The position numbers were made by a program, and so were the translations under genes. Below, piece after piece: positions 1 through 64,000 of a stretch of DNA of 64,000 nucleotides. The stretch's first letter is position 1; every line of letters begins with the position of its first letter. Below the pieces are notes generated by a model. That model was not told the origin of the DNA. It ran no database searches and saw nothing but the letters and a program-made list of their open reading frames with translations. This DNA comes from a virus, in IMG/VR virus record IMGVR_UViG_3300028569_002417, positions 62,001-126,000 of that record, one strand, 5' to 3'.

Positions 1-161
1 TTTTCAACTGGGGTGATGATGTTATCATCTTCTTTTATTTCAGGTTTACATTTCATATTATGAAGTATAAATTTTTCATTATTCCATAATGATTGTTGTT
101 TCATTACTGGGTTTGGTTTCTGGAGTGTGTAGAGAGATCCGTCCTTATTTTTGAGTGCCAT
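1..161 (-). CDS. Hypothetical protein, cut by window edge
   Basis: An open reverse-strand frame starts at an ATG at 159-161 and runs off the left edge without a stop, giving 53 residues beginning MALKNKDGSLYTLQKPNPVM. It is polar, with no signal peptide or membrane segment. The divergent intergenic stretch 162-224 then leads into the virion-like gene on the other strand. I do not recognise the family; its position beside virion genes suggests a phage structural or assembly role, which is only inference. Only the N-terminal part is visible. Confidence 0.6.
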   Translation of the reverse strand, partial: MALKNKDGSLYTLQKPNPVMKQQSLWNNEKFILHNMKCKPEIKEDDNIITPVE

Positions 162-195
162 AAAATATAGTAGTGCAAAAAAAATTAGATTGTCA

Positions 196-203
196 TATAT
201 AAA
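196..203 (+). promoter_or_regulatory. Possible late-type promoter (TATATAAA)
   Basis: TATATAAA lies 21 bases before the ATG at 225. T4-type late promoters have a TATAAATA-like box with transcription starting about 6 bases later; that would give a short leader containing the ribosome site AAGAAGAGG. This supports using the ATG at 225 rather than the one at 204. A gp55-like sigma factor is encoded at 10707-11252. Pattern match only. Confidence 0.35.
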
Positions 204-224
204 ATGACGCAAGAAGAGGTATTT

Positions 225-647
225 ATGGCATTGGTAGTTCCTAACGAGAGCGACATTTTGATGTTGCAATATATCGTTAATCAGTTGGCACAGGATGGTT
301 CTGCTGGCTCCGCAGGGGGCGAAAGAATCTTGCGTTTATATACTAACAACTATGTACCTTCAAAAACGACTTCAATAGGTGATTTGACTGAGACAACTGC
401 TTCTGGCTACTCTGTTATTACTTTGTATGGTGCCAACTGGACTGTGGCCACATCTACTGCTGGGACTAACTCAGCGGCATATAGTGAGCAAAGTTTCTAT
501 TTTTCGGCAGCAGTTACTGTTTACGGTTATTATGTTACTGATTTGACATCTAATTTATTGTGGGTGGAAAGATTTTCCACGGCTCCGTTCACCTTACCAT
601 CCGGTGGTGGCGAGATCGCAATTACCCCACGACTTACTCTTGATTAA
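225..647 (+). CDS. Small virion-like protein (putative)
   Basis: This encodes 140 residues starting MALVVPNESDILMLQYIVNQ. The ATG at 225 is preferred over an in-frame ATG at 204 because AAGAAGAGG sits just before it. The N-terminus is a short helix-like segment, then a Gly/Ala linker, then a beta-rich body high in Thr, Ser and Tyr. That layout (short anchoring helix plus beta domain) is seen in small phage virion proteins such as decoration or fibre-associated proteins. No enzyme motif is visible. A strong terminator follows at once, so it is probably expressed as a single late transcript. The assignment as virion protein is inference from composition and neighbours. Confidence 0.5.
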   Translation: MALVVPNESDILMLQYIVNQLAQDGSAGSAGGERILRLYTNNYVPSKTTSIGDLTETTASGYSVITLYGANWTVATSTAGTNSAAYSEQSFYFSAAVTVYGYYVTDLTSNLLWVERFSTAPFTLPSGGGEIAITPRLTLD

Positions 648-666
648 AAAATATATAATTTAATTT

Positions 667-708
667 CAAAAACCCTGATCTCTTGGGATTGGGGTTTTTG
701 TTTTTTTT
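667..708 (+). terminator. Rho-independent terminator
   Basis: CAAAAACCCTGATC can pair with GATTGGGGTTTTTG (one G-T wobble region) around a short loop, followed by eight T residues. It closes the transcript of the small virion-like gene that ends at 647. Confidence 0.8.
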
Positions 709-740
709 ATAAAATATCATTAAAAATTTGAGCTAACAAG

Positions 741-751
741 TAAATAAAACA
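741..751 (+). promoter_or_regulatory. TAAATAAAACA element, possible late promoter
   Basis: TAAATAAAACA occurs 14 bases before the ATG at 766. The same 11 bases lie directly before the starts at 30261 and 30783. All three genes carry the head-targeting-like N-terminus. It resembles the T4 late box TATAAATA with one mismatch. Confidence 0.4.
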
Positions 752-765
752 AAGGGGCAGAAATT

Positions 766-3639
766 ATGTTGGACTTTAGATCATGGCTTTTATTTACCGA
801 AGCACCATCTGATTACACATGGATTGAAAAAGATCCAGAAGATTACGAAACAGAACTTGCAGCTTATATGCAATCAAAACTTGGTAAATTAGGACAAGGT
901 GAAAGGCCAAGCCCCTACAAAAGAGTTATGGCTGACACCATAAAAGGTGTTATGTCTTCAGGTTCAGGTTCAGCAAAAACTAAAAAGAAGAAAAGAAAAA
1001 AGCCTGAAGGAACACCAGAAGAAAGAGCAGCAGCAAGAGAAATATCAAAAATAAAAAGTAAAGAAATAGCTCGCAATCCTCTTGTGCGATATATTAAAGA
1101 AATTGATGACGTATTCATGACTAAACTTGGACTTTTCAAAATAGAAAATGGCAAGAAAGTATTGGCAGAGAAAAGTCTCGCTGATATGATTATGAAAATT
1201 TGTCGTAAAGCTAAAGCGAATTTATTAAGGCGTGGAAAAGAAGTAGATATAGATGATATTTTTTCTGATACCATTAGCATATTGCACACGGCTCCAAAAG
1301 GAATTCTCAATGATAATAGCACCATCCCCGATAATCAGTTCCTAAAAGTAAAAGCAATGCAAAATTCTGATGGGACTTTGCCAGAAGATAAGTATGAAAA
1401 AGTAATGAGTATGGTTGGTAGCCAAGCAAAAAATTATTCTGGATATGTTGGTTGGGAAATAAGCATGTACGGAACAAGATGGAGAGATAGAAAAAATATA
1501 GAATCGCCAGACGTAATTAAATTCGAGCCAATTGCCACAGATAAAAAAACACAAAGACAAAAAGATATTGAAAGAGATGATCGCTTAGCTCTTAGATCAG
1601 GAATAGTAGGATCTCCAGCCGAGAGAATGTTAAATATTGAAAAAGATTTTCCAGACTTTTCTAAAAAGTTACTTGCCTATTTTAATGGTAAAGATTCAAA
1701 CGAGATGCTTCTTCAAATGGTTCGTAAACTTTTTGATGAAATGAAAAAAGATGCTGGAAACCAAAAGATAGTCAACCAAGATGAATTACAAAAAATTGTT
1801 GACAATGCTGAAATTTTATTCGTTGTCAAAAAAGAAGAAACTGCCGAAAGAGTCAAAGAAATTTCAAGAGTACAGCCAGAAACTTACAAATCTGAACGCC
1901 AAAAAAGATTAACTCGTAACCTTATTGGCACAAGCAGAGAGCCTTATACGAGTGTAAAAATTGGAGGAGAAGAAGAAGACGTATTTGCAGAACCTGATGA
2001 AAAGCTAGAAAAGAATGTTTTAAGTGTTATTGACGATTTAATAAATAATTCAACTGCCGAATTAACCAAGGAAAAGTGGAAAAAAATCAAAAAAGTAGCA
2101 TTTTATGTTCTTGATGCTGACCATAGATGGAACAAAAGTCAAGTTGCTGAGTTTTTAAGAACTAGTCCACCAAATGCCGAAATATATATCAAAGAAATCA
2201 GAAAAATAGCAAAAGAAGTTGCTCTTGATCCTAAAGGTCTTGGACTTAATGAGCCTCAAGAAACTGAAGAAATTATTAAAGGTGGAAAAATTCCACTAAC
2301 TCCTTTCCAAAAATCTCTTGCTGCTGGTAAACCTGATCCAAGTCTTAAAAGATTAGTTAGACACGGTGAAAAAGGTCAAAAACACTATACACTTCCCGGA
2401 GATTTTGCACAAGAAAGAAAAGGAACAACTCCTCAACAAGTGGCAAGGAGAGAAGTAAGTGATCAAGAAAAGAAAATAATGGCAGATGATACTCTTCGTA
2501 AAATAAATAAACTTTACAAACTTGATCAGGAAAGAATAAAAAAAGAACAATTGCCTTTATTCGTTGTTGATCAAAGAGTAAGCAACTATGGTGATGCTTC
2601 AGCAACTACAATTGATCCCGGTGAACAGCATAGATCAAGTGTGGCATCAATAAGATTGTGGAAAGCACAATCTGAATTGTCTTATGCCAAAGCAACACTA
2701 GAATCTTATGAAAATAAACTTAGAGAACTTGAAAAACAAGCTGGAAATTTAGATGTTAAGCTATTGAGTGATTTACGAAATAGCAGAGATGAGATGAAAA
2801 ATCAAGTAGATAAGCTTGAAAAGGAAATAAAAGAACTTAAATCGTTGACAGACAAGGAAGTTTCCGTACTAGGAAACATAAAGCGTTCTGAATTAACAGA
2901 TACAGCAGAAACACCTTTCCTTGTAAAATACGATAATGATCCAGAGGCAAGTCCATATGCTAGCAACAAGGGCATGGCAGGTAAAAAGCCTCTTGGAAGA
3001 TTGAAAGCATTGCGTGATATTTTGAACAAAGCAAATGATCCTCGTTTGGACAGCGAAGAAGTAAAGAAACACTTTAATGCTCCTTTACCTCGTGCTATGC
3101 CCGGAGAAAGGCTTCAAGCTCTTCCAGTTGGTCGTTTTACAAATCAGGGTCGTACCAGCAATGCCTATCTTACTGGCTTAAGACCAAGTCAAATTGGTAT
3201 TGATGCCGAAAAATCCTTTATGAATAAATATGTTACCGGAATGCCGGGAATGCGTCCCGGAAAAAAATATTATCCTCATCCCACAGATGATCCAAAAACA
3301 CGACTTGTTCCAGATCTGGATCATGATGTATTATGGGACACTGATTTCGATGGTTATCCCGAAATTCCCGGCAGCAGGGAATACATGAACTGGCAACAAA
3401 ATAGAAAAAGGCCAGAAGCACCAGAAGCACCAGAAGCACCAGAAGCACCACCAGAAGCACCAGAAGCGCCAGTTGGTGCTAAAAAGCGTGGTCGTCCTAG
3501 ATCAACACCAGAAATAATAGCACCAGTTATAGCACCAACTGGCGCTGCAAAGCGTGGTCGTCCTCGCAAAGTTGAATCAACTGGAAATGGATGGATTTCT
3601 TTGTCTGAGCATATGGCTAGAAGGCGTTTTGCATTCTAG
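766..3639 (+). CDS. Large AT-hook protein with capsid-targeting-like N-terminus
   Basis: This is a 957-residue, highly charged protein. It begins MLDFRSWLLFTEAP, matching the pattern F-x-x-(F/W)...(L/I)-x(1-2)-E that I see in four other proteins here and that resembles the T4 capsid-targeting peptide cleaved by prohead protease gp21. A Lys-rich tract follows at about residues 65-85. Residues ~140-245 and ~430-490 look faintly like sigma-factor region 2 and a helix-turn-helix, but this is weak. A coiled coil spans about 620-710. Near the C-terminus is an EAP repeat followed by two KRGRPR AT-hooks (about residues 906 and 930), a minor-groove DNA-binding motif. The likely role is an internal head protein bound to packaged DNA. 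Upstream are a TAAATAAAACA element and a GGGG ribosome site. Confidence 0.6.
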   Translation: MLDFRSWLLFTEAPSDYTWIEKDPEDYETELAAYMQSKLGKLGQGERPSPYKRVMADTIKGVMSSGSGSAKTKKKKRKKPEGTPEERAAAREISKIKSKEIARNPLVRYIKEIDDVFMTKLGLFKIENGKKVLAEKSLADMIMKICRKAKANLLRRGKEVDIDDIFSDTISILHTAPKGILNDNSTIPDNQFLKVKAMQNSDGTLPEDKYEKVMSMVGSQAKNYSGYVGWEISMYGTRWRDRKNIESPDVIKFEPIATDKKTQRQKDIERDDRLALRSGIVGSPAERMLNIEKDFPDFSKKLLAYFNGKDSNEMLLQMVRKLFDEMKKDAGNQKIVNQDELQKIVDNAEILFVVKKEETAERVKEISRVQPETYKSERQKRLTRNLIGTSREPYTSVKIGGEEEDVFAEPDEKLEKNVLSVIDDLINNSTAELTKEKWKKIKKVAFYVLDADHRWNKSQVAEFLRTSPPNAEIYIKEIRKIAKEVALDPKGLGLNEPQETEEIIKGGKIPLTPFQKSLAAGKPDPSLKRLVRHGEKGQKHYTLPGDFAQERKGTTPQQVARREVSDQEKKIMADDTLRKINKLYKLDQERIKKEQLPLFVVDQRVSNYGDASATTIDPGEQHRSSVASIRLWKAQSELSYAKATLESYENKLRELEKQAGNLDVKLLSDLRNSRDEMKNQVDKLEKEIKELKSLTDKEVSVLGNIKRSELTDTAETPFLVKYDNDPEASPYASNKGMAGKKPLGRLKALRDILNKANDPRLDSEEVKKHFNAPLPRAMPGERLQALPVGRFTNQGRTSNAYLTGLRPSQIGIDAEKSFMNKYVTGMPGMRPGKKYYPHPTDDPKTRLVPDLDHDVLWDTDFDGYPEIPGSREYMNWQQNRKRPEAPEAPEAPEAPPEAPEAPVGAKKRGRPRSTPEIIAPVIAPTGAAKRGRPRKVESTGNGWISLSEHMARRRFAF

Positions 3640-3656
3640 AAATTTAAGGAGGGATC

Positions 3657-4199
3657 TTGGCTCTATGTAATTTGGATGGAACTCCATATCAATTAAGAGG
3701 TAGTACTCAAATGTTCGATCCATTGGATCGAACACACGACCTTTTTAATTTGTGGGATCAGGAAGCGATCAAGAGAGGTGGATCTCCGATTTATTATTAT
3801 GAGGTTATAATCAGTCCTGATATGATTGACCCTATTTATTTGGAAGCGAGAAATAAATTATTTTCAAACAATCCTGTTGAGTTGTGGTGTACTTATGAGC
3901 CTATACCTTCACAGAACTTATTGAATCAGTTTGGAATTGATGCTCCAGATGAAATGAAGTTTGAACTTAATTATCGTGCTGTTTTGCAAAATGTAGGACA
4001 TCCTCCTAAAATTGGTTCGAGATTGTTTACTCCACATCTTAGAGAAAACTGGGTTGTTGTTCAAAGAAACTTAGGTGAATTCAAGATGTGGGGAGCTTTG
4101 AGATTGGAATTGATTTGTCAGAGATTCCAAGAAGATGTTGTTACTGGAGAAGGTAAGGTTACAGAAAAACAACCTGATATCAAAATTAAAATTGTTTAA
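3657..4199 (+). CDS. Neck protein, T4 gp14-like
   Basis: This 180-residue protein starts on TTG at 3657 behind a strong AAGGAGGG site. The layout matches T4 gp14, the neck protein that joins the head to the tail: a segment with EAIKRGG...YYYEVIISPD (residues ~36-57), then LLNQFGIDAPDEMKFELN (~88-105), then PKIGSRLFTPH (~117-127). T4 gp14 has the same order (ES-I-x-RG...YY...SPD; FGMxxxDE; GDLIYFP) at similar spacing. The next forward virion gene after a small protein is gp15-like, as expected for a neck/tail-completion cluster. No membrane segment or signal. The identification rests on recalled similarity rather than an alignment. Confidence 0.6.
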   Translation: MALCNLDGTPYQLRGSTQMFDPLDRTHDLFNLWDQEAIKRGGSPIYYYEVIISPDMIDPIYLEARNKLFSNNPVELWCTYEPIPSQNLLNQFGIDAPDEMKFELNYRAVLQNVGHPPKIGSRLFTPHLRENWVVVQRNLGEFKMWGALRLELICQRFQEDVVTGEGKVTEKQPDIKIKIV

Positions 4200-4210
4200 C
4201 GAGGTGATAT

Positions 4211-4552
4211 ATGAAGTCTTTTTATGAGTTTTATCTTCAGATTCAAAGAGAAGCAGCATTAGCTCCTGCTGCTCCTGCGGCTGGTGCTGCTCCTGCCCCT
4301 GCTGCTGGTGCTGCTCCTGCTGCTGCTGCTGCCCCTGCTGCTGGTGCTGCTCCTGCTGCTCCCGGTGCTGTTGGTACAGCCCCTCCTGCTGCTCCTGTTT
4401 CTAAAGACCCCGCAATTGCCAGTTTAGCAACTGCTATTGCTAAAAACCCAGCGGGATTTAAGGTTTATAAGGATGCATTGGTCAAAGTTACAGATACCAA
4501 ATTGAAGCCAGCAGTAGATTCACTATTAGCTGCTCTCAATATTCCAAAATAA
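4211..4552 (+). CDS. Ala/Pro-rich protein with capsid-targeting-like N-terminus
   Basis: This 113-residue protein starts MKSFYEFYLQIQREAA behind GAGGTGAT. The N-terminus fits the head-targeting pattern F-x-x-F with a possible cleavage site I-Q-R-E before Ala. A low-complexity Ala/Pro/Gly tract (residues ~15-60) follows, then a compact helical C-terminal region of about 50 residues. It sits 11 bases after the gp14-like gene and is followed by a terminator. T4 internal proteins and scaffold fragments have similarly short, biased sequences. Packaging in the head is inference; the family is not recognised. Confidence 0.55.
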   Translation: MKSFYEFYLQIQREAALAPAAPAAGAAPAPAAGAAPAAAAAPAAGAAPAAPGAVGTAPPAAPVSKDPAIASLATAIAKNPAGFKVYKDALVKVTDTKLKPAVDSLLAALNIPK

Positions 4553-4623
4553 AGCTTTGTCTTTTGAATAGATTTGGTTTATGAATTTTTGGGAAGTACC
4601 AAAGAGGTAATTTAGGTTTTTGA

Positions 4624-4680
4624 AAAGAAGTCACTGGTTCACCTGCGATATAGGGGATGAATCTTTGACTTCTTTTTTTT
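4624..4680 (+). terminator. Terminator after neck operon
   Basis: AAAGAAGTCA (4624-4633) pairs perfectly with TGACTTCTTT (4666-4675) around a 32-base loop, followed by a run of T. It sits between the forward gene ending at 4552 and the reverse gene ending at 4694. It may act weakly in both directions. Confidence 0.65.
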
Positions 4681-4693
4681 ATTTTATAATTTT

Positions 4694-5524
4694 TCATTTT
4701 TCTTTTTTCTTTGGGAAGAAAATTTTCTTTTTCGTTATTTTTCTATATTTTCTATAAGTTTCATCAGCAATACTTTGCAGGAATTGGTGTACGCCTTCTT
4801 TCCCTTTTTTAACATAAATTCTGTTTAGGATTTTATATTTGTCATCAAAGTTATTTCCTTTATTATCATACCAATCATTTTCTGTAAATTTTTTGCAGAA
4901 TGTTTGAATTGAGTCATCTAGAAGTCCTCTTGCGGATTGTTCTCCTGATGTCATTGGTTTAATTTCGTATAGAACTTTACGAGGAACTATGAGTATTTGT
5001 GCGTATGGTTCATTTTTTCTAAAAATATAAGTTTGTCCCGGCATTGGATTTTTGAAAACAACAAAAAATATTTTTGGCCACATGATTGTATTAATGTGAC
5101 CCGGTATTACTAAAGGAACGGTATAAGTTTCATCGGTATAATATCTTGGGTGAGGTTCGATACGAAGAACATATCCATCAGGAACTTCAATATCGAGGCA
5201 TGATGTCATGCCAAAATGTCCGGGTGCGAATGTTGAAAAGGGAGGCATTATGGAATTTGGCAAAATTTTATTTTCTTCTGTGAAGTCACCTATAAATTTT
5301 ACTTCACCATTAATTGTTTTAACATGAAATTCTGTATTAAAAGAATAAAGAAGTTCAAGTCCATAGGTAGATCCTTCAACAAATGGAGTGCAATGCCAAG
5401 GTTGAGGTATATCTCCATCTTTATGATCATTTGGTTCACCAGACCATCCGGGAATCTGCAATCGAATATGTTGAGGAGGCTGGCCCTGATACCAAGACCT
5501 GTATTTCAGCAGTATTTTTTCCAT
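4694..5524 (-). CDS. Beta-rich protein of unknown function, DUF6065-like
   Basis: This 276-residue protein is read from the ATG at 5524; the frame stays open upstream but would run through the forward gene starting at 5554. Conserved-looking features are IPGWSGEP near residue 25, QPWHCTPFVEGSTYGLELL (~43-61), and APGHFGMTSCLDIEVPDGYVLRIEPHPRYY in the middle. The C-terminus is Lys-rich. It has the look of an all-beta jelly-roll domain and reminds me of the DUF6065 family, whose role is unknown. It is the only reverse gene inside the head-tail cluster, and it converges on the terminator at 4624-4680. No catalytic motif could be assigned. Confidence 0.55.
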   Translation of the reverse strand: MEKILLKYRSWYQGQPPQHIRLQIPGWSGEPNDHKDGDIPQPWHCTPFVEGSTYGLELLYSFNTEFHVKTINGEVKFIGDFTEENKILPNSIMPPFSTFAPGHFGMTSCLDIEVPDGYVLRIEPHPRYYTDETYTVPLVIPGHINTIMWPKIFFVVFKNPMPGQTYIFRKNEPYAQILIVPRKVLYEIKPMTSGEQSARGLLDDSIQTFCKKFTENDWYDNKGNNFDDKYKILNRIYVKKGKEGVHQFLQSIADETYRKYRKITKKKIFFPKKKEK

Positions 5525-5553
5525 AAACAAACCTAGATAGATGAGGAGAAAAA

Positions 5554-6537
5554 ATGAATCCAACTGGAAATCATGGTCAAAGACCTCTTGATCAATGCAA
5601 TGATGTTGGCGGCTCACAAGATCCAATCCTTGATAAAGCGCCTCCATATTGCGAACCTGATCTTAGCAATAATCTGAGAAAAATCAATGACGAAAGTATG
5701 AATTGGCTTAAAGATCAGGCCATGCAAAAGACTGGTTTCGGAGCAAGGGCTGATAGCGACCCGATGCAAAAAGGCAGGATTATCAATGATCCTGATAATC
5801 CTGATCGTACTGTTCTTTATCGTTACTCAAAATCAATTCGTGGTTCTGATGAAGCAATGCTTGATCTTTTCCGCAATGTAATTGTGATTGACGAAGACGG
5901 AAAAGGTTGGCCAATTCCAATTATGCTTGGTCCACCAGAAAAAGCTGTTGCAGCGATGATCCAAGAAAATATTCGTAAAGATGAAACACTTGTTGTGAAT
6001 AGAATTAGATTGCCGATGATGGCTTTAACACAAGGAAGTATTGAATATGATTTAAGCAGATATACTTATCACAAAGCATTGAATTTTTTCCAACAATATG
6101 ATGGATCACCGGGAACGACAATAAGCGAAAAATATAAAAAAGATACTGTTTTGGGATTTGCAAAAGGTATTCCGGTTAATATTGGATATGCTTTAACTGC
6201 TTGGACAATGTACAGAGAAGACATGAACCAAATAGTAGAGCAAATAATTACAAAATTTAGTCAAGTTGCATACATACGAGTGACTGGTGTACCGTGGGAG
6301 GTAATAGTTAAATTAGATTCAATTGCGAACAACCTGAATAATGAGCCGGGTGATCAGCAAATTAGAGTTATAAAATACGAATTTAATATGACCGTACAGA
6401 CATATATACCTCAGCCAATTGAACGTAAGAAATCTGTTCTAAAAATGAAAGTTGACTTTGTTGACGGAATTACAGATCAGGAAATTACAGAGGTTTTAGG
6501 CAGAATTGAAAAGACAGTAAAGGAATTGGAATGTTAG
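5554..6537 (+). CDS. Tail completion / sheath stabiliser, T4 gp15-like
   Basis: This 327-residue protein is preceded by GAGGAGAAAAA. T4 gp15 forms the ring that caps the tail and joins it to the neck. The diagnostic part is residues ~205-245, where ALTAWTMYREDMNQIVEQII matches the gp15 pattern YELSIFTRYEDDMFQIVEQI. Earlier segments with WPIPIMLGPPEKAVA (~120-135) and RIRLPMMALTQGSIEYD (~150-166) also follow the gp15 order. The first ~80 residues are a polar extension absent from T4. It overlaps the next gene by 7 bases and leads straight into the sheath gene, consistent with the tail operon order. Confidence 0.75.
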   Translation: MNPTGNHGQRPLDQCNDVGGSQDPILDKAPPYCEPDLSNNLRKINDESMNWLKDQAMQKTGFGARADSDPMQKGRIINDPDNPDRTVLYRYSKSIRGSDEAMLDLFRNVIVIDEDGKGWPIPIMLGPPEKAVAAMIQENIRKDETLVVNRIRLPMMALTQGSIEYDLSRYTYHKALNFFQQYDGSPGTTISEKYKKDTVLGFAKGIPVNIGYALTAWTMYREDMNQIVEQIITKFSQVAYIRVTGVPWEVIVKLDSIANNLNNEPGDQQIRVIKYEFNMTVQTYIPQPIERKKSVLKMKVDFVDGITDQEITEVLGRIEKTVKELEC

Positions 6538-6752
6538 AAATAACGAATAAGAAGAGACATCCAGTGCAATTGATCATCAGGTCTAGGAGAGCCACAAAGT
6601 CTTTCACTACTCTAAATCTTCCCGGCGTTGGAGCAGGGAAAAATATTTTTGTTTTGGAAGATGAAAGATCAACACCATATATAGATAGAGCAGAAAAAGA
6701 TGGATTAATTTCCATAAGGCAAATAACAAACAAGTTACGAAAGGGAGAATAA
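6531..6752 (+). CDS. Small conserved-looking tail-region protein
   Basis: This is a 73-residue basic protein starting MLEITNKKRHPVQLIIRSRR. It starts inside the end of the gp15-like gene and stops 4 bases before the sheath ATG, so it is translationally coupled to both. It looks beta-rich, with a GVGAGKNIFVLEDE stretch (~30-43) and a C-terminal amphipathic helix. There is no known motif; the GAGK stretch is not in a convincing P-loop context. Its place between tail completion and sheath suggests a small tail or assembly component. Confidence 0.6.
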   Translation: MLEITNKKRHPVQLIIRSRRATKSFTTLNLPGVGAGKNIFVLEDERSTPYIDRAEKDGLISIRQITNKLRKGE

Positions 6753-6756
6753 GACT

Positions 6757-9120
6757 ATGGCGATTCTTAAAGGTTTTCCACCATCTAATACAATCAGCCC
6801 AAGTGTTAGAATTGCTGAAAAAGACTTGAGCTTCATCGCACCTGAACAGTCAACGCATACGGCAGGATTGGTTGGATTTGCCTCTAAAGGCCCAGTCAAT
6901 CTTCCTATTGCGATTGCTACTTCACGTCAGTTGCATACAACTTTTGGCAATCCTCATCCTGATATGGGTGATCCATTCTTGATTTATGCAGCAGATCAAT
7001 ATCTCCTCGTCGCAAATACACTTTATGTAGTGCGTGTTGCAGATACCGATCCTGTTTCTGATGAGCAGGCTACAACCGCTTCAGTAGATGTTCTGGCAGC
7101 TGGATCAATTATTGAAATTGAAGCTAACGGCGAAGCCGGTCCTTACACTTTTGACGAAGATTCATTCTTCCGTTGGAAACTTAATGGTCAGCTTTCAACA
7201 AAAACACTAGTTGTTCTTGCAGATACATATACAACTGATGAACTTGTCATAGCTTTGAATGATCAGCTTGATACTATTCTTGACGGTATTGAGTTTTACG
7301 CAAATACCTCTGATGAAATTGGTGTAAAAACCGTTTGGGCCTATGGACCTAGCGCCAGCCTTGAACTGGTTTCAATTCAGAATGCAATTTACGGTGGTTC
7401 TGTAAACGATACAGATAACATTCGTGACAACCCAACTGGTTTGGGTACAGGCATGACCCGTGCTTCAGTAACAGGTTCTAATGATCGTTGGCCAATCAAT
7501 GGCTATCAGGTTTCTGGCCATTATGAATTCACAGGTCTTACCGATCAGGTAATTGAGCTTGTGGTCGATGGCACTGATAATATTTTGATTGATCAAGTTG
7601 TTCAGACAATTACAATCGCTGATGGCGCTGCTTACACAAGCATCAACGATGTTATCTCTGATATTAATGATCAGAAGGCTGAAAACGGCGGAACTCTTCC
7701 CGGTGGCTGGACAGCACTAGCCTCTGGAACACAGCTTCGCTTCGTTACTAATCATCATGGCGCTGATGCTCGTCTTCGCATCAAGCCAGCTAGCACTGAA
7801 GTTTTTGGACTTTCAACTCTTACCGTAACTGGTACAAGTCCTGAAGGTACAACTGGCTCAGTCAGCATCGAAACTTTTGGTTTGGTTAACGGTGGTGCAA
7901 ATAGCGGTGGCGATGTTTCCTTTGTTATAAACGCTGATTCACCGGGCATTGATGGTAACGTAACTCAAGTTCTTATCACTAATAGCTCTGTTGATTCAAC
8001 TTTTAACTTGGAAGTTTATGCAAATGGAGTTCAAGTTGAATCTTGGGGCAATCTGACAAAGAATGCAACAAGCCGATTCTATGTTGAAACCTATTTGGCT
8101 CTGGTATCTGATTATGTCAGACCTATAGACAACACCTTAGTTGGCGCTGGTCCTGCTAGTGGCACTTACAATCTTGCAGGCGGCTCTGACGGTATCCCCG
8201 CAGATCCTGACAAGCAAGACGTGCTTCTAATGGGCAGTCCTATTGGCTACACAGGCATTTATACTCTCAGCGAACCTGAGCAAGTAAATATTGACCTGAT
8301 TGCAGTTCCCGGTCACTCAAGCACAGCAGTTGTTCAAGAACTTCTACTGTTCTGTCGTGACTATCGTCAAGATTGTCTTGCAATCATCGACGCTCCTTTC
8401 GGTTTGACTGTTAAGGAAGTTGTTGCTTGGCAGAACGGTGCTCATCCGCTTAACAATACTCGATTTGATAGCGATTTTGGCGCACTTTACTGGCCTTGGG
8501 TTAAAATCTATGATCCATACAACAAAGTTGATGTATGGTGTCCTCCAAGCGGTTCAATCATGGCAGTTATCGCTCGTAGCGATTTTCTGGGAGCTCCTTG
8601 GTTTGCTCCAGCTGGACTTACTCGTGGTGTTGTTCCTAACATTACAGATGTCTATAGTCGTCCTACTTTGGAAGAACGTGATACGATGTACGGCAATCGC
8701 AACTGCGTAAATCCAATCATACAGTTCGCTGATGTTCAAGGTTTCGTGGTATTCGGCCAGAAAACCTTGCAGCGCACTCCTACTGCTCTTGACCGTGTTA
8801 ATGTTCGCCGTCTGATGTTTTATATCGAGAAGGCTATTCGCACCGCAAGTCGCACCTTGTTGTTCGATCCAAATGATGGAATTTTCCAGCAGAAGTTTAT
8901 AACTATCGCAGAAAATATTCTTAGTCAGGTTCAAGTTGGTCGTGGGTTGACTGCTTATATTATCAAAGCCGATGCCGAACTCAATACTGTTGATGTTATC
9001 GACCGTAATGAATTCCGTGCAAGAATTGGTGTGCAACCAACCCGTGCTGCTGAATTTATGTTCATCGAATTCTCGATTCACAGAACTGGCAGCTTTGTAG
9101 TAGGCGCTGAAACATTCTAA
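6757..9120 (+). CDS. Contractile tail sheath protein, T4 gp18-like
   Basis: This 787-residue protein is preceded by AAAGGGAG. The N-terminus has the sheath hallmark of a short lead followed by SPSVRIAEKDLSF and GLVGFASKGPVN (~15-45). The C-terminal third carries the conserved sheath core: VNIDLIAVPGHSSTAVVQEL (~510-529), CLAIIDAPFG (~545), a PSGSIMAVIAR segment (~595) and VNVRRLMFYIEKAIRTASR (~685-703) with the final beta strands. The middle (~100-480) is an insertion of Ig-like or protruding domains, longer than in T4 gp18 (659 residues). The sheath polymerises around the tube and contracts at infection. It is followed by the tube gene after 31 bases. Confidence 0.92.
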   Translation: MAILKGFPPSNTISPSVRIAEKDLSFIAPEQSTHTAGLVGFASKGPVNLPIAIATSRQLHTTFGNPHPDMGDPFLIYAADQYLLVANTLYVVRVADTDPVSDEQATTASVDVLAAGSIIEIEANGEAGPYTFDEDSFFRWKLNGQLSTKTLVVLADTYTTDELVIALNDQLDTILDGIEFYANTSDEIGVKTVWAYGPSASLELVSIQNAIYGGSVNDTDNIRDNPTGLGTGMTRASVTGSNDRWPINGYQVSGHYEFTGLTDQVIELVVDGTDNILIDQVVQTITIADGAAYTSINDVISDINDQKAENGGTLPGGWTALASGTQLRFVTNHHGADARLRIKPASTEVFGLSTLTVTGTSPEGTTGSVSIETFGLVNGGANSGGDVSFVINADSPGIDGNVTQVLITNSSVDSTFNLEVYANGVQVESWGNLTKNATSRFYVETYLALVSDYVRPIDNTLVGAGPASGTYNLAGGSDGIPADPDKQDVLLMGSPIGYTGIYTLSEPEQVNIDLIAVPGHSSTAVVQELLLFCRDYRQDCLAIIDAPFGLTVKEVVAWQNGAHPLNNTRFDSDFGALYWPWVKIYDPYNKVDVWCPPSGSIMAVIARSDFLGAPWFAPAGLTRGVVPNITDVYSRPTLEERDTMYGNRNCVNPIIQFADVQGFVVFGQKTLQRTPTALDRVNVRRLMFYIEKAIRTASRTLLFDPNDGIFQQKFITIAENILSQVQVGRGLTAYIIKADAELNTVDVIDRNEFRARIGVQPTRAAEFMFIEFSIHRTGSFVVGAETF

Positions 9121-9151
9121 AAATTAAAGGAAGTTAAAAAAGGAGAATAAG

Positions 9152-9742
9152 ATGGCAGACATAACAAACATGGGATTAGGATCAATTGGCGGGAACAGTA
9201 TTGTTTTCAAAAGAAAGTACCGATGGACTTTCGCTGTGCGCTGGAATGGAGGAGACATTCCTACCGCATTCGTAAAAGTTGCAAACCGTCCCAATCTTAC
9301 AATTGAACAGACTGAAATTAACTATCTGCATGGTAAGATGTGGATTCCCGGTAAAGGTACTTGGGAAACACTAACTGTAAGCTACTACGATATTGGCGGT
9401 GATGATGCCAAAGGTATGAAAACCTTATGGGATTGGCTTGTTACAGTTTATAACTTCACCGATCCAGATACTCTGAAGCAGACATCAAAAAGAGGAGCTG
9501 ACGGCAACAGCACAGGTTGGGCCGCAGTTGGCAATCTTACCATGTATGATGGTACTGGTGCAGAAATGGAAAACTGGAGACTTAAGAATCTTTGGCCAGC
9601 TGCCATTAACTTCGGCGACCTTGATTACGGTTCTTCAGAAGTAGCGACACTAGATCTTACAATGAGATTTAGTGAGGCCAAATGGACTCCAAGTTGCGGT
9701 GTTCTACCACCTACTGCGACTCCAATCGGTTGCAACGGCTAA
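9152..9742 (+). CDS. Tail tube protein, T4 gp19-like
   Basis: This 196-residue protein is preceded by AAAAAGGAGAATAAG. It shows the gp19 pattern: FKRKYRWTFAVRW (~20-32), RPNLTIEQTEINYLHGKMWI (~48-67), WETLTVSYYDIGG (~72-84), then NLTMYDGTGAEMENWRLKNL (~128-147) and FGDLDYGSSEVATLDLTMRF (~154-173). Stacked hexamers of this protein form the inner tail tube. It follows the sheath, as in T4, and is closed by a strong terminator. A divergent second copy lies just downstream. Confidence 0.9.
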   Translation: MADITNMGLGSIGGNSIVFKRKYRWTFAVRWNGGDIPTAFVKVANRPNLTIEQTEINYLHGKMWIPGKGTWETLTVSYYDIGGDDAKGMKTLWDWLVTVYNFTDPDTLKQTSKRGADGNSTGWAAVGNLTMYDGTGAEMENWRLKNLWPAAINFGDLDYGSSEVATLDLTMRFSEAKWTPSCGVLPPTATPIGCNG

Positions 9743-9767
9743 AATTAAAAATAAAATTTCAATTTTG

Positions 9768-9796
9768 AGCCTCGTATATAATACGAGGCTTTTTTA
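9768..9796 (+). terminator. Rho-independent terminator after tube gene
   Basis: AGCCTCGTAT pairs perfectly with ATACGAGGCT around a 3-base loop (ATA), followed by TTTTT. It separates the first tube gene from its paralogue, so the two copies are probably made in different amounts. Confidence 0.92.
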
Positions 9797-9811
9797 TTTA
9801 TAGAGGTGTAA

Positions 9812-10321
9812 ATGGGTCAGCAAATGGGATGGGGTGATAGTTTTGGTTTAGCAGATTCTAATGCTTGCTTCAAAAGAAAAAATCGTTGGCTTTTTATGAT
9901 TCCAGACATAAGTGCAGAAGGAATCAATGCCTTACCTCCATCGAAAGCATCTAGACCTTCTCTTTCATTCAAAGAACTAAGCGTGGAACATTTGAATGAA
10001 ACAATTTATTATCCGGGAAAACCAGAATGGAAATCAATTACATTAACTCTATATGACATTTATAAGCCTCAAAACAAAATTTGGGAATGGATCAATTCAT
10101 ATTATGATGTAGAAAACGATAAATTCAAATTTGCTGTTGGATTTAAGCAACCAAGAGCGCAACTAACTTTATATGATGGAACAGGCGAAGAGATTGAAAC
10201 TTGGTTCCTTGAGTCTGTTTGGTGCCAAGACATTTCATTTGGAGACTTGGACATGGGAAGCAGTGAAGTTGTAACTGTTGATCTTATTTTAAGATATGAC
10301 AGAGCCACCTATCTATCTTAA
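9812..10321 (+). CDS. Second tail tube-like protein
   Basis: This 169-residue paralogue of the preceding tube protein starts after AGAGGTGTAA. The shared blocks in the same order are FKRKNRWLFMIP (~21-32), RPSLSFKELSVEHLNETIYY (~50-69), PGKPEWKSITLTLYDIY (~70-86), QLTLYDGTGEEIETWFLESV (~114-133) and FGDLDMGSSEVVTVDLILRY (~140-159). It is shorter at the C-terminus. The terminator between the copies means it is transcribed separately. It may be a minor tube, tube-initiator or tail-terminator protein, or a tube variant. It converges on the next reverse gene with a 4-base overlap. Confidence 0.82.
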   Translation: MGQQMGWGDSFGLADSNACFKRKNRWLFMIPDISAEGINALPPSKASRPSLSFKELSVEHLNETIYYPGKPEWKSITLTLYDIYKPQNKIWEWINSYYDVENDKFKFAVGFKQPRAQLTLYDGTGEEIETWFLESVWCQDISFGDLDMGSSEVVTVDLILRYDRATYLS

Positions 10322-10578
10322 TCTTCACTTGAATCTTCCACTTTAAGTTCTGTCTTCAAAAGTTCTTGACAGGCTTTAATGGCATCTTCAAGTTCTTTGG
10401 GTTTGCATTTTAATACTCTGCAAGCCCCACTCTTGTTTAATCGGCCTTTTTTGGTATAAACCTTTGTGTCATGCAGTAAAAAAGCATCGACAAGTTTGCC
10501 ATGTCCACTATCAATAAGTTTTTGTATAAGTTCTTGATTTTCGATCTGATCGAATAAACTTCTACCTTGCTTTATCAT
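10318..10578 (-). CDS. Small hypothetical protein
   Basis: This is 86 residues if read from the ATG at 10578 (an upstream in-frame TTG would add three). It is charged and apparently all-helical, with IKQGRSLFDQIENQELIQKL at the start, KVYTKKGRLNKSGACRVLKC in the middle (possible helix-turn-helix), and an acidic tail EDSSED. No ribosome site stands out. It lies next to the gp55-like sigma gene on the same strand, separated by 128 bases. A transcription accessory role would fit that context, but I cannot support it from the sequence. Confidence 0.5.
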   Translation of the reverse strand: MIKQGRSLFDQIENQELIQKLIDSGHGKLVDAFLLHDTKVYTKKGRLNKSGACRVLKCKPKELEDAIKACQELLKTELKVEDSSED

Positions 10579-10706
10579 ATGAACCAACTTTTGAGTATAA
10601 ATTTAATTTTGCTTGTTTTTCTAATTTCACTTTTTGTGTAATTAAAATGCAACCATAATATTATAATGCTTTGAATATTTTTTTCCAATTATCATTGTAT
10701 TAAAAT

Positions 10707-11252
10707 TCAAAGATCACTAACAATATTGTGTCTTTTATAAAGATTTTTGCTTTTAGTTGCAGGAAGTTTTTGATCGAATTGAATTTGTATGAAATCAAGA
10801 TATTTTCTTTTCAGTTCATTATAGTTTCTTGCGGTTCGATATAATTGACGAAAATGGTTAAGTATACATGTTGTCATATAGTTAAAAGCTTTGCCTTTAT
10901 CTGGGTCGAAACGATCAATTTTTTCAAAGCATATCATAACCCCTTCTTGAACTGCATCATCTTGATCAATTAGATTAAATTTTGCATATCTCACAATATT
11001 TTCTGAAAGTGTATAAAAAGCAATGGCAAGTTGTCCTTGCACTTCTTCATATTCTGAGGAAATAATCTTAAATTCTTTTTCGGTTAAAATCCAAGAATCT
11101 GGTTTTTGAAAATTTCCTCTTTTCATGGTTCGATGTTGAGTTTCATTGATATCGTCCATAAAGAGTTGATATTTAATTCTTTCCTTTTTAGATTTCTGAA
11201 AATGTACGATCAAGGACTCAAAGGTTTTATTATTCAAATATTCAGTGGCCAT
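10707..11252 (-). CDS. Late sigma factor, T4 gp55-like
   Basis: This 181-residue protein has a ribosome site AAAGGA before its ATG. The core is a sigma-70 region 2: AKFNLIDQDDAVQEGVMICF (~91-110), then EKIDRFDPDKGKAFNYMTTC and ILNHFRQLYRTARNYNELKR (~111-150). T4 gp55 has the same arrangement (GIEASIKGLHNFDE...NPHAYITQACFNAF...KERKEVAKKY). Such factors direct host RNA polymerase to TATAAATA late promoters and lack regions 1 and 4. Region 4 is absent here too. Several TATAAATA-like boxes occur elsewhere in the window. The gene is divergent from a small protein/glycosyltransferase pair and shares a short promoter region with it. Confidence 0.78.
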   Translation of the reverse strand: MATEYLNNKTFESLIVHFQKSKKERIKYQLFMDDINETQHRTMKRGNFQKPDSWILTEKEFKIISSEYEEVQGQLAIAFYTLSENIVRYAKFNLIDQDDAVQEGVMICFEKIDRFDPDKGKAFNYMTTCILNHFRQLYRTARNYNELKRKYLDFIQIQFDQKLPATKSKNLYKRHNIVSDL

Positions 11253-11270
11253 TAATATCCTTTTTTTGCG

Positions 11271-11277
11271 TATAATA
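11271..11277. promoter_or_regulatory. Divergent promoter, TATAAT / TATTAT
   Basis: Only 30 bases separate the divergent ATGs at 11252 (reverse) and 11283 (forward). GTATAATAC in the middle supplies TATAAT on the forward strand and TATTAT on the reverse. The reverse box would give a leader with AAAGGA. The forward box is 6 bases from its ATG, so that message would be leaderless. No clear -35 box is seen. Confidence 0.45.
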
Positions 11278-11282
11278 CTTAT

Positions 11283-11489
11283 ATGGACCTAGCGCAAATT
11301 TTTTATTCATTGCTTGACAAACCCAATGTACCAAAATTCTATCGTGAACTCAGGTTATATTATTTAGAAAAAAACATGTTACATGAAGCATCAGCAATTG
11401 GTTTCTTATTAGAGAACAAATTTGGTAAAAATAATGAAAAGCCCACTAGCAATACACATACTGACGAAGAACAATTCTCAAACGATTGA
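11283..11489 (+). CDS. Small helical hypothetical protein
   Basis: This 68-residue protein starts MDLAQIFYSLLDKPNVPKFY and is predicted helical through residue ~48 (EASAIGFLLENKF). The last ~20 residues are polar and overlap the next gene in another frame by 56 bases. There is no ribosome site; the ATG lies 6 bases after a TATAAT box. The helical part looks like real protein; the overlapping tail may be incidental. It could be an accessory to the glycosyltransferase that follows. Family not recognised. Confidence 0.5.
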   Translation: MDLAQIFYSLLDKPNVPKFYRELRLYYLEKNMLHEASAIGFLLENKFGKNNEKPTSNTHTDEEQFSND

Positions 11490-12399
11490 TTCTTTGCTTT
11501 CGTCAATTGAAGAAATCAACTGTGATTTAATTGTTGGCGATCTTGGATCTTCAGATGGCACTGTGGAAAAGCTTATATCGCATAATGCAAAAATAATTAA
11601 ATATAGTTTTGGAGATGATTTTTCATTAATTAGAAATCAAATGATTGCACAGACGAAAAATCAGTGGATATTGTTTATTGAACCCTATGAAACTATTATG
11701 GCAGGATTAGACTCAATAAAAATAGCCGTTTCTGGACCTCCTGCTTCTTATAATATAGGCGTAATGCAAGGAGATATGCTTACAAGACAGACTAGGCTTT
11801 GGCATAATTCATTACAACTTAAATTCACAAATCCAGTTTTTGAAACAATTGAAGGTAAATCAAATTTCTTAAATGCATTTATTATTGTGTCAGATCACAA
11901 ATCAGAATTTGACATGATAGATATTGCTAAAAAATGGCACAATAAAAGCCCTTTATCGCCTGACCCAATTTATTACATGGCTTGTAATGAATTATTTGCC
12001 AAAAATTGGGATTCTTTTATAAATTATGCCGATTTATATTTGCACCAACAAAAAAAGCAAACCATGTCTTATTATATGACAAATTATTACTTAGCAATGG
12101 TTTATTGTTATATAAAAAAAGATTATCAAAATGCTTTGAAAAGCATATACATGTGTGTCATCAGGAATCCAACTATGGCTGAATTTTGGTGCCTTCTTGC
12201 TGATATTTTTTATGCCATGAAATTTTATGATAAAGCTTATCATTTTTACAGTAATGCAAAAATACTTGGATCACGCCGCTTACAAGAATGTGATTGGCCT
12301 ATGGAGATTTCCAAGTATCAAGATTATCCAGAAAAAATGATGAATTCTTGTCTTAAAATTTTAGAACAAACAAAAATTTATTTTAGTGAATCAGAATAG
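11434..12399 (+). CDS. Glycosyltransferase family 2 with TPR-like tail
   Basis: This 321-residue protein uses the ATG at 11434; the frame also has an upstream TTG. The N-terminus MKSPLAIHILTKNNSQTIDS and CDLIVGDLGSSDGTVE (~32-47) are the GT-A fold of family 2 transferases, which move a sugar from a nucleotide-sugar donor. The usual DxD is weak (FIEPYE near residue 86). The C-terminal half (~180-300) has TPR-like helical pairs, with YYLAMVYCYIKKDYQNALKS and FWCLLADIFYAMKFYDKAYH. This architecture resembles SPBc2/SunS-type and other peptide- or surface-modifying transferases. It overlaps the end of the upstream small gene and converges with the reverse cluster (9-base overlap). Confidence 0.72.
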   Translation: MKSPLAIHILTKNNSQTIDSLLSSIEEINCDLIVGDLGSSDGTVEKLISHNAKIIKYSFGDDFSLIRNQMIAQTKNQWILFIEPYETIMAGLDSIKIAVSGPPASYNIGVMQGDMLTRQTRLWHNSLQLKFTNPVFETIEGKSNFLNAFIIVSDHKSEFDMIDIAKKWHNKSPLSPDPIYYMACNELFAKNWDSFINYADLYLHQQKKQTMSYYMTNYYLAMVYCYIKKDYQNALKSIYMCVIRNPTMAEFWCLLADIFYAMKFYDKAYHFYSNAKILGSRRLQECDWPMEISKYQDYPEKMMNSCLKILEQTKIYFSESE

Positions 12400-12771
12400 A
12401 ACATCAAGTTCATTCACGATTACTGTTACCATATCTTCATATCGAGCAACTGCTAGTTGCTTACGACCACTTGGTAGCTTTTGAAGTTCTTTTTCAAGGT
12501 CTTCTGCTTTACAGTTTATGACGCTCCAATGATTTTCTGCTAATTTTTTAGCTTCTTCATCAAGGTTGGCAACTATTCTGTTCGGGAAGTATTCCTGTAA
12601 TTGTGGCTTAGCATCAGTCATTATTTTTTTATAAATAGGAACATTGCAAGCACAACCGGGATTATTCAAATATTTTTGAATATCATCCTTGAATCCCTGA
12701 GGGAGACTTTCTCTAAATCTAGCATCACGAAGGGCTTGCTTAACATCCATTAAATTAATTGGTCTGCTCAT
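12391..12771 (-). CDS. Hypothetical protein
   Basis: This is 126 residues from the ATG at 12771, chosen because GAGGAAGAGG lies just before it. It starts MSRPINLMDVKQALRDARFR. It has two nearby cysteines in NNPGCACN (~36-43), a helical middle, and ends in a beta-like ARYEDMVTVIVNELDVLF. It overlaps the zinc-ribbon gene upstream by 17 bases, so it is probably co-translated. The family is not recognised. It is the last gene of the reverse cluster 13728 to 12391. Confidence 0.55.
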   Translation of the reverse strand: MSRPINLMDVKQALRDARFRESLPQGFKDDIQKYLNNPGCACNVPIYKKIMTDAKPQLQEYFPNRIVANLDEEAKKLAENHWSVINCKAEDLEKELQKLPSGRKQLAVARYEDMVTVIVNELDVLF

Positions 12772-13030
12772 CAGAATTTTCCTCTTCTTCTGGATTATTG
12801 TCAACCAAATATGGCTTTACAGTAAAGCCACACTGAGGACACTTGAACATTTTCAGTCTTTTTTTATCAGGAGCCATTACGGCTTTTTTCTTAATTACAT
12901 CCAATTTTGGGATATTTCTTGGTATGTCGCTTAACTTCAGTGGCGATAGATCTTTTACATCTTTGCCATTTGAGAATCTTTTATAATTGCATTTGTTGCA
13001 ATGAAGTACATATAGCTTTGTTTCATCCAT
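12755..13030 (-). CDS. Zinc-ribbon protein
   Basis: This is a 91-residue protein from the ATG at 13030, starting MDETKLYVLHCNKCNYKRFS. Two knuckles, HCNKC (~10-14) and KCPQCGF (~65-71), make a C-x2-C...C-x2-C zinc ribbon with ~50 residues between them. The tail is acidic (EEEENSDEQTN). Similar small ribbons serve in nucleic-acid or protein contacts. It overlaps both neighbours by a few bases, which points to one operon with the DUF1360-like and 126-residue proteins. Confidence 0.6.
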   Translation of the reverse strand: MDETKLYVLHCNKCNYKRFSNGKDVKDLSPLKLSDIPRNIPKLDVIKKKAVMAPDKKRLKMFKCPQCGFTVKPYLVDNNPEEEENSDEQTN

Positions 13031-13358
13031 TGTGGTCCTCAGAGGGAAGATTAACAATGGTTGCTGCTTCGAGCCAGTTCATGATTACAGCCGCAAAATT
13101 AGCAAGAAATCCACCTGCACAACCGCAGGCGAATATCTCCCAAGGATTTTGCGTCAACCACACCCATCCCATGAAAAATCCACACCATGTGCCACAGCAG
13201 AGATAGCAATCAACAACTCCTCCAAGCTTTGGAACCTTGATTTTTTCAGCGAATTTTTTCACAAATTCTCTGAACCAAAGAAGAATTGATCCATCTACAA
13301 CAATGTGGCACATTCCAACTGTGCTTATAACGAACATAAAAAGCTGAACAATATTCAT
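13023..13358 (-). CDS. DUF1360-like membrane protein
   Basis: This 111-residue protein has hydrophobic segments at about residues 3-25, 55-70 and 75-97. The signature is DCYLCCGTWCGFFMGW (~50-65): a C-x-x-C-x-G-x-W-x-G motif typical of DUF1360, small membrane proteins of phages and some bacteria with unknown function. A ribosome site AAAGGAAGAATC precedes the ATG. It sits 10 bases after a 119-residue gene and overlaps the zinc-ribbon gene. It probably sits in the host inner membrane. Confidence 0.7.
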   Translation of the reverse strand: MNIVQLFMFVISTVGMCHIVVDGSILLWFREFVKKFAEKIKVPKLGGVVDCYLCCGTWCGFFMGWVWLTQNPWEIFACGCAGGFLANFAAVIMNWLEAATIVNLPSEDHNG

Positions 13359-13368
13359 GATTCTTCCT

Positions 13369-13728
13369 TTATCGCCAAAATGTTACAGCTGCGCCATCTT
13401 TGTTTGCTGTAATGCAAAATTCTTTGAATTCGCTATACTTGCAAAGATCGCTATGCTGATCGAATGTAAAATTATAATGTTCTGTCAGTTTGTGATTCAA
13501 TCTTCCAACATATACTTGTTGCCCAAAATGTTTACTTATTTTTTCCAAATGAGATTTATCGAGATTGTTCAAGACTTCCAAAACGCTTTTTTGAGAAAGA
13601 GGCTTAAGTCCCGGAATCATTTGTGCGATACGCCAAGAATCAAATTGTTGTCGAAATTCTGGCAACAATTCTTGTATCTTGCGATCCAAAAAAAAAGTTT
13701 CTTCTATATTTTGAAAATTTATTTCCAT
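13369..13728 (-). CDS. Hypothetical protein, first of reverse cluster
   Basis: This 119-residue protein begins MEINFQNIEETFFLDRKIQE. It is helical for ~75 residues, then beta-like, ending EFKEFCITANKDGAAVTFWR. There is no signal peptide, membrane segment or metal motif. It heads a four-gene reverse cluster and is divergent from the gp26-like gene at 13791. The family is not recognised. Confidence 0.55.
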   Translation of the reverse strand: MEINFQNIEETFFLDRKIQELLPEFRQQFDSWRIAQMIPGLKPLSQKSVLEVLNNLDKSHLEKISKHFGQQVYVGRLNHKLTEHYNFTFDQHSDLCKYSEFKEFCITANKDGAAVTFWR

Positions 13729-13790
13729 GATACTATGACAACCTTAGGTTGATAAATCACCAATTTCATAATAGTTTTGCGGAGTAAAAA

Positions 13791-14906
13791 ATGACAGACG
13801 AAAATTTTCGTATGAGAAGGCCGAGTACCAATGAAGCACCAGCATCAAATCAGGAGAGTAACGTGAGTAATCCACTTGATTCAGTCAATCAATTTCGTCA
13901 GCAGGCGAGCAATGAATCTTCAGGTCGTCCTAATGACATGCCAAGCGGCTTAGATATTCAAGGCAATGTTCCTCCTGCTTTTGCAGCGGCACTTGCTTCT
14001 GCAAAAGGTGGCCAGCCACAACAATCCAAGCGTGGATTTGGCACCATGAGTGCAGGAGGAGAAGCGCCTGCATATTCTCCTCCTCCTAAAAATCTTGCTT
14101 CTTCTTCTGGTCACCTGAAGGAACTTCTTGAAGGTCTTCGTGGATCGACAACGATTTACGAAGAAATTGAACTTCCATCTAAGGGCAAGTTCTACAATGG
14201 TGAAGATGGGCCAGTAAATGGCGTTGTTTCAATTCGACCAATGACCGGAGAAGAAGAACAAATTCTTGCCACTCCAAGATTTGTTAAGAAGGGTCAAGCG
14301 ATCAACATGATTTTCCAAAAGTGCCTTAAGGAAGGCATTCGACCAGAAAATCTTCTTACAATTGACCGCACTTATCTTCTCATTTATCTTCGTGGTATTT
14401 CCTATGGACCAAGCTATGATGTTGAAATCAAGTGTCCAGAGTGTGAAACAAAGTTCAGCACTAGCATTGACTTGAACAGTCTTTTTGTTGAATACACTCC
14501 AGCTGATTATGGCCCTGAACTGCGTGATGTTCTTCCAACATCCAAGCTTCCTTTCAGTTATCGACTTTCAACAGGTCGTGACGAACAGGAAATTCAGGAC
14601 CATCGTGATCGACGAATCAAGGCTTTTGGAGACACTGGTGCAGATGACACTCTTACCTATCGCACTGCTCAACTTCTAAACGATATTGATGGAATAACTG
14701 ATAAGTCAGAACTTCAAATATTGATTAAGAATCTTCCAATCAATGATGTTTCTCACATTCGCAACCTTCTCAACGAGCCACCATTCGGCGTGGATACAAA
14801 TGTAGAGATTGTTTGCCCAAGTTGCTTAGCAGATTTCAGCCTCGATCTGCCATTGGAGGCAAATTTTTTCTTCCCTCGACGCAAGAGGGCCAAGACCCAA
14901 GCATAA
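13791..14906 (+). CDS. Baseplate hub subunit / tail assembly protein, T4 gp26-like
   Basis: This 371-residue protein is preceded by GCGGAG. The first ~110 residues are disordered (Asn, Ser, Pro, Gly). The folded part has ELPSKGKFYNGEDGPVNG (~126-143), VSIRPMTGEEEQILATPRFV (~145-164), a Cys-rich knuckle IKCPECETKF (~213-222) and a second knuckle IVCPSCLADF (~341-350). This fits the T4 gp26 family of baseplate hub proteins with a zinc site. Near its 3-prime end the frame meets the slippery run A-AAT-TTT with a hairpin, and an overlapping -1 frame continues to 15094. Gene 51 follows gene 26 in T4, so an extension or gp51-like product is expected here. Confidence 0.78.
   Translation: MTDENFRMRRPSTNEAPASNQESNVSNPLDSVNQFRQQASNESSGRPNDMPSGLDIQGNVPPAFAAALASAKGGQPQQSKRGFGTMSAGGEAPAYSPPPKNLASSSGHLKELLEGLRGSTTIYEEIELPSKGKFYNGEDGPVNGVVSIRPMTGEEEQILATPRFVKKGQAINMIFQKCLKEGIRPENLLTIDRTYLLIYLRGISYGPSYDVEIKCPECETKFSTSIDLNSLFVEYTPADYGPELRDVLPTSKLPFSYRLSTGRDEQEIQDHRDRRIKAFGDTGADDTLTYRTAQLLNDIDGITDKSELQILIKNLPINDVSHIRNLLNEPPFGVDTNVEIVCPSCLADFSLDLPLEANFFFPRRKRAKTQA
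14861..14889 (+). promoter_or_regulatory. Probable programmed -1 frameshift signal
   Basis: In the gp26-like frame the bases read GCA-AAT-TTT, giving the slippery heptamer A-AAT-TTT at 14861-14867 (X-XXY-YYZ form). After a 5-base spacer comes CCCTC (14873-14877), a 7-base loop and GAGGG (14885-14889), a perfect 5-pair stem at the usual distance. The -1 frame is open from here to 15094. Confidence 0.65.
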
Positions 14907-15094
14907 CAATTTGGGAGCAATTGGCGGAAGAAATATTTTTCTTCCAATATCATATGCACTTGGATATGTCAGGTTCCATGAGCCTTCCAATCAATCTCAG
15001 AAAATGGATGATCGAAAGATTTATTCAGCAAAAAGAGAATGAAAATAAGTCCATGGAAGCACAGCAGAAGAAGGCTAGTCAAAGATCGAGGTAA
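14867..15094 (+). CDS. Frameshift extension or gp51-like small protein
   Basis: This frame overlaps the end of the gp26-like gene and codes ITIWEQLAEEIFFFQYHMHL followed by MSLPINLRKWMIERFIQQKE. The helical, Trp-rich block looks like a real domain, and the pattern LP...RKW...R is typical of C-terminal parts of tail-assembly chaperones. It lacks a good start: the first in-frame options after the gp26 stop are TTG at 14921 (GGGAG only 3 bases away) and ATG at 14954 (no ribosome site), and both would cut the domain. A -1 shift at 14867 gives a fusion of about 434 residues. Alternatively it is a free gp51-like protein. The tail is Lys/Gln/Ser-rich. Confidence 0.6.
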   Translation, partial: FLPSTQEGQDPSITIWEQLAEEIFFFQYHMHLDMSGSMSLPINLRKWMIERFIQQKENENKSMEAQQKKASQRSR

Positions 15095-15097
15095 AGA

Positions 15098-15838
15098 ATG
15101 GTAAAAGAACGCTACCAGAAGCCTGTTTGTGGAGACACAGTCAATCTGCGTCTTTTCACATACAACGCTAATAGTTTGACAAATGTTGGAACAATAAATG
15201 AAGTTAAAATTTATGTCATCGATGATGCTCTTAAAGACGCATCAAATCCTGAAGGATTACGTTTAGTTCAAACAGTTTCTGGTTCTTCTGTTGAATTGGC
15301 TAAAACAGGAGAATATATTTTATCTATTTACCTTGATCCAGAAATTTATGGAATTGGTACATATTATGACTTTTGGAACGTCACATTTGAATCAGGAGAA
15401 TGTCCCAACACGGAAGTAAGAAATACATTTCAAATTGCTTCAGATCTTTGGTTTACAAGTTCCAGTCCAATAATATATGACTTTAACTTTCAATTCAGGC
15501 CAAATCGAATTAGAAAGGGATCTAAGCGTTATGTTCTTATTAAAGTGACTCCTAATGTTCCTCAAGGTGCTGATCTTGTATCTTATTATGATAATCTTGC
15601 CATAGTCTCCGACATAAGAGTATCTATGGAGATATCCTGCGGTGAATGTGTACCCGCAGAGACTGATCTCCGACTCGTCGTTGATCGGCACCTTGTGGAA
15701 TATAGGCAAGATAGCTACGCTTATTGGTTTTTAGACACAACTCAATTGGATGAAGGAATTTACAACATCTGGTTTGAAACAGTTGCTGGCGAAAACACCT
15801 ATATTTCTGAAAAATACGCTCTTCAGATTTACTCCTAA
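15098..15838 (+). CDS. Beta-rich virion-like protein
   Basis: This 246-residue protein starts MVKERYQKPVCGDTVNLRLF, 3 bases after the frameshift frame ends. It is nearly all predicted beta, with features of two Ig-like domains: residues ~1-115 (TGEYILSIYLDPEIYG, YYDFWNVTFESGE) and ~120-246 (KRYVLIKVTPNVPQG, ISCGECVPAETDLRLVVD, WFETVAGENTYISEKYALQI). It has no export signal. The position behind the hub gene suggests a baseplate or tail component. Family not recognised. Confidence 0.55.
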   Translation: MVKERYQKPVCGDTVNLRLFTYNANSLTNVGTINEVKIYVIDDALKDASNPEGLRLVQTVSGSSVELAKTGEYILSIYLDPEIYGIGTYYDFWNVTFESGECPNTEVRNTFQIASDLWFTSSSPIIYDFNFQFRPNRIRKGSKRYVLIKVTPNVPQGADLVSYYDNLAIVSDIRVSMEISCGECVPAETDLRLVVDRHLVEYRQDSYAYWFLDTTQLDEGIYNIWFETVAGENTYISEKYALQIYS

Positions 15839-15890
15839 TCATTTTTCCCATATCATCCTTGGCTGAGGGCAACCTAAACAAGGATTAGAC

Positions 15891-17531
15891 ATGAGCGTTT
15901 CATCAGCCAAGATTGATTTTTGGATCAACAACAACTACAACATCATGTTTGTTGGTCGTCACGGTGTTGGCAAAACAGCAATTATCAAAGAAGCATTTGA
16001 TCGACACCAACTTAAATGGCGTTATTTCTCTGCATCAACTATGGACCCATGGGTCGATTTCATTGGTGTTCCCCGTGAAAAGACAGAAGATGTCATGCCA
16101 GAGAGCTTCTTGACCATCCGTGAATTAGCCAAAATTAATCAGCAAATTGCAATTTCTTATGTGATGCAAAACTGGAAACTTGACGCTGATTCAGCAAATG
16201 AAGTTGTTCAACACGCATCTAAACCTGCTAGCACAACATATCTTGAATTGATTAGACCATTCAGCTTTGCCACAGGAGAAGTGGAAGCTTTATTTTTCGA
16301 TGAGTTCAACAGAAGCCCCAAAAAGATTAGAAACGCTGTAATGGAATTGATTCAATTCGGCAGCGTAAATGGTCACAAGTTTCCCAACCTTCGTTTCGTT
16401 TGGTGTGCAATTAATCCAGATGACGACGAACTACTGAAATATGATGTAGAAGTTTGTGATCCTGCACACCTTGATCGCTTTCATTGCTCCATTCCTATCC
16501 CCTATAAACCCAACGCAGAGTGGTTCCGTGAGAAATATGGTCAGAGATTTGCTGACTCAGCAATTCAGTGGTGGGATGATCTTAACGAAGAAGTGAAAAA
16601 CACTGTAAGTCCCAGAAGGCTTCAATACGCACTTGATATGTTTTCCAAAAAAGGTGACATTCGTGATGTATTGCCCACTGCCAGTAATGTAGGCAAGCTT
16701 ATTACATCTCTTAAAAACGGACCAATCACCGAACAAATTGAAGAACTAGTCAAAAACAAAGATCAAAGTGCTGCCTCTAAGTTTCTTGAAAATGAAAATA
16801 ATTTTTCAGCATCAATTAAGTTTATTGTGCAATCAGCAACTCTTCTTGAATATTTTGTTCCCTTGATGCCTCAAGAAAAGATTGCAAGTCTCATGGCAAC
16901 AGACGATAAAATATGCAATCATATTATCAAAAATATTGATAAAATTCCATCTTTTCATAAGATAAGCAAGCAAGTTATGAATGCCAATTTTGATGCTAGC
17001 TTAGTGAAAAAGATTCGTAGAGCTTTGACTGAAGATGAGAACTTAGCCAAAGCTTTTGCACAAGACGTTCTTGTAGTTCCAAAAAAATCTATCGCTCCTC
17101 ATTTCAACAAGCGTAAGATTAATTGGGACGCAGAGCTAATTCAATTGAATTCTATGGCTATCGATAGCGGCCCTCAAAGAATTGCCATTTACGAAAAAAT
17201 TGTAAAATCTATTCCAGAAAAAATAACAGCAGAAGAATCTTTGGCTACACTAAAACTTCTGAACGAAATATTTGGCAATACAGATAATGCTTCTGCAAAC
17301 AATCAAAAAGATAAATGGCTTTTTACATCAATCATGCTTGACCCAAGCTTTGATAAGCTTTTTGGAATCATTAATCATTGTCTCATTCAAATTCACAAAG
17401 AGAAGAATCTGACACTTACTGAAATTATGAATAATTACGATATGAAATCTTATGAAATTTTCAAAAAAATTGTTCAAACTGACATGAATTGGAAGATTCC
17501 TTCTGATGACTTTTCAGGAATTGCCAAATGA
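15891..17531 (+). CDS. MoxR-type AAA+ ATPase
   Basis: This 546-residue protein is preceded by AAGGATTAG. Walker A is GRHGVGKT (residues 22-29) and Walker B is ALFFDEFNRS (133-142). Sensor 1 is the Asn in WCAINPDDDE (171-180), and LDRFH further on carries an arginine typical of this group. This is the MoxR/RavA-like subgroup, chaperone ATPases that work with VWA-domain partners. The last ~250 residues are helical and unassigned. It overlaps the next gene at ATGA, and that gene encodes a VWA protein, so the pair is a functional unit. The phage role is unknown: remodelling of a host or virion complex is an inference. Confidence 0.85.
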   Translation: MSVSSAKIDFWINNNYNIMFVGRHGVGKTAIIKEAFDRHQLKWRYFSASTMDPWVDFIGVPREKTEDVMPESFLTIRELAKINQQIAISYVMQNWKLDADSANEVVQHASKPASTTYLELIRPFSFATGEVEALFFDEFNRSPKKIRNAVMELIQFGSVNGHKFPNLRFVWCAINPDDDELLKYDVEVCDPAHLDRFHCSIPIPYKPNAEWFREKYGQRFADSAIQWWDDLNEEVKNTVSPRRLQYALDMFSKKGDIRDVLPTASNVGKLITSLKNGPITEQIEELVKNKDQSAASKFLENENNFSASIKFIVQSATLLEYFVPLMPQEKIASLMATDDKICNHIIKNIDKIPSFHKISKQVMNANFDASLVKKIRRALTEDENLAKAFAQDVLVVPKKSIAPHFNKRKINWDAELIQLNSMAIDSGPQRIAIYEKIVKSIPEKITAEESLATLKLLNEIFGNTDNASANNQKDKWLFTSIMLDPSFDKLFGIINHCLIQIHKEKNLTLTEIMNNYDMKSYEIFKKIVQTDMNWKIPSDDFSGIAK

Positions 17532-18850
17532 TTTCCTCGAAATATAAAATTGGAAATGAAGAGTGGCTTGAAATATCAAACTCTCTTGAGCCACACCATG
17601 CCGTCTTTTATAAAGTCTGGCAAATGGGTCGTCCTGTATTTGACGAATCAATTGACACTGCATGTGTTCAATTTGATCAAGAAGGGAAATTTATTCTCTT
17701 TAGGTTTAATCCAAAGTTTTGGAGCAGCCTAGATTTATACAATAAGCTTTTCGTTATATGTCACGAGGCTCTTCATATTGTTTTGAATCATGGCATTAGA
17801 GCAAAGGAAGCAGACTGCAATAGGCAAGCCACCAATGTTGCTATGGACATTGTGGTAAACCATACACTAACGAAAAATTTTGGTTTCTCTCGTGATAAAA
17901 TAACTGGCTCAGAAGATTATTGTTGGGTCGATACTGTTTTCAAAGATCGCAATCCTATGCCATCAAGCAACGAAATGTTTGAATTCTATTATAATCTTTT
18001 TGAAAAAGTCTATGGTCACGGTGGAATGGGAGATGGTGAAGGAGGAGGGCCTCAAACTGTTGATGATCATGAATCACTTGGATCTCAATCCGTTAATTGG
18101 GACAAAGTAATTGACCAGTTAAATGAAGGTCTTTCAGACGAAGAAAAGGAAGGACTTAAATCAACAATTAGCAAGCATTTTCAGAAAAAGAAACCACAAG
18201 ATGGCCAATCTAAAGAATCAGATAAAAATACACCAGCAGGTTCAGGTTCTGGAGGAATTTGGGTTTTTGCCGACTCTAAAAAAGCAAAGAAGCTTAAGAA
18301 ATGGGAAACTATCATTAAGCGTTGGGCCTTAAAGTTCTTCAAAGATGAGAACAAAGAATTTGAACAATGGGCAAGAATAAACAGACGCATGACCATGCTT
18401 CCAAGAAATATGATCATACCATCAGAAATGGAAATAGATGATCGCACTTACGATGAACATAAAATCAATGTTTGGTTCTTTTTAGATACATCAGGATCAT
18501 GCTGGAATCTAAAAGATAGGTTTTTTGCTGCTGCTGAATCTTTACCAGAAACAAGATTCAATGTAAGACTATTTTGCTTTGATACCAATGTGCAAGAAAC
18601 CAACTTAAAAGAAAGAAAGATATATGGAGGTGGAGGCACTTCTTTCAGCATCATTGAACAATATATTCAAAGAACTATGCAAAATGAAGATATTAAATAT
18701 CCTAACTCTGTTTGGATTTTAACAGATGGTTATGGAAATCAAGTGAAACCATTACATCCTGAAAAATGGCATTGGTTTTTAACAGAAGGTGGAGTTAAGA
18801 ATTACATTGATGAAAAATCAAATGTCTTTAGTCTTAAAGATTTTGAATAA
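17528..18850 (+). CDS. VWA protein with metallopeptidase-like N-domain
   Basis: This 440-residue protein is coupled to the MoxR gene by a 4-base overlap. Its N-domain has CHEALHIVLNHG (residues 78-89), a zinc HExxH motif with a following NH, as in the metallopeptidase-like domain often fused to VWA-like domains in MoxR partners. A Gly/Ser-rich linker lies around 165-250. The C-terminal VWA domain has NVWFFLDTSGSC with the MIDAS DxSxS at residues 320-324, GGGGTSFSIIEQ (~358-369) and SVWILTDGYG (~390-399). It probably binds targets through a metal ion while MoxR supplies energy. Whether the HExxH is active cannot be told. Confidence 0.82.
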   Translation: MISSKYKIGNEEWLEISNSLEPHHAVFYKVWQMGRPVFDESIDTACVQFDQEGKFILFRFNPKFWSSLDLYNKLFVICHEALHIVLNHGIRAKEADCNRQATNVAMDIVVNHTLTKNFGFSRDKITGSEDYCWVDTVFKDRNPMPSSNEMFEFYYNLFEKVYGHGGMGDGEGGGPQTVDDHESLGSQSVNWDKVIDQLNEGLSDEEKEGLKSTISKHFQKKKPQDGQSKESDKNTPAGSGSGGIWVFADSKKAKKLKKWETIIKRWALKFFKDENKEFEQWARINRRMTMLPRNMIIPSEMEIDDRTYDEHKINVWFFLDTSGSCWNLKDRFFAAAESLPETRFNVRLFCFDTNVQETNLKERKIYGGGGTSFSIIEQYIQRTMQNEDIKYPNSVWILTDGYGNQVKPLHPEKWHWFLTEGGVKNYIDEKSNVFSLKDFE

Positions 18851-18855
18851 TTGAC

Positions 18856-19428
18856 TTAATTATTTTCGTCTAATTTCAATTGTTCTTTATCAATGAAAAA
18901 TGAATCATCAAGTTTAAGAAGTTGTTCAAGCGCAACTGCTGTCCACTCACGATACTTCATTGAATAATTGAATTGATTCCCTGCTAGTTCTTCTGTTAAT
19001 ACAAATGCCAACCAAGGCTTTCTTGTCTTTTTCCAACACATCATAGGCTTACGACCACAACGCTCACCATCACTTGTTGCTTGCTTCAAAAAATTATCTA
19101 ATTCACTATTGCCATTTATAAAAACAGAACTCATGTCGATGCTATCGTATCCGCCTTTGGATTCAATGACAAACTTGAATCCTTTCATGACTACGATATC
19201 ACCAGAGAAAACCTCTCTTGCGTGAGCAGGAAGAACAGCTTGACTCCATCTTGCCCCTGATCCAACAGTTCTGCTAAAAGGTTGACCAAATCGTTCAGTT
19301 AAAATCTTAGTCAAGTCTAGCTCTGTACGACTTCCTTTTTTCTTACCATTTACTTTTTTCTTTTTTTTATTTGCAAGAAGGCTATCGTCTTGAACAAAAT
19401 CATCATATTCTTCAAAGTCATGTTTCAT
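18856..19428 (-). CDS. PD-(D/E)XK nuclease, resolvase-like
   Basis: This 190-residue protein has a basic N-terminal tract (residues ~21-32). The core motif set is E36 in GSRTELDLTKIL, VGSGAR (~55-60), D77 in FSGDIVV and ESK at 89-91 in FVIESKGG. That is the PD-(D/E)XK fold with a Holliday-junction resolvase or RecU/Hjc-like order. Such enzymes cut branched DNA before packaging. T4 uses the unrelated gp49 for this. It is the last gene of the reverse operon downstream of the amidotransferase and converges on the VWA gene with 5 bases between. Confidence 0.72.
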   Translation of the reverse strand: MKHDFEEYDDFVQDDSLLANKKKKKVNGKKKGSRTELDLTKILTERFGQPFSRTVGSGARWSQAVLPAHAREVFSGDIVVMKGFKFVIESKGGYDSIDMSSVFINGNSELDNFLKQATSDGERCGRKPMMCWKKTRKPWLAFVLTEELAGNQFNYSMKYREWTAVALEQLLKLDDSFFIDKEQLKLDENN

Positions 19429-19444
19429 AATTTAATTGAGTAGA

Positions 19445-20575
19445 TCATCGATTTATAATCACGCTCATCTCCTCTAATTCTTTTCTTTTACATTCTAAGT
19501 CTGCTAAAAGTTCTTCAAATTCAGTTTTGCTTATAGAATTTTCTTGTGCTAACTGCTCACAATATTGTCTGATATTATTTACAACATCAATAATTTGATC
19601 GCATTTTTTATCAAGTACATCAAGGCGTAAATTATTTGATTTAGGGATTTCTGGCATGATAATCTCATCTTGTTCGTCGAGATCAGTAATGAAGTCGCAA
19701 ATTGGTTCACCTTCTTTTATTTCAAATCTTTTACCGTCAAATTCCCAAGGAGAAGAATCTCCCTTTTGCACATTAAATTTCATGGCAGATTGAGCGTGAG
19801 ATTGTTGTTGATCAATTCTAAAACACCAAATTTGGTTCTCAGGAAATTCAATGATTTTTTGTGATTTCGATAAGCCCTTAAGAGTGCCGCATTCTTTTAT
19901 TGATTCTTCCCATATTGAAGGATCTGATATAAAAAATATTTGGCCCAAGCATTCTCTTGTGTCTATTATCCATAAAGGACGAAAAGAATTTCTAAAAAGC
20001 CAAAGCCAACGCTCTCCATTTGCTCCTCTTTTGCCAACAGCAACAGCCATATGCCCTTCATTGATCAGGCCATAGACATCCTTGATTCCCGAAAGAATTT
20101 CTGATGGTATACTTGGCTCATTGAATTCTTTTTCTTCTGCATTTTCAATGATTCTTAAAATTATCTCTGAGTCACAATTCGATTTAACAGCGTATTTTTT
20201 AACTAGTTCGTTGTATTCGCAATCATCAACACGACCATTATGAATCAGACCTATGGATTTATCATTGCTAACAAATGGATGATTGTTTGAATTATAAATT
20301 GGCTCTCCAACTCCTTTGGAAGCACCTCTAGCATGACAAAGAAGCATGTCTAAATTAAAATTTGAAAGATTTTTCCATATGTTTTTACGCACAAAATCTT
20401 TTGATCTTGTTGGCTCTTTATGAAAGTGGATCGCTCCTTCTATTCCTTTTTCAGTTCCATAGAATCCGCTAGCATCGATTCCTCTTGATTCACTTTTTTC
20501 AAAAAGTTTAGATATGATGTGGAATGTTACTAATGGCTTCTTGGACTCACCAATAAAACCTGCAAGACCGCAAAT
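19445..20575 (-). CDS. Class II glutamine amidotransferase, apparent ATT start
   Basis: This is 376 residues if started on ATT at 20575-20573, so that the chain opens (M)CGLAGFIGE. Class II amidotransferases need Cys at position 2 as N-terminal nucleophile, so the start must be here; the in-frame codons before it are CTT and a TGA stop. AAGAGGTG sits 6 bases upstream. Further family motifs are RGIDASGFYG (31-40), CHARGASKG with HxR (~80), LIHNGRVDD (~109-117) and CDSEIIL (~131-137). These make the GlmS/PurF-type glutaminase half. The C-terminus is an acidic linker and coiled coil (~320-376) instead of a synthase domain. It would release ammonia from glutamine for an unknown partner. Confidence 0.82.
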   Translation of the reverse strand: MCGLAGFIGESKKPLVTFHIISKLFEKSESRGIDASGFYGTEKGIEGAIHFHKEPTRSKDFVRKNIWKNLSNFNLDMLLCHARGASKGVGEPIYNSNNHPFVSNDKSIGLIHNGRVDDCEYNELVKKYAVKSNCDSEIILRIIENAEEKEFNEPSIPSEILSGIKDVYGLINEGHMAVAVGKRGANGERWLWLFRNSFRPLWIIDTRECLGQIFFISDPSIWEESIKECGTLKGLSKSQKIIEFPENQIWCFRIDQQQSHAQSAMKFNVQKGDSSPWEFDGKRFEIKEGEPICDFITDLDEQDEIIMPEIPKSNNLRLDVLDKKCDQIIDVVNNIRQYCEQLAQENSISKTEFEELLADLECKRKELEEMSVIINR

Positions 20576-20589
20576 AAGTCACCTCTTTT

Positions 20590-21177
20590 TTACATCGCAT
20601 CTAATTGGCCTGTGCTTCCACCAAGCGGAGGTGCTGCCATGTCTTGACCTGTTCCTCCTACTGGAGGAGTTCCATCAGGAGCGGCATCCATTGTTTCAGG
20701 AGCAGGAGGAGCGCCTGCTGCCGCTGGAGGAGGAGCAGGCGCAGCAGCTGGTGGCTGTGCTGGTACATTCTCAGTTGGCGATGTTGCTTTTGTTCCTTGA
20801 TTTTGATTTTTAGGACTTTCAGTTGGAGTTAGTTTGTTGATTGGAACACCCATATCGCCAACTAATTTTTCCAACAAACCAGCTGCTCCAGAAATAGCAT
20901 TTGGCAAGTCACTTTTCTCATCAATCGATTTCATTAAGGCCACACCAGCCTTTTGCAAAATAAGCAAATTAGGCTGTTCATCTTTTGGCCAACTACTATG
21001 CAAAACACGACGAATCAAAACAACAATACGCATGGCGTATTGAGTCAGATCTCTTGTTCCCATATTAGGAGCATCTTCCCGCAATTCTTGAAGTGCCGAA
21101 AGAATATCACCAACTTTTTGTGCCAAATAGACACTTGCTTCATTCAAAAGGAATGATTTGAATCCAAATTTCATCAT
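20590..21177 (-). CDS. Putative internal head protein with targeting-like N-terminus
   Basis: This 195-residue protein starts MMKFGFKSFLLNEAS; the ATGATGA overlaps the pyrG stop, so it is co-translated with CTP synthase. The N-terminus fits the F-x(4)-F...L-N-E pattern of the head-targeting group. A helical domain (~15-105) is followed by a Pro/Ala/Gly-rich tail (~110-195) with APAPPPAAAGAPPAPE. Similar low-complexity tails occur in the related proteins at 4211 and 30261. A role inside the prohead is inferred. Confidence 0.55.
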   Translation of the reverse strand: MMKFGFKSFLLNEASVYLAQKVGDILSALQELREDAPNMGTRDLTQYAMRIVVLIRRVLHSSWPKDEQPNLLILQKAGVALMKSIDEKSDLPNAISGAAGLLEKLVGDMGVPINKLTPTESPKNQNQGTKATSPTENVPAQPPAAAPAPPPAAAGAPPAPETMDAAPDGTPPVGGTGQDMAAPPLGGSTGQLDAM

Positions 21178-22814
21178 GCTTTATCTATAGTTTGAACAAC
21201 ACTTTTATTTTTAACAGCAGCCGCTATTAATCCCTTAAAAAGAGGCGAAGCTGACAACAAACGAGACTTAAATTCAGGATGCGCTTGAGTACCAATAAAA
21301 TAAGGATGAATTGATTTATCCATCTCCATGATTTCTACCAGCCCCGATCCTGTACTTGCTCCAGAAATATGAAATCCTTTTTTTGAATACTGATCAGTAA
21401 ATTCATGATTTACTTCATATCTGTGCCTATGACGCTCATTAATTATTTTATTTCCATATAATTCTAAAGCTAAACTTTCTTTCTTTAATTCGCACTCATA
21501 AGCTCCAAGTCTCATATTGGCTGACTTCTTCTCTAATTTTTCCTGACCCTCAACAAAATGAACAACAGGATATTTGGTTTCTTTGTTAAACTCTAAACTG
21601 TTGGCATCTTCCATTAAACAAACATGTCTCGCAAATTCAATAACTGCCATTTGCAAACCCAAACAAATCCCCAAGAAAGGAATTTTTCTTTCTCGAACAT
21701 ATTGTATGGCTTTAATTTTTCCTTCTGTACCACGGTTATCAAAGCCACCCGGAACAACTATCCCATCCAATCCTTCAAAATACTTATGAAGACCACGACT
21801 GTCTTTGTATTTTTCTAATTCTTCTGCCTTAATCCAACGAATATTTACCTTTACATCATTCGCTACACCAGCATGTATCAAAGCTTCTTTGAGACTCATG
21901 TAAGCTTCATCGCAATTATCATATTTGCCAAATACGCCAATTTCAATTGCCTTTTCATGATTACCAACATATTTTTCAACAACATCACGATACTTGTGAA
22001 TACGACAAGAGCTTCTATTAAGCCTAAATAAGTCAACAAACAAATCATCAATATGACGATTGTAAAATTCTAAAGGAACCTGATAGATGCTTGAAACATC
22101 AGGTGCCTCAAAAATACATTCTCTTTTTACATTTGTTTGCTGACTTATTTTAGTCAAAATCTTTTCTGGCACTTGTCTATCAACACGACAAAAAATTGCA
22201 TCTGGCTGCAATCCATGACGCTGTAATTCCTTAACAGCATTCTGCAATGGCTTACTCTTGAATTCTTTAATGGTATTGACCCAAAGAATGGGAGCGACCA
22301 TGACAACTAAAACATCATCTTTAAGCTTTTGCTTAAATTGACGCATAGCCTCAAAAAAAGCATAACTTTCACTGTCTCCAACAGTTCCACCAATTTCTGC
22401 AATCACTACATCTTTGTCTTTGCCAAGATCAAGAAGTCTTTCATGAACCTTATCTGTGATGTGTGGGCTAAGTTGAAGAGTTTGGCCTAAATACTTTCCT
22501 TCTTCTTGCTCTTCAACGAGTTCCTTGTAGAGTGTTCCAGAAGTACAAATGTTATTTTTGCTCATATTTATCCCGGCAATTCTTTCATAATGGCCGAGAT
22601 CGAGATCTGTTTCTGTCCCATCGTCACAAAGAAAGCATTCGCCATGCTCACGAGGAGCTAAAACACCAGCATTTGTATTCAAATATGGATCAAATTTAAT
22701 TAAATTAATTCTATGTCCACGAAATTTAAGCAAAAGGCCGATACTTGCAGCAGAAACCCCTTTTCCTGTACCACTAATTACTCCACCGACTACAATAATA
22801 TACTTGCAGGACAT
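21174..22814 (-). CDS. pyrG: CTP synthase
   Basis: This 546-residue protein has the full length of bacterial CTP synthase. The start at 22814 (MSCKYIIVVGG) has AGAGGTGA 5 bases before it. The synthetase domain shows GGVISGTGKGVSAASIG (~8-24), the KFDPYLN loop, the REHGECFLCDDG loop and EIGGTVGDSES. The class I glutaminase domain has the nucleophile loop PFLGICLGLQ and the His/Glu pair in AHPEFKSR. It makes CTP from UTP, ATP and glutamine. With the ribonucleotide reductase genes upstream it enlarges the pyrimidine pool for phage DNA. All main motifs are intact, so it should be active. Confidence 0.96.
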   Translation of the reverse strand: MSCKYIIVVGGVISGTGKGVSAASIGLLLKFRGHRINLIKFDPYLNTNAGVLAPREHGECFLCDDGTETDLDLGHYERIAGINMSKNNICTSGTLYKELVEEQEEGKYLGQTLQLSPHITDKVHERLLDLGKDKDVVIAEIGGTVGDSESYAFFEAMRQFKQKLKDDVLVVMVAPILWVNTIKEFKSKPLQNAVKELQRHGLQPDAIFCRVDRQVPEKILTKISQQTNVKRECIFEAPDVSSIYQVPLEFYNRHIDDLFVDLFRLNRSSCRIHKYRDVVEKYVGNHEKAIEIGVFGKYDNCDEAYMSLKEALIHAGVANDVKVNIRWIKAEELEKYKDSRGLHKYFEGLDGIVVPGGFDNRGTEGKIKAIQYVRERKIPFLGICLGLQMAVIEFARHVCLMEDANSLEFNKETKYPVVHFVEGQEKLEKKSANMRLGAYECELKKESLALELYGNKIINERHRHRYEVNHEFTDQYSKKGFHISGASTGSGLVEIMEMDKSIHPYFIGTQAHPEFKSRLLSASPLFKGLIAAAVKNKSVVQTIDKA

Positions 22815-22882
22815 TACAATCACCTCTGCCTCTAAAAGAGTAGAAACAGCCTAACAAAGACCAATAAAATTAACAAGTCTAA

Positions 22883-23515
22883 CTATTTCTTGGCGTAAAT
22901 CATGTAACAGCAAGTTTCTAAATGCAATTTCTCAAGAATACATTCATAACCTAATCTGGCAAATTTATCAACCATCCCAATGGCAAATTCACATTCTTTT
23001 GTTTTATCACAAAATAAACCACAAGTATGAACCTCTATCGCCCATTGCCTAACCATCTTAATGTTTTCATCAGACTCATTCAAAACAAACGCAAATTCAA
23101 ATCCTTCAATGTCTAATTTAAGGAAATCAATTTTTGATAATTTGAATTTTTCTATGATGTATTTTAGATCAATTGTTTCTATAAAGCCATTTTGACCAGT
23201 AACTTTTACATCTCTGTGGCAAACAAATGCATTTACAGGTGTAATTTTTTTATATTTTTTACAATTTTCTTTCAAATATTGATAAGTTTCCTTGTTTGAC
23301 TCAAATGAAATAATTTTTTTTGCCTTTTTTTCAAGAGCAAGCAAGGAGAATAATCCAATGCTGGCACCCAGATCTAAAACAACATCGCCTTCTTTTATTT
23401 CAAGTCCATGCCTGAAATATTCTTTATCTTCCCAAATTTCCCTATAATATTTTTCATAATTTAATTTTATATCATCGTTCCAATTTTGATTGATTTGAAA
23501 ATTTGAAAATTGCAT
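22883..23515 (-). CDS. FkbM-family methyltransferase
   Basis: This 210-residue protein has the SAM-binding loop VVLDLGASIGLFSLLAL (~44-60), the acidic end of beta-2 in ISFESN (~69-74), and the FkbM signature KIDFLKLDIEGFEF (~127-140). FkbM enzymes methylate oxygen atoms on sugars or small molecules. The ribosome site AAGGGAAATAG lies just after the nrd terminator, so it starts a new message or is reached by read-through. A second FkbM gene is at 34817. The substrate is unknown; with many glycosyltransferases here, a glycan is likely. Confidence 0.8.
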   Translation of the reverse strand: MQFSNFQINQNWNDDIKLNYEKYYREIWEDKEYFRHGLEIKEGDVVLDLGASIGLFSLLALEKKAKKIISFESNKETYQYLKENCKKYKKITPVNAFVCHRDVKVTGQNGFIETIDLKYIIEKFKLSKIDFLKLDIEGFEFAFVLNESDENIKMVRQWAIEVHTCGLFCDKTKECEFAIGMVDKFARLGYECILEKLHLETCCYMIYAKK

Positions 23516-23527
23516 AACTATTTCCCT

Positions 23528-23561
23528 TAAAAATATTTGCCGTCACTAAGACGGCAAATAT
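23528..23561 (-). terminator. Terminator after nrdA
   Basis: ATATTTGCCGTC and GACGGCAAATAT form a perfect 12-pair stem with a 5-base loop. On the reverse strand the stem is followed by TTTTAAGG. It ends the nrdB-nrdA transcript and lies right before the ribosome site of the FkbM gene. Confidence 0.78.
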
Positions 23562-23592
23562 GAATTGTTGATCTAAAACAATAACTTAAAAA

Positions 23593-25236
23593 TTACTCGC
23601 AGCTTTTGCACTCAAGAATATTTCGTGCAAATGTTTGAGCCGCATTCACGGAAATTTGATAATACAATGACTTAATACCCATTCTCCAAGCCTCAACCAA
23701 CAAAGTATTAACATCCTTAGTTGAAATACTTGGATGGATCATTAAGTTAAGCGATTGGCCTTGATCAATAAACTGTTGTCTCTGTGCTGCCTGAATGATA
23801 ATTTCCTTTGGACTGATTTCAGCAAATGTCTTGAAAACATCCTTTTCCTTTTCTGAAAGGAAATCAAGATGCTGAACACTTCCTCCATTCATAAGAATGT
23901 TCTTCCAGACATCATCAGTGTCTTTGCCCTTTTCCTTCAATAACTTCTCAAGTTCAATATTCTTAATCGTGAATTTGCCTTTCTGCAAATCCTTGATGTA
24001 ATAGTTTGTCCTGTGTGGCTCAATACCCTCTGAAACTTGACCTAGAATGAACGCAGATGACTTGGTGGGTGCAATTGCCATTAAGGTTGTATTACGCCGC
24101 CCATAGCCCTTACAGACTTCAGGTTCACCATATTCTTGAGCCAACTTTGCACTTGCGGCATAAGCCTTCTCTTTGATGTTCTTGGCAACTTGAGTGTTAA
24201 TCAACTTAGCTTCCATGCTCTCCCAAGGAATCATCTTGCTCTGCAAGTGACTGTGCCATCCAAGCCAGCCTATGCCTAAAGCACGATGTCTTTCTGCAAA
24301 GCGAACAGTTCGCTCCATGAACTTGATTTGTTTAGCTTTATCGATGAATTCAGTCATAACTGCATCGAGGAAGTAAGTCATCAATTCAACAGCATCAGTA
24401 TCTTTCCACTCATCGTAATGCAAAATATTCATGCTACTGAGATCACAAACAAATGATTCCTCTTCATTATCCGGCAATAAAATTTCAGAGCAAAGGTTGC
24501 TATGTGTTATCTTAATTCCTTTATCTTTATAACAATCAACAGTATTGTTGTTAGCATTGTCAATAAAAATTATATAAGGATATCCAAGATTAGATCTTGA
24601 TTCCAACACTTTAGCCCAAACCTTACGTTTGTCTGCATCTCCATCAATCATTTCCTGCATCCAATAATCTGGGACGCATACTCCAAATGATAAGTCTTGA
24701 ATTGGACATCCTTCATGTCTTAACTGTAGAAATTCTAGAATATCAGCATGATCGATAGGAAGATAAGCCGCAAAATTTCCACGTCGAGTCCTGCCCTGAG
24801 ACACAACATTAATCAGGTTGTCAAAGGCTTGCATAAAATGAACAGAACCAGAGCTTTCACCGTTTTGCTTAATCTTAGCGCCACGAGGTCTAAGGTTTCC
24901 AAAATATCCACTTGTTCCTCCGCCATGCTTAGTCATCATGGCGACTTCAGCCCAAGTGAATGCAATTGAATCCATAGAATCGCTTATAGAACTCCCAAAG
25001 CATGAAATCGGCAATCCTCGATCATTGCCAAAGTTTGTCCAGATAGGAGTGGAAAAACTATACCAACCCTTTTTGAAATTATCTTGAAAACGCTTTGCAA
25101 ATCCCTGTTTTTTCAGGATTTTTTCAGCAGCGTTGCAAATTTCCGTAACACGCTCATCGACACTTTGACCCTCAACGAGATAATCTCGTTCGAGAAAAAT
25201 GCGTGATAAATCAGTAAGCCATCTGTAATCTGACAT
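23593..25236 (-). CDS. nrdA: Class I ribonucleotide reductase large subunit
   Basis: This 547-residue subunit reduces ribonucleotides together with NrdB. Visible landmarks are SCFGSSISDSMDSI (~78-91), KHGGGTSGYFGNLRPRG (~103-119), SNLCSEILLP (~256-265) with the active-site Cys, the Pro/Thr loop in MAIAPTKSSAFILGQVSEGI (~403-422), and the YYQISVNAAQ region. The C-terminus ends CKSCE, the swinging thiol pair recharged by thioredoxin or glutaredoxin. It is about 200 residues shorter than E. coli NrdA and has no N-terminal ATP-cone, so it probably lacks dATP activity control, as in several phage enzymes. It overlaps nrdB at TAATG. Confidence 0.93.
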   Translation of the reverse strand: MSDYRWLTDLSRIFLERDYLVEGQSVDERVTEICNAAEKILKKQGFAKRFQDNFKKGWYSFSTPIWTNFGNDRGLPISCFGSSISDSMDSIAFTWAEVAMMTKHGGGTSGYFGNLRPRGAKIKQNGESSGSVHFMQAFDNLINVVSQGRTRRGNFAAYLPIDHADILEFLQLRHEGCPIQDLSFGVCVPDYWMQEMIDGDADKRKVWAKVLESRSNLGYPYIIFIDNANNNTVDCYKDKGIKITHSNLCSEILLPDNEEESFVCDLSSMNILHYDEWKDTDAVELMTYFLDAVMTEFIDKAKQIKFMERTVRFAERHRALGIGWLGWHSHLQSKMIPWESMEAKLINTQVAKNIKEKAYAASAKLAQEYGEPEVCKGYGRRNTTLMAIAPTKSSAFILGQVSEGIEPHRTNYYIKDLQKGKFTIKNIELEKLLKEKGKDTDDVWKNILMNGGSVQHLDFLSEKEKDVFKTFAEISPKEIIIQAAQRQQFIDQGQSLNLMIHPSISTKDVNTLLVEAWRMGIKSLYYQISVNAAQTFARNILECKSCE

Positions 25237-26210
25237 TAGAATAAATCCTCCGCTGTAAACGACTTCGTGAACTTACTGTAAGTGACTGGTTTCTTGTGGA
25301 AGAAATCAGTATTCACTTCGGCATGAATTTCGTCTTCAAACCACTTCAAATCCTTCAGTTTTTCCATATCAACATCGAAGTGCTTTTCGGCACCAATCAT
25401 TGCCAAACTCTCGTTGAAGCGATGTTTAACGAATTCCTTCACTACATCCTTGGTAAGAAATGGTAAGTTGCCAGCCTCAAAAATCCAATCAACAATTTTT
25501 GATTCTGCTTCATAAGCCTTGGCGCAAGCTCTTTGAAGTTTCGCATAAAAATCGTCATTGAACCAATTTAGATGTTCCTTCTTAACTTGCTTGACTATGT
25601 AAACGCCAAGAAGCGCATGAATCGCTTCTTCTTTTTGAGTAGCTTGCACAACATTATCAATATCTTTCAAGCAATTCATATATTTGTTGAAAGATTTGAT
25701 AATTAAAAACTGAGAAAACAAACTTACGTTCTCAATGAATATGCTGAATAATGCCAATGTGAGAGTGTAGTTTTCGTTGCTATTATCTGAAGCACCTTTT
25801 AGATACTTTGTAAGATAATCGACTCTGCCTTGGATGACAGGATTTTGGAGTAATTGATCGAATTCATTATTCATCCCAAGAACTTCAAGAAGGTGGGAAT
25901 AAGCGTCAGCGTGACGAACTTCTGATTCACCAAATGTAACGCCTACTTGTTCAAATTCGGCTTTTGGGAATCTTTCTCCTAATTTTGTCCAAAATTTCTT
26001 GACCGAAATTTCAATCTGAGAAATGGCGAGCATAGCGTTCTTAAGAACATTTCTTTCGATATCATTTAGTTTAACATTAAAATCATGAATGTCACCTATG
26101 AAATTCCATTCACTTACAAGCCAATAGCTATGATTGATCGCATCTTTGTATCCGATGATTTCTGGGTACTCGAATGGCTTGAAAGCCACTCGTTTTTCAA
26201 AAATACTCAT
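25236..26210 (-). CDS. nrdB: Class I ribonucleotide reductase small subunit
   Basis: This is 324 residues from the ATG at 26210, chosen for GGAAGGAAAAAT before it. The di-metal ligands fit: Glu in AISQIEISVKKFW (~65-77), ESEVRHADAYSH with ExxH and the radical Tyr four residues after His (~95-106), IENVSLFSQF, and KEEAIHALLG. The order M-x-IFEKR...KPFEYPE and the use of SQIE in place of an Asp ligand resemble Bacteroidetes-type NrdB in my memory. The C-terminus (TAEDLF) is the tail that docks on NrdA. It is the first gene of the nrd operon. Confidence 0.92.
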   Translation of the reverse strand: MSIFEKRVAFKPFEYPEIIGYKDAINHSYWLVSEWNFIGDIHDFNVKLNDIERNVLKNAMLAISQIEISVKKFWTKLGERFPKAEFEQVGVTFGESEVRHADAYSHLLEVLGMNNEFDQLLQNPVIQGRVDYLTKYLKGASDNSNENYTLTLALFSIFIENVSLFSQFLIIKSFNKYMNCLKDIDNVVQATQKEEAIHALLGVYIVKQVKKEHLNWFNDDFYAKLQRACAKAYEAESKIVDWIFEAGNLPFLTKDVVKEFVKHRFNESLAMIGAEKHFDVDMEKLKDLKWFEDEIHAEVNTDFFHKKPVTYSKFTKSFTAEDLF

Positions 26211-26301
26211 ATTTTTCCTTCCCAACTAATCTGTTGGCGTCTCAAATAATACTGGGAAATTATCTAAACATCAAGATCTAAAAATACAAAAATAATTTTT
26301 A

Positions 26302-28344
26302 CTATACAACCAATTTTGTAAAACCATTTTCATGAACAAGATTAAGAACATCAGTGGTTTGTAGCATTCTTAAAAGATCTGCATCATGTGTTGTGACAAA
26401 GACTTGGCGATCTTCGCTGAGTTCACAAATCATGTTGTAAATTCCTATGTTCCCAACAGGATCAACATTGGTAGAAATTTCATCTAAAAACAATATTGAA
26501 GGAACAGAACCAGAGCTTATAGACATAATATGGGCAAAGGCCTGACTGACTGCTAGATTCAATCTTCTACGTTGTCCTGTTGACATAGCGAAGTAAATGT
26601 AAGGATCGCCATCAGGAGGATTTCTTTCGATCTTTTCATTCAATTCATTGTCAAATTTCAATGTGATTTTATTGTCGATCAAGAATTGAAGCCAATAATT
26701 GATGCGATTGTTGAGTTCTGGAATAATCCCATCAACAATCCATTTGCGAATCCCATTATCGCCAAATCCTGTGATCCAATAATCATAATAAGGAAGTTCA
26801 GCCTCTAAAGACTTTACTTCAGTCTCTTTTTCTGCGACAGCGTTTGTTGCTTTTTTAAGTTCTTCTTCATCATTCTCCATAATTTCCTTAAATGGACTTT
26901 CTCCTTCCAATTCTTTTTTCTTTTCAAAAATCTGATCTTTGAATTGTTGTATTTTCTGTTGAAGCAATGCTTCTTCGTTATCTGTTTTAGGTTCACGAAC
27001 CTTACTAGCTTCGACTAATTCTTTACGCCAAACAATTAAATCTTGATCAATTGCAGAAATTTGCTTGGTAAAGTTTGAAATATATTCCTTGATTTTATCC
27101 TGTTTTGCCTTAACAGCATCTGCCTTTACTTGAATTTCCTTGCCAGAAACAACTAGTTTTTGCAATTTCACATTTATATCATTTATATCTTTTTGAAGTT
27201 TATCGATATATTCGTTTATATTTTCTTCCAGAATTTCACCTTTACATTTATCGCATCTAGTTCCGACCTCATTGGCCTTGAGTTTAGCTATTTCTTTTTC
27301 TTTTTCTTGTCTATTTCCAATTAAAATTTTGCTATTGCGAGCAACCTCTTGATACTCTTCATGAATACTTTGAGCTTCGATTTTGATTTCAGAATCTTTA
27401 TTCTTTGCTAATTGGAATTTAGATTCCAATTCTTGTTTAGATTTTTCTTTTTCTGGCATTTTTTCATTGATGGACTTGATGCTTTCTTGAGCTTTTTCAT
27501 AAGCTAAAACGGCAGCGCCGTTGTCTGATGAGCCAAGCATTTTTATAAATCTATCAGCACTGGCAATCAGATTGCTTATTTCATTTTTCTTATCTTCACG
27601 CCATTTTCCTTCTTTTTGTTTGGTTAAGGCCAAGCGTCTTACAGCATCATCTTTACTGTTCACGAACAATGTATATTCTTTTGCCTTAATGTCAATTTTA
27701 CTTTTAATTTCCTTGCGAAGTGTTTTGGCATTTTCAAACCATTCTCGATAAACGCCCAGAGAAAGCATATTCTCAACTATTTCTTTTTTTTGTTTGCTTT
27801 CACATTCAAGAAAACATGCTCTTTGATCATCGGTGAAAACAGACATGTTGATAAAAGCTTCATAGGAAAGACCAATTATTTCTTCTATTTTTTTCTGTGT
27901 AAGGGACATTGTTCCTTGTGTGATTTCAGTGTTTTTATCCCAAACAGCTTCTTTGCTTTCCCAAAGGCGCAATGAGTTCTTGGTGTCTTTTCCACCTTCT
28001 TTTCTTGTTCTAATGATGCGAATGTCATCAAAGATTAATTCAACTTTAGCATCTTTGCCAATTTTGTTATGAACTACATCATTTGCGCCTAATTTTTCTG
28101 GTCTTTTAACAGTTTTTCCAAAAAGCCCATATGATATTATTTCTTGGATGCTGCTTTTACCTGTTCCGTTGCTGCTTATTTTCATTTCATCGGAAAGTAA
28201 AGATGAATCAATCTTTTTAGCGTCACGGTTTTCGCCACGAACTAAAACTATATTTTGATAATTATCAAAATGAATATTTATTCCTTCTGGTCCGAATGGA
28301 AGAAAGTTATATGCAGCAGCAAATTTGAATTTAAGATTTTTCAT
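26302..28344 (-). CDS. Recombination nuclease ATPase subunit, T4 gp46 / SbcC / Rad50-like
   Basis: This is 680 residues from the ATG at 28344. Walker A is in SSNGTGKSSIQE (~56-67). A long coiled coil is split by a zinc hook GTRCDKCKGEILEE (~360-373). The C-terminal half-site has the ABC signature MSTGQRRRLNLAVSQAFAHI (~585-604) and Walker B SILFLDEISTNVD (~615-627). With the gp47-like nuclease it resects DNA ends for recombination-dependent replication. In T4 the genes 47 and 46 are close; here a glycosyltransferase lies between them. A 10-pair hairpin covers the ribosome site. Confidence 0.9.
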   Translation of the reverse strand: MKNLKFKFAAAYNFLPFGPEGINIHFDNYQNIVLVRGENRDAKKIDSSLLSDEMKISSNGTGKSSIQEIISYGLFGKTVKRPEKLGANDVVHNKIGKDAKVELIFDDIRIIRTRKEGGKDTKNSLRLWESKEAVWDKNTEITQGTMSLTQKKIEEIIGLSYEAFINMSVFTDDQRACFLECESKQKKEIVENMLSLGVYREWFENAKTLRKEIKSKIDIKAKEYTLFVNSKDDAVRRLALTKQKEGKWREDKKNEISNLIASADRFIKMLGSSDNGAAVLAYEKAQESIKSINEKMPEKEKSKQELESKFQLAKNKDSEIKIEAQSIHEEYQEVARNSKILIGNRQEKEKEIAKLKANEVGTRCDKCKGEILEENINEYIDKLQKDINDINVKLQKLVVSGKEIQVKADAVKAKQDKIKEYISNFTKQISAIDQDLIVWRKELVEASKVREPKTDNEEALLQQKIQQFKDQIFEKKKELEGESPFKEIMENDEEELKKATNAVAEKETEVKSLEAELPYYDYWITGFGDNGIRKWIVDGIIPELNNRINYWLQFLIDNKITLKFDNELNEKIERNPPDGDPYIYFAMSTGQRRRLNLAVSQAFAHIMSISSGSVPSILFLDEISTNVDPVGNIGIYNMICELSEDRQVFVTTHDADLLRMLQTTDVLNLVHENGFTKLVV

Positions 28345-28348
28345 GTCA

Positions 28349-28396
28349 AGCCTTGCCGGTGATGAAAACAACGATTGAACTTAACACGGCAAGGCT
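28349..28396 (-). promoter_or_regulatory. Leader hairpin masking the gp46-like ribosome site
   Basis: On the reverse-strand message AGCCTTGCCG pairs perfectly with CGGCAAGGCT around a 28-base loop, and the 3-prime arm contains the only ribosome site (AAGG), 6 bases before the ATG. No T run follows, so a terminator is unlikely. It probably limits translation of the gp46-like protein. Confidence 0.55.
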
Positions 28397-28414
28397 AAAA
28401 AATCAAGCTTTTTA

Positions 28415-29110
28415 TCAACTAATGAATAGTTTTCTTGATAATTTTATTTTATTGGAAATTTCATATGACTTGAAAATATCGGAATATCTTTCATAGAACA
28501 TCAAATTTTTTCTTAGAGCAAGTTTTTTAAGTATTCCAGTTGGATGTATGACTGTTTGAACTTCTTCATGTAAGGATAAAAGTCCATTATTATCTTTAAG
28601 ATCTGGAACATTAATGCAGTTGAATTTATCATCGATGAATTTCACATCTGATGCGAAATATTTAACCATACATTCGACTTTATTTTCATCTTTCATGACT
28701 GAAGTTATTTTGTTTATAATGTCAAATTTTTGCCAAGCCTTGTTGCTTCCTGCTAAAAAACCGGGATTATTGTTTTTGACCATGATCATTTTGTCTTCAA
28801 TCAAATCGAAAACATGATCTATTTTTTCTTGAAACCAACAATCTGCGTCAAAATATGCAATATTGCCATCTAAATTTTTACTTAAATTTATTATGGAAGA
28901 TAAGGTAGCGTTCCTGATATTTGAATTATGGTTTTCTTTTTGAACTAATACGTCGATTTCATTTAATTTTTTTTTGGTATAATTATTCAGGCCAAAATCA
29001 ACAACAATAATTTTACATGATGTTTGAGATAATTCTTTCAATGAAGCAATCCATGAAATTCCCCATGGATTCCAATATTGATCATTCATGCCTGTTACGA
29101 TGAAATTCAA
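28415..29110 (-). CDS. Glycosyltransferase-like protein
   Basis: This 231-residue protein uses TTG at 29110, supported by GGAG six bases upstream; the next ATG (29089) has no ribosome site. MNFIVTGMNDQYWNPWGISW opens a GT-A-like fold, CKIIVVDFGLN (~32-42) is the second strand, and IAYFDADCWF (~84-93) holds the DxD metal and nucleotide-sugar site. It resembles family 8-like or uncharacterised nucleotide-diphospho-sugar transferases. The acceptor is unknown. It starts 3 bases after the gp47-like stop, so it is transcribed with the recombination genes. Confidence 0.65.
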   Translation of the reverse strand: MNFIVTGMNDQYWNPWGISWIASLKELSQTSCKIIVVDFGLNNYTKKKLNEIDVLVQKENHNSNIRNATLSSIINLSKNLDGNIAYFDADCWFQEKIDHVFDLIEDKMIMVKNNNPGFLAGSNKAWQKFDIINKITSVMKDENKVECMVKYFASDVKFIDDKFNCINVPDLKDNNGLLSLHEEVQTVIHPTGILKKLALRKNLMFYERYSDIFKSYEISNKIKLSRKLFIS

Positions 29111-29113
29111 TGG

Positions 29114-30169
29114 TCACTCCGGTCTTACACAAATTTTTTGGCCTATCGCCAATAACTTTTCACGGTCTAGACCTTCGTGTCCAACCTGATCGGCATACTT
29201 GGCAAGCATTTCGTCGCCTTTATATAGAATAGCTTTAGCATCATGAATTATATGTTCATCAATGGTTTTTTTGTGCTGTTTTATTTCCAGACTTGCAAGA
29301 TTGCTGTTTTCAAGTATTTCTTTTTTAACATTTATCAGGTCTGTTGCGCCAATATCATCCACTTTTATTTGAACATAATTACCTTCAAGTTGATATTTTT
29401 CCTTATCTGCATAATTAATGACAAGATGCTTTGGGCTGAAATTATTTTCAATGTATTCTTTTTCGTTCTTATCTCCATCGAAAACAATTATATGTTTCTT
29501 TTGGAATGCTTCGCCAAAGCTTAACTGCAATGGAGATCCAATGTATTCAACCTTTTTATTAACACGTTGTTCAGCATGATAATGGCCTAAAAAGGTGTGT
29601 GTGTAATCATTAAACAAAGCTGCGCTAATCGGAACCATGTCTCCATCATGTTCTATTGTTACATCAGAATGTTGAGAGCCATGAAGTATTGCGCCGTCCA
29701 ATGCTATATGACCTAAAGCATATTCCATCATGCTGTGAAGCTTTTTTAATTCTTCAAGAGATTCAATTGGATTGTGGGTATAGGGAATAAAGTCCCAATT
29801 ATGGCCTTCTATTTCAATTCTAGACGGTTTTGAGATTACATGTACGTTTGGCAAAGAAGAAAGAGGCATGACGCTACTTATTGTGGTTTTATCGTTAAAC
29901 CATAAATCATGGTTTCCAAGAAGGAGATATATGTCAAAAATATTTTTATTAGATGAATTGGCGAATATTTCAAAAACTTTTTGATAGGTATATATCTCAA
30001 TTTTTTGACGATCATGAAAAAGATCGCCTCCAAACAAGATTGATTTGATTTTTAGTTTTTCAGCAGTGTCAAAAACCCATTGAAGAGCCTTGAGACAATC
30101 TTCAAGCCTTTGATTGCTTCTCTTGTGTGGGTGTAAATGAATATCACTGAAAAGTAAAACTTTAGACAT
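29114..30169 (-). CDS. Recombination nuclease subunit, T4 gp47 / SbcD / Mre11-like
   Basis: This is 351 residues from the ATG at 30169 (TAAGGAGAGAATC before it). The frame stays open upstream, but that part only mirrors the Gly/Pro repeats of the forward gene at 30261. The calcineurin-type metal motifs are in order: FSDIHLHPHK (~6-15), GGDLFHDR (~47-54), LLGNHDLW (~87-94), GAILHGSQHSD (~162-172) and FLGHYHAEQ (~197-205). It supplies the nuclease of the gp46/gp47 complex. The C-terminal ~100 residues are the capping and partner-binding part. Confidence 0.92.
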   Translation of the reverse strand: MSKVLLFSDIHLHPHKRSNQRLEDCLKALQWVFDTAEKLKIKSILFGGDLFHDRQKIEIYTYQKVFEIFANSSNKNIFDIYLLLGNHDLWFNDKTTISSVMPLSSLPNVHVISKPSRIEIEGHNWDFIPYTHNPIESLEELKKLHSMMEYALGHIALDGAILHGSQHSDVTIEHDGDMVPISAALFNDYTHTFLGHYHAEQRVNKKVEYIGSPLQLSFGEAFQKKHIIVFDGDKNEKEYIENNFSPKHLVINYADKEKYQLEGNYVQIKVDDIGATDLINVKKEILENSNLASLEIKQHKKTIDEHIIHDAKAILYKGDEMLAKYADQVGHEGLDREKLLAIGQKICVRPE

Positions 30170-30247
30170 GATTCTCTCCTTAAGAAGCAGTATTGCAAAA
30201 TTTGCTTGGAAAATACAAGTGCAAAGCAATAAAATGTAGCAAGGGAC

Positions 30248-30260
30248 CATAAATAAAACA
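30248..30260 (+). promoter_or_regulatory. CATAAATAAAACA element, possible late promoter
   Basis: These 13 bases abut the ATG at 30261. They are identical to those at 30771-30783. A T4-type late box here (CATAAATA plus 5 bases) would start transcription at the ATG itself. The nearest ribosome-like AAGGGA is 14 bases from the ATG, so a leaderless message is possible. Confidence 0.45.
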
Positions 30261-30689
30261 ATGATAACTTTCAGACAATTTATCGAACACAAGTTGTTTA
30301 CGGAAGAAGATGCTCCGGGTGGCGCACCACCCGGTGGTCCTCCCGGTGGAGCTTCACCTATGCCCATGCCTCCCGGTGGTGCAGGTGGTCCTCCCGGTGG
30401 TGCTGGACCTGCTCCCGGTGGTGCTGGACCTGCTCCCGGTGGTGCAGGTGGTCAGACTGCTGCTAAAAAATTGCGTAGTTATAATTTCTGGGATTCTGCT
30501 GAAAAGATTCTTGATCCAGAAAAATCCGAAGAAAAACCTCAAGATGATGAAGAAGCTCCTCCAGAAGAGGAAGCACCTCCACCAGAAGCTGGTCAAGAAG
30601 CTCCACCTGCTCCTGAAATGGGAGGAGCAACTCCACCTGCCCCAGCTGATATGGGTGCCGAAGCTCCTCCTGCTCCACCAGCTGCTTAG
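30261..30689 (+). CDS. Gly/Pro-rich protein with capsid-targeting-like N-terminus
   Basis: This 142-residue protein starts MITFRQFIEHKLFTEEDAPG. The first 15 residues fit the head-targeting pattern with a possible cleavage L-F-T-E before Glu. Then comes PPGG/APGG low complexity (~17-70), a short helical part AAKKLRSYNFWDSAEKILDP (~71-90), and an acidic Pro/Ala/Glu tail. There is no fold to assign. T4 internal and scaffold proteins are similarly biased and are packed or cleaved in the prohead. It is divergent from the gp47-like gene. Confidence 0.55.
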   Translation: MITFRQFIEHKLFTEEDAPGGAPPGGPPGGASPMPMPPGGAGGPPGGAGPAPGGAGPAPGGAGGQTAAKKLRSYNFWDSAEKILDPEKSEEKPQDDEEAPPEEEAPPPEAGQEAPPAPEMGGATPPAPADMGAEAPPAPPAA

Positions 30690-30770
30690 AAAATATCTTA
30701 AAAAATTCTTCTTTATTACGAAGATTCTTACTGGGCAAGGATGCCTTGTTTTAATTATTTTTCACTTATG

Positions 30771-30782
30771 CATAAATAAAAC
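30771..30782 (+). promoter_or_regulatory. Second CATAAATAAAACA element
   Basis: This is the same sequence as at 30248-30260, with its final A being the first base of the ATG at 30783. There is no ribosome site upstream of that ATG. Confidence 0.45.
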
Positions 30783-31370
30783 ATGATGTCTTTTAGTCAA
30801 TTTATTGAAATTAGAGAAGGATTTGGCCCTTATATAGGACCATGTGTTGATACTGATAATTATCAGGTTCAAGGAGCTTGCAGTCAACTTAATTCTGATT
30901 CTAAAAATGCGAAGATTAGCAAAGGCGAATATAAGCATAAGAAAAAGAAAAAGCATCGTTTGAAAAACGAAGAAGCATTAGCAAATCCCAAGACTGCTGT
31001 TACTGGAGCAAGTTCTCCGCTTCTCGTATCTGCTCCTGTGGCAGATAGAGAAAAATGGAGTGCTAGCAAGAAAGATATCTTGAATTTTTGGAAAACGCTT
31101 GAGGCCAACAAGCCAATTACAACAAGTCCAATTAAATATGGTTTCAAGGGATCAACATATAGCGAAGATGGAATCCGTATAACAGGAAGTCCTGCTTATA
31201 TAACAAGTGTAATAAGTCATCTAAAAGACTTCTTAGCTTATGAGAACCCACAAAGCAAGCTAGCTGTTTCATATCGTGAAACACAATCTCCAAGCAAGAT
31301 TGCCACTGGACAAAGCAAGACAAGTTATGTATTTTACATTGCCGTCAAGGACAGAGGCGATAAAAACTAA
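30783..31370 (+). CDS. Putative head-targeted protein
   Basis: This 195-residue protein opens MMSFSQFIEIREGFGPYIG, matching the targeting pattern with I-R-E before Gly. Residues ~40-65 are strongly basic (KHKKKKKHRLKN). The C-terminal half (~90-195) looks like a folded domain with ILNFWKTLEANKPIT and SPAYITSVISHLKDFLAYEN, ending in TSYVFYIAVKDRGDKN. A basic, head-targeted protein could bind packaged DNA. A CATAAATAAAACA element abuts the start. Family not recognised. Confidence 0.55.
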   Translation: MMSFSQFIEIREGFGPYIGPCVDTDNYQVQGACSQLNSDSKNAKISKGEYKHKKKKKHRLKNEEALANPKTAVTGASSPLLVSAPVADREKWSASKKDILNFWKTLEANKPITTSPIKYGFKGSTYSEDGIRITGSPAYITSVISHLKDFLAYENPQSKLAVSYRETQSPSKIATGQSKTSYVFYIAVKDRGDKN

Positions 31371-31386
31371 GAGAGGAGTTCTCAAA

Positions 31387-31491
31387 ATGGAATTTTTTCT
31401 TTGGGGAGTTGTTGCTGGAATCGGATTTTCCTTTATCTATTTCACAGCTTCTGTATACTGGATTCTGAAGGATTATCAGAAGTCACGATAA
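31387..31491 (+). CDS. Single-helix membrane peptide
   Basis: This 34-residue product starts MEFFLWGVVAGIGFSFIYFT behind a strong GAGAGGAG site. Residues ~3-26 form one transmembrane helix and the end KDYQKSR is basic, giving a likely Nout-Cin orientation. An in-frame open stretch continues upstream but overlaps the preceding gene. Small one-helix proteins in phages include holin-like and superinfection factors; nothing here decides. Confidence 0.6.
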   Translation: MEFFLWGVVAGIGFSFIYFTASVYWILKDYQKSR

Positions 31492-31515
31492 TCATTCGAG
31501 GAGTCAATTAAAGCC

Positions 31516-31875
31516 ATGATGGCAATTCTTTGTACTGATGATCAGCTTAAGCTTAGAGAAGTCGAACGAGAATGCGTCAATCAGAAGTGGATTCCACTTC
31601 TGACATTCAAGCTTGAAAAAGATGAATCAATATATCTTCCTGTATTCAGCATTGAAGATACTGCCAAAAGCTTCATCAAGCGTAATCTTCCAAGATCTTG
31701 GACTCATGCTGGAATCTATTTGTCTGATCATGACTTTCTAGTTATTGAACAAAAAGGCTGGAAACTTGAACATTTCAGCTTTCCCAGAAAAATATCAGAT
31801 CTTCCTGATGTACACTTAAGCTTTGAGATTCATGACTTTGCAGACAAGCCAGACTATAAAGTCGGTCGCCTTTGA
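31516..31875 (+). CDS. Hypothetical protein
   Basis: This 119-residue protein starts MMAILCTDDQLKLREVEREC, with GAGGAG about 15 bases upstream. It looks alpha/beta with a conserved-looking middle AKSFIKRNLPRSWTHAGIYL and a beta strand pair FLVIEQKGWKLEHFSFP. No catalytic pattern is seen. It precedes the helicase gene by 27 bases and is probably in the same transcript. Confidence 0.5.
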   Translation: MMAILCTDDQLKLREVERECVNQKWIPLLTFKLEKDESIYLPVFSIEDTAKSFIKRNLPRSWTHAGIYLSDHDFLVIEQKGWKLEHFSFPRKISDLPDVHLSFEIHDFADKPDYKVGRL

Positions 31876-31902
31876 TCTGCCTTTCATTTAGACGAGAAAA
31901 TT

Positions 31903-32994
31903 ATGCAACTCACAGAAGAACAAAAAGATGTGATCAAAGGCATCTTGAAATCATTGGACAATGAACAGATTGTCACAATGGGAGGTCTTGCCGGAGTAGG
32001 TAAATCGACAATTTGCCGAACACTTCTCCAAGCACTTAAAAATAAAGGTCTATCTTTTGCTGTAAGTGCATATACTGGAAAAGCGGCTAATGTTCTTCGT
32101 AAGAAAGGACTTGGTGCCAACACAATCCATAGTATGATTTATCGTCCTGAAACTGACTCAAAAAGCGAAACAACTTGGCATTTGATTCCAAAATGGGAAA
32201 TAGAAGAACAAGTAGATGGTTTTATTATTGATGAAGCCAGCATGGTCAGTAGAGAAATACATCAGGATTTAGTCTCTTTTGGCTTACCAATCATATATGT
32301 TGGTGATCATGGACAGCTTGAACCAATTGGAACAAAATTTAATTTAATGGAAAACCCGATGTATAGACTTGAAACTGTACATCGTAATGCAGGTGAAATT
32401 GCACATTTTGCAGAACATCTCCGCAAAGGTAATTCGGCCAGCACATTTTCTGCATCTCAAAAAGTTCAAATAGTAGAAGAATCAGTGATAGAAGATAGGC
32501 ATTTAGCTGCTGTTGATCAAATAATTGTTGCTTTCAACAAGACTAGAGTCAAACTTAATCAAAGGGTTAGAAAAGAAAAGAAGATAGATTTTACATTTAT
32601 TGCAAAAGGTGAAAAAATAATTTGTTTAAGAAACAGCAGGCAACTTGGTCTTTTCAATGGAATGCAAGGAGTCGTAACTAAAGTTCACAAAAATGAAAAA
32701 TTTGATTTCACTTCTGATGGTTTGAGTTTTCATCAGATTAAATATGATCACGATCAATTTGGGCAAGAATCAAATCAATTTGAATTCAAGCAGGAAGCTA
32801 ATCCTTTCGACTATGCTTACGCCATCACATGCCATAAAGCTCAAGGAGATCAGTTCGGCAATGTAATAGTCTATGAGCAAAGGTGTGACAACTGGGATCA
32901 TGTAAGATGGTCTTATACCGCTGCTAGCAGGGCCGTAAACGGATTAATTTGGGTAAAATCAACAGAATTTCACCCTTCTTATCTCTTGTCTTAG
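31903..32994 (+). CDS. SF1 DNA helicase, Dda/RecD-like
   Basis: This 363-residue protein has helicase motifs in order: I GGLAGVGKST (27-36), Ia AVSAYTGKAA (~53-62), II FIIDEASM (107-114), III YVGDHGQLEPIG (~130-141), IV HRN, V/VI region ITCHKAQGDQF (~306-316) and SYTAASRAVNG (~331-341). This is the SF1B 5-to-3 group that includes T4 Dda and RecD2. Dda strips proteins from DNA and helps start replication. It is shorter than T4 Dda (439 residues), with a compact domain 2B. The gene has no overlap with its neighbours. Confidence 0.9.
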   Translation: MQLTEEQKDVIKGILKSLDNEQIVTMGGLAGVGKSTICRTLLQALKNKGLSFAVSAYTGKAANVLRKKGLGANTIHSMIYRPETDSKSETTWHLIPKWEIEEQVDGFIIDEASMVSREIHQDLVSFGLPIIYVGDHGQLEPIGTKFNLMENPMYRLETVHRNAGEIAHFAEHLRKGNSASTFSASQKVQIVEESVIEDRHLAAVDQIIVAFNKTRVKLNQRVRKEKKIDFTFIAKGEKIICLRNSRQLGLFNGMQGVVTKVHKNEKFDFTSDGLSFHQIKYDHDQFGQESNQFEFKQEANPFDYAYAITCHKAQGDQFGNVIVYEQRCDNWDHVRWSYTAASRAVNGLIWVKSTEFHPSYLLS

Positions 32995-33020
32995 AAATCG
33001 AATTGAGTTAAGATGAATGT

Positions 33021-33404
33021 GTGAAAGCCAACATCATTCATGTTACTGACCATGCAGTTGCTCGTTGGAAACAACGAGTTTCTGACGATCCTTATTTGAA
33101 TGTTTATAGAATTATTGATGTTGTCAAAAAAGCAAAATTAATTTCAAAAAAAGAAATAATTCCATTTACAACACCAAGACAGAAAAACACTATTTATGCG
33201 ATTTATGAAGACATTCTTTTTGTTATGGAGCCAATTGAAATAGATGAATATAATTTAGTTACAATCATTACTCAGACAGCGACATACACTCAAATTGTCA
33301 AAAAAACAAAAAAAATCAAAGAGCGTTTTGTACCAGAAACTAAAAAAAAGAAAAAGAAAATTCCTGCAAGGAAAAAACTAATCAATTTAATTGATGACTA
33401 TTGA
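33021..33404 (+). CDS. Basic hypothetical protein with GTG start
   Basis: This 127-residue protein is read from GTG at 33021. It opens MKANIIHVTDHAVARWKQRV, and the H-x(3)-R-W-x-x-R pattern is seen in phage proteins of unknown role and loosely in RelE/DUF4258-like small RNases. A beta-rich centre (IYAIYEDILFVMEPIE) is followed by a Lys-rich tail (~100-118). The toxin comparison is weak; no antitoxin partner is visible. It overlaps the reverse gene at 33398 by 7 bases. Confidence 0.5.
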   Translation: MKANIIHVTDHAVARWKQRVSDDPYLNVYRIIDVVKKAKLISKKEIIPFTTPRQKNTIYAIYEDILFVMEPIEIDEYNLVTIITQTATYTQIVKKTKKIKERFVPETKKKKKKIPARKKLINLIDDY

Positions 33405-34261
33405 CTGTCTCTGTTGGAACTGTTGATTATATTGACAATCTCTTCTCTTCTATTTTGCCAATAGGCAAGAGCAATAGATTTACCTTCTTGAACAGTTATC
33501 AAATCATTATTTTGGTATGCGCTTCCTAATGTATCCTCTACAATATTATCGCTTAAAATTCTTCTTACTAGAATTTTTACAATTTCACCTTTTTGAGCAT
33601 ATATTTTTGAACACCATATGCTTCCCAAAGGAATGCTATTTTCCGGTTCATTTGTTTGAATTTCAACAATTTGTTTTTTGTAAAAAGGTCTTTCGTTTCT
33701 TTCTCTATTTTCTTCGATTATTTTTTTTGCATTTTCCAAATCTATAAGGTCTGATTCGTTCCACATAGAACTTAACATGTCCAAATAAATTTTATGTTTA
33801 ACGCACTTTTTAATGACTACCTTTTCCAACTCACCTTTTTTTGCCGCTAATTTAGAATACAAAATATTACCAGAATTAAATTTAGAAGATGGAACACCTG
33901 CAACAGGATTGATTTTTTCTTTTTTAATGATTGGTTCAAATGCTAACATGTTAACATTTATAATGTTCTGTGCTTCCTCAAGAGTAATCAATTCATCTTC
34001 TCTGTACAAGCTGTTTAGCCTGTCTTCGTAGAAATTTACATCTTTATAAAATGTTTTAATTGTATTTTTAATATAAACTTTTTCAATTACTATTTTTTCT
34101 AACTTTCCCTTCAAAGCAGCACTTTTCAAGTAGGCTATATCTTTGCCTTTAAGATGGCCAGTTGAATAACGATCATACTTGTGATAATAATATATTTTCT
34201 TCCACTGCTTGGCGCTACCAAGAACAAATAAATTGCCACTTCCAATATAATTATATACCAT
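33398..34261 (-). CDS. Three-repeat protein of unknown function
   Basis: This 287-residue protein is preceded by AAGAGGTCAC. It contains three copies of a ~60-80 residue unit: a Ser/Lys start, A-x-KGELEKVVIKK, a run with LxSxW/Y, then DLI-x-LE-x-A-KKII. Copies lie at about residues 45-105, 128-195 and 215-275. Each looks like a small beta-barrel plus helix. It starts just after the stop of the upstream 164-residue gene, so the two form one operon. The N-terminus GSGNLFVLGSAKQWKKIYYY differs. The family is unknown to me; a virion-associated or surface-binding role is possible. Confidence 0.55.
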   Translation of the reverse strand: MVYNYIGSGNLFVLGSAKQWKKIYYYHKYDRYSTGHLKGKDIAYLKSAALKGKLEKIVIEKVYIKNTIKTFYKDVNFYEDRLNSLYREDELITLEEAQNIINVNMLAFEPIIKKEKINPVAGVPSSKFNSGNILYSKLAAKKGELEKVVIKKCVKHKIYLDMLSSMWNESDLIDLENAKKIIEENRERNERPFYKKQIVEIQTNEPENSIPLGSIWCSKIYAQKGEIVKILVRRILSDNIVEDTLGSAYQNNDLITVQEGKSIALAYWQNRREEIVNIINSSNRDSQ

Positions 34262-34269
34262 GTGACCTC

Positions 34270-34764
34270 TTATGCGCTTAATGTTTCAATTCGCTGATCT
34301 ATTAGTGACAACTGAGACAGATAGTAAGAACTTCTATCTCTGTAAATAAGAGATTGAGGTGTAAAGAAGCTTTTGTTTCCATCTGTTATTTCATAAGTCA
34401 ATTCTGCATCTAAGTCCCAATAAAATCCCAATACCGAATATTGAAATCCATCTGCTGTATAAACGGTATCTCCCAAATTGTATGGTAATAATTTTCTTAA
34501 TATTGAATCGAACGAAAGGAAAGCCTCTCCACTTATTTCCACGCCGCCAGTTGTAGTGATGTTATAATCAGCTTGAACAGGCGAAAAACCATCAATTATT
34601 ACACCATTTTTTGTTGTAATTACATAATTATCTGATATACCAGATATGGTTGCTCCACCAGCAGCAACTACATTCATGAGTTTTTCAACCATTGCAGCAC
34701 CATCAACCAATACACCATTTGAGCTTGGCTGAAGGTTCTGCATAATCCATTGAATGAGTGGCAT
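34270..34764 (-). CDS. Hypothetical protein with beta-turn repeats
   Basis: This 164-residue protein starts MPLIQWIMQNLQPSSNGVLV. Residues ~20-80 hold short repeats of the type GG-x-x-ISG / NGVIIDG / GGVEISG spaced ~20 residues apart, a beta-roll-like arrangement common in phage fibre or spike parts. The C-terminal half has LLPYNLGDTVYTADGFQYSV, a small barrel-like unit. TATATAAATT abuts the ATG without a ribosome site. It is the first gene of a two-gene reverse operon with the three-repeat protein. Confidence 0.5.
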   Translation of the reverse strand: MPLIQWIMQNLQPSSNGVLVDGAAMVEKLMNVVAAGGATISGISDNYVITTKNGVIIDGFSPVQADYNITTTGGVEISGEAFLSFDSILRKLLPYNLGDTVYTADGFQYSVLGFYWDLDAELTYEITDGNKSFFTPQSLIYRDRSSYYLSQLSLIDQRIETLSA

Positions 34765-34816
34765 AATTTATATATTGTGTCTACTCTATTAGAATGATTA
34801 ATTTCGAGGCGAAACC

Positions 34817-35608
34817 ATGAATTTGATAAAAAAATGTCGTTATGGACTTATGATTTACAATAACAGCGACATATGGGTTGGTCGCTCTATTGAAAAATAC
34901 GGTGAGTTTTCTGAATCAGAAGTACAAGTTTTTCAAGATATAGTGAAACCCGGCAATGTTGTTCTCAATCTTGGAGCCAATATTGGATGCCACTCTGTTG
35001 CTTTGTCTAGATTGGTTGGACCAAATGGTGTTGTTTTTTCATATGAGCCAGAAAGAAATAATTTCACAACATTGGCTGGCAATATTGCCATAAACAACCT
35101 CAGAAACGTCTATGCCTTTCAAAAAGCAGTTGGTTCAACAAGCGGTCTTATTGCAGTGCCAGAAATCAACATAGAAAAGACAGTTAACTTCGGAGGTCTT
35201 TCTCTTGTTCATGATTACAGTGGTAGCTCACACTATCCAGTTCCACTCATCACACTTGATGAATGTAATTTTATCAAGTGTGATTTAATTAAAATTGATA
35301 TTGAAGGAATGGAAAAATTAGCTTTGCAAGGATCACAAGAAACCATTAAGAAAAACAAACCAATTCTTTATGTTGAAAACGACAGAGAAGAAAAATCTAA
35401 AGATTTAATCGAATACATAAAATCATTGGATTATATTGTTTACAAACACCTTGCTCCTCTTTTTAATCCTAACAATTTTTTTGGTAACAAGGAAAATGTT
35501 TTTGTAAATGAAAATAATGCCTTGATAGTGTCAAGCAACCTTTATTGTCACCATAAAAGCATTGATTCTCCAATTAATGTCAAAAAATTTGCAATGGAGT
35601 TAATTTGA
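34817..35608 (+). CDS. FkbM-family methyltransferase
   Basis: This 263-residue protein is preceded by GAGGCGAAACC. SAM loop is VVLNLGANIGCHSVALSRL (~47-65), beta-2 acidic end FSYEPERNN (~73-81) and the FkbM signature CDLIKIDIEGMEKLAL (~153-168). It likely methylates a sugar hydroxyl. The stop codon overlaps the TTG start of the caspase-like gene by four bases, so the two are co-translated, an unexpected pair. It differs enough from the FkbM protein at 22883 to be an independent acquisition. Confidence 0.82.
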   Translation: MNLIKKCRYGLMIYNNSDIWVGRSIEKYGEFSESEVQVFQDIVKPGNVVLNLGANIGCHSVALSRLVGPNGVVFSYEPERNNFTTLAGNIAINNLRNVYAFQKAVGSTSGLIAVPEINIEKTVNFGGLSLVHDYSGSSHYPVPLITLDECNFIKCDLIKIDIEGMEKLALQGSQETIKKNKPILYVENDREEKSKDLIEYIKSLDYIVYKHLAPLFNPNNFFGNKENVFVNENNALIVSSNLYCHHKSIDSPINVKKFAMELI

Positions 35609-36498
35609 TTACAGCATTTATTGTTTTTTTAAGTTTAGGTCAAAATGCGCCTGAAACAACAGGACTTCCTTATGATCGCAATGCCAAAAACATTGCGACT
35701 CTCTTCACCATGACAAATGAAGATGGAAGGCTTGAAAACATCCAAATTATGGAAAGTATTTTCAAAGATGGAAGTCTTGGATTCAAATCTGAATCACATC
35801 ATAATAAGTCTTCAAAATACATTTACGAGAGATTAGAATCTGCCGCAAAAGAAGTAGGAACATACGGAACACTTCTTTTTTATGTAAATAGTCATGGAGG
35901 AGGAAGCTGGAAAAATTTTTCAATGACTGCTGCTGGAGGTGATTTCAAATTCAGCAAAGCTCTTCAAGCTATTGCAAAAGGAAACAAAGTGAAAAGACTT
36001 ATTATTTTCATAGACACATGTCACGCAGAAGGAGGAATTCAAGAAGGATTCCAAGAAGGAGGCAAGCAGATTTTGAACATAAGAACAGGTTTGCAAGAAC
36101 TACCTTCAATTTATAAGGTTTCTGACCCAGATAAGTTTTTTGACACAGAAATTACAATTAATTATGGACAAGATAGCGGTTCTTATTCAGAAGCACTGAT
36201 ACTTGCCTCGACAAATGTTAACACATTATCAACAAGAACTATTTTCCCAACAAAAATGAAAGCAACACTTCAAAAAATAAAAAATGAAAAAACAATTACA
36301 GTAGCACAATTCTTAAAGAAATTCGCAGAATCACACAATGACGTTTATCAAAAACCATTATACAAAGTTTTACCAGATGATAAAATTTTGAGTGAACCTT
36401 TGTTTGCTAATGTTGTAAGAGAGATCACGATATTTGACAGAGTTGAAAATAAAAAAATCAATTTACCGAGCAGTTATGTCATTTTGCCTTCTGATTAA
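35605..36498 (+). CDS. Caspase-fold cysteine peptidase (putative)
   Basis: This 297-residue protein starts on TTG at 35605, overlapping the upstream stop; GGAG lies 6 bases before. Residues ~2-12 (ITAFIVFLSLG) are hydrophobic and may be a short signal or anchor. The clan CD pattern is clear: GTLLFYVNSHGGG with His97 and RLIIFIDTCHAEGG with Cys139, each at the end of a hydrophobic strand as in metacaspase, legumain and gingipain-like peptidases. A later segment EALILASTNVNTLS fits the next core strand. The rest is unassigned. Phage caspase-like enzymes are rare to my knowledge. Targets could be host proteins or virion precursors. Confidence 0.7.
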   Translation: MITAFIVFLSLGQNAPETTGLPYDRNAKNIATLFTMTNEDGRLENIQIMESIFKDGSLGFKSESHHNKSSKYIYERLESAAKEVGTYGTLLFYVNSHGGGSWKNFSMTAAGGDFKFSKALQAIAKGNKVKRLIIFIDTCHAEGGIQEGFQEGGKQILNIRTGLQELPSIYKVSDPDKFFDTEITINYGQDSGSYSEALILASTNVNTLSTRTIFPTKMKATLQKIKNEKTITVAQFLKKFAESHNDVYQKPLYKVLPDDKILSEPLFANVVREITIFDRVENKKINLPSSYVILPSD

Positions 36499-37855
36499 TT
36501 GGTAAGCTTTCTACAACTTCATGGATAAGGTCTTTCCAAGTTGTTTTACAACGAAACAATCTTGCAGATGGATACCAAGGAGTTGTTTCTACATCATCAA
36601 ACCATCGCCAATCACAATGTTTTGCCAGTAAAATCCAAACTGGCTTACCCATGGCTCCACACAAGTGAGCTAGTCCCGTATCAACTGTAATGACCAGATC
36701 AAGACTTTCAATGATGTTGGCTAAGTCTGTAAAGTTTTGTATTTTTTTACTCATGTCGATTACAGAAAAAGATTCAATTCCTTCATTCAAATCAATACTT
36801 CCTTGTGGCCAATCCCTTTTTGTTTTAACGCCTTTCATAAGACTGTAACATTGAACATTTTTACATTCAATCAGTTCTTTCATGGCAATAATTGGCATTG
36901 ATCTTAAAAAATCTCTTGCGTGGTCTGAGTTTCCTCCCCAACATATTCCTATTTTCATTTTACTTTTTGGACATTTTAATTTAATTTTTCCCGTTGACTT
37001 GAAATAAGGCTCGCAAAAAACGTCTTCTGAATTGCATGTTTTGAATATTTTAGGCAAACTGCAAACAGAAATACAGTAATCACTCTTGGGAGGGTCTGGC
37101 CAATTATTATTATTTTGTCTTGATATAACTTCATCGATATCAAAACTATCACGCACCATTTGTGCAATTGGCTCTTGAACCTCACAAATTATTTTACCAA
37201 CAAGTGGACGAATTCTTTTTATAAATCTGGAAAAGAAAATAAAGTCTCCCAACCCTTGCTCGCTATAAATAAGCAATGATTTTTTCTTGATCTTTTGTCC
37301 TTCCCATTCTGGCTGTAAAAACCTTTTCTTGAATCTCGAAGTAATATCATGGGAAAAAAATCTATAATCATAAAGCCTAAATCCTTCCTCATATTCTCCA
37401 CGCCTAAGCAAACTTAACCCTAAGTTGAAATTACTCATGGCATGATTAGGATTTATATTAAGCGATTTTCGATACATTTCTTCAGATTCTTTGTATCTTA
37501 ATACATTTGCAAGAACTACTCCTGCATTATAATAAGGGTCAAGATTTTCTCCCCTTGAGTAGTCAATAGTTTTCATCGCTGTTTCAACAGAATTATCGTG
37601 ATCTCCCATTACGCTGTAAACATGAGTCAAATTAGACCAAATATGCCAATTTGAAGGATCAATTTTTAGAGCCGACTCAAATGTTTCTAATGATTTTTTA
37701 TAATCTTTCAAATTGGTGCAATATGATAGCCCTAAACAGTTTAGCGCCTGAACAGCCATGTGTTCACAAGACCAAATAGCCTCTCCATTCCTTCCTTGAG
37801 AAGTCAAACTAGTGTAATCGGTGTAAAAATCAGACAGTAATTTTTCTAAATGCAT
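36479..37855 (-). CDS. TPR-glycosyltransferase
   Basis: This is 458 residues from the ATG at 37855 (TAGGAC upstream). Residues ~25-190 are TPR repeats, with YKKSLETFESALKIDPSNWH, YYNAGVVLANVLRYKESEEM and HAMSNFNLGLSLLRRGEYEE. The C-terminal half is a GT-B-like domain: SLLIYSEQGLGDFIFFSRFI (~225-244), KIGICWGGNSDHARDFLRSM (~305-325) and LVITVDTGLAHLCGAMGKPV (~395-414), the last being typical of heptosyltransferase/TPR-linked family 9-like proteins. It probably modifies proteins or glycans. The acceptor is unknown. It converges with the caspase-like gene (20-base overlap). Confidence 0.78.
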   Translation of the reverse strand: MHLEKLLSDFYTDYTSLTSQGRNGEAIWSCEHMAVQALNCLGLSYCTNLKDYKKSLETFESALKIDPSNWHIWSNLTHVYSVMGDHDNSVETAMKTIDYSRGENLDPYYNAGVVLANVLRYKESEEMYRKSLNINPNHAMSNFNLGLSLLRRGEYEEGFRLYDYRFFSHDITSRFKKRFLQPEWEGQKIKKKSLLIYSEQGLGDFIFFSRFIKRIRPLVGKIICEVQEPIAQMVRDSFDIDEVISRQNNNNWPDPPKSDYCISVCSLPKIFKTCNSEDVFCEPYFKSTGKIKLKCPKSKMKIGICWGGNSDHARDFLRSMPIIAMKELIECKNVQCYSLMKGVKTKRDWPQGSIDLNEGIESFSVIDMSKKIQNFTDLANIIESLDLVITVDTGLAHLCGAMGKPVWILLAKHCDWRWFDDVETTPWYPSARLFRCKTTWKDLIHEVVESLPINQKAK

Positions 37856-37914
37856 CTGTTTTGTCCTATATAAAATAGTTTTGAACCTAAAAATAAAATG
37901 AAAAGGCAATCTTT

Positions 37915-38142
37915 ATGGCAGACTTATTTAGTAACAATCTAGATTTAACAATAATGCGCCATGAACATGCAAAAATGATTGCTCAGGTGAACATCCAAGC
38001 CAAAAGCATCAGAATAATTGAGTTACAAGAAGAAATTGTTCGTTGTAATAACGATATGGAAGCACAAAAAAAAGTAATCGAAGAAGCAGAGAGAAACATA
38101 AAAATCCATCAAGAGGCTAAAAATTCCAAAGAAAAGGAGTAA
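37915..38142 (+). CDS. Small coiled-coil protein
   Basis: This 75-residue protein is preceded by AAAAGG. Residues ~15-70 form one long charged coiled coil (IQAKSIRIIELQEEIVRCNN...). It leads the fibre block, ending 4 bases before the first fibre gene. A trimerisation or fibre-assembly role is plausible. A TATATAAAATA box lies about 40 bases upstream. Confidence 0.6.
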   Translation: MADLFSNNLDLTIMRHEHAKMIAQVNIQAKSIRIIELQEEIVRCNNDMEAQKKVIEEAERNIKIHQEAKNSKEKE

Positions 38143-38146
38143 TTAA

Positions 38147-39724
38147 ATGGCTGATATACAGACGCAACTTCCAGTAAAGCTTACAGATAATACAAACACA
38201 GCGGCAATTACAGCTGGAAACGCTCTGAAAGTTGACAACTCAAGCGTTACTCAGCCAGTTAGTGGAACAATAACTGCTGTTCCAACTGGAACCTATACAG
38301 TTGCTGGTACTATATCCGCCACTGTTAGTGGAACACAAACCGTAACTGGTTTAGGTACTGCTGGAACAGCTAATGCAGGAGTCATAACAATTCAAGGCAT
38401 CGCAGGCATGACAGCCTTAGATGTTACAGGAACAGTTGACACAACTGGCAGTACAGTAACTATTGGTAATTCAATTACTGTTGGCGATGGTACAATCACT
38501 GTCGCTAACCCAGTAAACACAGTAACAGTTGCTAACACAGTAGAAACAGTTACTGTTGCGAGCGGTACTATTTCAGTCAATGATGGTACAATCACCGTTG
38601 CCAACCCAGTAAACACGGTAACGGTTGCTAACACAGTAGAAACAGTCACAATTGCTAGTGGTACAGTCACTGTTGCTAGTGGTACTATTTCGGTCAATGA
38701 CGGTACAATAACTGTTGCCAACCCAGTAAATACAGTAACAGTTGCTAACACAGTAGAAACAGTCACAATTGCAAGCGGTACAGTTACTGTTGCGAGCGGT
38801 ACTATTTCGGTCAATGATGGTACAATCACCGTTGCTAACCCAGTAAACACAGTAACGGTTGCCAATACAGTAGAAACGGTCACAGTTGCAAGCGGTACAG
38901 TCACAGTTGCAAGCGGTACAGTCACAGTTGCAAGCGGTACTATTTCGGTCAATGACGGTACAATCACCGTTGCCAACCCAGTAAACACGGTAACGGTTGC
39001 TAACACAGTAGAAACGGTCACAATTGCTAGTGGTACAGTCACTGTTGCTAGTGGTACAGTCACTGTTGCGAGCGGTACTATTTCGGTCAATGATGGTACA
39101 ATCACCGTTGCTAACCCAGTAAACACAGTAACGGTTGCCAATACAGTAGAAACGGTCACAGTTGCAAGCGGTACAGTCACAGTTGCAAGTGGTACTATTT
39201 CGGTTAATGACGGTACAATCACCGTTGCAAACCCAGTAAGCACAGTGACAATTGCAAGCGGTACAGTAACCACTTCGCCTTCTGGAACTCAAACTATAAC
39301 AGGAAGTGGAACTGCTGGAACCGCTGCTGCTGGCGTTGTAAGTATTCAAGGTATCAACAACGCTTACAACTTAAATGTTAGTCTTCTTTCTCAGACTGGA
39401 ATAGTTGTAAATCATGATACTTCTGTTGATGTTGCGAATAGCAGCACTGGCACCGTTTCTTACACAGTTACGGCTGGAAAAACATTTTATCTTAAGGGCA
39501 TTATTGCAAGTTCTTCTGGAGCGCCTTGCAAGGTAATTGTTGATTCTGGAGCAGGTCCAACTGTTTATGGAGTAGGATTCTATTCTGCGGCCATACCATA
39601 TTTGGCAATGAATTTCGTTCAGCCTCCTGCAATATCTGCTGCTACAGTAGTCAGGGTTAAAATTCAGAATAATGCGGGATCGGCACAAACTGTTTATGCA
39701 ACAATTATGGGTGAAGAGAGATAA
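38147..39724 (+). CDS. Tail fibre protein with heptad beta repeats
   Basis: This 525-residue protein starts MADIQTQLPVKLTDNTNTAA, a likely attachment end shared in style with the next gene. Residues ~105-375 are seven units built of ISVNDGT-ITVANPV-NTVTVAN-TVETVTV plus one to three copies of ASGTVTV. This suggests a regular beta-solenoid shaft. A module SGTQTITGSGTAGTAAAGVV (and IQGI after it) occurs before and after the shaft. The C-terminal ~110 residues (VSYTVTAGKTFYLKGIIASS...) form a globular beta tip. A strong terminator follows. Confidence 0.8.
   Translation: MADIQTQLPVKLTDNTNTAAITAGNALKVDNSSVTQPVSGTITAVPTGTYTVAGTISATVSGTQTVTGLGTAGTANAGVITIQGIAGMTALDVTGTVDTTGSTVTIGNSITVGDGTITVANPVNTVTVANTVETVTVASGTISVNDGTITVANPVNTVTVANTVETVTIASGTVTVASGTISVNDGTITVANPVNTVTVANTVETVTIASGTVTVASGTISVNDGTITVANPVNTVTVANTVETVTVASGTVTVASGTVTVASGTISVNDGTITVANPVNTVTVANTVETVTIASGTVTVASGTVTVASGTISVNDGTITVANPVNTVTVANTVETVTVASGTVTVASGTISVNDGTITVANPVSTVTIASGTVTTSPSGTQTITGSGTAGTAAAGVVSIQGINNAYNLNVSLLSQTGIVVNHDTSVDVANSSTGTVSYTVTAGKTFYLKGIIASSSGAPCKVIVDSGAGPTVYGVGFYSAAIPYLAMNFVQPPAISAATVVRVKIQNNAGSAQTVYATIMGEER
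38480..39270 (+). repeat. Tandem 117/138-bp coding repeats with variable 21-bp subunits
   Basis: The DNA repeats about seven times in the fibre gene. Units of 117 bp differ from units of 138 bp by one extra 21-bp segment encoding ASGTVTV. Copies are nearly identical at base level, with synonymous changes only, which indicates recent expansion by slippage or recombination. Confidence 0.85.
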
Positions 39725-39752
39725 AATCAACATTGAGGTCAAATTTACAAAA

Positions 39753-39780
39753 GCCCGCAAAAACACTTGCGGGTTTTTTT
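39753..39780 (+). terminator. Rho-independent terminator
   Basis: CCCGCAA (39754-39760) pairs with TTGCGGG (39767-39773) around a 6-base loop, followed by seven T. It ends the coiled-coil/fibre transcript. Confidence 0.92.
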
Positions 39781-39811
39781 GTGTAAAAACAGTAGTTTTA
39801 CTAACCTTAGG

Positions 39812-39819
39812 GATAAATA
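39812..39819 (+). promoter_or_regulatory. GATAAATA box, possible late promoter
   Basis: GATAAATA, one change from the T4 late box TATAAATA, lies 7 bases before the ATG at 39827 and just after a terminator. No ribosome site precedes that ATG. Confidence 0.45.
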
Positions 39820-39826
39820 AATAATC

Positions 39827-40390
39827 ATGGGTGACTTATCAAGAGTTCAAACTTCAATTCCTGTTCAGCTTGTAGATGCAAATGATTTACAGGTTGTTGA
39901 CATTACTACAAGTACGCCTAGCGGTACTGAAGCTGGTGTAGTTGTTCGTAATATACCTAGTGGGACGCAAACTGTAGAGGGAACCGTAACTGCTTCTCCT
40001 AGTGGAACTTACACTGTGGCTGGTGGTGGTTCTGCTGGGACTGCTGCTGCTGGTGTAGTTACGGTTCAGGGTATAGCGAGTGGTGTTTCTGTAGCTGTGG
40101 CTTTAGATAATAGCAGTTATAAAAGTAAAGGCACAAATACATTTACTACATCTGCTCCTAATGGAACAGCTACATCAATAATTGGATCGAATGCTAATCG
40201 AGCATCTTTACTCATTTACAATGCTGGTTCTGCGACAGTTTATCTTGGGAAGTCAGGTAGTGTGACTACTGGCAATGGCGTTCCTTTGTTGCCTAATGCG
40301 AGCATTGAAGACACAGAAAGCACAGATTCTTGGTATGGAATCACTGGTGGAACCACAGGTGATTTAAGGGTAATTGAAACAGCAATATAA
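39827..40390 (+). CDS. Fibre-associated protein
   Basis: This 187-residue protein starts MGDLSRVQTSIPVQLVDAND, like the N-terminus of the preceding fibre. It carries one copy of the shared module SGTYTVAGGGSAGTAAAGVV followed by VQGI (~62-85), then a beta-sandwich of ~90 residues (RASLLIYNAGSATVYLGKSG...) of the kind found at fibre tips or in head decoration. It may be a short fibre or an adaptor. It is separated by 19 bases from the large fibre gene. Confidence 0.65.
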   Translation: MGDLSRVQTSIPVQLVDANDLQVVDITTSTPSGTEAGVVVRNIPSGTQTVEGTVTASPSGTYTVAGGGSAGTAAAGVVTVQGIASGVSVAVALDNSSYKSKGTNTFTTSAPNGTATSIIGSNANRASLLIYNAGSATVYLGKSGSVTTGNGVPLLPNASIEDTESTDSWYGITGGTTGDLRVIETAI

Positions 40391-40409
40391 TCAAGAATGG
40401 GAATGAAAG

Positions 40410-43400
40410 ATGCGAATAAATCAACCACCATTATTTTCAGGGGCAGTAGTCAGCGGATTTATAGGTGACTCTGCTGTAGTTTCTGGATCTGTTGGATCGG
40501 GGCAAATTGGATCAATTCATTTAGCAAGCGGTACAATTCCTGCTGGTTTTAGCCTTACTTCGGGTGTTATTGTTTCTGGTTTTATTGGTGATAATGCTGT
40601 AAATTCTGGTAATATTAGTAGTGGTGCGATTGGTGTCAATCATTTAATTTCTGGTTTAATTACGACATTGTCCCTTGGTTCTGGTCAAGTAACTAGCGGA
40701 AATATTGCTTCTGGTGTTGTATTCAGATTACTTTCAGGAAGTATTAATAGTGGTAATATTGGTGATAATGCTGTAAATTCTGGTAATGTTAGCAGTGGAA
40801 GTATTGGACTAGTTCATTTAGCAAGTGGTACTGTATTTTCTGGTACATTCGTTGCCTCTGGAACAGTACAGAGCGGATCATTAGGTAATGCTTCTGTTGT
40901 ATCTGGAAGTATCGCTAGTGGTGTGATTGGACTCAGTCATATTGCGTCTGGTGTAATTCAATCGGGGATTACACTAACTTCTGGTTCTGTTGTTTCTGGT
41001 TTTATAGGTAACAATGCTATTAATTCTGGTAATGTTAGTAGTGGTAGTATTGGTGTCAATCATTTAATTTCTGGATTAATTACAACATTATCTCTTGGTT
41101 CTGGTCAAGTAAACAGTGGTAATATTGCTTCTGGTGTTGTATTTAGATTGCTTTCTGGATCAATTAACAGCGGAAACATTGGCGACACTGCTGTAAATTC
41201 TGGTAATATTAGTAGTGGAAGTATCGGTTTATCACATTTAGCCTCTGGTACTGTATTTTCTGGTACATTCGTTGGTTCTGGAACAGTACAAAGTGGATCA
41301 TTAGGTAATGCTTCTGTAGTTTCTGGTAGTATCGCTAGTGGTGTGATTGGACTCAGTCATATTGCTTCTGGTGTAATTCAATCAGGTATTACATTAACTT
41401 CTGGAAGTGTTGTTTCTGGTTTCATTGGTGACGCTGCTGTAAATTCTGGTAATATTGCATCTGGGCAGATAACTGGTAATCATCTTGCATCTGGAACGGT
41501 ATTAACACAATTAACTTCTGGAATTATTACTTCTGGAATGATTGGTAATGCTGCTGTTGTCTCTGGAAGTATTGCTAGTGGTGCGATTATTGCGGCTGGT
41601 ACAAATGCACAGTTGCAATATAATCTCTCAGGATATTTTGCTGGCACAGATGCAATTTCCTATAACAATTCGTCTGGTCATTTATCCATAACCGCACAAA
41701 GTGGAACATATGTTCCCTTAATTATTAAGGGAGCGGCGCTTCAGAGTGCTGATTTATTTGATATAATTGATGCTTCTGGAAACAAAAAATTATATTTTAG
41801 TTATACAAATAACAGTGTCGCAACAATGTCCATAAGAGCGCATGGTGGCGGTTTTGGTACTATGGGCTGGGATATTGGAAGTGATTCAGCATACAATTAT
41901 CTCAAACCAGTAGGTGGCGCTGGTCCCGGTCAATGGAACATAAGAGATACAGTTATAATGAATATGTATGGTCCATCATATACAGGACCAAATACATCTC
42001 CTCTTCCAAACATTTATTTTGTTGAACAAAATACTAATGCTGGGATTAGCATAGAACCAAGTTTTGTAAGCACGATTCCAAATTTAACATTTTCTGCAAT
42101 TTCTTATGGCTCTGGAACAACGAGAGCAACATTGATTGCTGGCAGATTAACTCTTGCCACTCCTAATCCAACAAATGTTGGTCTGACTGTAAAAGGTGCA
42201 AATTCTCAAACTGGGAATTTGCAAGAATGGTCCAATAGTAGTGGATCTGCTTATGCATCCATCAATGCTTCTGGAACTTTTTTTGGAACGCTTTCTTCTG
42301 GAATAGTTATATCAGGAAATATTGGTAACAATGCTATAAATTCTGGAAATGTCAGCAGTGGAAGCATTGGACTGGTTCACCTTGCTTCTGGCACTGTATT
42401 CTCTGGCACATTTGTTGGTTCTGGTAGTGTTCAGAGTGGATCATTGGGCGACTCTGCTGTTCTTTCGGGAAACATTGGGTCAGGACAAATTGGAAGTATA
42501 CACTTAGCTTCTGGAACAATTCCTGCTAGCTTTAGTCTTACTTCGGGTGTTATTGTTTCTGGTTTTATTGGCAACAATGCTGTAAACAGTGGGAATATTA
42601 GTAGTGGTAGTGTTGCTGGTCCTCATTTAGCTTCTGGTGTGATTAATGCTATTTCTGGTAATGTTGCTATTAGTTCTGGTAGTCTTAGTGTTAACACTAT
42701 TTTTGCAACAAGTGGAAATGTTGGTGTTGGGACAAGTCTAGTTCTTAGAGCAGCAAATGCTGTTACTTCTGGTGCTGGTGGGGATATTATCCTACAACCG
42801 GGAACACAAAGTGTTACGGGTGGTAACGGAAGCGTTAAATTTTTAAGAACTAATTCAACAACAGCAATTGCTGTATTGCCAAATTACAATTCAAATAATG
42901 GAGGAATACTATGGTACAGAAAATCTGATAATGCTGAAATTGCTCGTATCAATTGTTCAGACCCTGACTCTGGTTCGCTTAATTTTGATTGTCCATTTTC
43001 TTTTAATTTTAATAATCAAGCAAGTTTTAATGGCAGCATAGCCATCATTGCCAATGGCAGTATAGCCATTGGTGGACTAGTTGGTGGAGCACTTAAGTCA
43101 GCAACAAGACATATAATTGGAGTTTATTCAGATTATCTTACTACTTCTGGTGGATCTTTTTCTTTTCCATCAAATACTACCAATATCAATTCAGATACAA
43201 ATAACTTAACTATTAGTGCATCGGCTTTCCAAAGACTAAATGTGACATCAGGTTGCACAATAACTGGCTTATCTTTCCCAACTGCTGCCTCACATGTAGA
43301 CGGCAGATTCATCAGACTTGCAAACGTAGGAACGCAAAATCTAACATTATCAAATCAAGATGCGCTCAGTAGTGGAAACAATAGATTTTATAATTACACA

Positions 43401-45083
43401 AGTGGAAACATAGTTCTTGGACCAAATCGCTTTGTTGATGCAGTTTACGATAGTACAACAGGTGGTTGGAGGGTTTATGGTGATAATTATCCTTATGTTT
43501 TACCAACAACAAATGGAACAAGTGGACAATTACTCACAACTAATGGTGTTAATAATTTAGCTTGGGCTAATGGATTTGCTCTAACTTCTGGAAGTGTTAC
43601 TTCTGGTTTTATTGGTGATAATTCTGTAAACAGTGGTAATGTTAGTAGCGGAAGCATTGGATTGGTTCATCTTGCTTCTGGCACTGTATTTTCTGGTACA
43701 TTCGTAACCTCTGGTAGTGTTCAGAGTGGAGCATTGGGCGACTCTGCTGTCCTTTCAGGAAGCGTTGGGTCAGGACAAATTGGAAGTATACACTTAGCTT
43801 CTGGAACAATTCCTGCTATCTTTAGCCTTACTTCGGGTGTTATTGTTTCTGGAATGATCGGAAATGAAGCTGTTGTTTCAGGAAGTATTGCAAGTGGAAG
43901 TATAGGGCAATTTGCAATTGCAAGTGGTAGTATCACAACTGAACATATCGCTTCTGGCGCTGTAATAAATGCAGATATTGCTGATAATGCAGTTACTAGT
44001 GGTAAAATATCTTCTGGCATTGTTGGTTCGGTTCATATTAGTAATGCTGGAGTTCTTTCTGGTAATATTGGTTCTGGACAGATAGGGTTTTATCATATTG
44101 CTTCTGGTGTAATTTCTACTGCTACACTTGGTTCAGGGCAAGTGACTTCTGGTGTAATTGCTAGCGGAAGTATTAGTAGTTTTAATTTATCTTCTGGTGT
44201 TGTCCAAAGTGGTCATATTGGTAATAATGCTGTAAATTCTGGAAATATAAGTAGTGGAAGTATTGGTGTTAATCATTTAATTTCTGGTTTGATTACGACA
44301 TTGACATTGGGAAGTGGACAGGTAACGAGTGGAAGTATAGCAAGTGGAAGTATAGGACGATTTCATATTAGTAATGCTGCTGTCGTCAGTGGAAGTATAG
44401 CAAGTGGAAGTATAGGACGATTTCATATTAGTAATGCTGCTGTCGTCAGTGGAAGTATAGCAAGTGGAAGTATAGGAACGAATCATTGTTCATCTGGTAC
44501 ACTTTTCACAGTAACAAATCCTTCGACAAATAGAGTTATCACAAGTTTGGCATCTGGTACAAATTCTGCAACAGCTAATACCAATTTGACTTATGATGGA
44601 TCAACTCTTACCGCTAATTCAGTAACGAGTGGTAGCACTGTTATAAGTGTTACTGGTCAAGCGGGTCAATTATTTTCTGTAACTGATAGTAATACTGGAG
44701 ATATTTATCAAATAGGTGATATTTCTGGTGTTCCGATCATGACTGTAAACAGTAATGGTTATGTAAAAATTGTAAGTAATACTTTTACTGGTCAATCTTC
44801 TAGTTTTACTGCTTTTAGTATTGCTGATACATCTGGTGTTGCAGCATTTATTGAATATTATGCGATCAACACAACAACTAGTGCATATAGGGCTGGAACT
44901 GTTTCATCTGTTTGGAATTCCACTGCTGACACGCTTGTTTATTCTGAAACATCTACAGACGATTTGGGTGGATCAACAATTGGACTTACATTTAGTGCTG
45001 CAATTACAAGTAACAATTTCGTTTTAACTGCTAATATAACTACTGGTACTTGGACCATTAAACTAGGAACTAGGGTGCTATAA
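40410..45083 (+). CDS. Giant Ser-Gly repeat tail fibre
   Basis: This 1557-residue protein has the site GGGAATGAAAG upstream. Most of it consists of ~20-residue units of the form SG-x-I-G-x-x-A-V-x-SG-x-I-x-SG-x-IG-x-x-HLASG, a shaft repeat analogous to the AKLADGAVT repeats of other fibres. Non-repeat domains interrupt at ~395-630 (QLQYNLSGYFAGTDAISYNN..., a fibre beta domain) and ~740-1060 (GNVGVGTSLVLRAANAV...). The C-terminal ~170 residues (SVTGQAGQLFSVTDSNTGDI...) form a terminal domain typical of phage fibres. The stop overlaps the next start (TAATG). An exact 60-bp tandem duplication lies at 44328-44477. Confidence 0.85.
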   Translation: MRINQPPLFSGAVVSGFIGDSAVVSGSVGSGQIGSIHLASGTIPAGFSLTSGVIVSGFIGDNAVNSGNISSGAIGVNHLISGLITTLSLGSGQVTSGNIASGVVFRLLSGSINSGNIGDNAVNSGNVSSGSIGLVHLASGTVFSGTFVASGTVQSGSLGNASVVSGSIASGVIGLSHIASGVIQSGITLTSGSVVSGFIGNNAINSGNVSSGSIGVNHLISGLITTLSLGSGQVNSGNIASGVVFRLLSGSINSGNIGDTAVNSGNISSGSIGLSHLASGTVFSGTFVGSGTVQSGSLGNASVVSGSIASGVIGLSHIASGVIQSGITLTSGSVVSGFIGDAAVNSGNIASGQITGNHLASGTVLTQLTSGIITSGMIGNAAVVSGSIASGAIIAAGTNAQLQYNLSGYFAGTDAISYNNSSGHLSITAQSGTYVPLIIKGAALQSADLFDIIDASGNKKLYFSYTNNSVATMSIRAHGGGFGTMGWDIGSDSAYNYLKPVGGAGPGQWNIRDTVIMNMYGPSYTGPNTSPLPNIYFVEQNTNAGISIEPSFVSTIPNLTFSAISYGSGTTRATLIAGRLTLATPNPTNVGLTVKGANSQTGNLQEWSNSSGSAYASINASGTFFGTLSSGIVISGNIGNNAINSGNVSSGSIGLVHLASGTVFSGTFVGSGSVQSGSLGDSAVLSGNIGSGQIGSIHLASGTIPASFSLTSGVIVSGFIGNNAVNSGNISSGSVAGPHLASGVINAISGNVAISSGSLSVNTIFATSGNVGVGTSLVLRAANAVTSGAGGDIILQPGTQSVTGGNGSVKFLRTNSTTAIAVLPNYNSNNGGILWYRKSDNAEIARINCSDPDSGSLNFDCPFSFNFNNQASFNGSIAIIANGSIAIGGLVGGALKSATRHIIGVYSDYLTTSGGSFSFPSNTTNINSDTNNLTISASAFQRLNVTSGCTITGLSFPTAASHVDGRFIRLANVGTQNLTLSNQDALSSGNNRFYNYTSGNIVLGPNRFVDAVYDSTTGGWRVYGDNYPYVLPTTNGTSGQLLTTNGVNNLAWANGFALTSGSVTSGFIGDNSVNSGNVSSGSIGLVHLASGTVFSGTFVTSGSVQSGALGDSAVLSGSVGSGQIGSIHLASGTIPAIFSLTSGVIVSGMIGNEAVVSGSIASGSIGQFAIASGSITTEHIASGAVINADIADNAVTSGKISSGIVGSVHISNAGVLSGNIGSGQIGFYHIASGVISTATLGSGQVTSGVIASGSISSFNLSSGVVQSGHIGNNAVNSGNISSGSIGVNHLISGLITTLTLGSGQVTSGSIASGSIGRFHISNAAVVSGSIASGSIGRFHISNAAVVSGSIASGSIGTNHCSSGTLFTVTNPSTNRVITSLASGTNSATANTNLTYDGSTLTANSVTSGSTVISVTGQAGQLFSVTDSNTGDIYQIGDISGVPIMTVNSNGYVKIVSNTFTGQSSSFTAFSIADTSGVAAFIEYYAINTTTSAYRAGTVSSVWNSTADTLVYSETSTDDLGGSTIGLTFSAAITSNNFVLTANITTGTWTIKLGTRVL
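44328..44477 (+). repeat. Exact 60-bp tandem repeat, 2.5 copies
   Basis: The sequence matches itself exactly at a period of 60 bases across this span. Each copy adds 20 residues (SGSIASGSIGRFHISNAAVV) to the fibre shaft and keeps the frame. Confidence 0.9.
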
Positions 45084-45856
45084 TGGCTATAATCGTAAAA
45101 GGTACTGTCAAGATAGCAAGACCAATTGTTCCAACAGATATTGCTGGTCTTCAACTATGGCTAGATGCTTCTGATTCTACCACTTTATTCCAAAATTCAG
45201 ATGGTACTACGCCTGCAACTGCTGATAGTGACCCAATAGGATATTGGGGAGATAAAAGTGGAAATGGCAACAATGTAATTCAATCTGATGTTTCATTAAA
45301 ACCATCTTTGAAATTGACAATACAGAATAATAAAAACACACTTCGATTTGACGGAACAAATGATAAATTAACTGGAAATTTATCTCCACAATCAAGTGAT
45401 CGCACAATGTTCATTGTTGCTAAAAGAACTAGCACTACATCTGCATGGCGTGGAGCAATTTTACTTAATTCCAATGACATAAATGATCAAACGGGAACAA
45501 CTAAATACATAATACAACAAGCTGGAAATGGAACAAACAGTCTTGGTGGCGGTCGCCCAACTCCTGGATTAGAATATACATATACTGGAAATGGTACTAA
45601 TTATTTTATAATTAGTCAGACAAATACGCTTACTGGATCGGCGGCTAAAATGAACGGTGCATCTGCTGGAAGTGTATCTCATGCATCGACTTCTATTGGG
45701 ACAGGAGTTCAAGTGCGAATAGGTTCTGGCAGACTTTCCAACACTGAAACGTGGTACGGTGATATTGCAGAAGTTATTGTTTATAATTCAGTATTATCAG
45801 CATATAATATAGTATTTTTAGAATCCTACCTCAATACGAAGTGGGGTGTTTACTAA
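45083..45856 (+). CDS. LamG-like (concanavalin fold) adhesin
   Basis: This 257-residue protein overlaps the giant fibre stop. It shows the LamG/pentraxin-like pattern: LQLWLDASDSTTLFQ (~24-38), YWGDKSGNGNNVIQ (~54-67), TLRFDGTNDKLTG (~86-98), TMFIVAKRTSTT (~108-119) and IAEVIVYNSVLS (~226-237). These jelly-roll domains bind carbohydrate. Two more such proteins follow. It is probably a fibre tip or accessory receptor-binding protein. Confidence 0.78.
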   Translation: MAIIVKGTVKIARPIVPTDIAGLQLWLDASDSTTLFQNSDGTTPATADSDPIGYWGDKSGNGNNVIQSDVSLKPSLKLTIQNNKNTLRFDGTNDKLTGNLSPQSSDRTMFIVAKRTSTTSAWRGAILLNSNDINDQTGTTKYIIQQAGNGTNSLGGGRPTPGLEYTYTGNGTNYFIISQTNTLTGSAAKMNGASAGSVSHASTSIGTGVQVRIGSGRLSNTETWYGDIAEVIVYNSVLSAYNIVFLESYLNTKWGVY

Positions 45857-46530
45857 TGAGTGTCATTTCTGGTCCAAATATTGTCATAGATGGATTGATT
45901 TTCCATGCAGATGCTGGAAACACAAAAAGTTATTCTGGTTCAGGAACAACTTGGACTGATTTAAGCGGTAATAGCAGGCACATAACACTTATCAATAGCC
46001 CTACATTTAATTCTGATAGTGTTTTATTTAATGGAAGCAACCATTATAGTGAAAGTGTTATATTCACTCCAAATATTACATCAAAAACAACAATGGCATG
46101 GTGCAAATTAACTTCAATATCACAAACTGCTGGTGGTTTAATTGGAATTATGGGAAGCGGAGGAGAACCTTTTGACTCTATAGTTTATAACGAAACCAGT
46201 AACGGATGGGGTTTTGGTTCAACCGGATTCCAGAGAACAGCATGGTCTGGTGTAAAAGAAACATCGACATCAGCTTGGGTTCATTTAGCAGCAACATATT
46301 CAAATCTAAATTACAATCTATACAGAAACGGTGTCAACATACTTACAACAACACTTTATAATGCTCTAAATTACAACTTTGCTTCTAAAATAATAATGGG
46401 GAAGAGACATGGATCACTTATAGGACCATTAGGCGCATATATTTCTCAAGGAATGGTTTACAGTCGTGCTTTGTCATCAGCAGAAGTTTTGCAGAATTAT
46501 AATTCATTAAAAAGTAGATACAACCTATAA
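45856..46530 (+). CDS. Second LamG-like adhesin
   Basis: This is 224 residues from the ATG at 45856, which overlaps the preceding stop (TAATG). Its features are IDGLIFHADAGNTKSYSGSG (~10-29), WTDLSGNSRHITL (~32-44), VLFNGSNHYSES (~54-65) and MVYSRALSSAEVLQNYNSLK (~198-217). It is a paralogue in fold, not close in sequence, to the LamG protein before it, and is co-translated with it. Confidence 0.75.
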   Translation: MSVISGPNIVIDGLIFHADAGNTKSYSGSGTTWTDLSGNSRHITLINSPTFNSDSVLFNGSNHYSESVIFTPNITSKTTMAWCKLTSISQTAGGLIGIMGSGGEPFDSIVYNETSNGWGFGSTGFQRTAWSGVKETSTSAWVHLAATYSNLNYNLYRNGVNILTTTLYNALNYNFASKIIMGKRHGSLIGPLGAYISQGMVYSRALSSAEVLQNYNSLKSRYNL

Positions 46531-46540
46531 AGGAGAATTT

Positions 46541-46855
46541 ATGAATATTGAGCCAATTATTTCGACGAATCCAGTTACAACAGTTCCAGTTCCAGAAAAG
46601 GTTTATGACACATGGTTTCTATCAGATTTTCGTCTAAGCGCAACAGGTGATCGTAAATTTGTTGCAGAAATATTCTGGACATTAGGAAAAATTAATGCAG
46701 ATGGAACATCAGAACTAAGCGAAAAAAGAACAAATCACTTTATTCCAGATCTTTTAAGTGAAGAAAGTTTACTCGCAAACCCAGAAATTGCAACTTTAGT
46801 TCCAGATTTCTTGTCTACTCTGGCAGCAGTTAGCAAAAGAGCTAATGTTATTTAA
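46541..46855 (+). CDS. Small fibre-region protein
   Basis: This 104-residue protein is preceded by AAAGGAGAATTT. It starts MNIEPIISTNPVTTVPVPEK and includes VYDTWFLSDFRLSATGDRKF (~21-40) and EKRTNHFIPDLLSEESLLAN. It lacks Ser-Gly repeats and looks like an alpha/beta assembly factor or small tail part. It may be a fibre chaperone, given its location. Family not recognised. Confidence 0.55.
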   Translation: MNIEPIISTNPVTTVPVPEKVYDTWFLSDFRLSATGDRKFVAEIFWTLGKINADGTSELSEKRTNHFIPDLLSEESLLANPEIATLVPDFLSTLAAVSKRANVI

Positions 46856-46873
46856 TGATAACAGACTAAATAC

Positions 46874-46881
46874 AATAAATA
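46874..46881 (+). promoter_or_regulatory. AATAAATA box, possible late promoter
   Basis: AATAAATA lies 36 bases before the ATG of the fibre gene at 46918, which has its own ribosome site (AAAAGGA). It differs at one base from the T4 late box. Confidence 0.35.
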
Positions 46882-46917
46882 AGTTTTCTTTTTGGAAAGT
46901 GAAGAAAAGGAAATAAA

Positions 46918-49452
46918 ATGTCTAATGAATTTGTAGTTAAAAAAGGCTTGATTCTAAATAATCAAGCCCCAGTTAAGTTTACAGATGCGTCTGGAACAAT
47001 CTATGTTGCTGTTCAAGCTCCAAGTGCTGTTAGTTCAGGCAATGTAAATATAACTCTACCCGGATCTTATGGTACAAGTGGTCAAATACTAGCAACCAAT
47101 TCATCTGGAACACTTTCTTGGGTCACACCAGCATCAATAACTTCTGGTTCTGTCACTTCTGGATTTATTGGTGACGCTGCTGTAGTTAGTGGATCTGTTG
47201 GAAGTGGTCAAATAGGAGCAGTTCACTTAGCGTCTGGTACTATCCCTTCTGGTTTTGCTTTATCTTCTGGATCTGTCATCTCTGGCTATATTGGTGATGC
47301 TGCTGTAGTTAGTGGAAGCATTGCTTCTGGACAAATTGGTGCTAACCACATTGCTTCTGGTGTAATTCCGACAAGTTTCAGCTTAACTTCAGGAATTGTT
47401 CAGAGTGGGAACATTGGTAACAATGCAGTAAACAGTGGAAATGTCAGTAGTGGAAGCATTGGTTTAGTTCATCTTGCAAGTGGAACTGTATTCTCTGGAA
47501 CATTTGTTGCATCTGGAACAGTACAAAGTGGATCATTAGGTAATGCTTCTGTAGTTTCTGGTAGTATCGCTAGTGGAAGCATTGGAAGTATTCATTTGGC
47601 TTCTGGAGTTTTAGTTCCGACTTATATTTCTGGAACAGCAAATCAAATTCTTGGAATCAATGCTGGAGCAACAGCAAATGAATACAAAACACTTGCTGCT
47701 GCTGGAAATATATCAATTACAAATAATCCAAATCTGGTTACAATTGGAACAACAGGTGAAGTTCCTCTTGGATATTACATTTCAGCATATTCAGATGTGA
47801 CACAAACTAATACAGGATTAGCTTCTGGCAATTTAATGACATATAATAATGTTGCCGAAGCAAATGGAATTTCAGTTAGATCTGGATCAAATGTCGTATT
47901 TGGATACCCCGGAACTTATAATATTCAGTTTTCAGCACAACTTGATAAAACAGATTCTGGATTAGATCAAATTGATATTTGGTTAAAATTAAATGGATCA
48001 AATGTTGATAACAGTAGCACAAGACTTGATTTGACTGGTAATGATGCTAAAGTAGTAGCAGCATGGAACTGGGTTTTATCTGTTTCTTCAGGCGATTATA
48101 CAGAAATTGCTTGGTATTCAGCAGATGCAGATTTAAGGTTGTATGCCGAAGCATTAATTAGCGGTCGTATTCACCCAGCCATCCCATCTGTTATCATGAC
48201 AGCTGTTCAGGTCATGAACACAAGTGCTTATGGAACAGTGACTAATGTTGATTTAAGTTTACCTAATCAATTTGTTGTAAGTGGTAATCCAGTAGTTTCT
48301 TCTGGAACATTAAGTGCTGCATGGGCATATCAACCACAAAATACATTCCTAGCTGCTCCTGCAAATACTAGTGGAACTCCAAGTTTCAGAGTTATTTCTT
48401 CTGGTGATCTTATTTCTGGACAAGTAATGTCTGGAAGCATTAGTAGCGGACAAATTGGAAGTATTCATTTAGCTTCTGGAGTTGTTGTTGGCTTTTTGAC
48501 TTCTGGAATTATAACTTCTGGAATGATTGGCTCAGGGGTAGTTTTCAACAATAATATTGCATCTGGTGGAGTTGTTAGTGGAAAACTTGCTGACGGTTCT
48601 GTTGTTTCTGGAAGCATAGCTTCTGGTCAAATTGGTGTTAGTCATTTAATTTCTGGATTAATTACAACATTAACATTAGGAAGTGGTCAGGTAACTAGTG
48701 GAAACATTGCTAGTGGAGTTGCATTTAGATTACTTTCTGGAAGTATTACTTCTGGATTTATTGGTGATAATGCTGTTGTTTCTGGAAGCATAGCATCTGG
48801 ACAGATTGGACAATTCCATCATGCTTCTGGATCGGTAACAAGTGGAAGCATTGGTAATGCTGCTGTAGTAAGCGGAAGTATAGCATCTGGGCAAATTGGT
48901 GTTAATCACTTAATTTCTGGATTAATCACAACATTGTCCCTTGGTTCTGGTCAGGTAACCAGCGGAAATATTGCTAGTGGAGTTGTGTTTAGATTGCTTT
49001 CTGGAAGTATTACTTCTGGATTTGTTGGTGATAATGCTGTAAACAGTGGAAATATTAGTTCTGGACAGATATTTACATTACATATTGCTTCAGGTGGATT
49101 ACTTTCGGGAGCAATTGGTAGTGGTCAAATTGGTTCTTTTCATTTAGCTTCTGGTGCAGTCACTTCTGGAGACATAGGTAACGCTGCTGTAGTTAGTGGA
49201 AGTATCGGATCTGGTCAGATTGGACAATTTCACTTAGCTTCTGGTGTAGGTGGTGGTGGAGCTAGTCTTACTTCAGGTTCTGTTACATCTGGATATATTG
49301 GAAATGCTGCTGTAGTAAGTGGAAGTATTGGTAGTGGACAAATTTCTTATCCGCATATAGCAGTTGCATCTGGATTTATAGCTGGTCAAATGTTGGCTAT
49401 AAGTTATTCTGGAACTCTATATTTTAGTAATATAGATGGAGGGACTTTCTAA
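46918..49452 (+). CDS. Ser-Gly repeat tail fibre with jelly-roll domain
   Basis: This 844-residue protein starts MSNEFVVKKGLILNNQAPVK and has a typical fibre N-terminal region with ITLPGSYGTSGQILATNSSG (~42-61). Shaft repeats of the SG-x-IG-x-x-HLASG type occupy ~75-240 and ~500-815. Between them (~275-420) is a C1q-like jelly roll: PLGYYISAYSDVTQTNTGLA, FGYPGTYNIQFSAQLDKTDS and IDIWLKLNGSNVDNSSTRLD. The stop overlaps the sulfotransferase-like start (TAATG). Confidence 0.82.
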   Translation: MSNEFVVKKGLILNNQAPVKFTDASGTIYVAVQAPSAVSSGNVNITLPGSYGTSGQILATNSSGTLSWVTPASITSGSVTSGFIGDAAVVSGSVGSGQIGAVHLASGTIPSGFALSSGSVISGYIGDAAVVSGSIASGQIGANHIASGVIPTSFSLTSGIVQSGNIGNNAVNSGNVSSGSIGLVHLASGTVFSGTFVASGTVQSGSLGNASVVSGSIASGSIGSIHLASGVLVPTYISGTANQILGINAGATANEYKTLAAAGNISITNNPNLVTIGTTGEVPLGYYISAYSDVTQTNTGLASGNLMTYNNVAEANGISVRSGSNVVFGYPGTYNIQFSAQLDKTDSGLDQIDIWLKLNGSNVDNSSTRLDLTGNDAKVVAAWNWVLSVSSGDYTEIAWYSADADLRLYAEALISGRIHPAIPSVIMTAVQVMNTSAYGTVTNVDLSLPNQFVVSGNPVVSSGTLSAAWAYQPQNTFLAAPANTSGTPSFRVISSGDLISGQVMSGSISSGQIGSIHLASGVVVGFLTSGIITSGMIGSGVVFNNNIASGGVVSGKLADGSVVSGSIASGQIGVSHLISGLITTLTLGSGQVTSGNIASGVAFRLLSGSITSGFIGDNAVVSGSIASGQIGQFHHASGSVTSGSIGNAAVVSGSIASGQIGVNHLISGLITTLSLGSGQVTSGNIASGVVFRLLSGSITSGFVGDNAVNSGNISSGQIFTLHIASGGLLSGAIGSGQIGSFHLASGAVTSGDIGNAAVVSGSIGSGQIGQFHLASGVGGGGASLTSGSVTSGYIGNAAVVSGSIGSGQISYPHIAVASGFIAGQMLAISYSGTLYFSNIDGGTF

Positions 49453-50030
49453 TGAGAAAAATTGGAGTCTTAATTTTAGGAACATATAGATCAGGCACCA
49501 GTGTTACTGCTGGTGTAATGCATCATTTAGGATTTGACACAAATTCAAAGACGGCAGAAGAAGAAAATTCAAAATTTAATCCAACCGGATCTTTTTCAGA
49601 CAAACATTTCCACATACCAGTAAAAATTGACTTTCAAGAATATTTTTTAATCAAAAATAAATTTGATTTGTGGGCATGTAAAAGTCATTTGTTTTTTCAA
49701 AACAATTTAATTGAAGATTATAAGAAAAATTTTCCAGAAGATAGAGAATCTTGGTTGATAGTAACCGACAGACAAACTCAAAATTCAATTGATTCGTTCA
49801 CATCAGTTAGCGGTGGTCGTGATTTATCATCTGAAATAAACAAACAAAAGAAAATTTGCCAAGAAACATATGATTCATGGGATAGCGACAAAAAAATAAT
49901 TGTAAATTTTAATGAACTTAAAAATAATACTTTTGAAACTATAAAAAACATTTGCTCTAAATTAAATGTAAATTTTGTAGAAGAATCACAAAATCATGTT
50001 CAAGCTAATTTAAGCAAGTTTGGGGAATAA
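49452..50030 (+). CDS. Sulfotransferase-like protein
   Basis: This 192-residue protein starts MRKIGVLILGTYRSGTSVTA. GTYRSGTS (residues 10-17) is the 5-prime phosphosulfate loop found in PAPS-dependent sulfotransferases. WLIVTDRQTQ (~100-109) fits the strand and the 3-prime phosphate side only roughly. HLGFDTNSKTAEEENSKFNP (~25-44) is seen in phage- and cyanobacteria-type family members. It lies between two fibre genes with overlaps or 2-base gaps, so it is made together with them. It could sulfate a fibre, a tail glycan or a host receptor. Confidence 0.68.
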   Translation: MRKIGVLILGTYRSGTSVTAGVMHHLGFDTNSKTAEEENSKFNPTGSFSDKHFHIPVKIDFQEYFLIKNKFDLWACKSHLFFQNNLIEDYKKNFPEDRESWLIVTDRQTQNSIDSFTSVSGGRDLSSEINKQKKICQETYDSWDSDKKIIVNFNELKNNTFETIKNICSKLNVNFVEESQNHVQANLSKFGE

Positions 50031-50032
50031 AA

Positions 50033-52213
50033 ATGGCACAAACACATCATTACCTATTTGATACGGCTACTGGGTTTAATGACAGTACTGGAAGCGACAA
50101 TTTCGTAAACACAACGGGGACTATTGACGCTTCTGGCAAAATTAATCAAGGTTTTCGTTTTGAATACTTGGGTATGATACCAACAAGCACAGCAAATAAC
50201 TTGTTGCCAACATCTGGCGCATTTACAATAGCTTTTTGGATGAACGAAAACTTTGGTGGTGCTGGTCTTCTTTTGTTCACTGTCGGAGACATGAGTGTTG
50301 CAGTTTACGGAAAAAGTAGTGAAATAGGAGTTTATCAGACTGGATCTGGTACTTTTTATTTCCCCAGAACTAGCGGCTCTTATACTCATTACATCATAAG
50401 TACAAATGGATCTGGAACTTGGACAGTTTATAAAAATAATGTCTCACAAACATTAACAGGTGCTTCAAGTTGGACACCAAACGCCACAACATATAACTCT
50501 ACTAGTGATTTTAGTTTTAATGGTGGATCAAATGGCGATCCAGTATTCATAGACGATCTTAGAATTTATAACGAAGTCATAGATGCCACAGAACGAGCAT
50601 TCATCTATAATTCTGGCACAGGTACACAATCTGATAGTGGTGGTGGCGGTGGAGGATCAGCAACACAACTTAGCGTTACGACACAACCAACAAGATCTTA
50701 TTCAACAAGAAACATTCCAACTCAACCAGTTATAAATCTTCTCACAAGTGGTGGGACAGTTGATGGTGCAGCTACAAATACAGTTTTTGCAAATGTTGTT
50801 TCTGGTGCTGGTACTATCGGTGGTAGTACAAGTGTATCTGCAACTAGTGGTGTTGCTACATTTTCTGGATTAAGCGTTACTGGATTTGGTCCTATTGGAC
50901 TAGGTTTTACCGCATCTGGATTAACAGCAGCTTATGCTACCAGTTTCTTAGTAGACATACCTGTTCCCATTAGACCAATAAGGTCTGAAACTTCTGGATT
51001 AGTTCCAACTTCTGGTCAACTTCAAATTGGTGAATTAGCAATAAACATAGTTGATCAAAAAGGTTATGTTAAAAAAACAGATGGAACAATTGCCACAGTT
51101 TGGCAACCATCAACTCTTACTTCTGGTTCTGTCACTTCTGGATTCATAGGTAACGCTGCTGTAGTCAGCGGAAGTGTCGGCTCTGGACAAATTGGACAAT
51201 TTCATCTTGCTAGCGGAGTTGGAGGCAGTTCTAGCCTTACTTCAGGACAAGTAGTTAGTGGAAATATTGGAAATAATTCAGTTAACTCTGGAAATATCAG
51301 TTCAGGACAGATTGGAACATTTCATCTGGCATCTGGCACATTTTCTTCAGGTCAATTCTTTGTTTCAGGAGCAGTTACATCTGGCGATGTAACTATAAAC
51401 GGCATTTCAATTGGTAGAGGTCTAAGTAACGAGGAAACAAATACAGTTATTGGAAACACTGATGTTTATCCTGCATCTGGAGGTCAAAATGTTTATATTG
51501 GCTATGAAGTTGGAAATTACACTTCTGGACTAGGCGCAAATGTCGTCATTGGCGGATTGGCTGCTCGATATCAAAGAGAGTTGAATCAATCAGTTATTAT
51601 TGGTAGCTTAGTTGCGATTTCGTCTGGAACATTAAACAATGCGACAATTATTGGTGCCAGTGCTGCAATTAATGTTCAATCTGGTATAAATACAACAATT
51701 TTGGGAACATCGGCAGGATCAGATACGTTTCTGAGTGGCAAGGTTACCTCATTATCAAACTGTCTTTTACTTGGCGCATTTGCATCACCTAAATTTCCGT
51801 CAGAAAGCGATTCCATAGCTATTGGTCAAGCTGCAACAACAGAAGGCTCTCAAACCCTAGTAATTGGAACTTCTGTAATTATTTCAGGTACAATTCACGG
51901 TAATATAAATTTCCCCAAAGGCATAAGAATTGGCGGAACAACAGCAAGCATTACATCCGGTGGTTTGCTTACTGCAACACTAGCCTCTGGCATTGTCACT
52001 TCTGGATCAATTGGCAACGGAAGTGTATTTTCCGGGTCGATTGCAAGCGGACAAATAGGCAAATACAGTTTAACAAGTGGTCTTGTCCCATCTTTTACAA
52101 TTAGCGCATCTACTCCATCTAGCCCACTTTATGGTGATAGGTGGTTCGATACAAATACAGGAACATTACTAACTTATATTTATGATGGTGCTACAGCACA
52201 ATGGGTCCAGTAA
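50033..52213 (+). CDS. Multi-domain fibre adhesin (LamG, Ig-like, beta-helix)
   Basis: This 726-residue protein starts MAQTHHYLFDTATGFNDSTG. Residues ~1-195 are a LamG-like domain (FTIAFWMNENFGGAGLLLFT, FIDDLRIYNEVIDATERAFI). Residues ~210-310 form an Ig-like domain (LSVTTQPTRSYSTRNIPTQP...). A linker ends in NIVDQKGYVKKTDGTIATVW. Short Ser-Gly shaft repeats follow (~370-450). Residues ~465-625 (NVYIGYEVGNYTSGLGANVV, IGASAAINVQSGINTTILGT) look like a trimeric beta-helix with repeated VIIG/TTILG turns. The C-terminus YGDRWFDTNTGTLLTYIYDG is common in phage fibres. Confidence 0.78.
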   Translation: MAQTHHYLFDTATGFNDSTGSDNFVNTTGTIDASGKINQGFRFEYLGMIPTSTANNLLPTSGAFTIAFWMNENFGGAGLLLFTVGDMSVAVYGKSSEIGVYQTGSGTFYFPRTSGSYTHYIISTNGSGTWTVYKNNVSQTLTGASSWTPNATTYNSTSDFSFNGGSNGDPVFIDDLRIYNEVIDATERAFIYNSGTGTQSDSGGGGGGSATQLSVTTQPTRSYSTRNIPTQPVINLLTSGGTVDGAATNTVFANVVSGAGTIGGSTSVSATSGVATFSGLSVTGFGPIGLGFTASGLTAAYATSFLVDIPVPIRPIRSETSGLVPTSGQLQIGELAINIVDQKGYVKKTDGTIATVWQPSTLTSGSVTSGFIGNAAVVSGSVGSGQIGQFHLASGVGGSSSLTSGQVVSGNIGNNSVNSGNISSGQIGTFHLASGTFSSGQFFVSGAVTSGDVTINGISIGRGLSNEETNTVIGNTDVYPASGGQNVYIGYEVGNYTSGLGANVVIGGLAARYQRELNQSVIIGSLVAISSGTLNNATIIGASAAINVQSGINTTILGTSAGSDTFLSGKVTSLSNCLLLGAFASPKFPSESDSIAIGQAATTEGSQTLVIGTSVIISGTIHGNINFPKGIRIGGTTASITSGGLLTATLASGIVTSGSIGNGSVFSGSIASGQIGKYSLTSGLVPSFTISASTPSSPLYGDRWFDTNTGTLLTYIYDGATAQWVQ

Positions 52214-52229
52214 AAATTTAGGATAAAAA

Positions 52230-54464
52230 ATGCCAATTAGTTTTCCATCATCACCAACTTCAGGACAAAGATATGAATTCAGCTTCAATGCTTGGATTTA
52301 TAATGGTACATTTTGGCGTTCAACTAACGCCTCTGGAAGCATTACAAGCGGTCAGTTGGGCGACAATGTTATATTCAGCGGTAATATCGCCTCTGGGCAG
52401 GTAGGACAGTACCATCTTGCTAGTGGAGTAGGTGGTGGAGGCGGAGGTAGCCTTACCTCTGGACAAGTCCAGTCGGGGAATATAGGTAACAATTCCGTCA
52501 CAAGCGGCAACATCGCTTCTGGTCAGGTGGGACAGTACCACATTGCCAGCGGAGCAATTGTTCTTTCTTCTGGTCAAGTCCAGTCGGGGAATATTGGCGA
52601 CAATGCAATATTTAGCGGTAATATTGCAATTGGACAAATTGGTTTTTTCCATTTAGCGAGTGGAACACTTGAATTGAGTTCTGGGCAGGTCACAAGTGGC
52701 GAAATTGGCAATAATGCAGTCTTGAGTGGCAACATCGCTTCGGGTCAGGTGGGACAATTTCACATTGCAAGTGGAGCAATTGTTTTATATTCTGGACAAA
52801 TTCAGTCTGGAAATGTGGGCGATAATGCTATATTAAGCGGAAATATTGCATCAGGACAGGTAGGACAATTTCATGTATCAAGTGGAGCCATTACTGTTTC
52901 CTCTGGTCAAGTTCAAAGTGGAAATATTGGCAACAATGCGGTCCTGAGTGGTTCAATTTCTTCGGGTCAGATAGGTCAGTTTCATCTTTCAAGTGGTTCT
53001 GTGACGAGTGGAGCCATAGCCTCTGGTCAAATATTCTCGTTTCACATTGGAAGTGGCGCTGTTCAAAGTGGACAATTAGGTAGCGGACAAGTAGGTTATC
53101 CTCACATTGCCTCAGGAGCAATCACATCAGGCAAGCTGGCGGCAGGCGCTGTGCTAAGTGGAAACTTGGCTTCAGGTCAATTCGGCGGTTTGCATCTGGT
53201 TTCAGGTGCTGTTCAGAATTTTCACATACAGTCGGGTCAAATTTTTGATTATCATATTTTGTCTGGTGCTGTCATAAGTGGAAAATTATCACTAAACGCA
53301 GTTTTAAGTGGAAACATTGCTTCGGGAAATATCGACTGGATTCATATTGCCAACGCTGGTGTGAGAAGCGGAAACATAGCCAGTGGTCAAATCGGCGCTC
53401 CTCACTTGGCAAGCGGTGCAGTCAGAAGCGGAGCCATAGCATCAGGTCAAATCGGACAATTTCACATTTCGTCGGGAGCAATATCAAGTGGTAAAATAAG
53501 TTCAGGATCTATTCTTAGTGGAAATATAGCAAGTGGTCAAATCGGTAGCGGTCACCTAGCGGCAGGTGTCGTCCTTGGGGCTAATATAAAATCAGGCGAT
53601 ATTAAGTCAGGCATGGTTGGAGACGGCGCTGTATTTAATTTTAACATTGCCTCAGGTCAAATATTCAATAACAACATAGCATCAGGCGTTATCTTCAACA
53701 CAAATTTGGGATCAGGTTCTGTAACAAGTGGTGCCATAGCTTCAGGTCAAATTGGACAATTTCATCTTGCCAACAACTCTGTAAGAAGTGGAAATATTGC
53801 CAGCGGTCAGGTCGGTGGTTTTCATATTTCAAGTGGAACTTTTATAAGTGGAGTAATCGCAAGTGGAATTATAGGTTCGGTTCACCTGAGTTCAGGAGCC
53901 TTGTCAAGTGGTCAAATCGGCAGTGGTCAGATAGGCACATTCCATCTTGCGAGTTCATCTATTATTGGAGCCAATATTGGTTCAGGTCAAATTGACACTG
54001 TTCATATTTCTCCTACTGCTGTTGCTTTGCAGGCTTACAGATTGATGACAACAACTTTTAATGCTGGCGAGCTTATTTCTGGAATAAAATCTGTTTGTAT
54101 CGGTTCTGGTGGTGTGATTTTATTAGCTCAATGTGGTAGTGGATTGAGATTACCAGCAATAGGTGTCACTATGAGTGGAGCTTTAAGTGGAACTGCGTGT
54201 TCTGTTGTTTCTTACGGAAGAATATTTAGTGCTGCTTCTGGGATGATTGCAAGTGGATTTGAAGGTAACTTACTTTATGTTGGTTCTGGCGGAATTGTTG
54301 TGAACAGAAGTGGCTTTACTATTGGTGGTGTTTTGTCAGCACCGGGACTTTCTGGTGATATGCAGCAGTCAATCGGCGTGTATGTTAGTGGCGGAATGTT
54401 TGTTATGCCAAGCTTGTGCGTCCACAGAAGTGGATTTGCAAACAACTTACCTTATGATGTTTAA
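52230..54464 (+). CDS. Ser-Gly repeat tail fibre
   Basis: This 744-residue protein starts MPISFPSSPTSGQRYEFSFN, an N-terminal cap shared almost exactly with the next gene. About 560 residues of shaft follow with SGNIASGQIGQFHLASG-type units. The C-terminal ~140 residues (AGELISGIKSVCIGSGGVIL ... RLPAIGVTMSGALSGTACSV ... LYVGSGGIVVNRSGF) form a beta domain also found at the end of the next protein. The gap between the two genes is 13 bases. They are paralogues with different middle parts. Confidence 0.82.
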   Translation: MPISFPSSPTSGQRYEFSFNAWIYNGTFWRSTNASGSITSGQLGDNVIFSGNIASGQVGQYHLASGVGGGGGGSLTSGQVQSGNIGNNSVTSGNIASGQVGQYHIASGAIVLSSGQVQSGNIGDNAIFSGNIAIGQIGFFHLASGTLELSSGQVTSGEIGNNAVLSGNIASGQVGQFHIASGAIVLYSGQIQSGNVGDNAILSGNIASGQVGQFHVSSGAITVSSGQVQSGNIGNNAVLSGSISSGQIGQFHLSSGSVTSGAIASGQIFSFHIGSGAVQSGQLGSGQVGYPHIASGAITSGKLAAGAVLSGNLASGQFGGLHLVSGAVQNFHIQSGQIFDYHILSGAVISGKLSLNAVLSGNIASGNIDWIHIANAGVRSGNIASGQIGAPHLASGAVRSGAIASGQIGQFHISSGAISSGKISSGSILSGNIASGQIGSGHLAAGVVLGANIKSGDIKSGMVGDGAVFNFNIASGQIFNNNIASGVIFNTNLGSGSVTSGAIASGQIGQFHLANNSVRSGNIASGQVGGFHISSGTFISGVIASGIIGSVHLSSGALSSGQIGSGQIGTFHLASSSIIGANIGSGQIDTVHISPTAVALQAYRLMTTTFNAGELISGIKSVCIGSGGVILLAQCGSGLRLPAIGVTMSGALSGTACSVVSYGRIFSAASGMIASGFEGNLLYVGSGGIVVNRSGFTIGGVLSAPGLSGDMQQSIGVYVSGGMFVMPSLCVHRSGFANNLPYDV

Positions 54465-54477
54465 GAGAATATAAAAA

Positions 54478-57400
54478 ATGCCAATCAGCTTTCCATCTTC
54501 GCCTTCATCTGGACAAAGATATGAGTTCAGCTTCAACGCTTGGACTTATAATGGTACATTTTGGCAATCGACGGGATCTTCTGGCCAAATTACCAGTGGT
54601 GCAATAGGCGACAATGTAATTTTTAGTGGCAATATTGCCAGTGGAAGTATTAGTGCTTTTAATTTAGCTAGTGGAGTAGGTGGTTCCAGTCTTGTTCTGA
54701 CAAGTGGTTCAATTACATCTGGTTTTATTGGAAATGATGCAGTAACAAGCGGAAACATCGCATCAGGTCAGGTGGGTCGAGTCCAAATAAATGATTATAA
54801 TGTGGGAACTAATCTCTCCAAAATAAGAGATGGAATAAAAGGATATTTTGCTGGTGGAAGTACTGGAGATTATGTTGCAACAGCAGACAAATTAACATAT
54901 TCGACTGACACGACTGCTGCACAAACCACTGCGAATATAAGTCAAGCAAGAGAGCAATTAGCAGGAATTTCAGAAGGATCAACAAAAGGTTATTTTGCTG
55001 GTGGAATTAATGCAGGAGGTTTTATTGCAACAGCAGATAAAATAACATATTCAAATGATACGACTATAGCACAAACCACTGCAAATTTAAGTAAAGAAAG
55101 ACAAGGATTGGCTGGTTGTTCTGGACAAGGAACAAAAGGTTATTTTGCTGGTGGATCTAGTGGTGCACTTGTTGCAACAGCAGACAAATTAACATATTCG
55201 ACTGACACGACTGCTGCACAAACCACTGCGAATATAAGTCAAGCAAGAGAGCAATTAGCAGGAATTTCAGAAGGATCAACAAAAGGTTATTTTGCTGGTG
55301 GTCGTAGTAGTTTAACCCAGTACAGCACAACGGATAAGATATTATATTCCACAGATACAACTGCTGCACAAACAACAGCCAATCTAAGTCAAGCAAGACG
55401 ACAATTGGCTGGATGCGATGGAGAAGGAAAAAAAGGCTATTTTGCTGGTGGGAATGGTCCTGTGGCAACAGCAGACAAATTAACATATTCCACAGACATA
55501 ACTGTCGCCCAAACAACAGCAAATTTAAGTCAAGCAAAAAATAGTTTAGCAGGTTGTTCTGGAGAAGGAACAAAAGGATTCTTTGCTGGTGGGACTACTG
55601 GTGCCACGCCTATCGCAACAGCAGATAAAATAACATATTCAACTGATACAACTATAGCACAAACAAGTGCTAATTTAAGTCAAGCAAGATTTAACTTGGC
55701 AGGTGTTGGAAATAATTATTCAACAGTATTTGGAGATAATTGCGTTTTTTCTGGCAATATTTCTTCAAGCGAAATTGGATCAATTCATTTTGGATTCTCG
55801 TATCCAACTAGCGGTTCAATTAAATCAGGCAATATCGGCGACAATTCTGTAAATTCTGGAAATATTGGTAGTGGACAAGTTGGAAGATTTCATATAAGTT
55901 ATTTTAATCCGGGTAATAATTTAGCTTTAGTTAGAGGTGGAATAAAAGGTTATTTTGCTGGTGGATATATTGCTGGTGGTGTTGCAACAGCAAATAAATT
56001 AACATATTCAACAGACACAACTACAGTTCAAGCAACAGCAAATTTAAGTCAGTCAAGAGGTTTTTTGGCAGGTTGTTCTGGAGAAGGATCAAAAGGTTAT
56101 TTTGCTGGTGGATCTAATGACGCATCTACAGCATTAGCAACGGCAGATATAGTATCATATTTAACAGATACAACTGCTGCTCAAACAAGTGCAAATCTAA
56201 GTCAAGCAAGATATATATTAGCTGGTTGTTCTGGAGAAAAAACAAAAGGTTATTTTGCTGGTGGAAACACAGGTGCTGCTGTTGCAACAGCAGACAAATT
56301 AACATATTCAACTGACACAACTGCCGCTCAAGCAAGTGCAAATCTAAGTCAAGCGAGAGGATACTTAGCAGGAGTTTCTGAAGGATCAACAAAAGGTTAT
56401 TTTGCTGGTGGATCTACATCTGATGAATCTGGTGTAGCATTATTAACAGCAGATAAATTAACATATTCAACAGACACAACCGCTGCCCAAACATCAGCTA
56501 ATCTAAGTCAAGCAAGATCAGGATTAGCAGGTTGTGACGGAGATGGAATAAAAGGTTATTTTGCTGGTGGATATACTAGCAACTATGTTGCAACATCAGA
56601 TAAATTAACATATTCAACAGACACAACCGCTGCCCAAACATCAGCTAATCTAAGTCAAGCAAGATTATCTTTGGCTGGAATTTCAGAAGGATTAACAAAA
56701 GGTTATTTTGCTGGTGGAAACATAGGTTCAAGTGTTGCAACAGCAGACAAATTAACATATTCAACTGACACAACTATTGCCCAAACAACTGCAAATCTAA
56801 GTCAAGCAAGAGCACAATTGGCTGGAGCAAGTCAAGAATTCACTAGTGTATTTGGCAACAATTCAATAACTTCTGGCAACATATCATCTGGTCAAATTGG
56901 ACAATTTCATTTTTTATCTGGAGTTATACGAACTGCAACGAATATCGTAAACAGTGGAAATTTTGGTGATTCTTCCGTTAATTCAGGAAACATTGCATCA
57001 GGAGTTGTATCCCAATTTAATTTTTCTGATTCTTCTATTTACTCTGATTCAGTAAGAAGCGGAAACGTATCAACATTTAAGTTCGCCAATAATGCCGTTT
57101 TCAGCGGAAATATAAGTAGTAGCAATACAATAACAACTGTAAACTTAGCTTCAGGAGGCGTGCGGAGTGGTGCATTTGGTGACAATGCAATAAGTAGTGG
57201 AGATATTCTCAGCGGTAGAATCACCAGAGATAACATCAGTAGCGGAGCATTCCAATCATTTAATATTGCGAGCGGATCAATAAGCACTGTGAAACTGGCA
57301 AGCGGAGCAGCAGTAGGCGCATTCAACCTTGCAAGCGGAATTGTCGTGAGCGGAAACATTGCTTCTGGCTCTATATTTTTTACCCCATTTATTGATGGAG

Positions 57401-60400
57401 CTATTGAAAGCGGTAACATTGCAAGCGGCGCAATTGGAAATACACATTTGGGGGCTGCGTCCGTAACAAGTGGTGCAGTTCCTAGTGGAACAGTTATTTT
57501 CAATATGGTTGGTGCGAATGCAACAGTTGCTTATAACTTTGCAGATGTCGCATTAGCTTCAGGAAACTTTGCACTCCAGTCTGTAACTGGTGAAAATCTT
57601 GCAGATGGACTTTGGCCAATTCCTACTGCATTTTATGTGTCTGGCGGTATTACCGCTTTCATGTTCAATAACAACTCAATTGTTAGTGGATCAATATCAA
57701 CAACAACCACTTTAATTAGTCAAGGTTATTTTGCAGGTGGATCTACAGGAGCAAATGTTTCAACAACAGACAAAATATTATATTCAACAGACACAACTGC
57801 CGCTCAAACATCTGCCAATCTAAGTCAATCAAGAAATGAATTGGCGGGAATTTCTGATTATACAACTAATGGTTATTTTGCTGGTGGAGCAACATCTTCG
57901 TTTTCTGGACATGTTGCAACAACAGATAAAATTGTATATTCAACAGACACAACTGCCGCTCAAACATCTGCAAATTTAAGTCAAGCAAGACAAGGATTGG
58001 CTGGATGTTCAGGAGAAAGAACAAAAGGATATTTTGCTGGTGGAACTACTCATCAAGTAAACAGCTTAAACACAGCAGACAAGCTAACATATTCAACAGG
58101 CACAACTACCGCACAATCAAGTGCAAACTTAAGTCAAGCAAGATATTACCTTACTGGAATTTCAGAAGGAACAACTAAAGGTTATTTTGCTGGTGGGCAG
58201 AGTAGCACCGTTTTAGTAACGGCAGACAAATTAACATTTTCAAATGATACAACTGCTGCTCAAACAACAGCGGATCTTAGCACGGCAACAGCCTATATTT
58301 CTGGATGTTCTGGCGAAGGAACTAAAGGTTATTTTGCTGGTGGTGGTACATTTGCCATAACAATTAATGCATATAAATTAACATACACAACAGATACAAC
58401 TACCGCTCAAACTACTGCAAATTTAAGTCAAGCAAGAAGAGAATTAGCAGGAATTTCAGAAGGATCAACTGAAGGTTATTTTGCTGGCGGTAACGGTCCT
58501 GTGACAACAACGGATAAGCTATTATTTTCTACTGATACAACTGCTGCACAAACAACCGCTAATTTGAGTCAAGCAAGAAATAGTTTAGCAGGAATTGATG
58601 GCGCACAAAATTATTTAATCATACCTTACCTAGTCACTTCTGGAAAACTAACAACAACAGAAGCCAACGAAATTCGTTTTACAAACTTGGCATCTGGTTC
58701 AGTATTAAGCGGAAATATAGTTTCTGGTGTTGTATTCAGCGATGCAACCACAAATAACTTCTCAAACGCAGGAGTAAGAAGCGGAAATATTGCCTCTGGA
58801 CAAGTTGGTAGAGTTCATTTTGCCAATGAAACAATACTTTCAGGAAATATAGGAAGCGGTGTAATAAGATTCCCAGAATTCTTCGGCGATACTACAACAT
58901 ACACAAATATTGCCAGCGGACAAATTGGGAATGTACATCTTGAATCAATCGATGTTTCACTTCAAACAAAAATGGGATATTTTGCTCCTGTTACATTTTT
59001 TGGTATAACAGGAAATAAATTAAATTATTCCACAGATACAACTTCTTCAATTATAATTTTGAACCAAGCAAGAGTTGCTTTAACTGGAATATCAGAAGGA
59101 TTAACAAAAGGATATTTTGCAGGAGGATATAGTACAGGCGGGACAATTGTTGCAATAACAGAAAAATTCTCATATTCAACAGAAACAACTATTACTCAAG
59201 CAACAGCAAATCTAAGCCAAGCAAGATATCGTTTGGCGGGATGCTCTGGAGAAAGAACAAAAGGTTATTTTGCCGGTGGAACTACTGGAGGATCAGATAT
59301 TGCAACAGCAGACAAATTAACATATTCAACAGACACAACTGTCGCACAAGCAAGCGCAAACTTAAGTCAAGGAAGATTTTACCTTGCTGGAATTTCAGAA
59401 GGATTAACAAAAGGTTATTTTGCTGGTGGAGTATCAATAGCAATCGTTGCAACAGCAGAAAAATTAACATATTCAACAGACACCACAACGGCACAAACAA
59501 CTGCAAATTTAAGCCAAGCAAGATCAGGGGTGGTTGGATGCTCAGGTGAAGGAACAAAAGGTTATTTTGCTGGCGGAGATACAGATTCAGTAGTCACAAC
59601 AGCAGATAAAATAACATATTCAACTGATACGACTGTTGCTCAAACAAGTGCTAATTTAAGTCAAGCAAGATTTTCATTATCAAGTGTATCCCAAGGATCT
59701 ACAAAAGGTTATTTTACAGGAGGAACACTCGATTTTAGTATTATTTATAAAACAGCAGATAAATTAACATATTCAACAGAAACAACTGCTGCTCAAACAA
59801 CAGCAGATTTAAGTGGAGCAAATTATGATTTTGCTGGAATTGATGGTGGCGTGTCTTATTCTCAATTGATTGCAAGCAGCAAGCTTTCATCTGGAACAAT
59901 TGGTCTTACAACAGCAAGTGGACAGAATGCAGCATTCCCATACAATCTCTCAGAAACAGCAGAAATAAATACAAACAGACCAATGTTTGATTATTTCGTT
60001 TTCCAAGAACAGTGTTCAGGCATCAAAGCAGTTTGCATTGCATCTGGAAGCAGAGTTGTAAGGGCACAAAGAGCAAGTGGAATGAGACTTCCAGCAATTG
60101 GCGTTACAAGCGGAACTGTCAACAGCGGAACAATTGGAGCAGTTTACTATTACGGATATGTTGGAAGAACTGGAACATTCGCTCAAAACTCTGGTCTAAA
60201 TAATGGAATTTCTGGATTCCAAGGAAGACCTCTTTATGTCGGATCGGGCGGAAATATCGTTAATCAAAGCGGAATGCGTGGAGCATCCTCTGGCGCACCA
60301 TTCATATCAGGCGACATGCAACAACAAATAGGCATCGCCATGAGCGGAGGACTATTCGTTATGCCAAGTCCAAGAGTTGTAAGATCAGGATTCAGAGGCA

Positions 60401-60426
60401 CATTACCTTATAATCATCCTGCTTAA
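54478..60426 (+). CDS. Giant fibre with four six-blade Kelch-like propellers
   Basis: This 1982-residue protein has the same N-cap (MPISFPSSPSSGQRYEFSFN) and C-terminal domain as the previous fibre. The middle alternates Ser-Gly shaft segments with four blocks of exactly six blades each. Each blade is 47-53 residues: KGYFAGG...VATADKLTYSTDTTAAQ, then TSANLSQAR..LAG.S.GE. The blocks span about 54838-55722, 55946-56836, 57722-58608 and 58972-59857. Six such repeats are enough to close a Kelch-type beta-propeller, a common glycan or protein binder. The first blade of block four has lost the AGG turn. It is likely the main receptor-binding fibre. It converges on the oxygenase gene with a 4-base overlap. 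Confidence 0.85.
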   Translation: MPISFPSSPSSGQRYEFSFNAWTYNGTFWQSTGSSGQITSGAIGDNVIFSGNIASGSISAFNLASGVGGSSLVLTSGSITSGFIGNDAVTSGNIASGQVGRVQINDYNVGTNLSKIRDGIKGYFAGGSTGDYVATADKLTYSTDTTAAQTTANISQAREQLAGISEGSTKGYFAGGINAGGFIATADKITYSNDTTIAQTTANLSKERQGLAGCSGQGTKGYFAGGSSGALVATADKLTYSTDTTAAQTTANISQAREQLAGISEGSTKGYFAGGRSSLTQYSTTDKILYSTDTTAAQTTANLSQARRQLAGCDGEGKKGYFAGGNGPVATADKLTYSTDITVAQTTANLSQAKNSLAGCSGEGTKGFFAGGTTGATPIATADKITYSTDTTIAQTSANLSQARFNLAGVGNNYSTVFGDNCVFSGNISSSEIGSIHFGFSYPTSGSIKSGNIGDNSVNSGNIGSGQVGRFHISYFNPGNNLALVRGGIKGYFAGGYIAGGVATANKLTYSTDTTTVQATANLSQSRGFLAGCSGEGSKGYFAGGSNDASTALATADIVSYLTDTTAAQTSANLSQARYILAGCSGEKTKGYFAGGNTGAAVATADKLTYSTDTTAAQASANLSQARGYLAGVSEGSTKGYFAGGSTSDESGVALLTADKLTYSTDTTAAQTSANLSQARSGLAGCDGDGIKGYFAGGYTSNYVATSDKLTYSTDTTAAQTSANLSQARLSLAGISEGLTKGYFAGGNIGSSVATADKLTYSTDTTIAQTTANLSQARAQLAGASQEFTSVFGNNSITSGNISSGQIGQFHFLSGVIRTATNIVNSGNFGDSSVNSGNIASGVVSQFNFSDSSIYSDSVRSGNVSTFKFANNAVFSGNISSSNTITTVNLASGGVRSGAFGDNAISSGDILSGRITRDNISSGAFQSFNIASGSISTVKLASGAAVGAFNLASGIVVSGNIASGSIFFTPFIDGAIESGNIASGAIGNTHLGAASVTSGAVPSGTVIFNMVGANATVAYNFADVALASGNFALQSVTGENLADGLWPIPTAFYVSGGITAFMFNNNSIVSGSISTTTTLISQGYFAGGSTGANVSTTDKILYSTDTTAAQTSANLSQSRNELAGISDYTTNGYFAGGATSSFSGHVATTDKIVYSTDTTAAQTSANLSQARQGLAGCSGERTKGYFAGGTTHQVNSLNTADKLTYSTGTTTAQSSANLSQARYYLTGISEGTTKGYFAGGQSSTVLVTADKLTFSNDTTAAQTTADLSTATAYISGCSGEGTKGYFAGGGTFAITINAYKLTYTTDTTTAQTTANLSQARRELAGISEGSTEGYFAGGNGPVTTTDKLLFSTDTTAAQTTANLSQARNSLAGIDGAQNYLIIPYLVTSGKLTTTEANEIRFTNLASGSVLSGNIVSGVVFSDATTNNFSNAGVRSGNIASGQVGRVHFANETILSGNIGSGVIRFPEFFGDTTTYTNIASGQIGNVHLESIDVSLQTKMGYFAPVTFFGITGNKLNYSTDTTSSIIILNQARVALTGISEGLTKGYFAGGYSTGGTIVAITEKFSYSTETTITQATANLSQARYRLAGCSGERTKGYFAGGTTGGSDIATADKLTYSTDTTVAQASANLSQGRFYLAGISEGLTKGYFAGGVSIAIVATAEKLTYSTDTTTAQTTANLSQARSGVVGCSGEGTKGYFAGGDTDSVVTTADKITYSTDTTVAQTSANLSQARFSLSSVSQGSTKGYFTGGTLDFSIIYKTADKLTYSTETTAAQTTADLSGANYDFAGIDGGVSYSQLIASSKLSSGTIGLTTASGQNAAFPYNLSETAEINTNRPMFDYFVFQEQCSGIKAVCIASGSRVVRAQRASGMRLPAIGVTSGTVNSGTIGAVYYYGYVGRTGTFAQNSGLNNGISGFQGRPLYVGSGGNIVNQSGMRGASSGAPFISGDMQQQIGIAMSGGLFVMPSPRVVRSGFRGTLPYNHPA
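54838..59857 (+). repeat. 24 Kelch-like coding repeats in four blocks of six
   Basis: Repeats of roughly 141-160 bp lie in four blocks separated by Ser-Gly shaft coding sequence. Blades are highly alike in protein sequence but mostly diverged in third codon positions. One pair is exact: 54873-55004 equals 55170-55301 (132 bp, offset 297). Confidence 0.88.
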
Positions 60427-61010
60427 AACTTATCAAAAAATATATTGAAACTCATGCTGATTCTGTCTTCAGAAGACCTATTCATCTGAACACTATGCAT
60501 AAGCCAAGAAGGGAATATATAACATCTTCCCGCTATTGCAGGATAAATTAAATTATTTGCAGTAACAATACTAAAATCCTTATAAGTAGCATCAAGCATC
60601 CCCTTCGCAATCAAAGGGGAATGGAAAATAATATTTCCAGAATTTTCAGGTGCCTGTAAATAATAACACCCAGAAAATATGTTGCGTGGATGTGTATGAC
60701 TCGCATTATATGCGCCAGAAGGATTAACATTAACCCAAGAATTATAAATTTTTATTTCTTCAACAATAGTCAAAGATTCACGAATATTTTGAACAAAACC
60801 AGATAAATCACGCTTCAACTCAGAACAAACATGATTATCAAGAAAATTGTCTTGGCTCTGCCAACCACCACCCATATTCGTTTTTTCAACACCAACAGGA
60901 TCAGAAGCCTGTCGGTATCTCGTGTAATCAATTAAATTTTGCCTGTAACCCTGATCATTCAAATCACAAACATATATCGTCGAAGGAAATGCTAACTCAC
61001 ACTTAATCAT
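60423..61010 (-). CDS. 2-oxoglutarate/Fe(II) oxygenase
   Basis: This is 195 residues from the ATG at 61010, which overlaps the thioredoxin stop (TGATG). The iron and co-substrate motifs are SHTHPRNIFSGCYYLQAPEN (~104-123), IIFHSP (~127-132), YIFPSWLMHSVQMN (~164-177) with the second His, and EDRISMSFNIFF with the Arg for 2-oxoglutarate. This matches the putative 2OG-Fe(II) oxygenase family common in marine T4-like phages. Such enzymes hydroxylate proteins, nucleic acids or metabolites. The neighbouring giant fibre is a possible substrate, but this is speculation. Confidence 0.85.
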   Translation of the reverse strand: MIKCELAFPSTIYVCDLNDQGYRQNLIDYTRYRQASDPVGVEKTNMGGGWQSQDNFLDNHVCSELKRDLSGFVQNIRESLTIVEEIKIYNSWVNVNPSGAYNASHTHPRNIFSGCYYLQAPENSGNIIFHSPLIAKGMLDATYKDFSIVTANNLIYPAIAGRCYIFPSWLMHSVQMNRSSEDRISMSFNIFFDKF

Positions 61011-61381
61011 CAATCATCCAACCACTTTGAAAACTTATATCTCGTCTGGCCACCAACAAATTTCTTTTCAACCTCAAGATCTGAATTCAAAATGCGATAA
61101 TCTGGAATACTCTTAACCTTATACTTTTTCTTCAAAGTCGAATTTTCATCTACATCAACAATAAGCACCACAAACTTATCAAGCTTTTCCTTTACCTCTT
61201 TTTCCTTAAACATTTTCTTCATGGATTGACATGGCGCACACCAAGATGCACCAAAATAAAGGAAAATTTTCTTTTTATCTTTCTTCGCAATCTTAACAGC
61301 CTCATCATAAGATGAGGCTTCCTCTGCCTTAATAAAACTCAATGACAAAAACAATAAAACAAGAACTAAAATTCTAAACAT
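61010..61381 (-). CDS. Exported thioredoxin-like protein
   Basis: This is 123 residues from the ATG at 61381, preceded by GAGGCGATT. MFRILVLVLLFLSLSFIKAE is a signal peptide with cleavage likely after A19. The thioredoxin domain has FLYFGASWCAPC with the redox pair C48-x-x-C51, VVLIVDVDEN (~73-82), and the cis-Pro in VKSIPDYRIL. It should act in the periplasm or envelope, reducing or forming disulfides there. It sits between a glycosyltransferase and the oxygenase in one reverse operon. Cytoplasmic NrdA recycling is not its likely job because of the signal. Confidence 0.8.
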   Translation of the reverse strand: MFRILVLVLLFLSLSFIKAEEASSYDEAVKIAKKDKKKIFLYFGASWCAPCQSMKKMFKEKEVKEKLDKFVVLIVDVDENSTLKKKYKVKSIPDYRILNSDLEVEKKFVGGQTRYKFSKWLDD

Positions 61382-61388
61382 AATCGCC

Positions 61389-62558
61389 TCATTCGTATGA
61401 ATTGCCAGTAGCAAAATCAACATGACGACAACGAACACTTGCATCAACCAACAACTTAAATCCCTTCTCACGCAACTTCTGAGACAAAAAACTATCCTGC
61501 GTGAGATGAGCAGTTGTCACTGTCCAAGGATATTCTGTCTGAAGAAAACATTCAATAGGGAAAAGAGTGAAACCTTGAGCAATAGTGTAAACTTCATGCA
61601 CACCAACATCATCTTTATTCAAAGTCAATGCCTGACGCTTGCCAGCAATAACCTGAATGTGAACACCTTCTGGATATGGGACTTTCTTCACATAATATCC
61701 ACCCAAAACAGCCTTAGGATCACCAATTTCACGGTAACGAGCCAAAAGCCTTTGGAATCCATCAGTAGGTGGGAAAGTATCATCCTCAACAGTCAAAAGC
61801 ATATCGCAACCATCATTCAGGGCAGTCTGGATGGCATCGTTATACGCTTCTGCGGTTGTCCTCCCAAATACATTCAGGAATTTAACCTGAACTCCTGATG
61901 GAATGGCTAGATTTTCCAAAACAGGCAATCTCTCTGCCTTTTCACGAGTTGGAACAACAATTAAAATCTTGACATCACCAACTTCTAGATACTTTTTCTC
62001 AACTTCCCTGATATGGTCCAGCTTTGGAGTCGCTGCAAGATTGATCTGGCGTAGTGCTTCACTGTTACCAACGCCAACCCTTCCAGTCGCCTGAAGATCT
62101 TGCTGCGCTTGTCGATCTAGACGAAGCTTCCAATAGCTTTCCTGAGCATTATCAATTTCTTCTCGTGTATATTTCTTGGGAAAACTTTGATAAATCTTAT
62201 AAAGAGCATCCAATTCTCTTAAAGCGCCTAGCACGGCATAATCTTGTTCTTGAAGGTCAATTCTTTTCAAGTCTGCATCAATCTGATCAATTTCAGTTCC
62301 CTTGTCTTCAAGTTCTTTAATTTGAATTTCGATCCTTCTTTTTCCTAGTTTCGCTCTTTTCAAATTAGCAACTTTTATTTGTATCTCAAGGACACACTGG
62401 CTAAATTGCATTTCAATTGTATCGTGCTGACCAACTACAAATTTTTCAATTACATATGATGTTCTTGGCTGTTGGATCTCAAGAAATGATTGTTCCAATT
62501 CCTCAATAGCTTTTACTGCTTCATTTACTCTTTCATCAATCGTAGTCAATTCGTTCAT
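61389..62558 (-). CDS. Glycosyltransferase family 2 with coiled-coil N-domain
   Basis: This 389-residue protein is preceded by GAGGCTTAAAA. Residues ~1-180 are helical and coiled (IRVANLKRAK-like region, IEIQIKELEDKGTEIDQIDA). The GT-A part starts at VKILIVVPTREKAERLPVLE (~195-214), with MLLTVEDDTFPPTDGF (~253-268) giving the DxD-like metal site and RCRHVDFA near the end. It resembles the forward transferase at 62639, whose LDDDVIPPPDAI and QCRHAG are in the same places. The ~180-residue N-domain is unusual and may bind a partner. It is divergent from the 62639 gene. Confidence 0.75.
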   Translation of the reverse strand: MNELTTIDERVNEAVKAIEELEQSFLEIQQPRTSYVIEKFVVGQHDTIEMQFSQCVLEIQIKVANLKRAKLGKRRIEIQIKELEDKGTEIDQIDADLKRIDLQEQDYAVLGALRELDALYKIYQSFPKKYTREEIDNAQESYWKLRLDRQAQQDLQATGRVGVGNSEALRQINLAATPKLDHIREVEKKYLEVGDVKILIVVPTREKAERLPVLENLAIPSGVQVKFLNVFGRTTAEAYNDAIQTALNDGCDMLLTVEDDTFPPTDGFQRLLARYREIGDPKAVLGGYYVKKVPYPEGVHIQVIAGKRQALTLNKDDVGVHEVYTIAQGFTLFPIECFLQTEYPWTVTTAHLTQDSFLSQKLREKGFKLLVDASVRCRHVDFATGNSYE

Positions 62559-62571
62559 TTTTAAGCCTCAT

Positions 62572-62600
62572 TTGAAAAAATAAATCTATTACATTATAAT
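62572..62600 (+). promoter_or_regulatory. Sigma-70-type promoter
   Basis: TTGAAA (62572-62577), a 17-base spacer and TATAAT (62595-62600) lie in the divergent gap between the two glycosyltransferase genes, reading toward 62639. This is the best host-type promoter found in the window. Confidence 0.65.
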
Positions 62601-62619
62601 GTCAATGACACCATTGTCA
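62600..62619. promoter_or_regulatory. Operator-like imperfect palindrome
   Basis: TGTCAATG-ACAC-CATTGTCA is an inverted repeat with one mismatch per arm, overlapping the end of the -10 box and the expected start of transcription. It could be a repressor site or a leader hairpin. Confidence 0.4.
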
Positions 62620-62638
62620 AAATAAATGAGATTCAATT

Positions 62639-63292
62639 ATGCCGGGATCATGGGAACTTATCAATCAAAATCGTGTCCTATGTTGCATTTTAACGAGAGA
62701 ATATGCACCAGTTGCATGGGCTTTCGGACTCAGAAACCTGCAAATTCCCGGTGCAGTCACAGCACTCCAAGGAATGCCATATGACCATGCACGAAATACA
62801 GGATGCTTAAAACTACTCGAACTCGGCTGGGAATGGCTATTCTTTCTCGATGACGATGTCATTCCTCCTCCTGATGCAATCATAAAACTAATGTCTCACA
62901 AGAAACCAATCGTAAGTGGCTTGTACTACAGAAGATACGAACCACTTGCCCCTGTAATGTTGAGAGAATCAGAAAATGGTCCTCAATGGATTCAAGAATT
63001 TAATGCTCCTGACCTTCTGGAAGTCGATTATGTAGGAGCAGGATGCCTTCTCATACATCGTGATGTTATCAAACAATTACCTCCACTCAGCAATCGTTGC
63101 CAATGGTTTGAATGGCGATGCGATAGAACTGATCTTCCTCATCTTGAAAAAACAAGCGAAGACTTTACTTTCTGCAAACATGCCAGAAATCATGGATTCA
63201 AAATTTATGTTGATACCAGTGTGCAATGCCGACATGCAGGATTGGGACAAAGTGAAATTGGCGGATTCAAACCATTGGAGATCAGAGCCTGA
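62639..63292 (+). CDS. Glycosyltransferase family 2
   Basis: This 217-residue protein has AATGAG upstream. It shows a GT-A core: VLCCILTREYAPVAWAFGLR (~13-32), ARNTGCLKLLELGWEWLFFL (~51-70), then D71-D73 in DDDVIPPPDA, the nucleotide-sugar and metal site. VDYVGAGCLLIHRDVIKQLP (~130-149) is the acceptor loop, and EDFTFCKHARNHGFKIYVDT (~175-194) holds the catalytic ED pair. It is transcribed from the promoter at 62572-62600 and overlaps the next glycosyltransferase start (TGATG). Confidence 0.85.
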   Translation: MPGSWELINQNRVLCCILTREYAPVAWAFGLRNLQIPGAVTALQGMPYDHARNTGCLKLLELGWEWLFFLDDDVIPPPDAIIKLMSHKKPIVSGLYYRRYEPLAPVMLRESENGPQWIQEFNAPDLLEVDYVGAGCLLIHRDVIKQLPPLSNRCQWFEWRCDRTDLPHLEKTSEDFTFCKHARNHGFKIYVDTSVQCRHAGLGQSEIGGFKPLEIRA

Positions 63293-64000
63293 TGAAACTT
63301 ACATACTTGCCAACAACTCCAATGAAAAAGTTAAAAATCTGTGTCATATCCAGCACAGTCCTACATTGCCCCCCAAAGGGCTATTCTGGACTAGAAATGC
63401 TGGCTTGGCAAATAGCTGAAGGGCTTACAGCCAAAGGTCATGAAGTAATGCTTGTTGCACCAAGAGGATCAACAAGTAGTTGTGAAATTCATGAAACAAC
63501 ACAATATGAACCAGAAGGACAAGCCTACAGCGGTTATTGGCACAAACTACCAAGCTTTGATGTGATCATCGATCATAGTTGGGAAAAATGGAGCTACATC
63601 CTGAAAATGGAAGGTAAGCTTCCACAACCAATCCTTGGCGTTCTACACGCTCCTGTAGACACTATGTACAGCACAGCACCATCAGTCCCATTCCCATGCT
63701 TTGTTTGCATCAGCAAAGACCAATCAGATGGTTGCTCCGCACACCTGAAAGTCGCTTCCCGTGTCGCTTATAACGGAGTTGATGTTAATTTTTATAAAAA
63801 CACAGGATTAACAAGAAACGACCGTTATCTCTTCCTCGCCAGAATAAGCACAATCAAGGGTCCACATATTGCTGTTGATGTGGCCAATACTTGTAAAATT
63901 GGACTTGATCTCGTAGGAGATGACAGAATCACAGGAGAACCAGAACTTCTCAACAGTATTAAATCTAAATGCTCTGTATCGCCCAATCTTAGGTATGTAG
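63292..64000 (+). CDS. Glycosyltransferase family 4-like, cut by window end
   Basis: The frame is open from the ATG at 63292 to the window end (236 residues seen). KLKICVISSTVLHCPPKGYS then GLEMLAWQIAEGLTAKGHEV (~33-52) is the GT-B donor-side opening of family 4 enzymes. VIIDHSWEKW, GVLHAPVDTM and FVCISKDQSD follow in the usual order, and RYLFLARISTIKGPHIAVDV (~180-200) starts the second Rossmann domain. It overlaps the preceding glycosyltransferase, so both act in the same pathway. The C-terminal catalytic E-x7-E region lies outside the window. Confidence 0.85.
   Translation, partial: MKLTYLPTTPMKKLKICVISSTVLHCPPKGYSGLEMLAWQIAEGLTAKGHEVMLVAPRGSTSSCEIHETTQYEPEGQAYSGYWHKLPSFDVIIDHSWEKWSYILKMEGKLPQPILGVLHAPVDTMYSTAPSVPFPCFVCISKDQSDGCSAHLKVASRVAYNGVDVNFYKNTGLTRNDRYLFLARISTIKGPHIAVDVANTCKIGLDLVGDDRITGEPELLNSIKSKCSVSPNLRYV

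Follow-up and report, generated by a model that had tools for sequence, protein, structure and literature searches.

The window analysed here, a 64-kb stretch out of a 225,527-base IMG/VR virus record, carries a gene for a gp26-like protein whose 3' end is overlapped by an open extension in the -1 frame (Table 1). We call the frame-0 product TAC-N, the extension TAC-C and the predicted fusion TAC-NC, after the tail assembly chaperones (TAC) discussed below. The tube genes lie upstream of TAC-N, with a reverse-strand block between the tail-tube ORFs and the gp26-like gene. Directly after TAC-NC comes a gene for a 246-aa protein without family match (15098-15838), and no recognised tape-measure gene adjoins. 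The huge phage LR756511 (locus L001) encodes, in the equivalent place at about position 4305, a protein whose N-terminus is similar (..RYQNPTISDTVRLEFF..), so the 246-aa protein may belong to the tail module. Farther on, an AAA ATPase gene and a VWA/metallopeptidase-like gene form a MoxR-type pair beside the tail genes (15891-18850), and very long Ser/Gly-rich proteins made of repeated SGxIGxxxVxSGxIxSG-like units, probable tail fibres, occupy 38147-60426.

Table 1. Features of the tail gene region in the window (window coordinates).
Feature	Position	Strand	Remark
Sheath-like ORF	6757-9120		Assigned by gene order
Tail-tube-like (gp19) gene	9152-9742		Adjoins a second such gene (9812-10321)
Tail-tube (gp19-like) ORF	9812-10321		PF06841 match
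TAC-N, gp26-like (T4_baseplate, PF12322) putative tail assembly chaperone, 371 aa	13791-14906	+	Domain at residues 125-347
A_AAT_TTT heptamer, overlapping T_TTT_TTC	14861-14867	+	Intact in 34/40 relatives
Proposed site of the -1 frameshift, slippery heptamer T_TTT_TTC	14864-14870	+	In register in 40/40 non-redundant relatives
TAC-C, helical DUF6760/gp51-C-like domain encoded by the -1 extension (74 codons plus stop)	14870-15094	+	
Hairpin CCCTC-GACGCAA-GAGGG	14873-14889	+	Forms in the window and in its closest relatives, L009 and L060
Frame-0 stop codon of TAC-N	14904-14906	+	Direct reading
Predicted TAC-NC fusion, 434 aa	13791-15094	+	360 residues in frame 0 followed by 74 in frame -1; predicted from the slip site

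An earlier note, made from the sequence of the window, had described the frame-0 gene as a gp26-like baseplate hub gene. The first half of that description is well founded, as a family profile search matched TAC-N to PF12322 (T4_baseplate) with E=2.4e-19 and 70.4 bits against a cut-off of 24.5, and to phrog_150 ('baseplate hub') with 7.5e-23; it is the single PF12322 copy in the 225-kb record. The name 'baseplate hub subunit', on the other hand, is better replaced by TAC-N. An AlphaFold model (mean pLDDT 79.7, mostly above 90 over the domain) shows a fold that stops just short of the slip codons, and this model resembles the hub protein of Bacillus phage SP-15 (Foldseek E=1.5e-20, TMt 0.87) as well as other gp26-like proteins. 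When the model was searched against the PDB no solved structure matched significantly; the HK97 chaperone 2ob9 appeared only at E=2.8 (Foldseek), too weak a match to be used as structural support.

A scan of viral contigs gave 59 loci, of which one ends before the site (L038) and another is a distant relative with a different layout (L067). In all 57 complete IMG/VR relatives that remain (50-95% identity) and in LR756511 the -1 extension is open and encodes the same domain, with a conserved core W..LAEEIFFFQYH....PINLRKWMIERFIQQKE. Among 40 non-redundant representatives (<97% identity) the extension contains no stop in 3032 codons, whereas the other two frames contain 114 and 121. Its pN/pS is 0.13 compared with 0.14 for the gp26 domain, and differences fall on codon positions 1, 2 and 3 at rates of 0.32, 0.18 and 0.54. 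The extension thus evolves under purifying selection, and the open frame through 15094 that the earlier note had read as 75 more codons is confirmed as 74 codons and a stop. A chance open frame, or the remnant of a decayed gene, could draw support from the ease with which a slippery heptamer arises in a single sequence (an 18% chance), but the selection and the absence of stops over about 60 loci already refute this reading, and we give it a vanishingly small probability. The 225-kb record holds one copy of TAC-C; a second full-length gp51-like gene in the manner of T4 was not found in this record, which is itself possibly incomplete.

The heptamer first proposed as the slip site, A_AAT_TTT, is present and in register with the gp26-like gene. 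Alignment of the homologues showed that the overlap is conserved, as anticipated, and that the invariant signal is a different one: A_AAT_TTT is kept in only 34 of the 40 representatives and was rejected as the main slip site, while the overlapping canonical X_XXY_YYZ heptamer T_TTT_TTC is found in all 40, with a T-run of exactly six each time. Slippage on either heptamer predicts the identical fusion (..ANFF/LPST.., within ..PLEANFFLPSTQEGQDPSI..), whose computed length of 434 aa agrees with the earlier estimate. Taken by itself, the signal in the window could have arisen by chance: synonymous recoding of the gene places T_TTT_TTC at 14864-14870 in 18% of cases, and a second in-register A_AAT_TTT occurs in the same gene at 13802. 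The case for the slip site consequently rests on conservation. The codons of F359 (TTT) and F360 (TTC) are the same in 40/40 members and show no change on the tree, whereas seven other invariant Phe columns show 7-12 codon changes and the minimum among 42 conserved two-fold columns is four. The constraint on F360 may be partly due to coding in the -1 frame, since its C also opens the Leu codon of the -1 frame; if the shift takes place at T_TTT_TTC, the third base of F359 and the T of codon 358 (AAT/AGT/GGT) would not be explained in this way.

A run of exactly six T in every member might also suit slippage of the RNA polymerase, which would produce a mixture of transcripts and nearly the same protein. 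We regard such transcriptional slippage as extremely unlikely: six T is short for polymerase slippage, the run always stands in the X_XXY_YYZ register, and the homologous +1 sites described below (TTT_TGG, TTT_CGN) look ribosomal. Concerning the RNA downstream of the site, the perfect CCCTC/GAGGG hairpin noticed earlier does exist, at a spacing of 5 nucleotides from A_AAT_TTT and of only 2 from T_TTT_TTC. However, no conserved structure was found in the 45 nucleotides 3' of the site (clade mean z -0.49), so the hairpin is at best accessory; as a conserved stimulator it is unsupported, being confined to the window and its nearest relatives. A stimulatory structure at this place is optional in known frameshifted TACs.

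The other way to express the extension without a frameshift would be to translate TAC-C as a separate protein, either from its own start codon or by re-initiation at the TAC-N stop. The window does have TTG codons in the -1 frame (14813, 14822 and 14921), so the earlier statement that no suitable start codon covers the domain is partly right for the window and strong across the clade. A few relatives carry an ATG or TTG near the TAC-N stop that could permit coupled re-initiation, among them L001 with a TAATG and L022 with an ATG. Phages with the domain on its own ATG, which the earlier note had named as contrary evidence, do exist as two loci of the more distant +1 clade discussed below (L168 and L173). 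Within the window clade, however, 21 of the 40 representatives lack any ATG, GTG or TTG from the upstream -1 stop to the conserved core, and 26 of 40 have a -1 frame that begins no more than three codons ahead of the heptamer. Across the clade as a whole the mechanism thus cannot be separate initiation, although its absence is not proven for every member. Such start codons as exist occupy scattered positions; most are TTG and lack a ribosome site, several lie just before or inside the conserved core, and no consistent candidate was found across the 40 representatives. Nor does separate translation predict the frame-0 invariance of T_TTT_TTC. We consequently judge it very unlikely as an account of TAC-C in this clade.

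The best reading, over about 60 relatives and the wider survey, is the one put forward from the start, a programmed -1 frameshift that joins a gp26-like N-part to a gp51-like C-part in the manner of lambda G/GT. With high confidence, this locus represents the TAC gene of a T4-type huge phage with a contractile tail, in which a -1 slip on T_TTT_TTC would yield TAC-NC. Most ribosomes would stop at 14904 and release TAC-N, and a minority would slip and add the helical TAC-C domain. By analogy with lambda gpG and gpGT, the role of TAC-N would be to coat the tape-measure protein and that of TAC-C to bring in tail-tube subunits; a structural place in the hub is expected for neither. What the sequences show is the coding -1 extension, the invariant slip site, the missing alternative start in half of the relatives and the single copy of each part in the 225-kb record; the slippage, its efficiency and the chaperone role are inferred.

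The relationship of TAC-C to known chaperone domains is seen through other phage groups. Profile-profile comparison (hhalign, pairwise E-values) of the window-clade domain with that of the +1 clade gave E=4e-13 and with that of another group 4e-9; a further comparison between the groups gave 8e-9, so that their TAC-C domains are homologous. Members of the +1 clade match DUF6760 (PF20546) at best with 3.4e-5 and phrog_634 ('baseplate hub assembly catalyst') with 0.0024, while the window clade reaches 0.0094 for DUF6760 at best and the window itself gives a weak match (E=0.12; 12.8 bits, the cut-off being 27). As a difference, annotations typically give DUF6760 a small gene of its own. The C-terminus of T4 gp51 taken alone gave no significant match with the TAC-C profile. 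Pfam matches of TAC-C to Tma16 and DUF525 were taken as compositional or due to chance.

The scheme itself is known. Atkins et al. 2016 (PMC5009743) describe the G-T frameshift as conserved widely among long-tailed phages, with T4 as the exception, and the TAC genes of T4-like phages were identified by Vladimirov, Gautam and Davidson 2022 (Virology 566:9-15); the link of gp26 and gp51 to the chaperones was published there and is not new. T4 gp26 and gp51 show homology in a BLASTP comparison with one another (2e-6), as would fit gp26 being TAC-N and gp51 TAC-NC, since such a pair requires a shared part. Vladimirov and colleagues are said to have found frameshifting conserved in several T4-like groups, T4 reportedly using genes 26 and 51. 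The window resembles this system in its homologous TAC-N (PF12322) and TAC-C and in the poly-T -1 signal seen in T4-like phages; it differs in that a single locus provides both products, whereas in T4 they come from two separate, divergently placed genes. PMC12846349 refers to Vladimirov et al. on the poly-T -1 signals of 'TAC-N genes of T4-like phages' and describes a -1 frameshift at GTTTTT in the TAC genes of Vandenendeviridae and Andersonviridae, myoviruses of another phage group with a poly-T -1 signal likewise placed at the TAC-N 3' end. With the lambda gpG/gpGT and P2/Mu-type chaperones the likeness is one of scheme rather than of demonstrated sequence homology. Judged by its conservation, the window locus is a new, well-supported instance of the frameshifted TAC scheme.

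We also looked at the TAC-N/TAC-C arrangement in more distant phages, through a survey limited by the fragmentary nature of IMG/VR contigs, by uneven sampling and by queries whose choice biases the groups seen. Jumbo phages like Atu_ph07, PA5oct, 121Q and XacN1 encode the domain in the -1 frame behind T_TTT_TTC or T_TTT_TTT, as seen in 51 of their 55 non-redundant loci, and the Atu_ph07, PA5oct and 121Q proteins share 22-24% identity with the window protein. One or other of these heptamers occurs in PA5oct (L072, extension at 3298-3516), 121Q (L073), XacN1 (L074), RAS14 (L076) and Atu_ph07 (L008); in none of them is the -1 TAC-C extension annotated as such, and that of PA5oct has no start codon whatever. 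SP-15, LIS04, GXN1 and their relatives (Thornevirus-type) have the domain in the +1 frame in 13 of 14 non-redundant loci, mostly at TTY_TTT_C(G/A)N and in LIS04 at TTT_TTT_AGT; two cyanophage-like loci reached with the Thornevirus-type query are -1. Phages like Mel-JY01, immuto and LR756508 are likewise +1 in 71 of the 73 non-redundant loci among the matches listed; 67 of the 73 carry the near-invariant site TTT_TGG_CCT, and the +1 scan as a whole returned at least 600 matches, so that the +1 class appears large. The sole exceptions among those 73 are L168 (3707-4040) and L173 (3713-4010), where the stop is followed closely by an ATG-started separate TAC-C gene, so that a two-gene arrangement sits inside a frameshifting +1 clade. 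Since only 25 of the 71 (among the matches listed) lack any start codon, the case for +1 is slightly weaker than that for -1.

The +1 TAC-C domains of SP-15 (L002, 3255-3470), GXN1 (L003, 3213-3494), LIS04 (L005, 3195-3422), Mel-JY01 (L006, 3279-3494) and immuto (L007, 3195-3434) are variously treated in GenBank: truncated in SP-15 (SP15_046, 39 aa) and immuto (gp038, 36 aa), given a TTG start in Mel-JY01, and omitted in GXN1 and LIS04. In favour of the chaperone reading, the TAC-N/TAC-C pair of LIS04 and immuto sits between the tube and tape-measure genes; in SP-15 the pair has the tube gene on one side and, in the tape-measure place on the other, a large putative tail protein. Comparison with bacterial contractile injection systems gave three matches among 295 genomes of one phylum; the plasmid search in the same comparison gave none.

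On the TAC-N tree, where the deep branches are weak, the direction of the shift changes at least once, and three times by parsimony. We lean towards the view that across the gp26/TAC-N superfamily the shift occurs at one homologous Phe-Phe codon pair and that its direction has changed, being -1 at T_TTT_TTC in the window clade and many jumbo phages and +1 at TTT_TGG or TTT_CGN in the Thornevirus-like and Mel-JY01/immuto-like phages, with separate genes in T4 and in L168 and L173. The +1 placement of the domain in the Thornevirus-like and Mel-JY01/immuto-like groups is possibly new; no report of it appeared in the literature searched, a search that did not extend to the full text of Vladimirov et al. 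2022. If the scheme is true, the +1 group would amount to a large class of +1 recoding that has gone undescribed, and the split between -1 and +1 at one homologous site would be a natural experiment on the evolution of recoding direction. The strong comparative evidence for a G-T-type frameshift with an invariant site in huge phages of the T4 superfamily supports gp26 and gp51 as tail assembly chaperones and not hub parts. In many annotated genomes the second half, TAC-C, is cut short or missing, and gp26-like proteins are labelled hub subunits in most of the records examined, so these annotations need changing.
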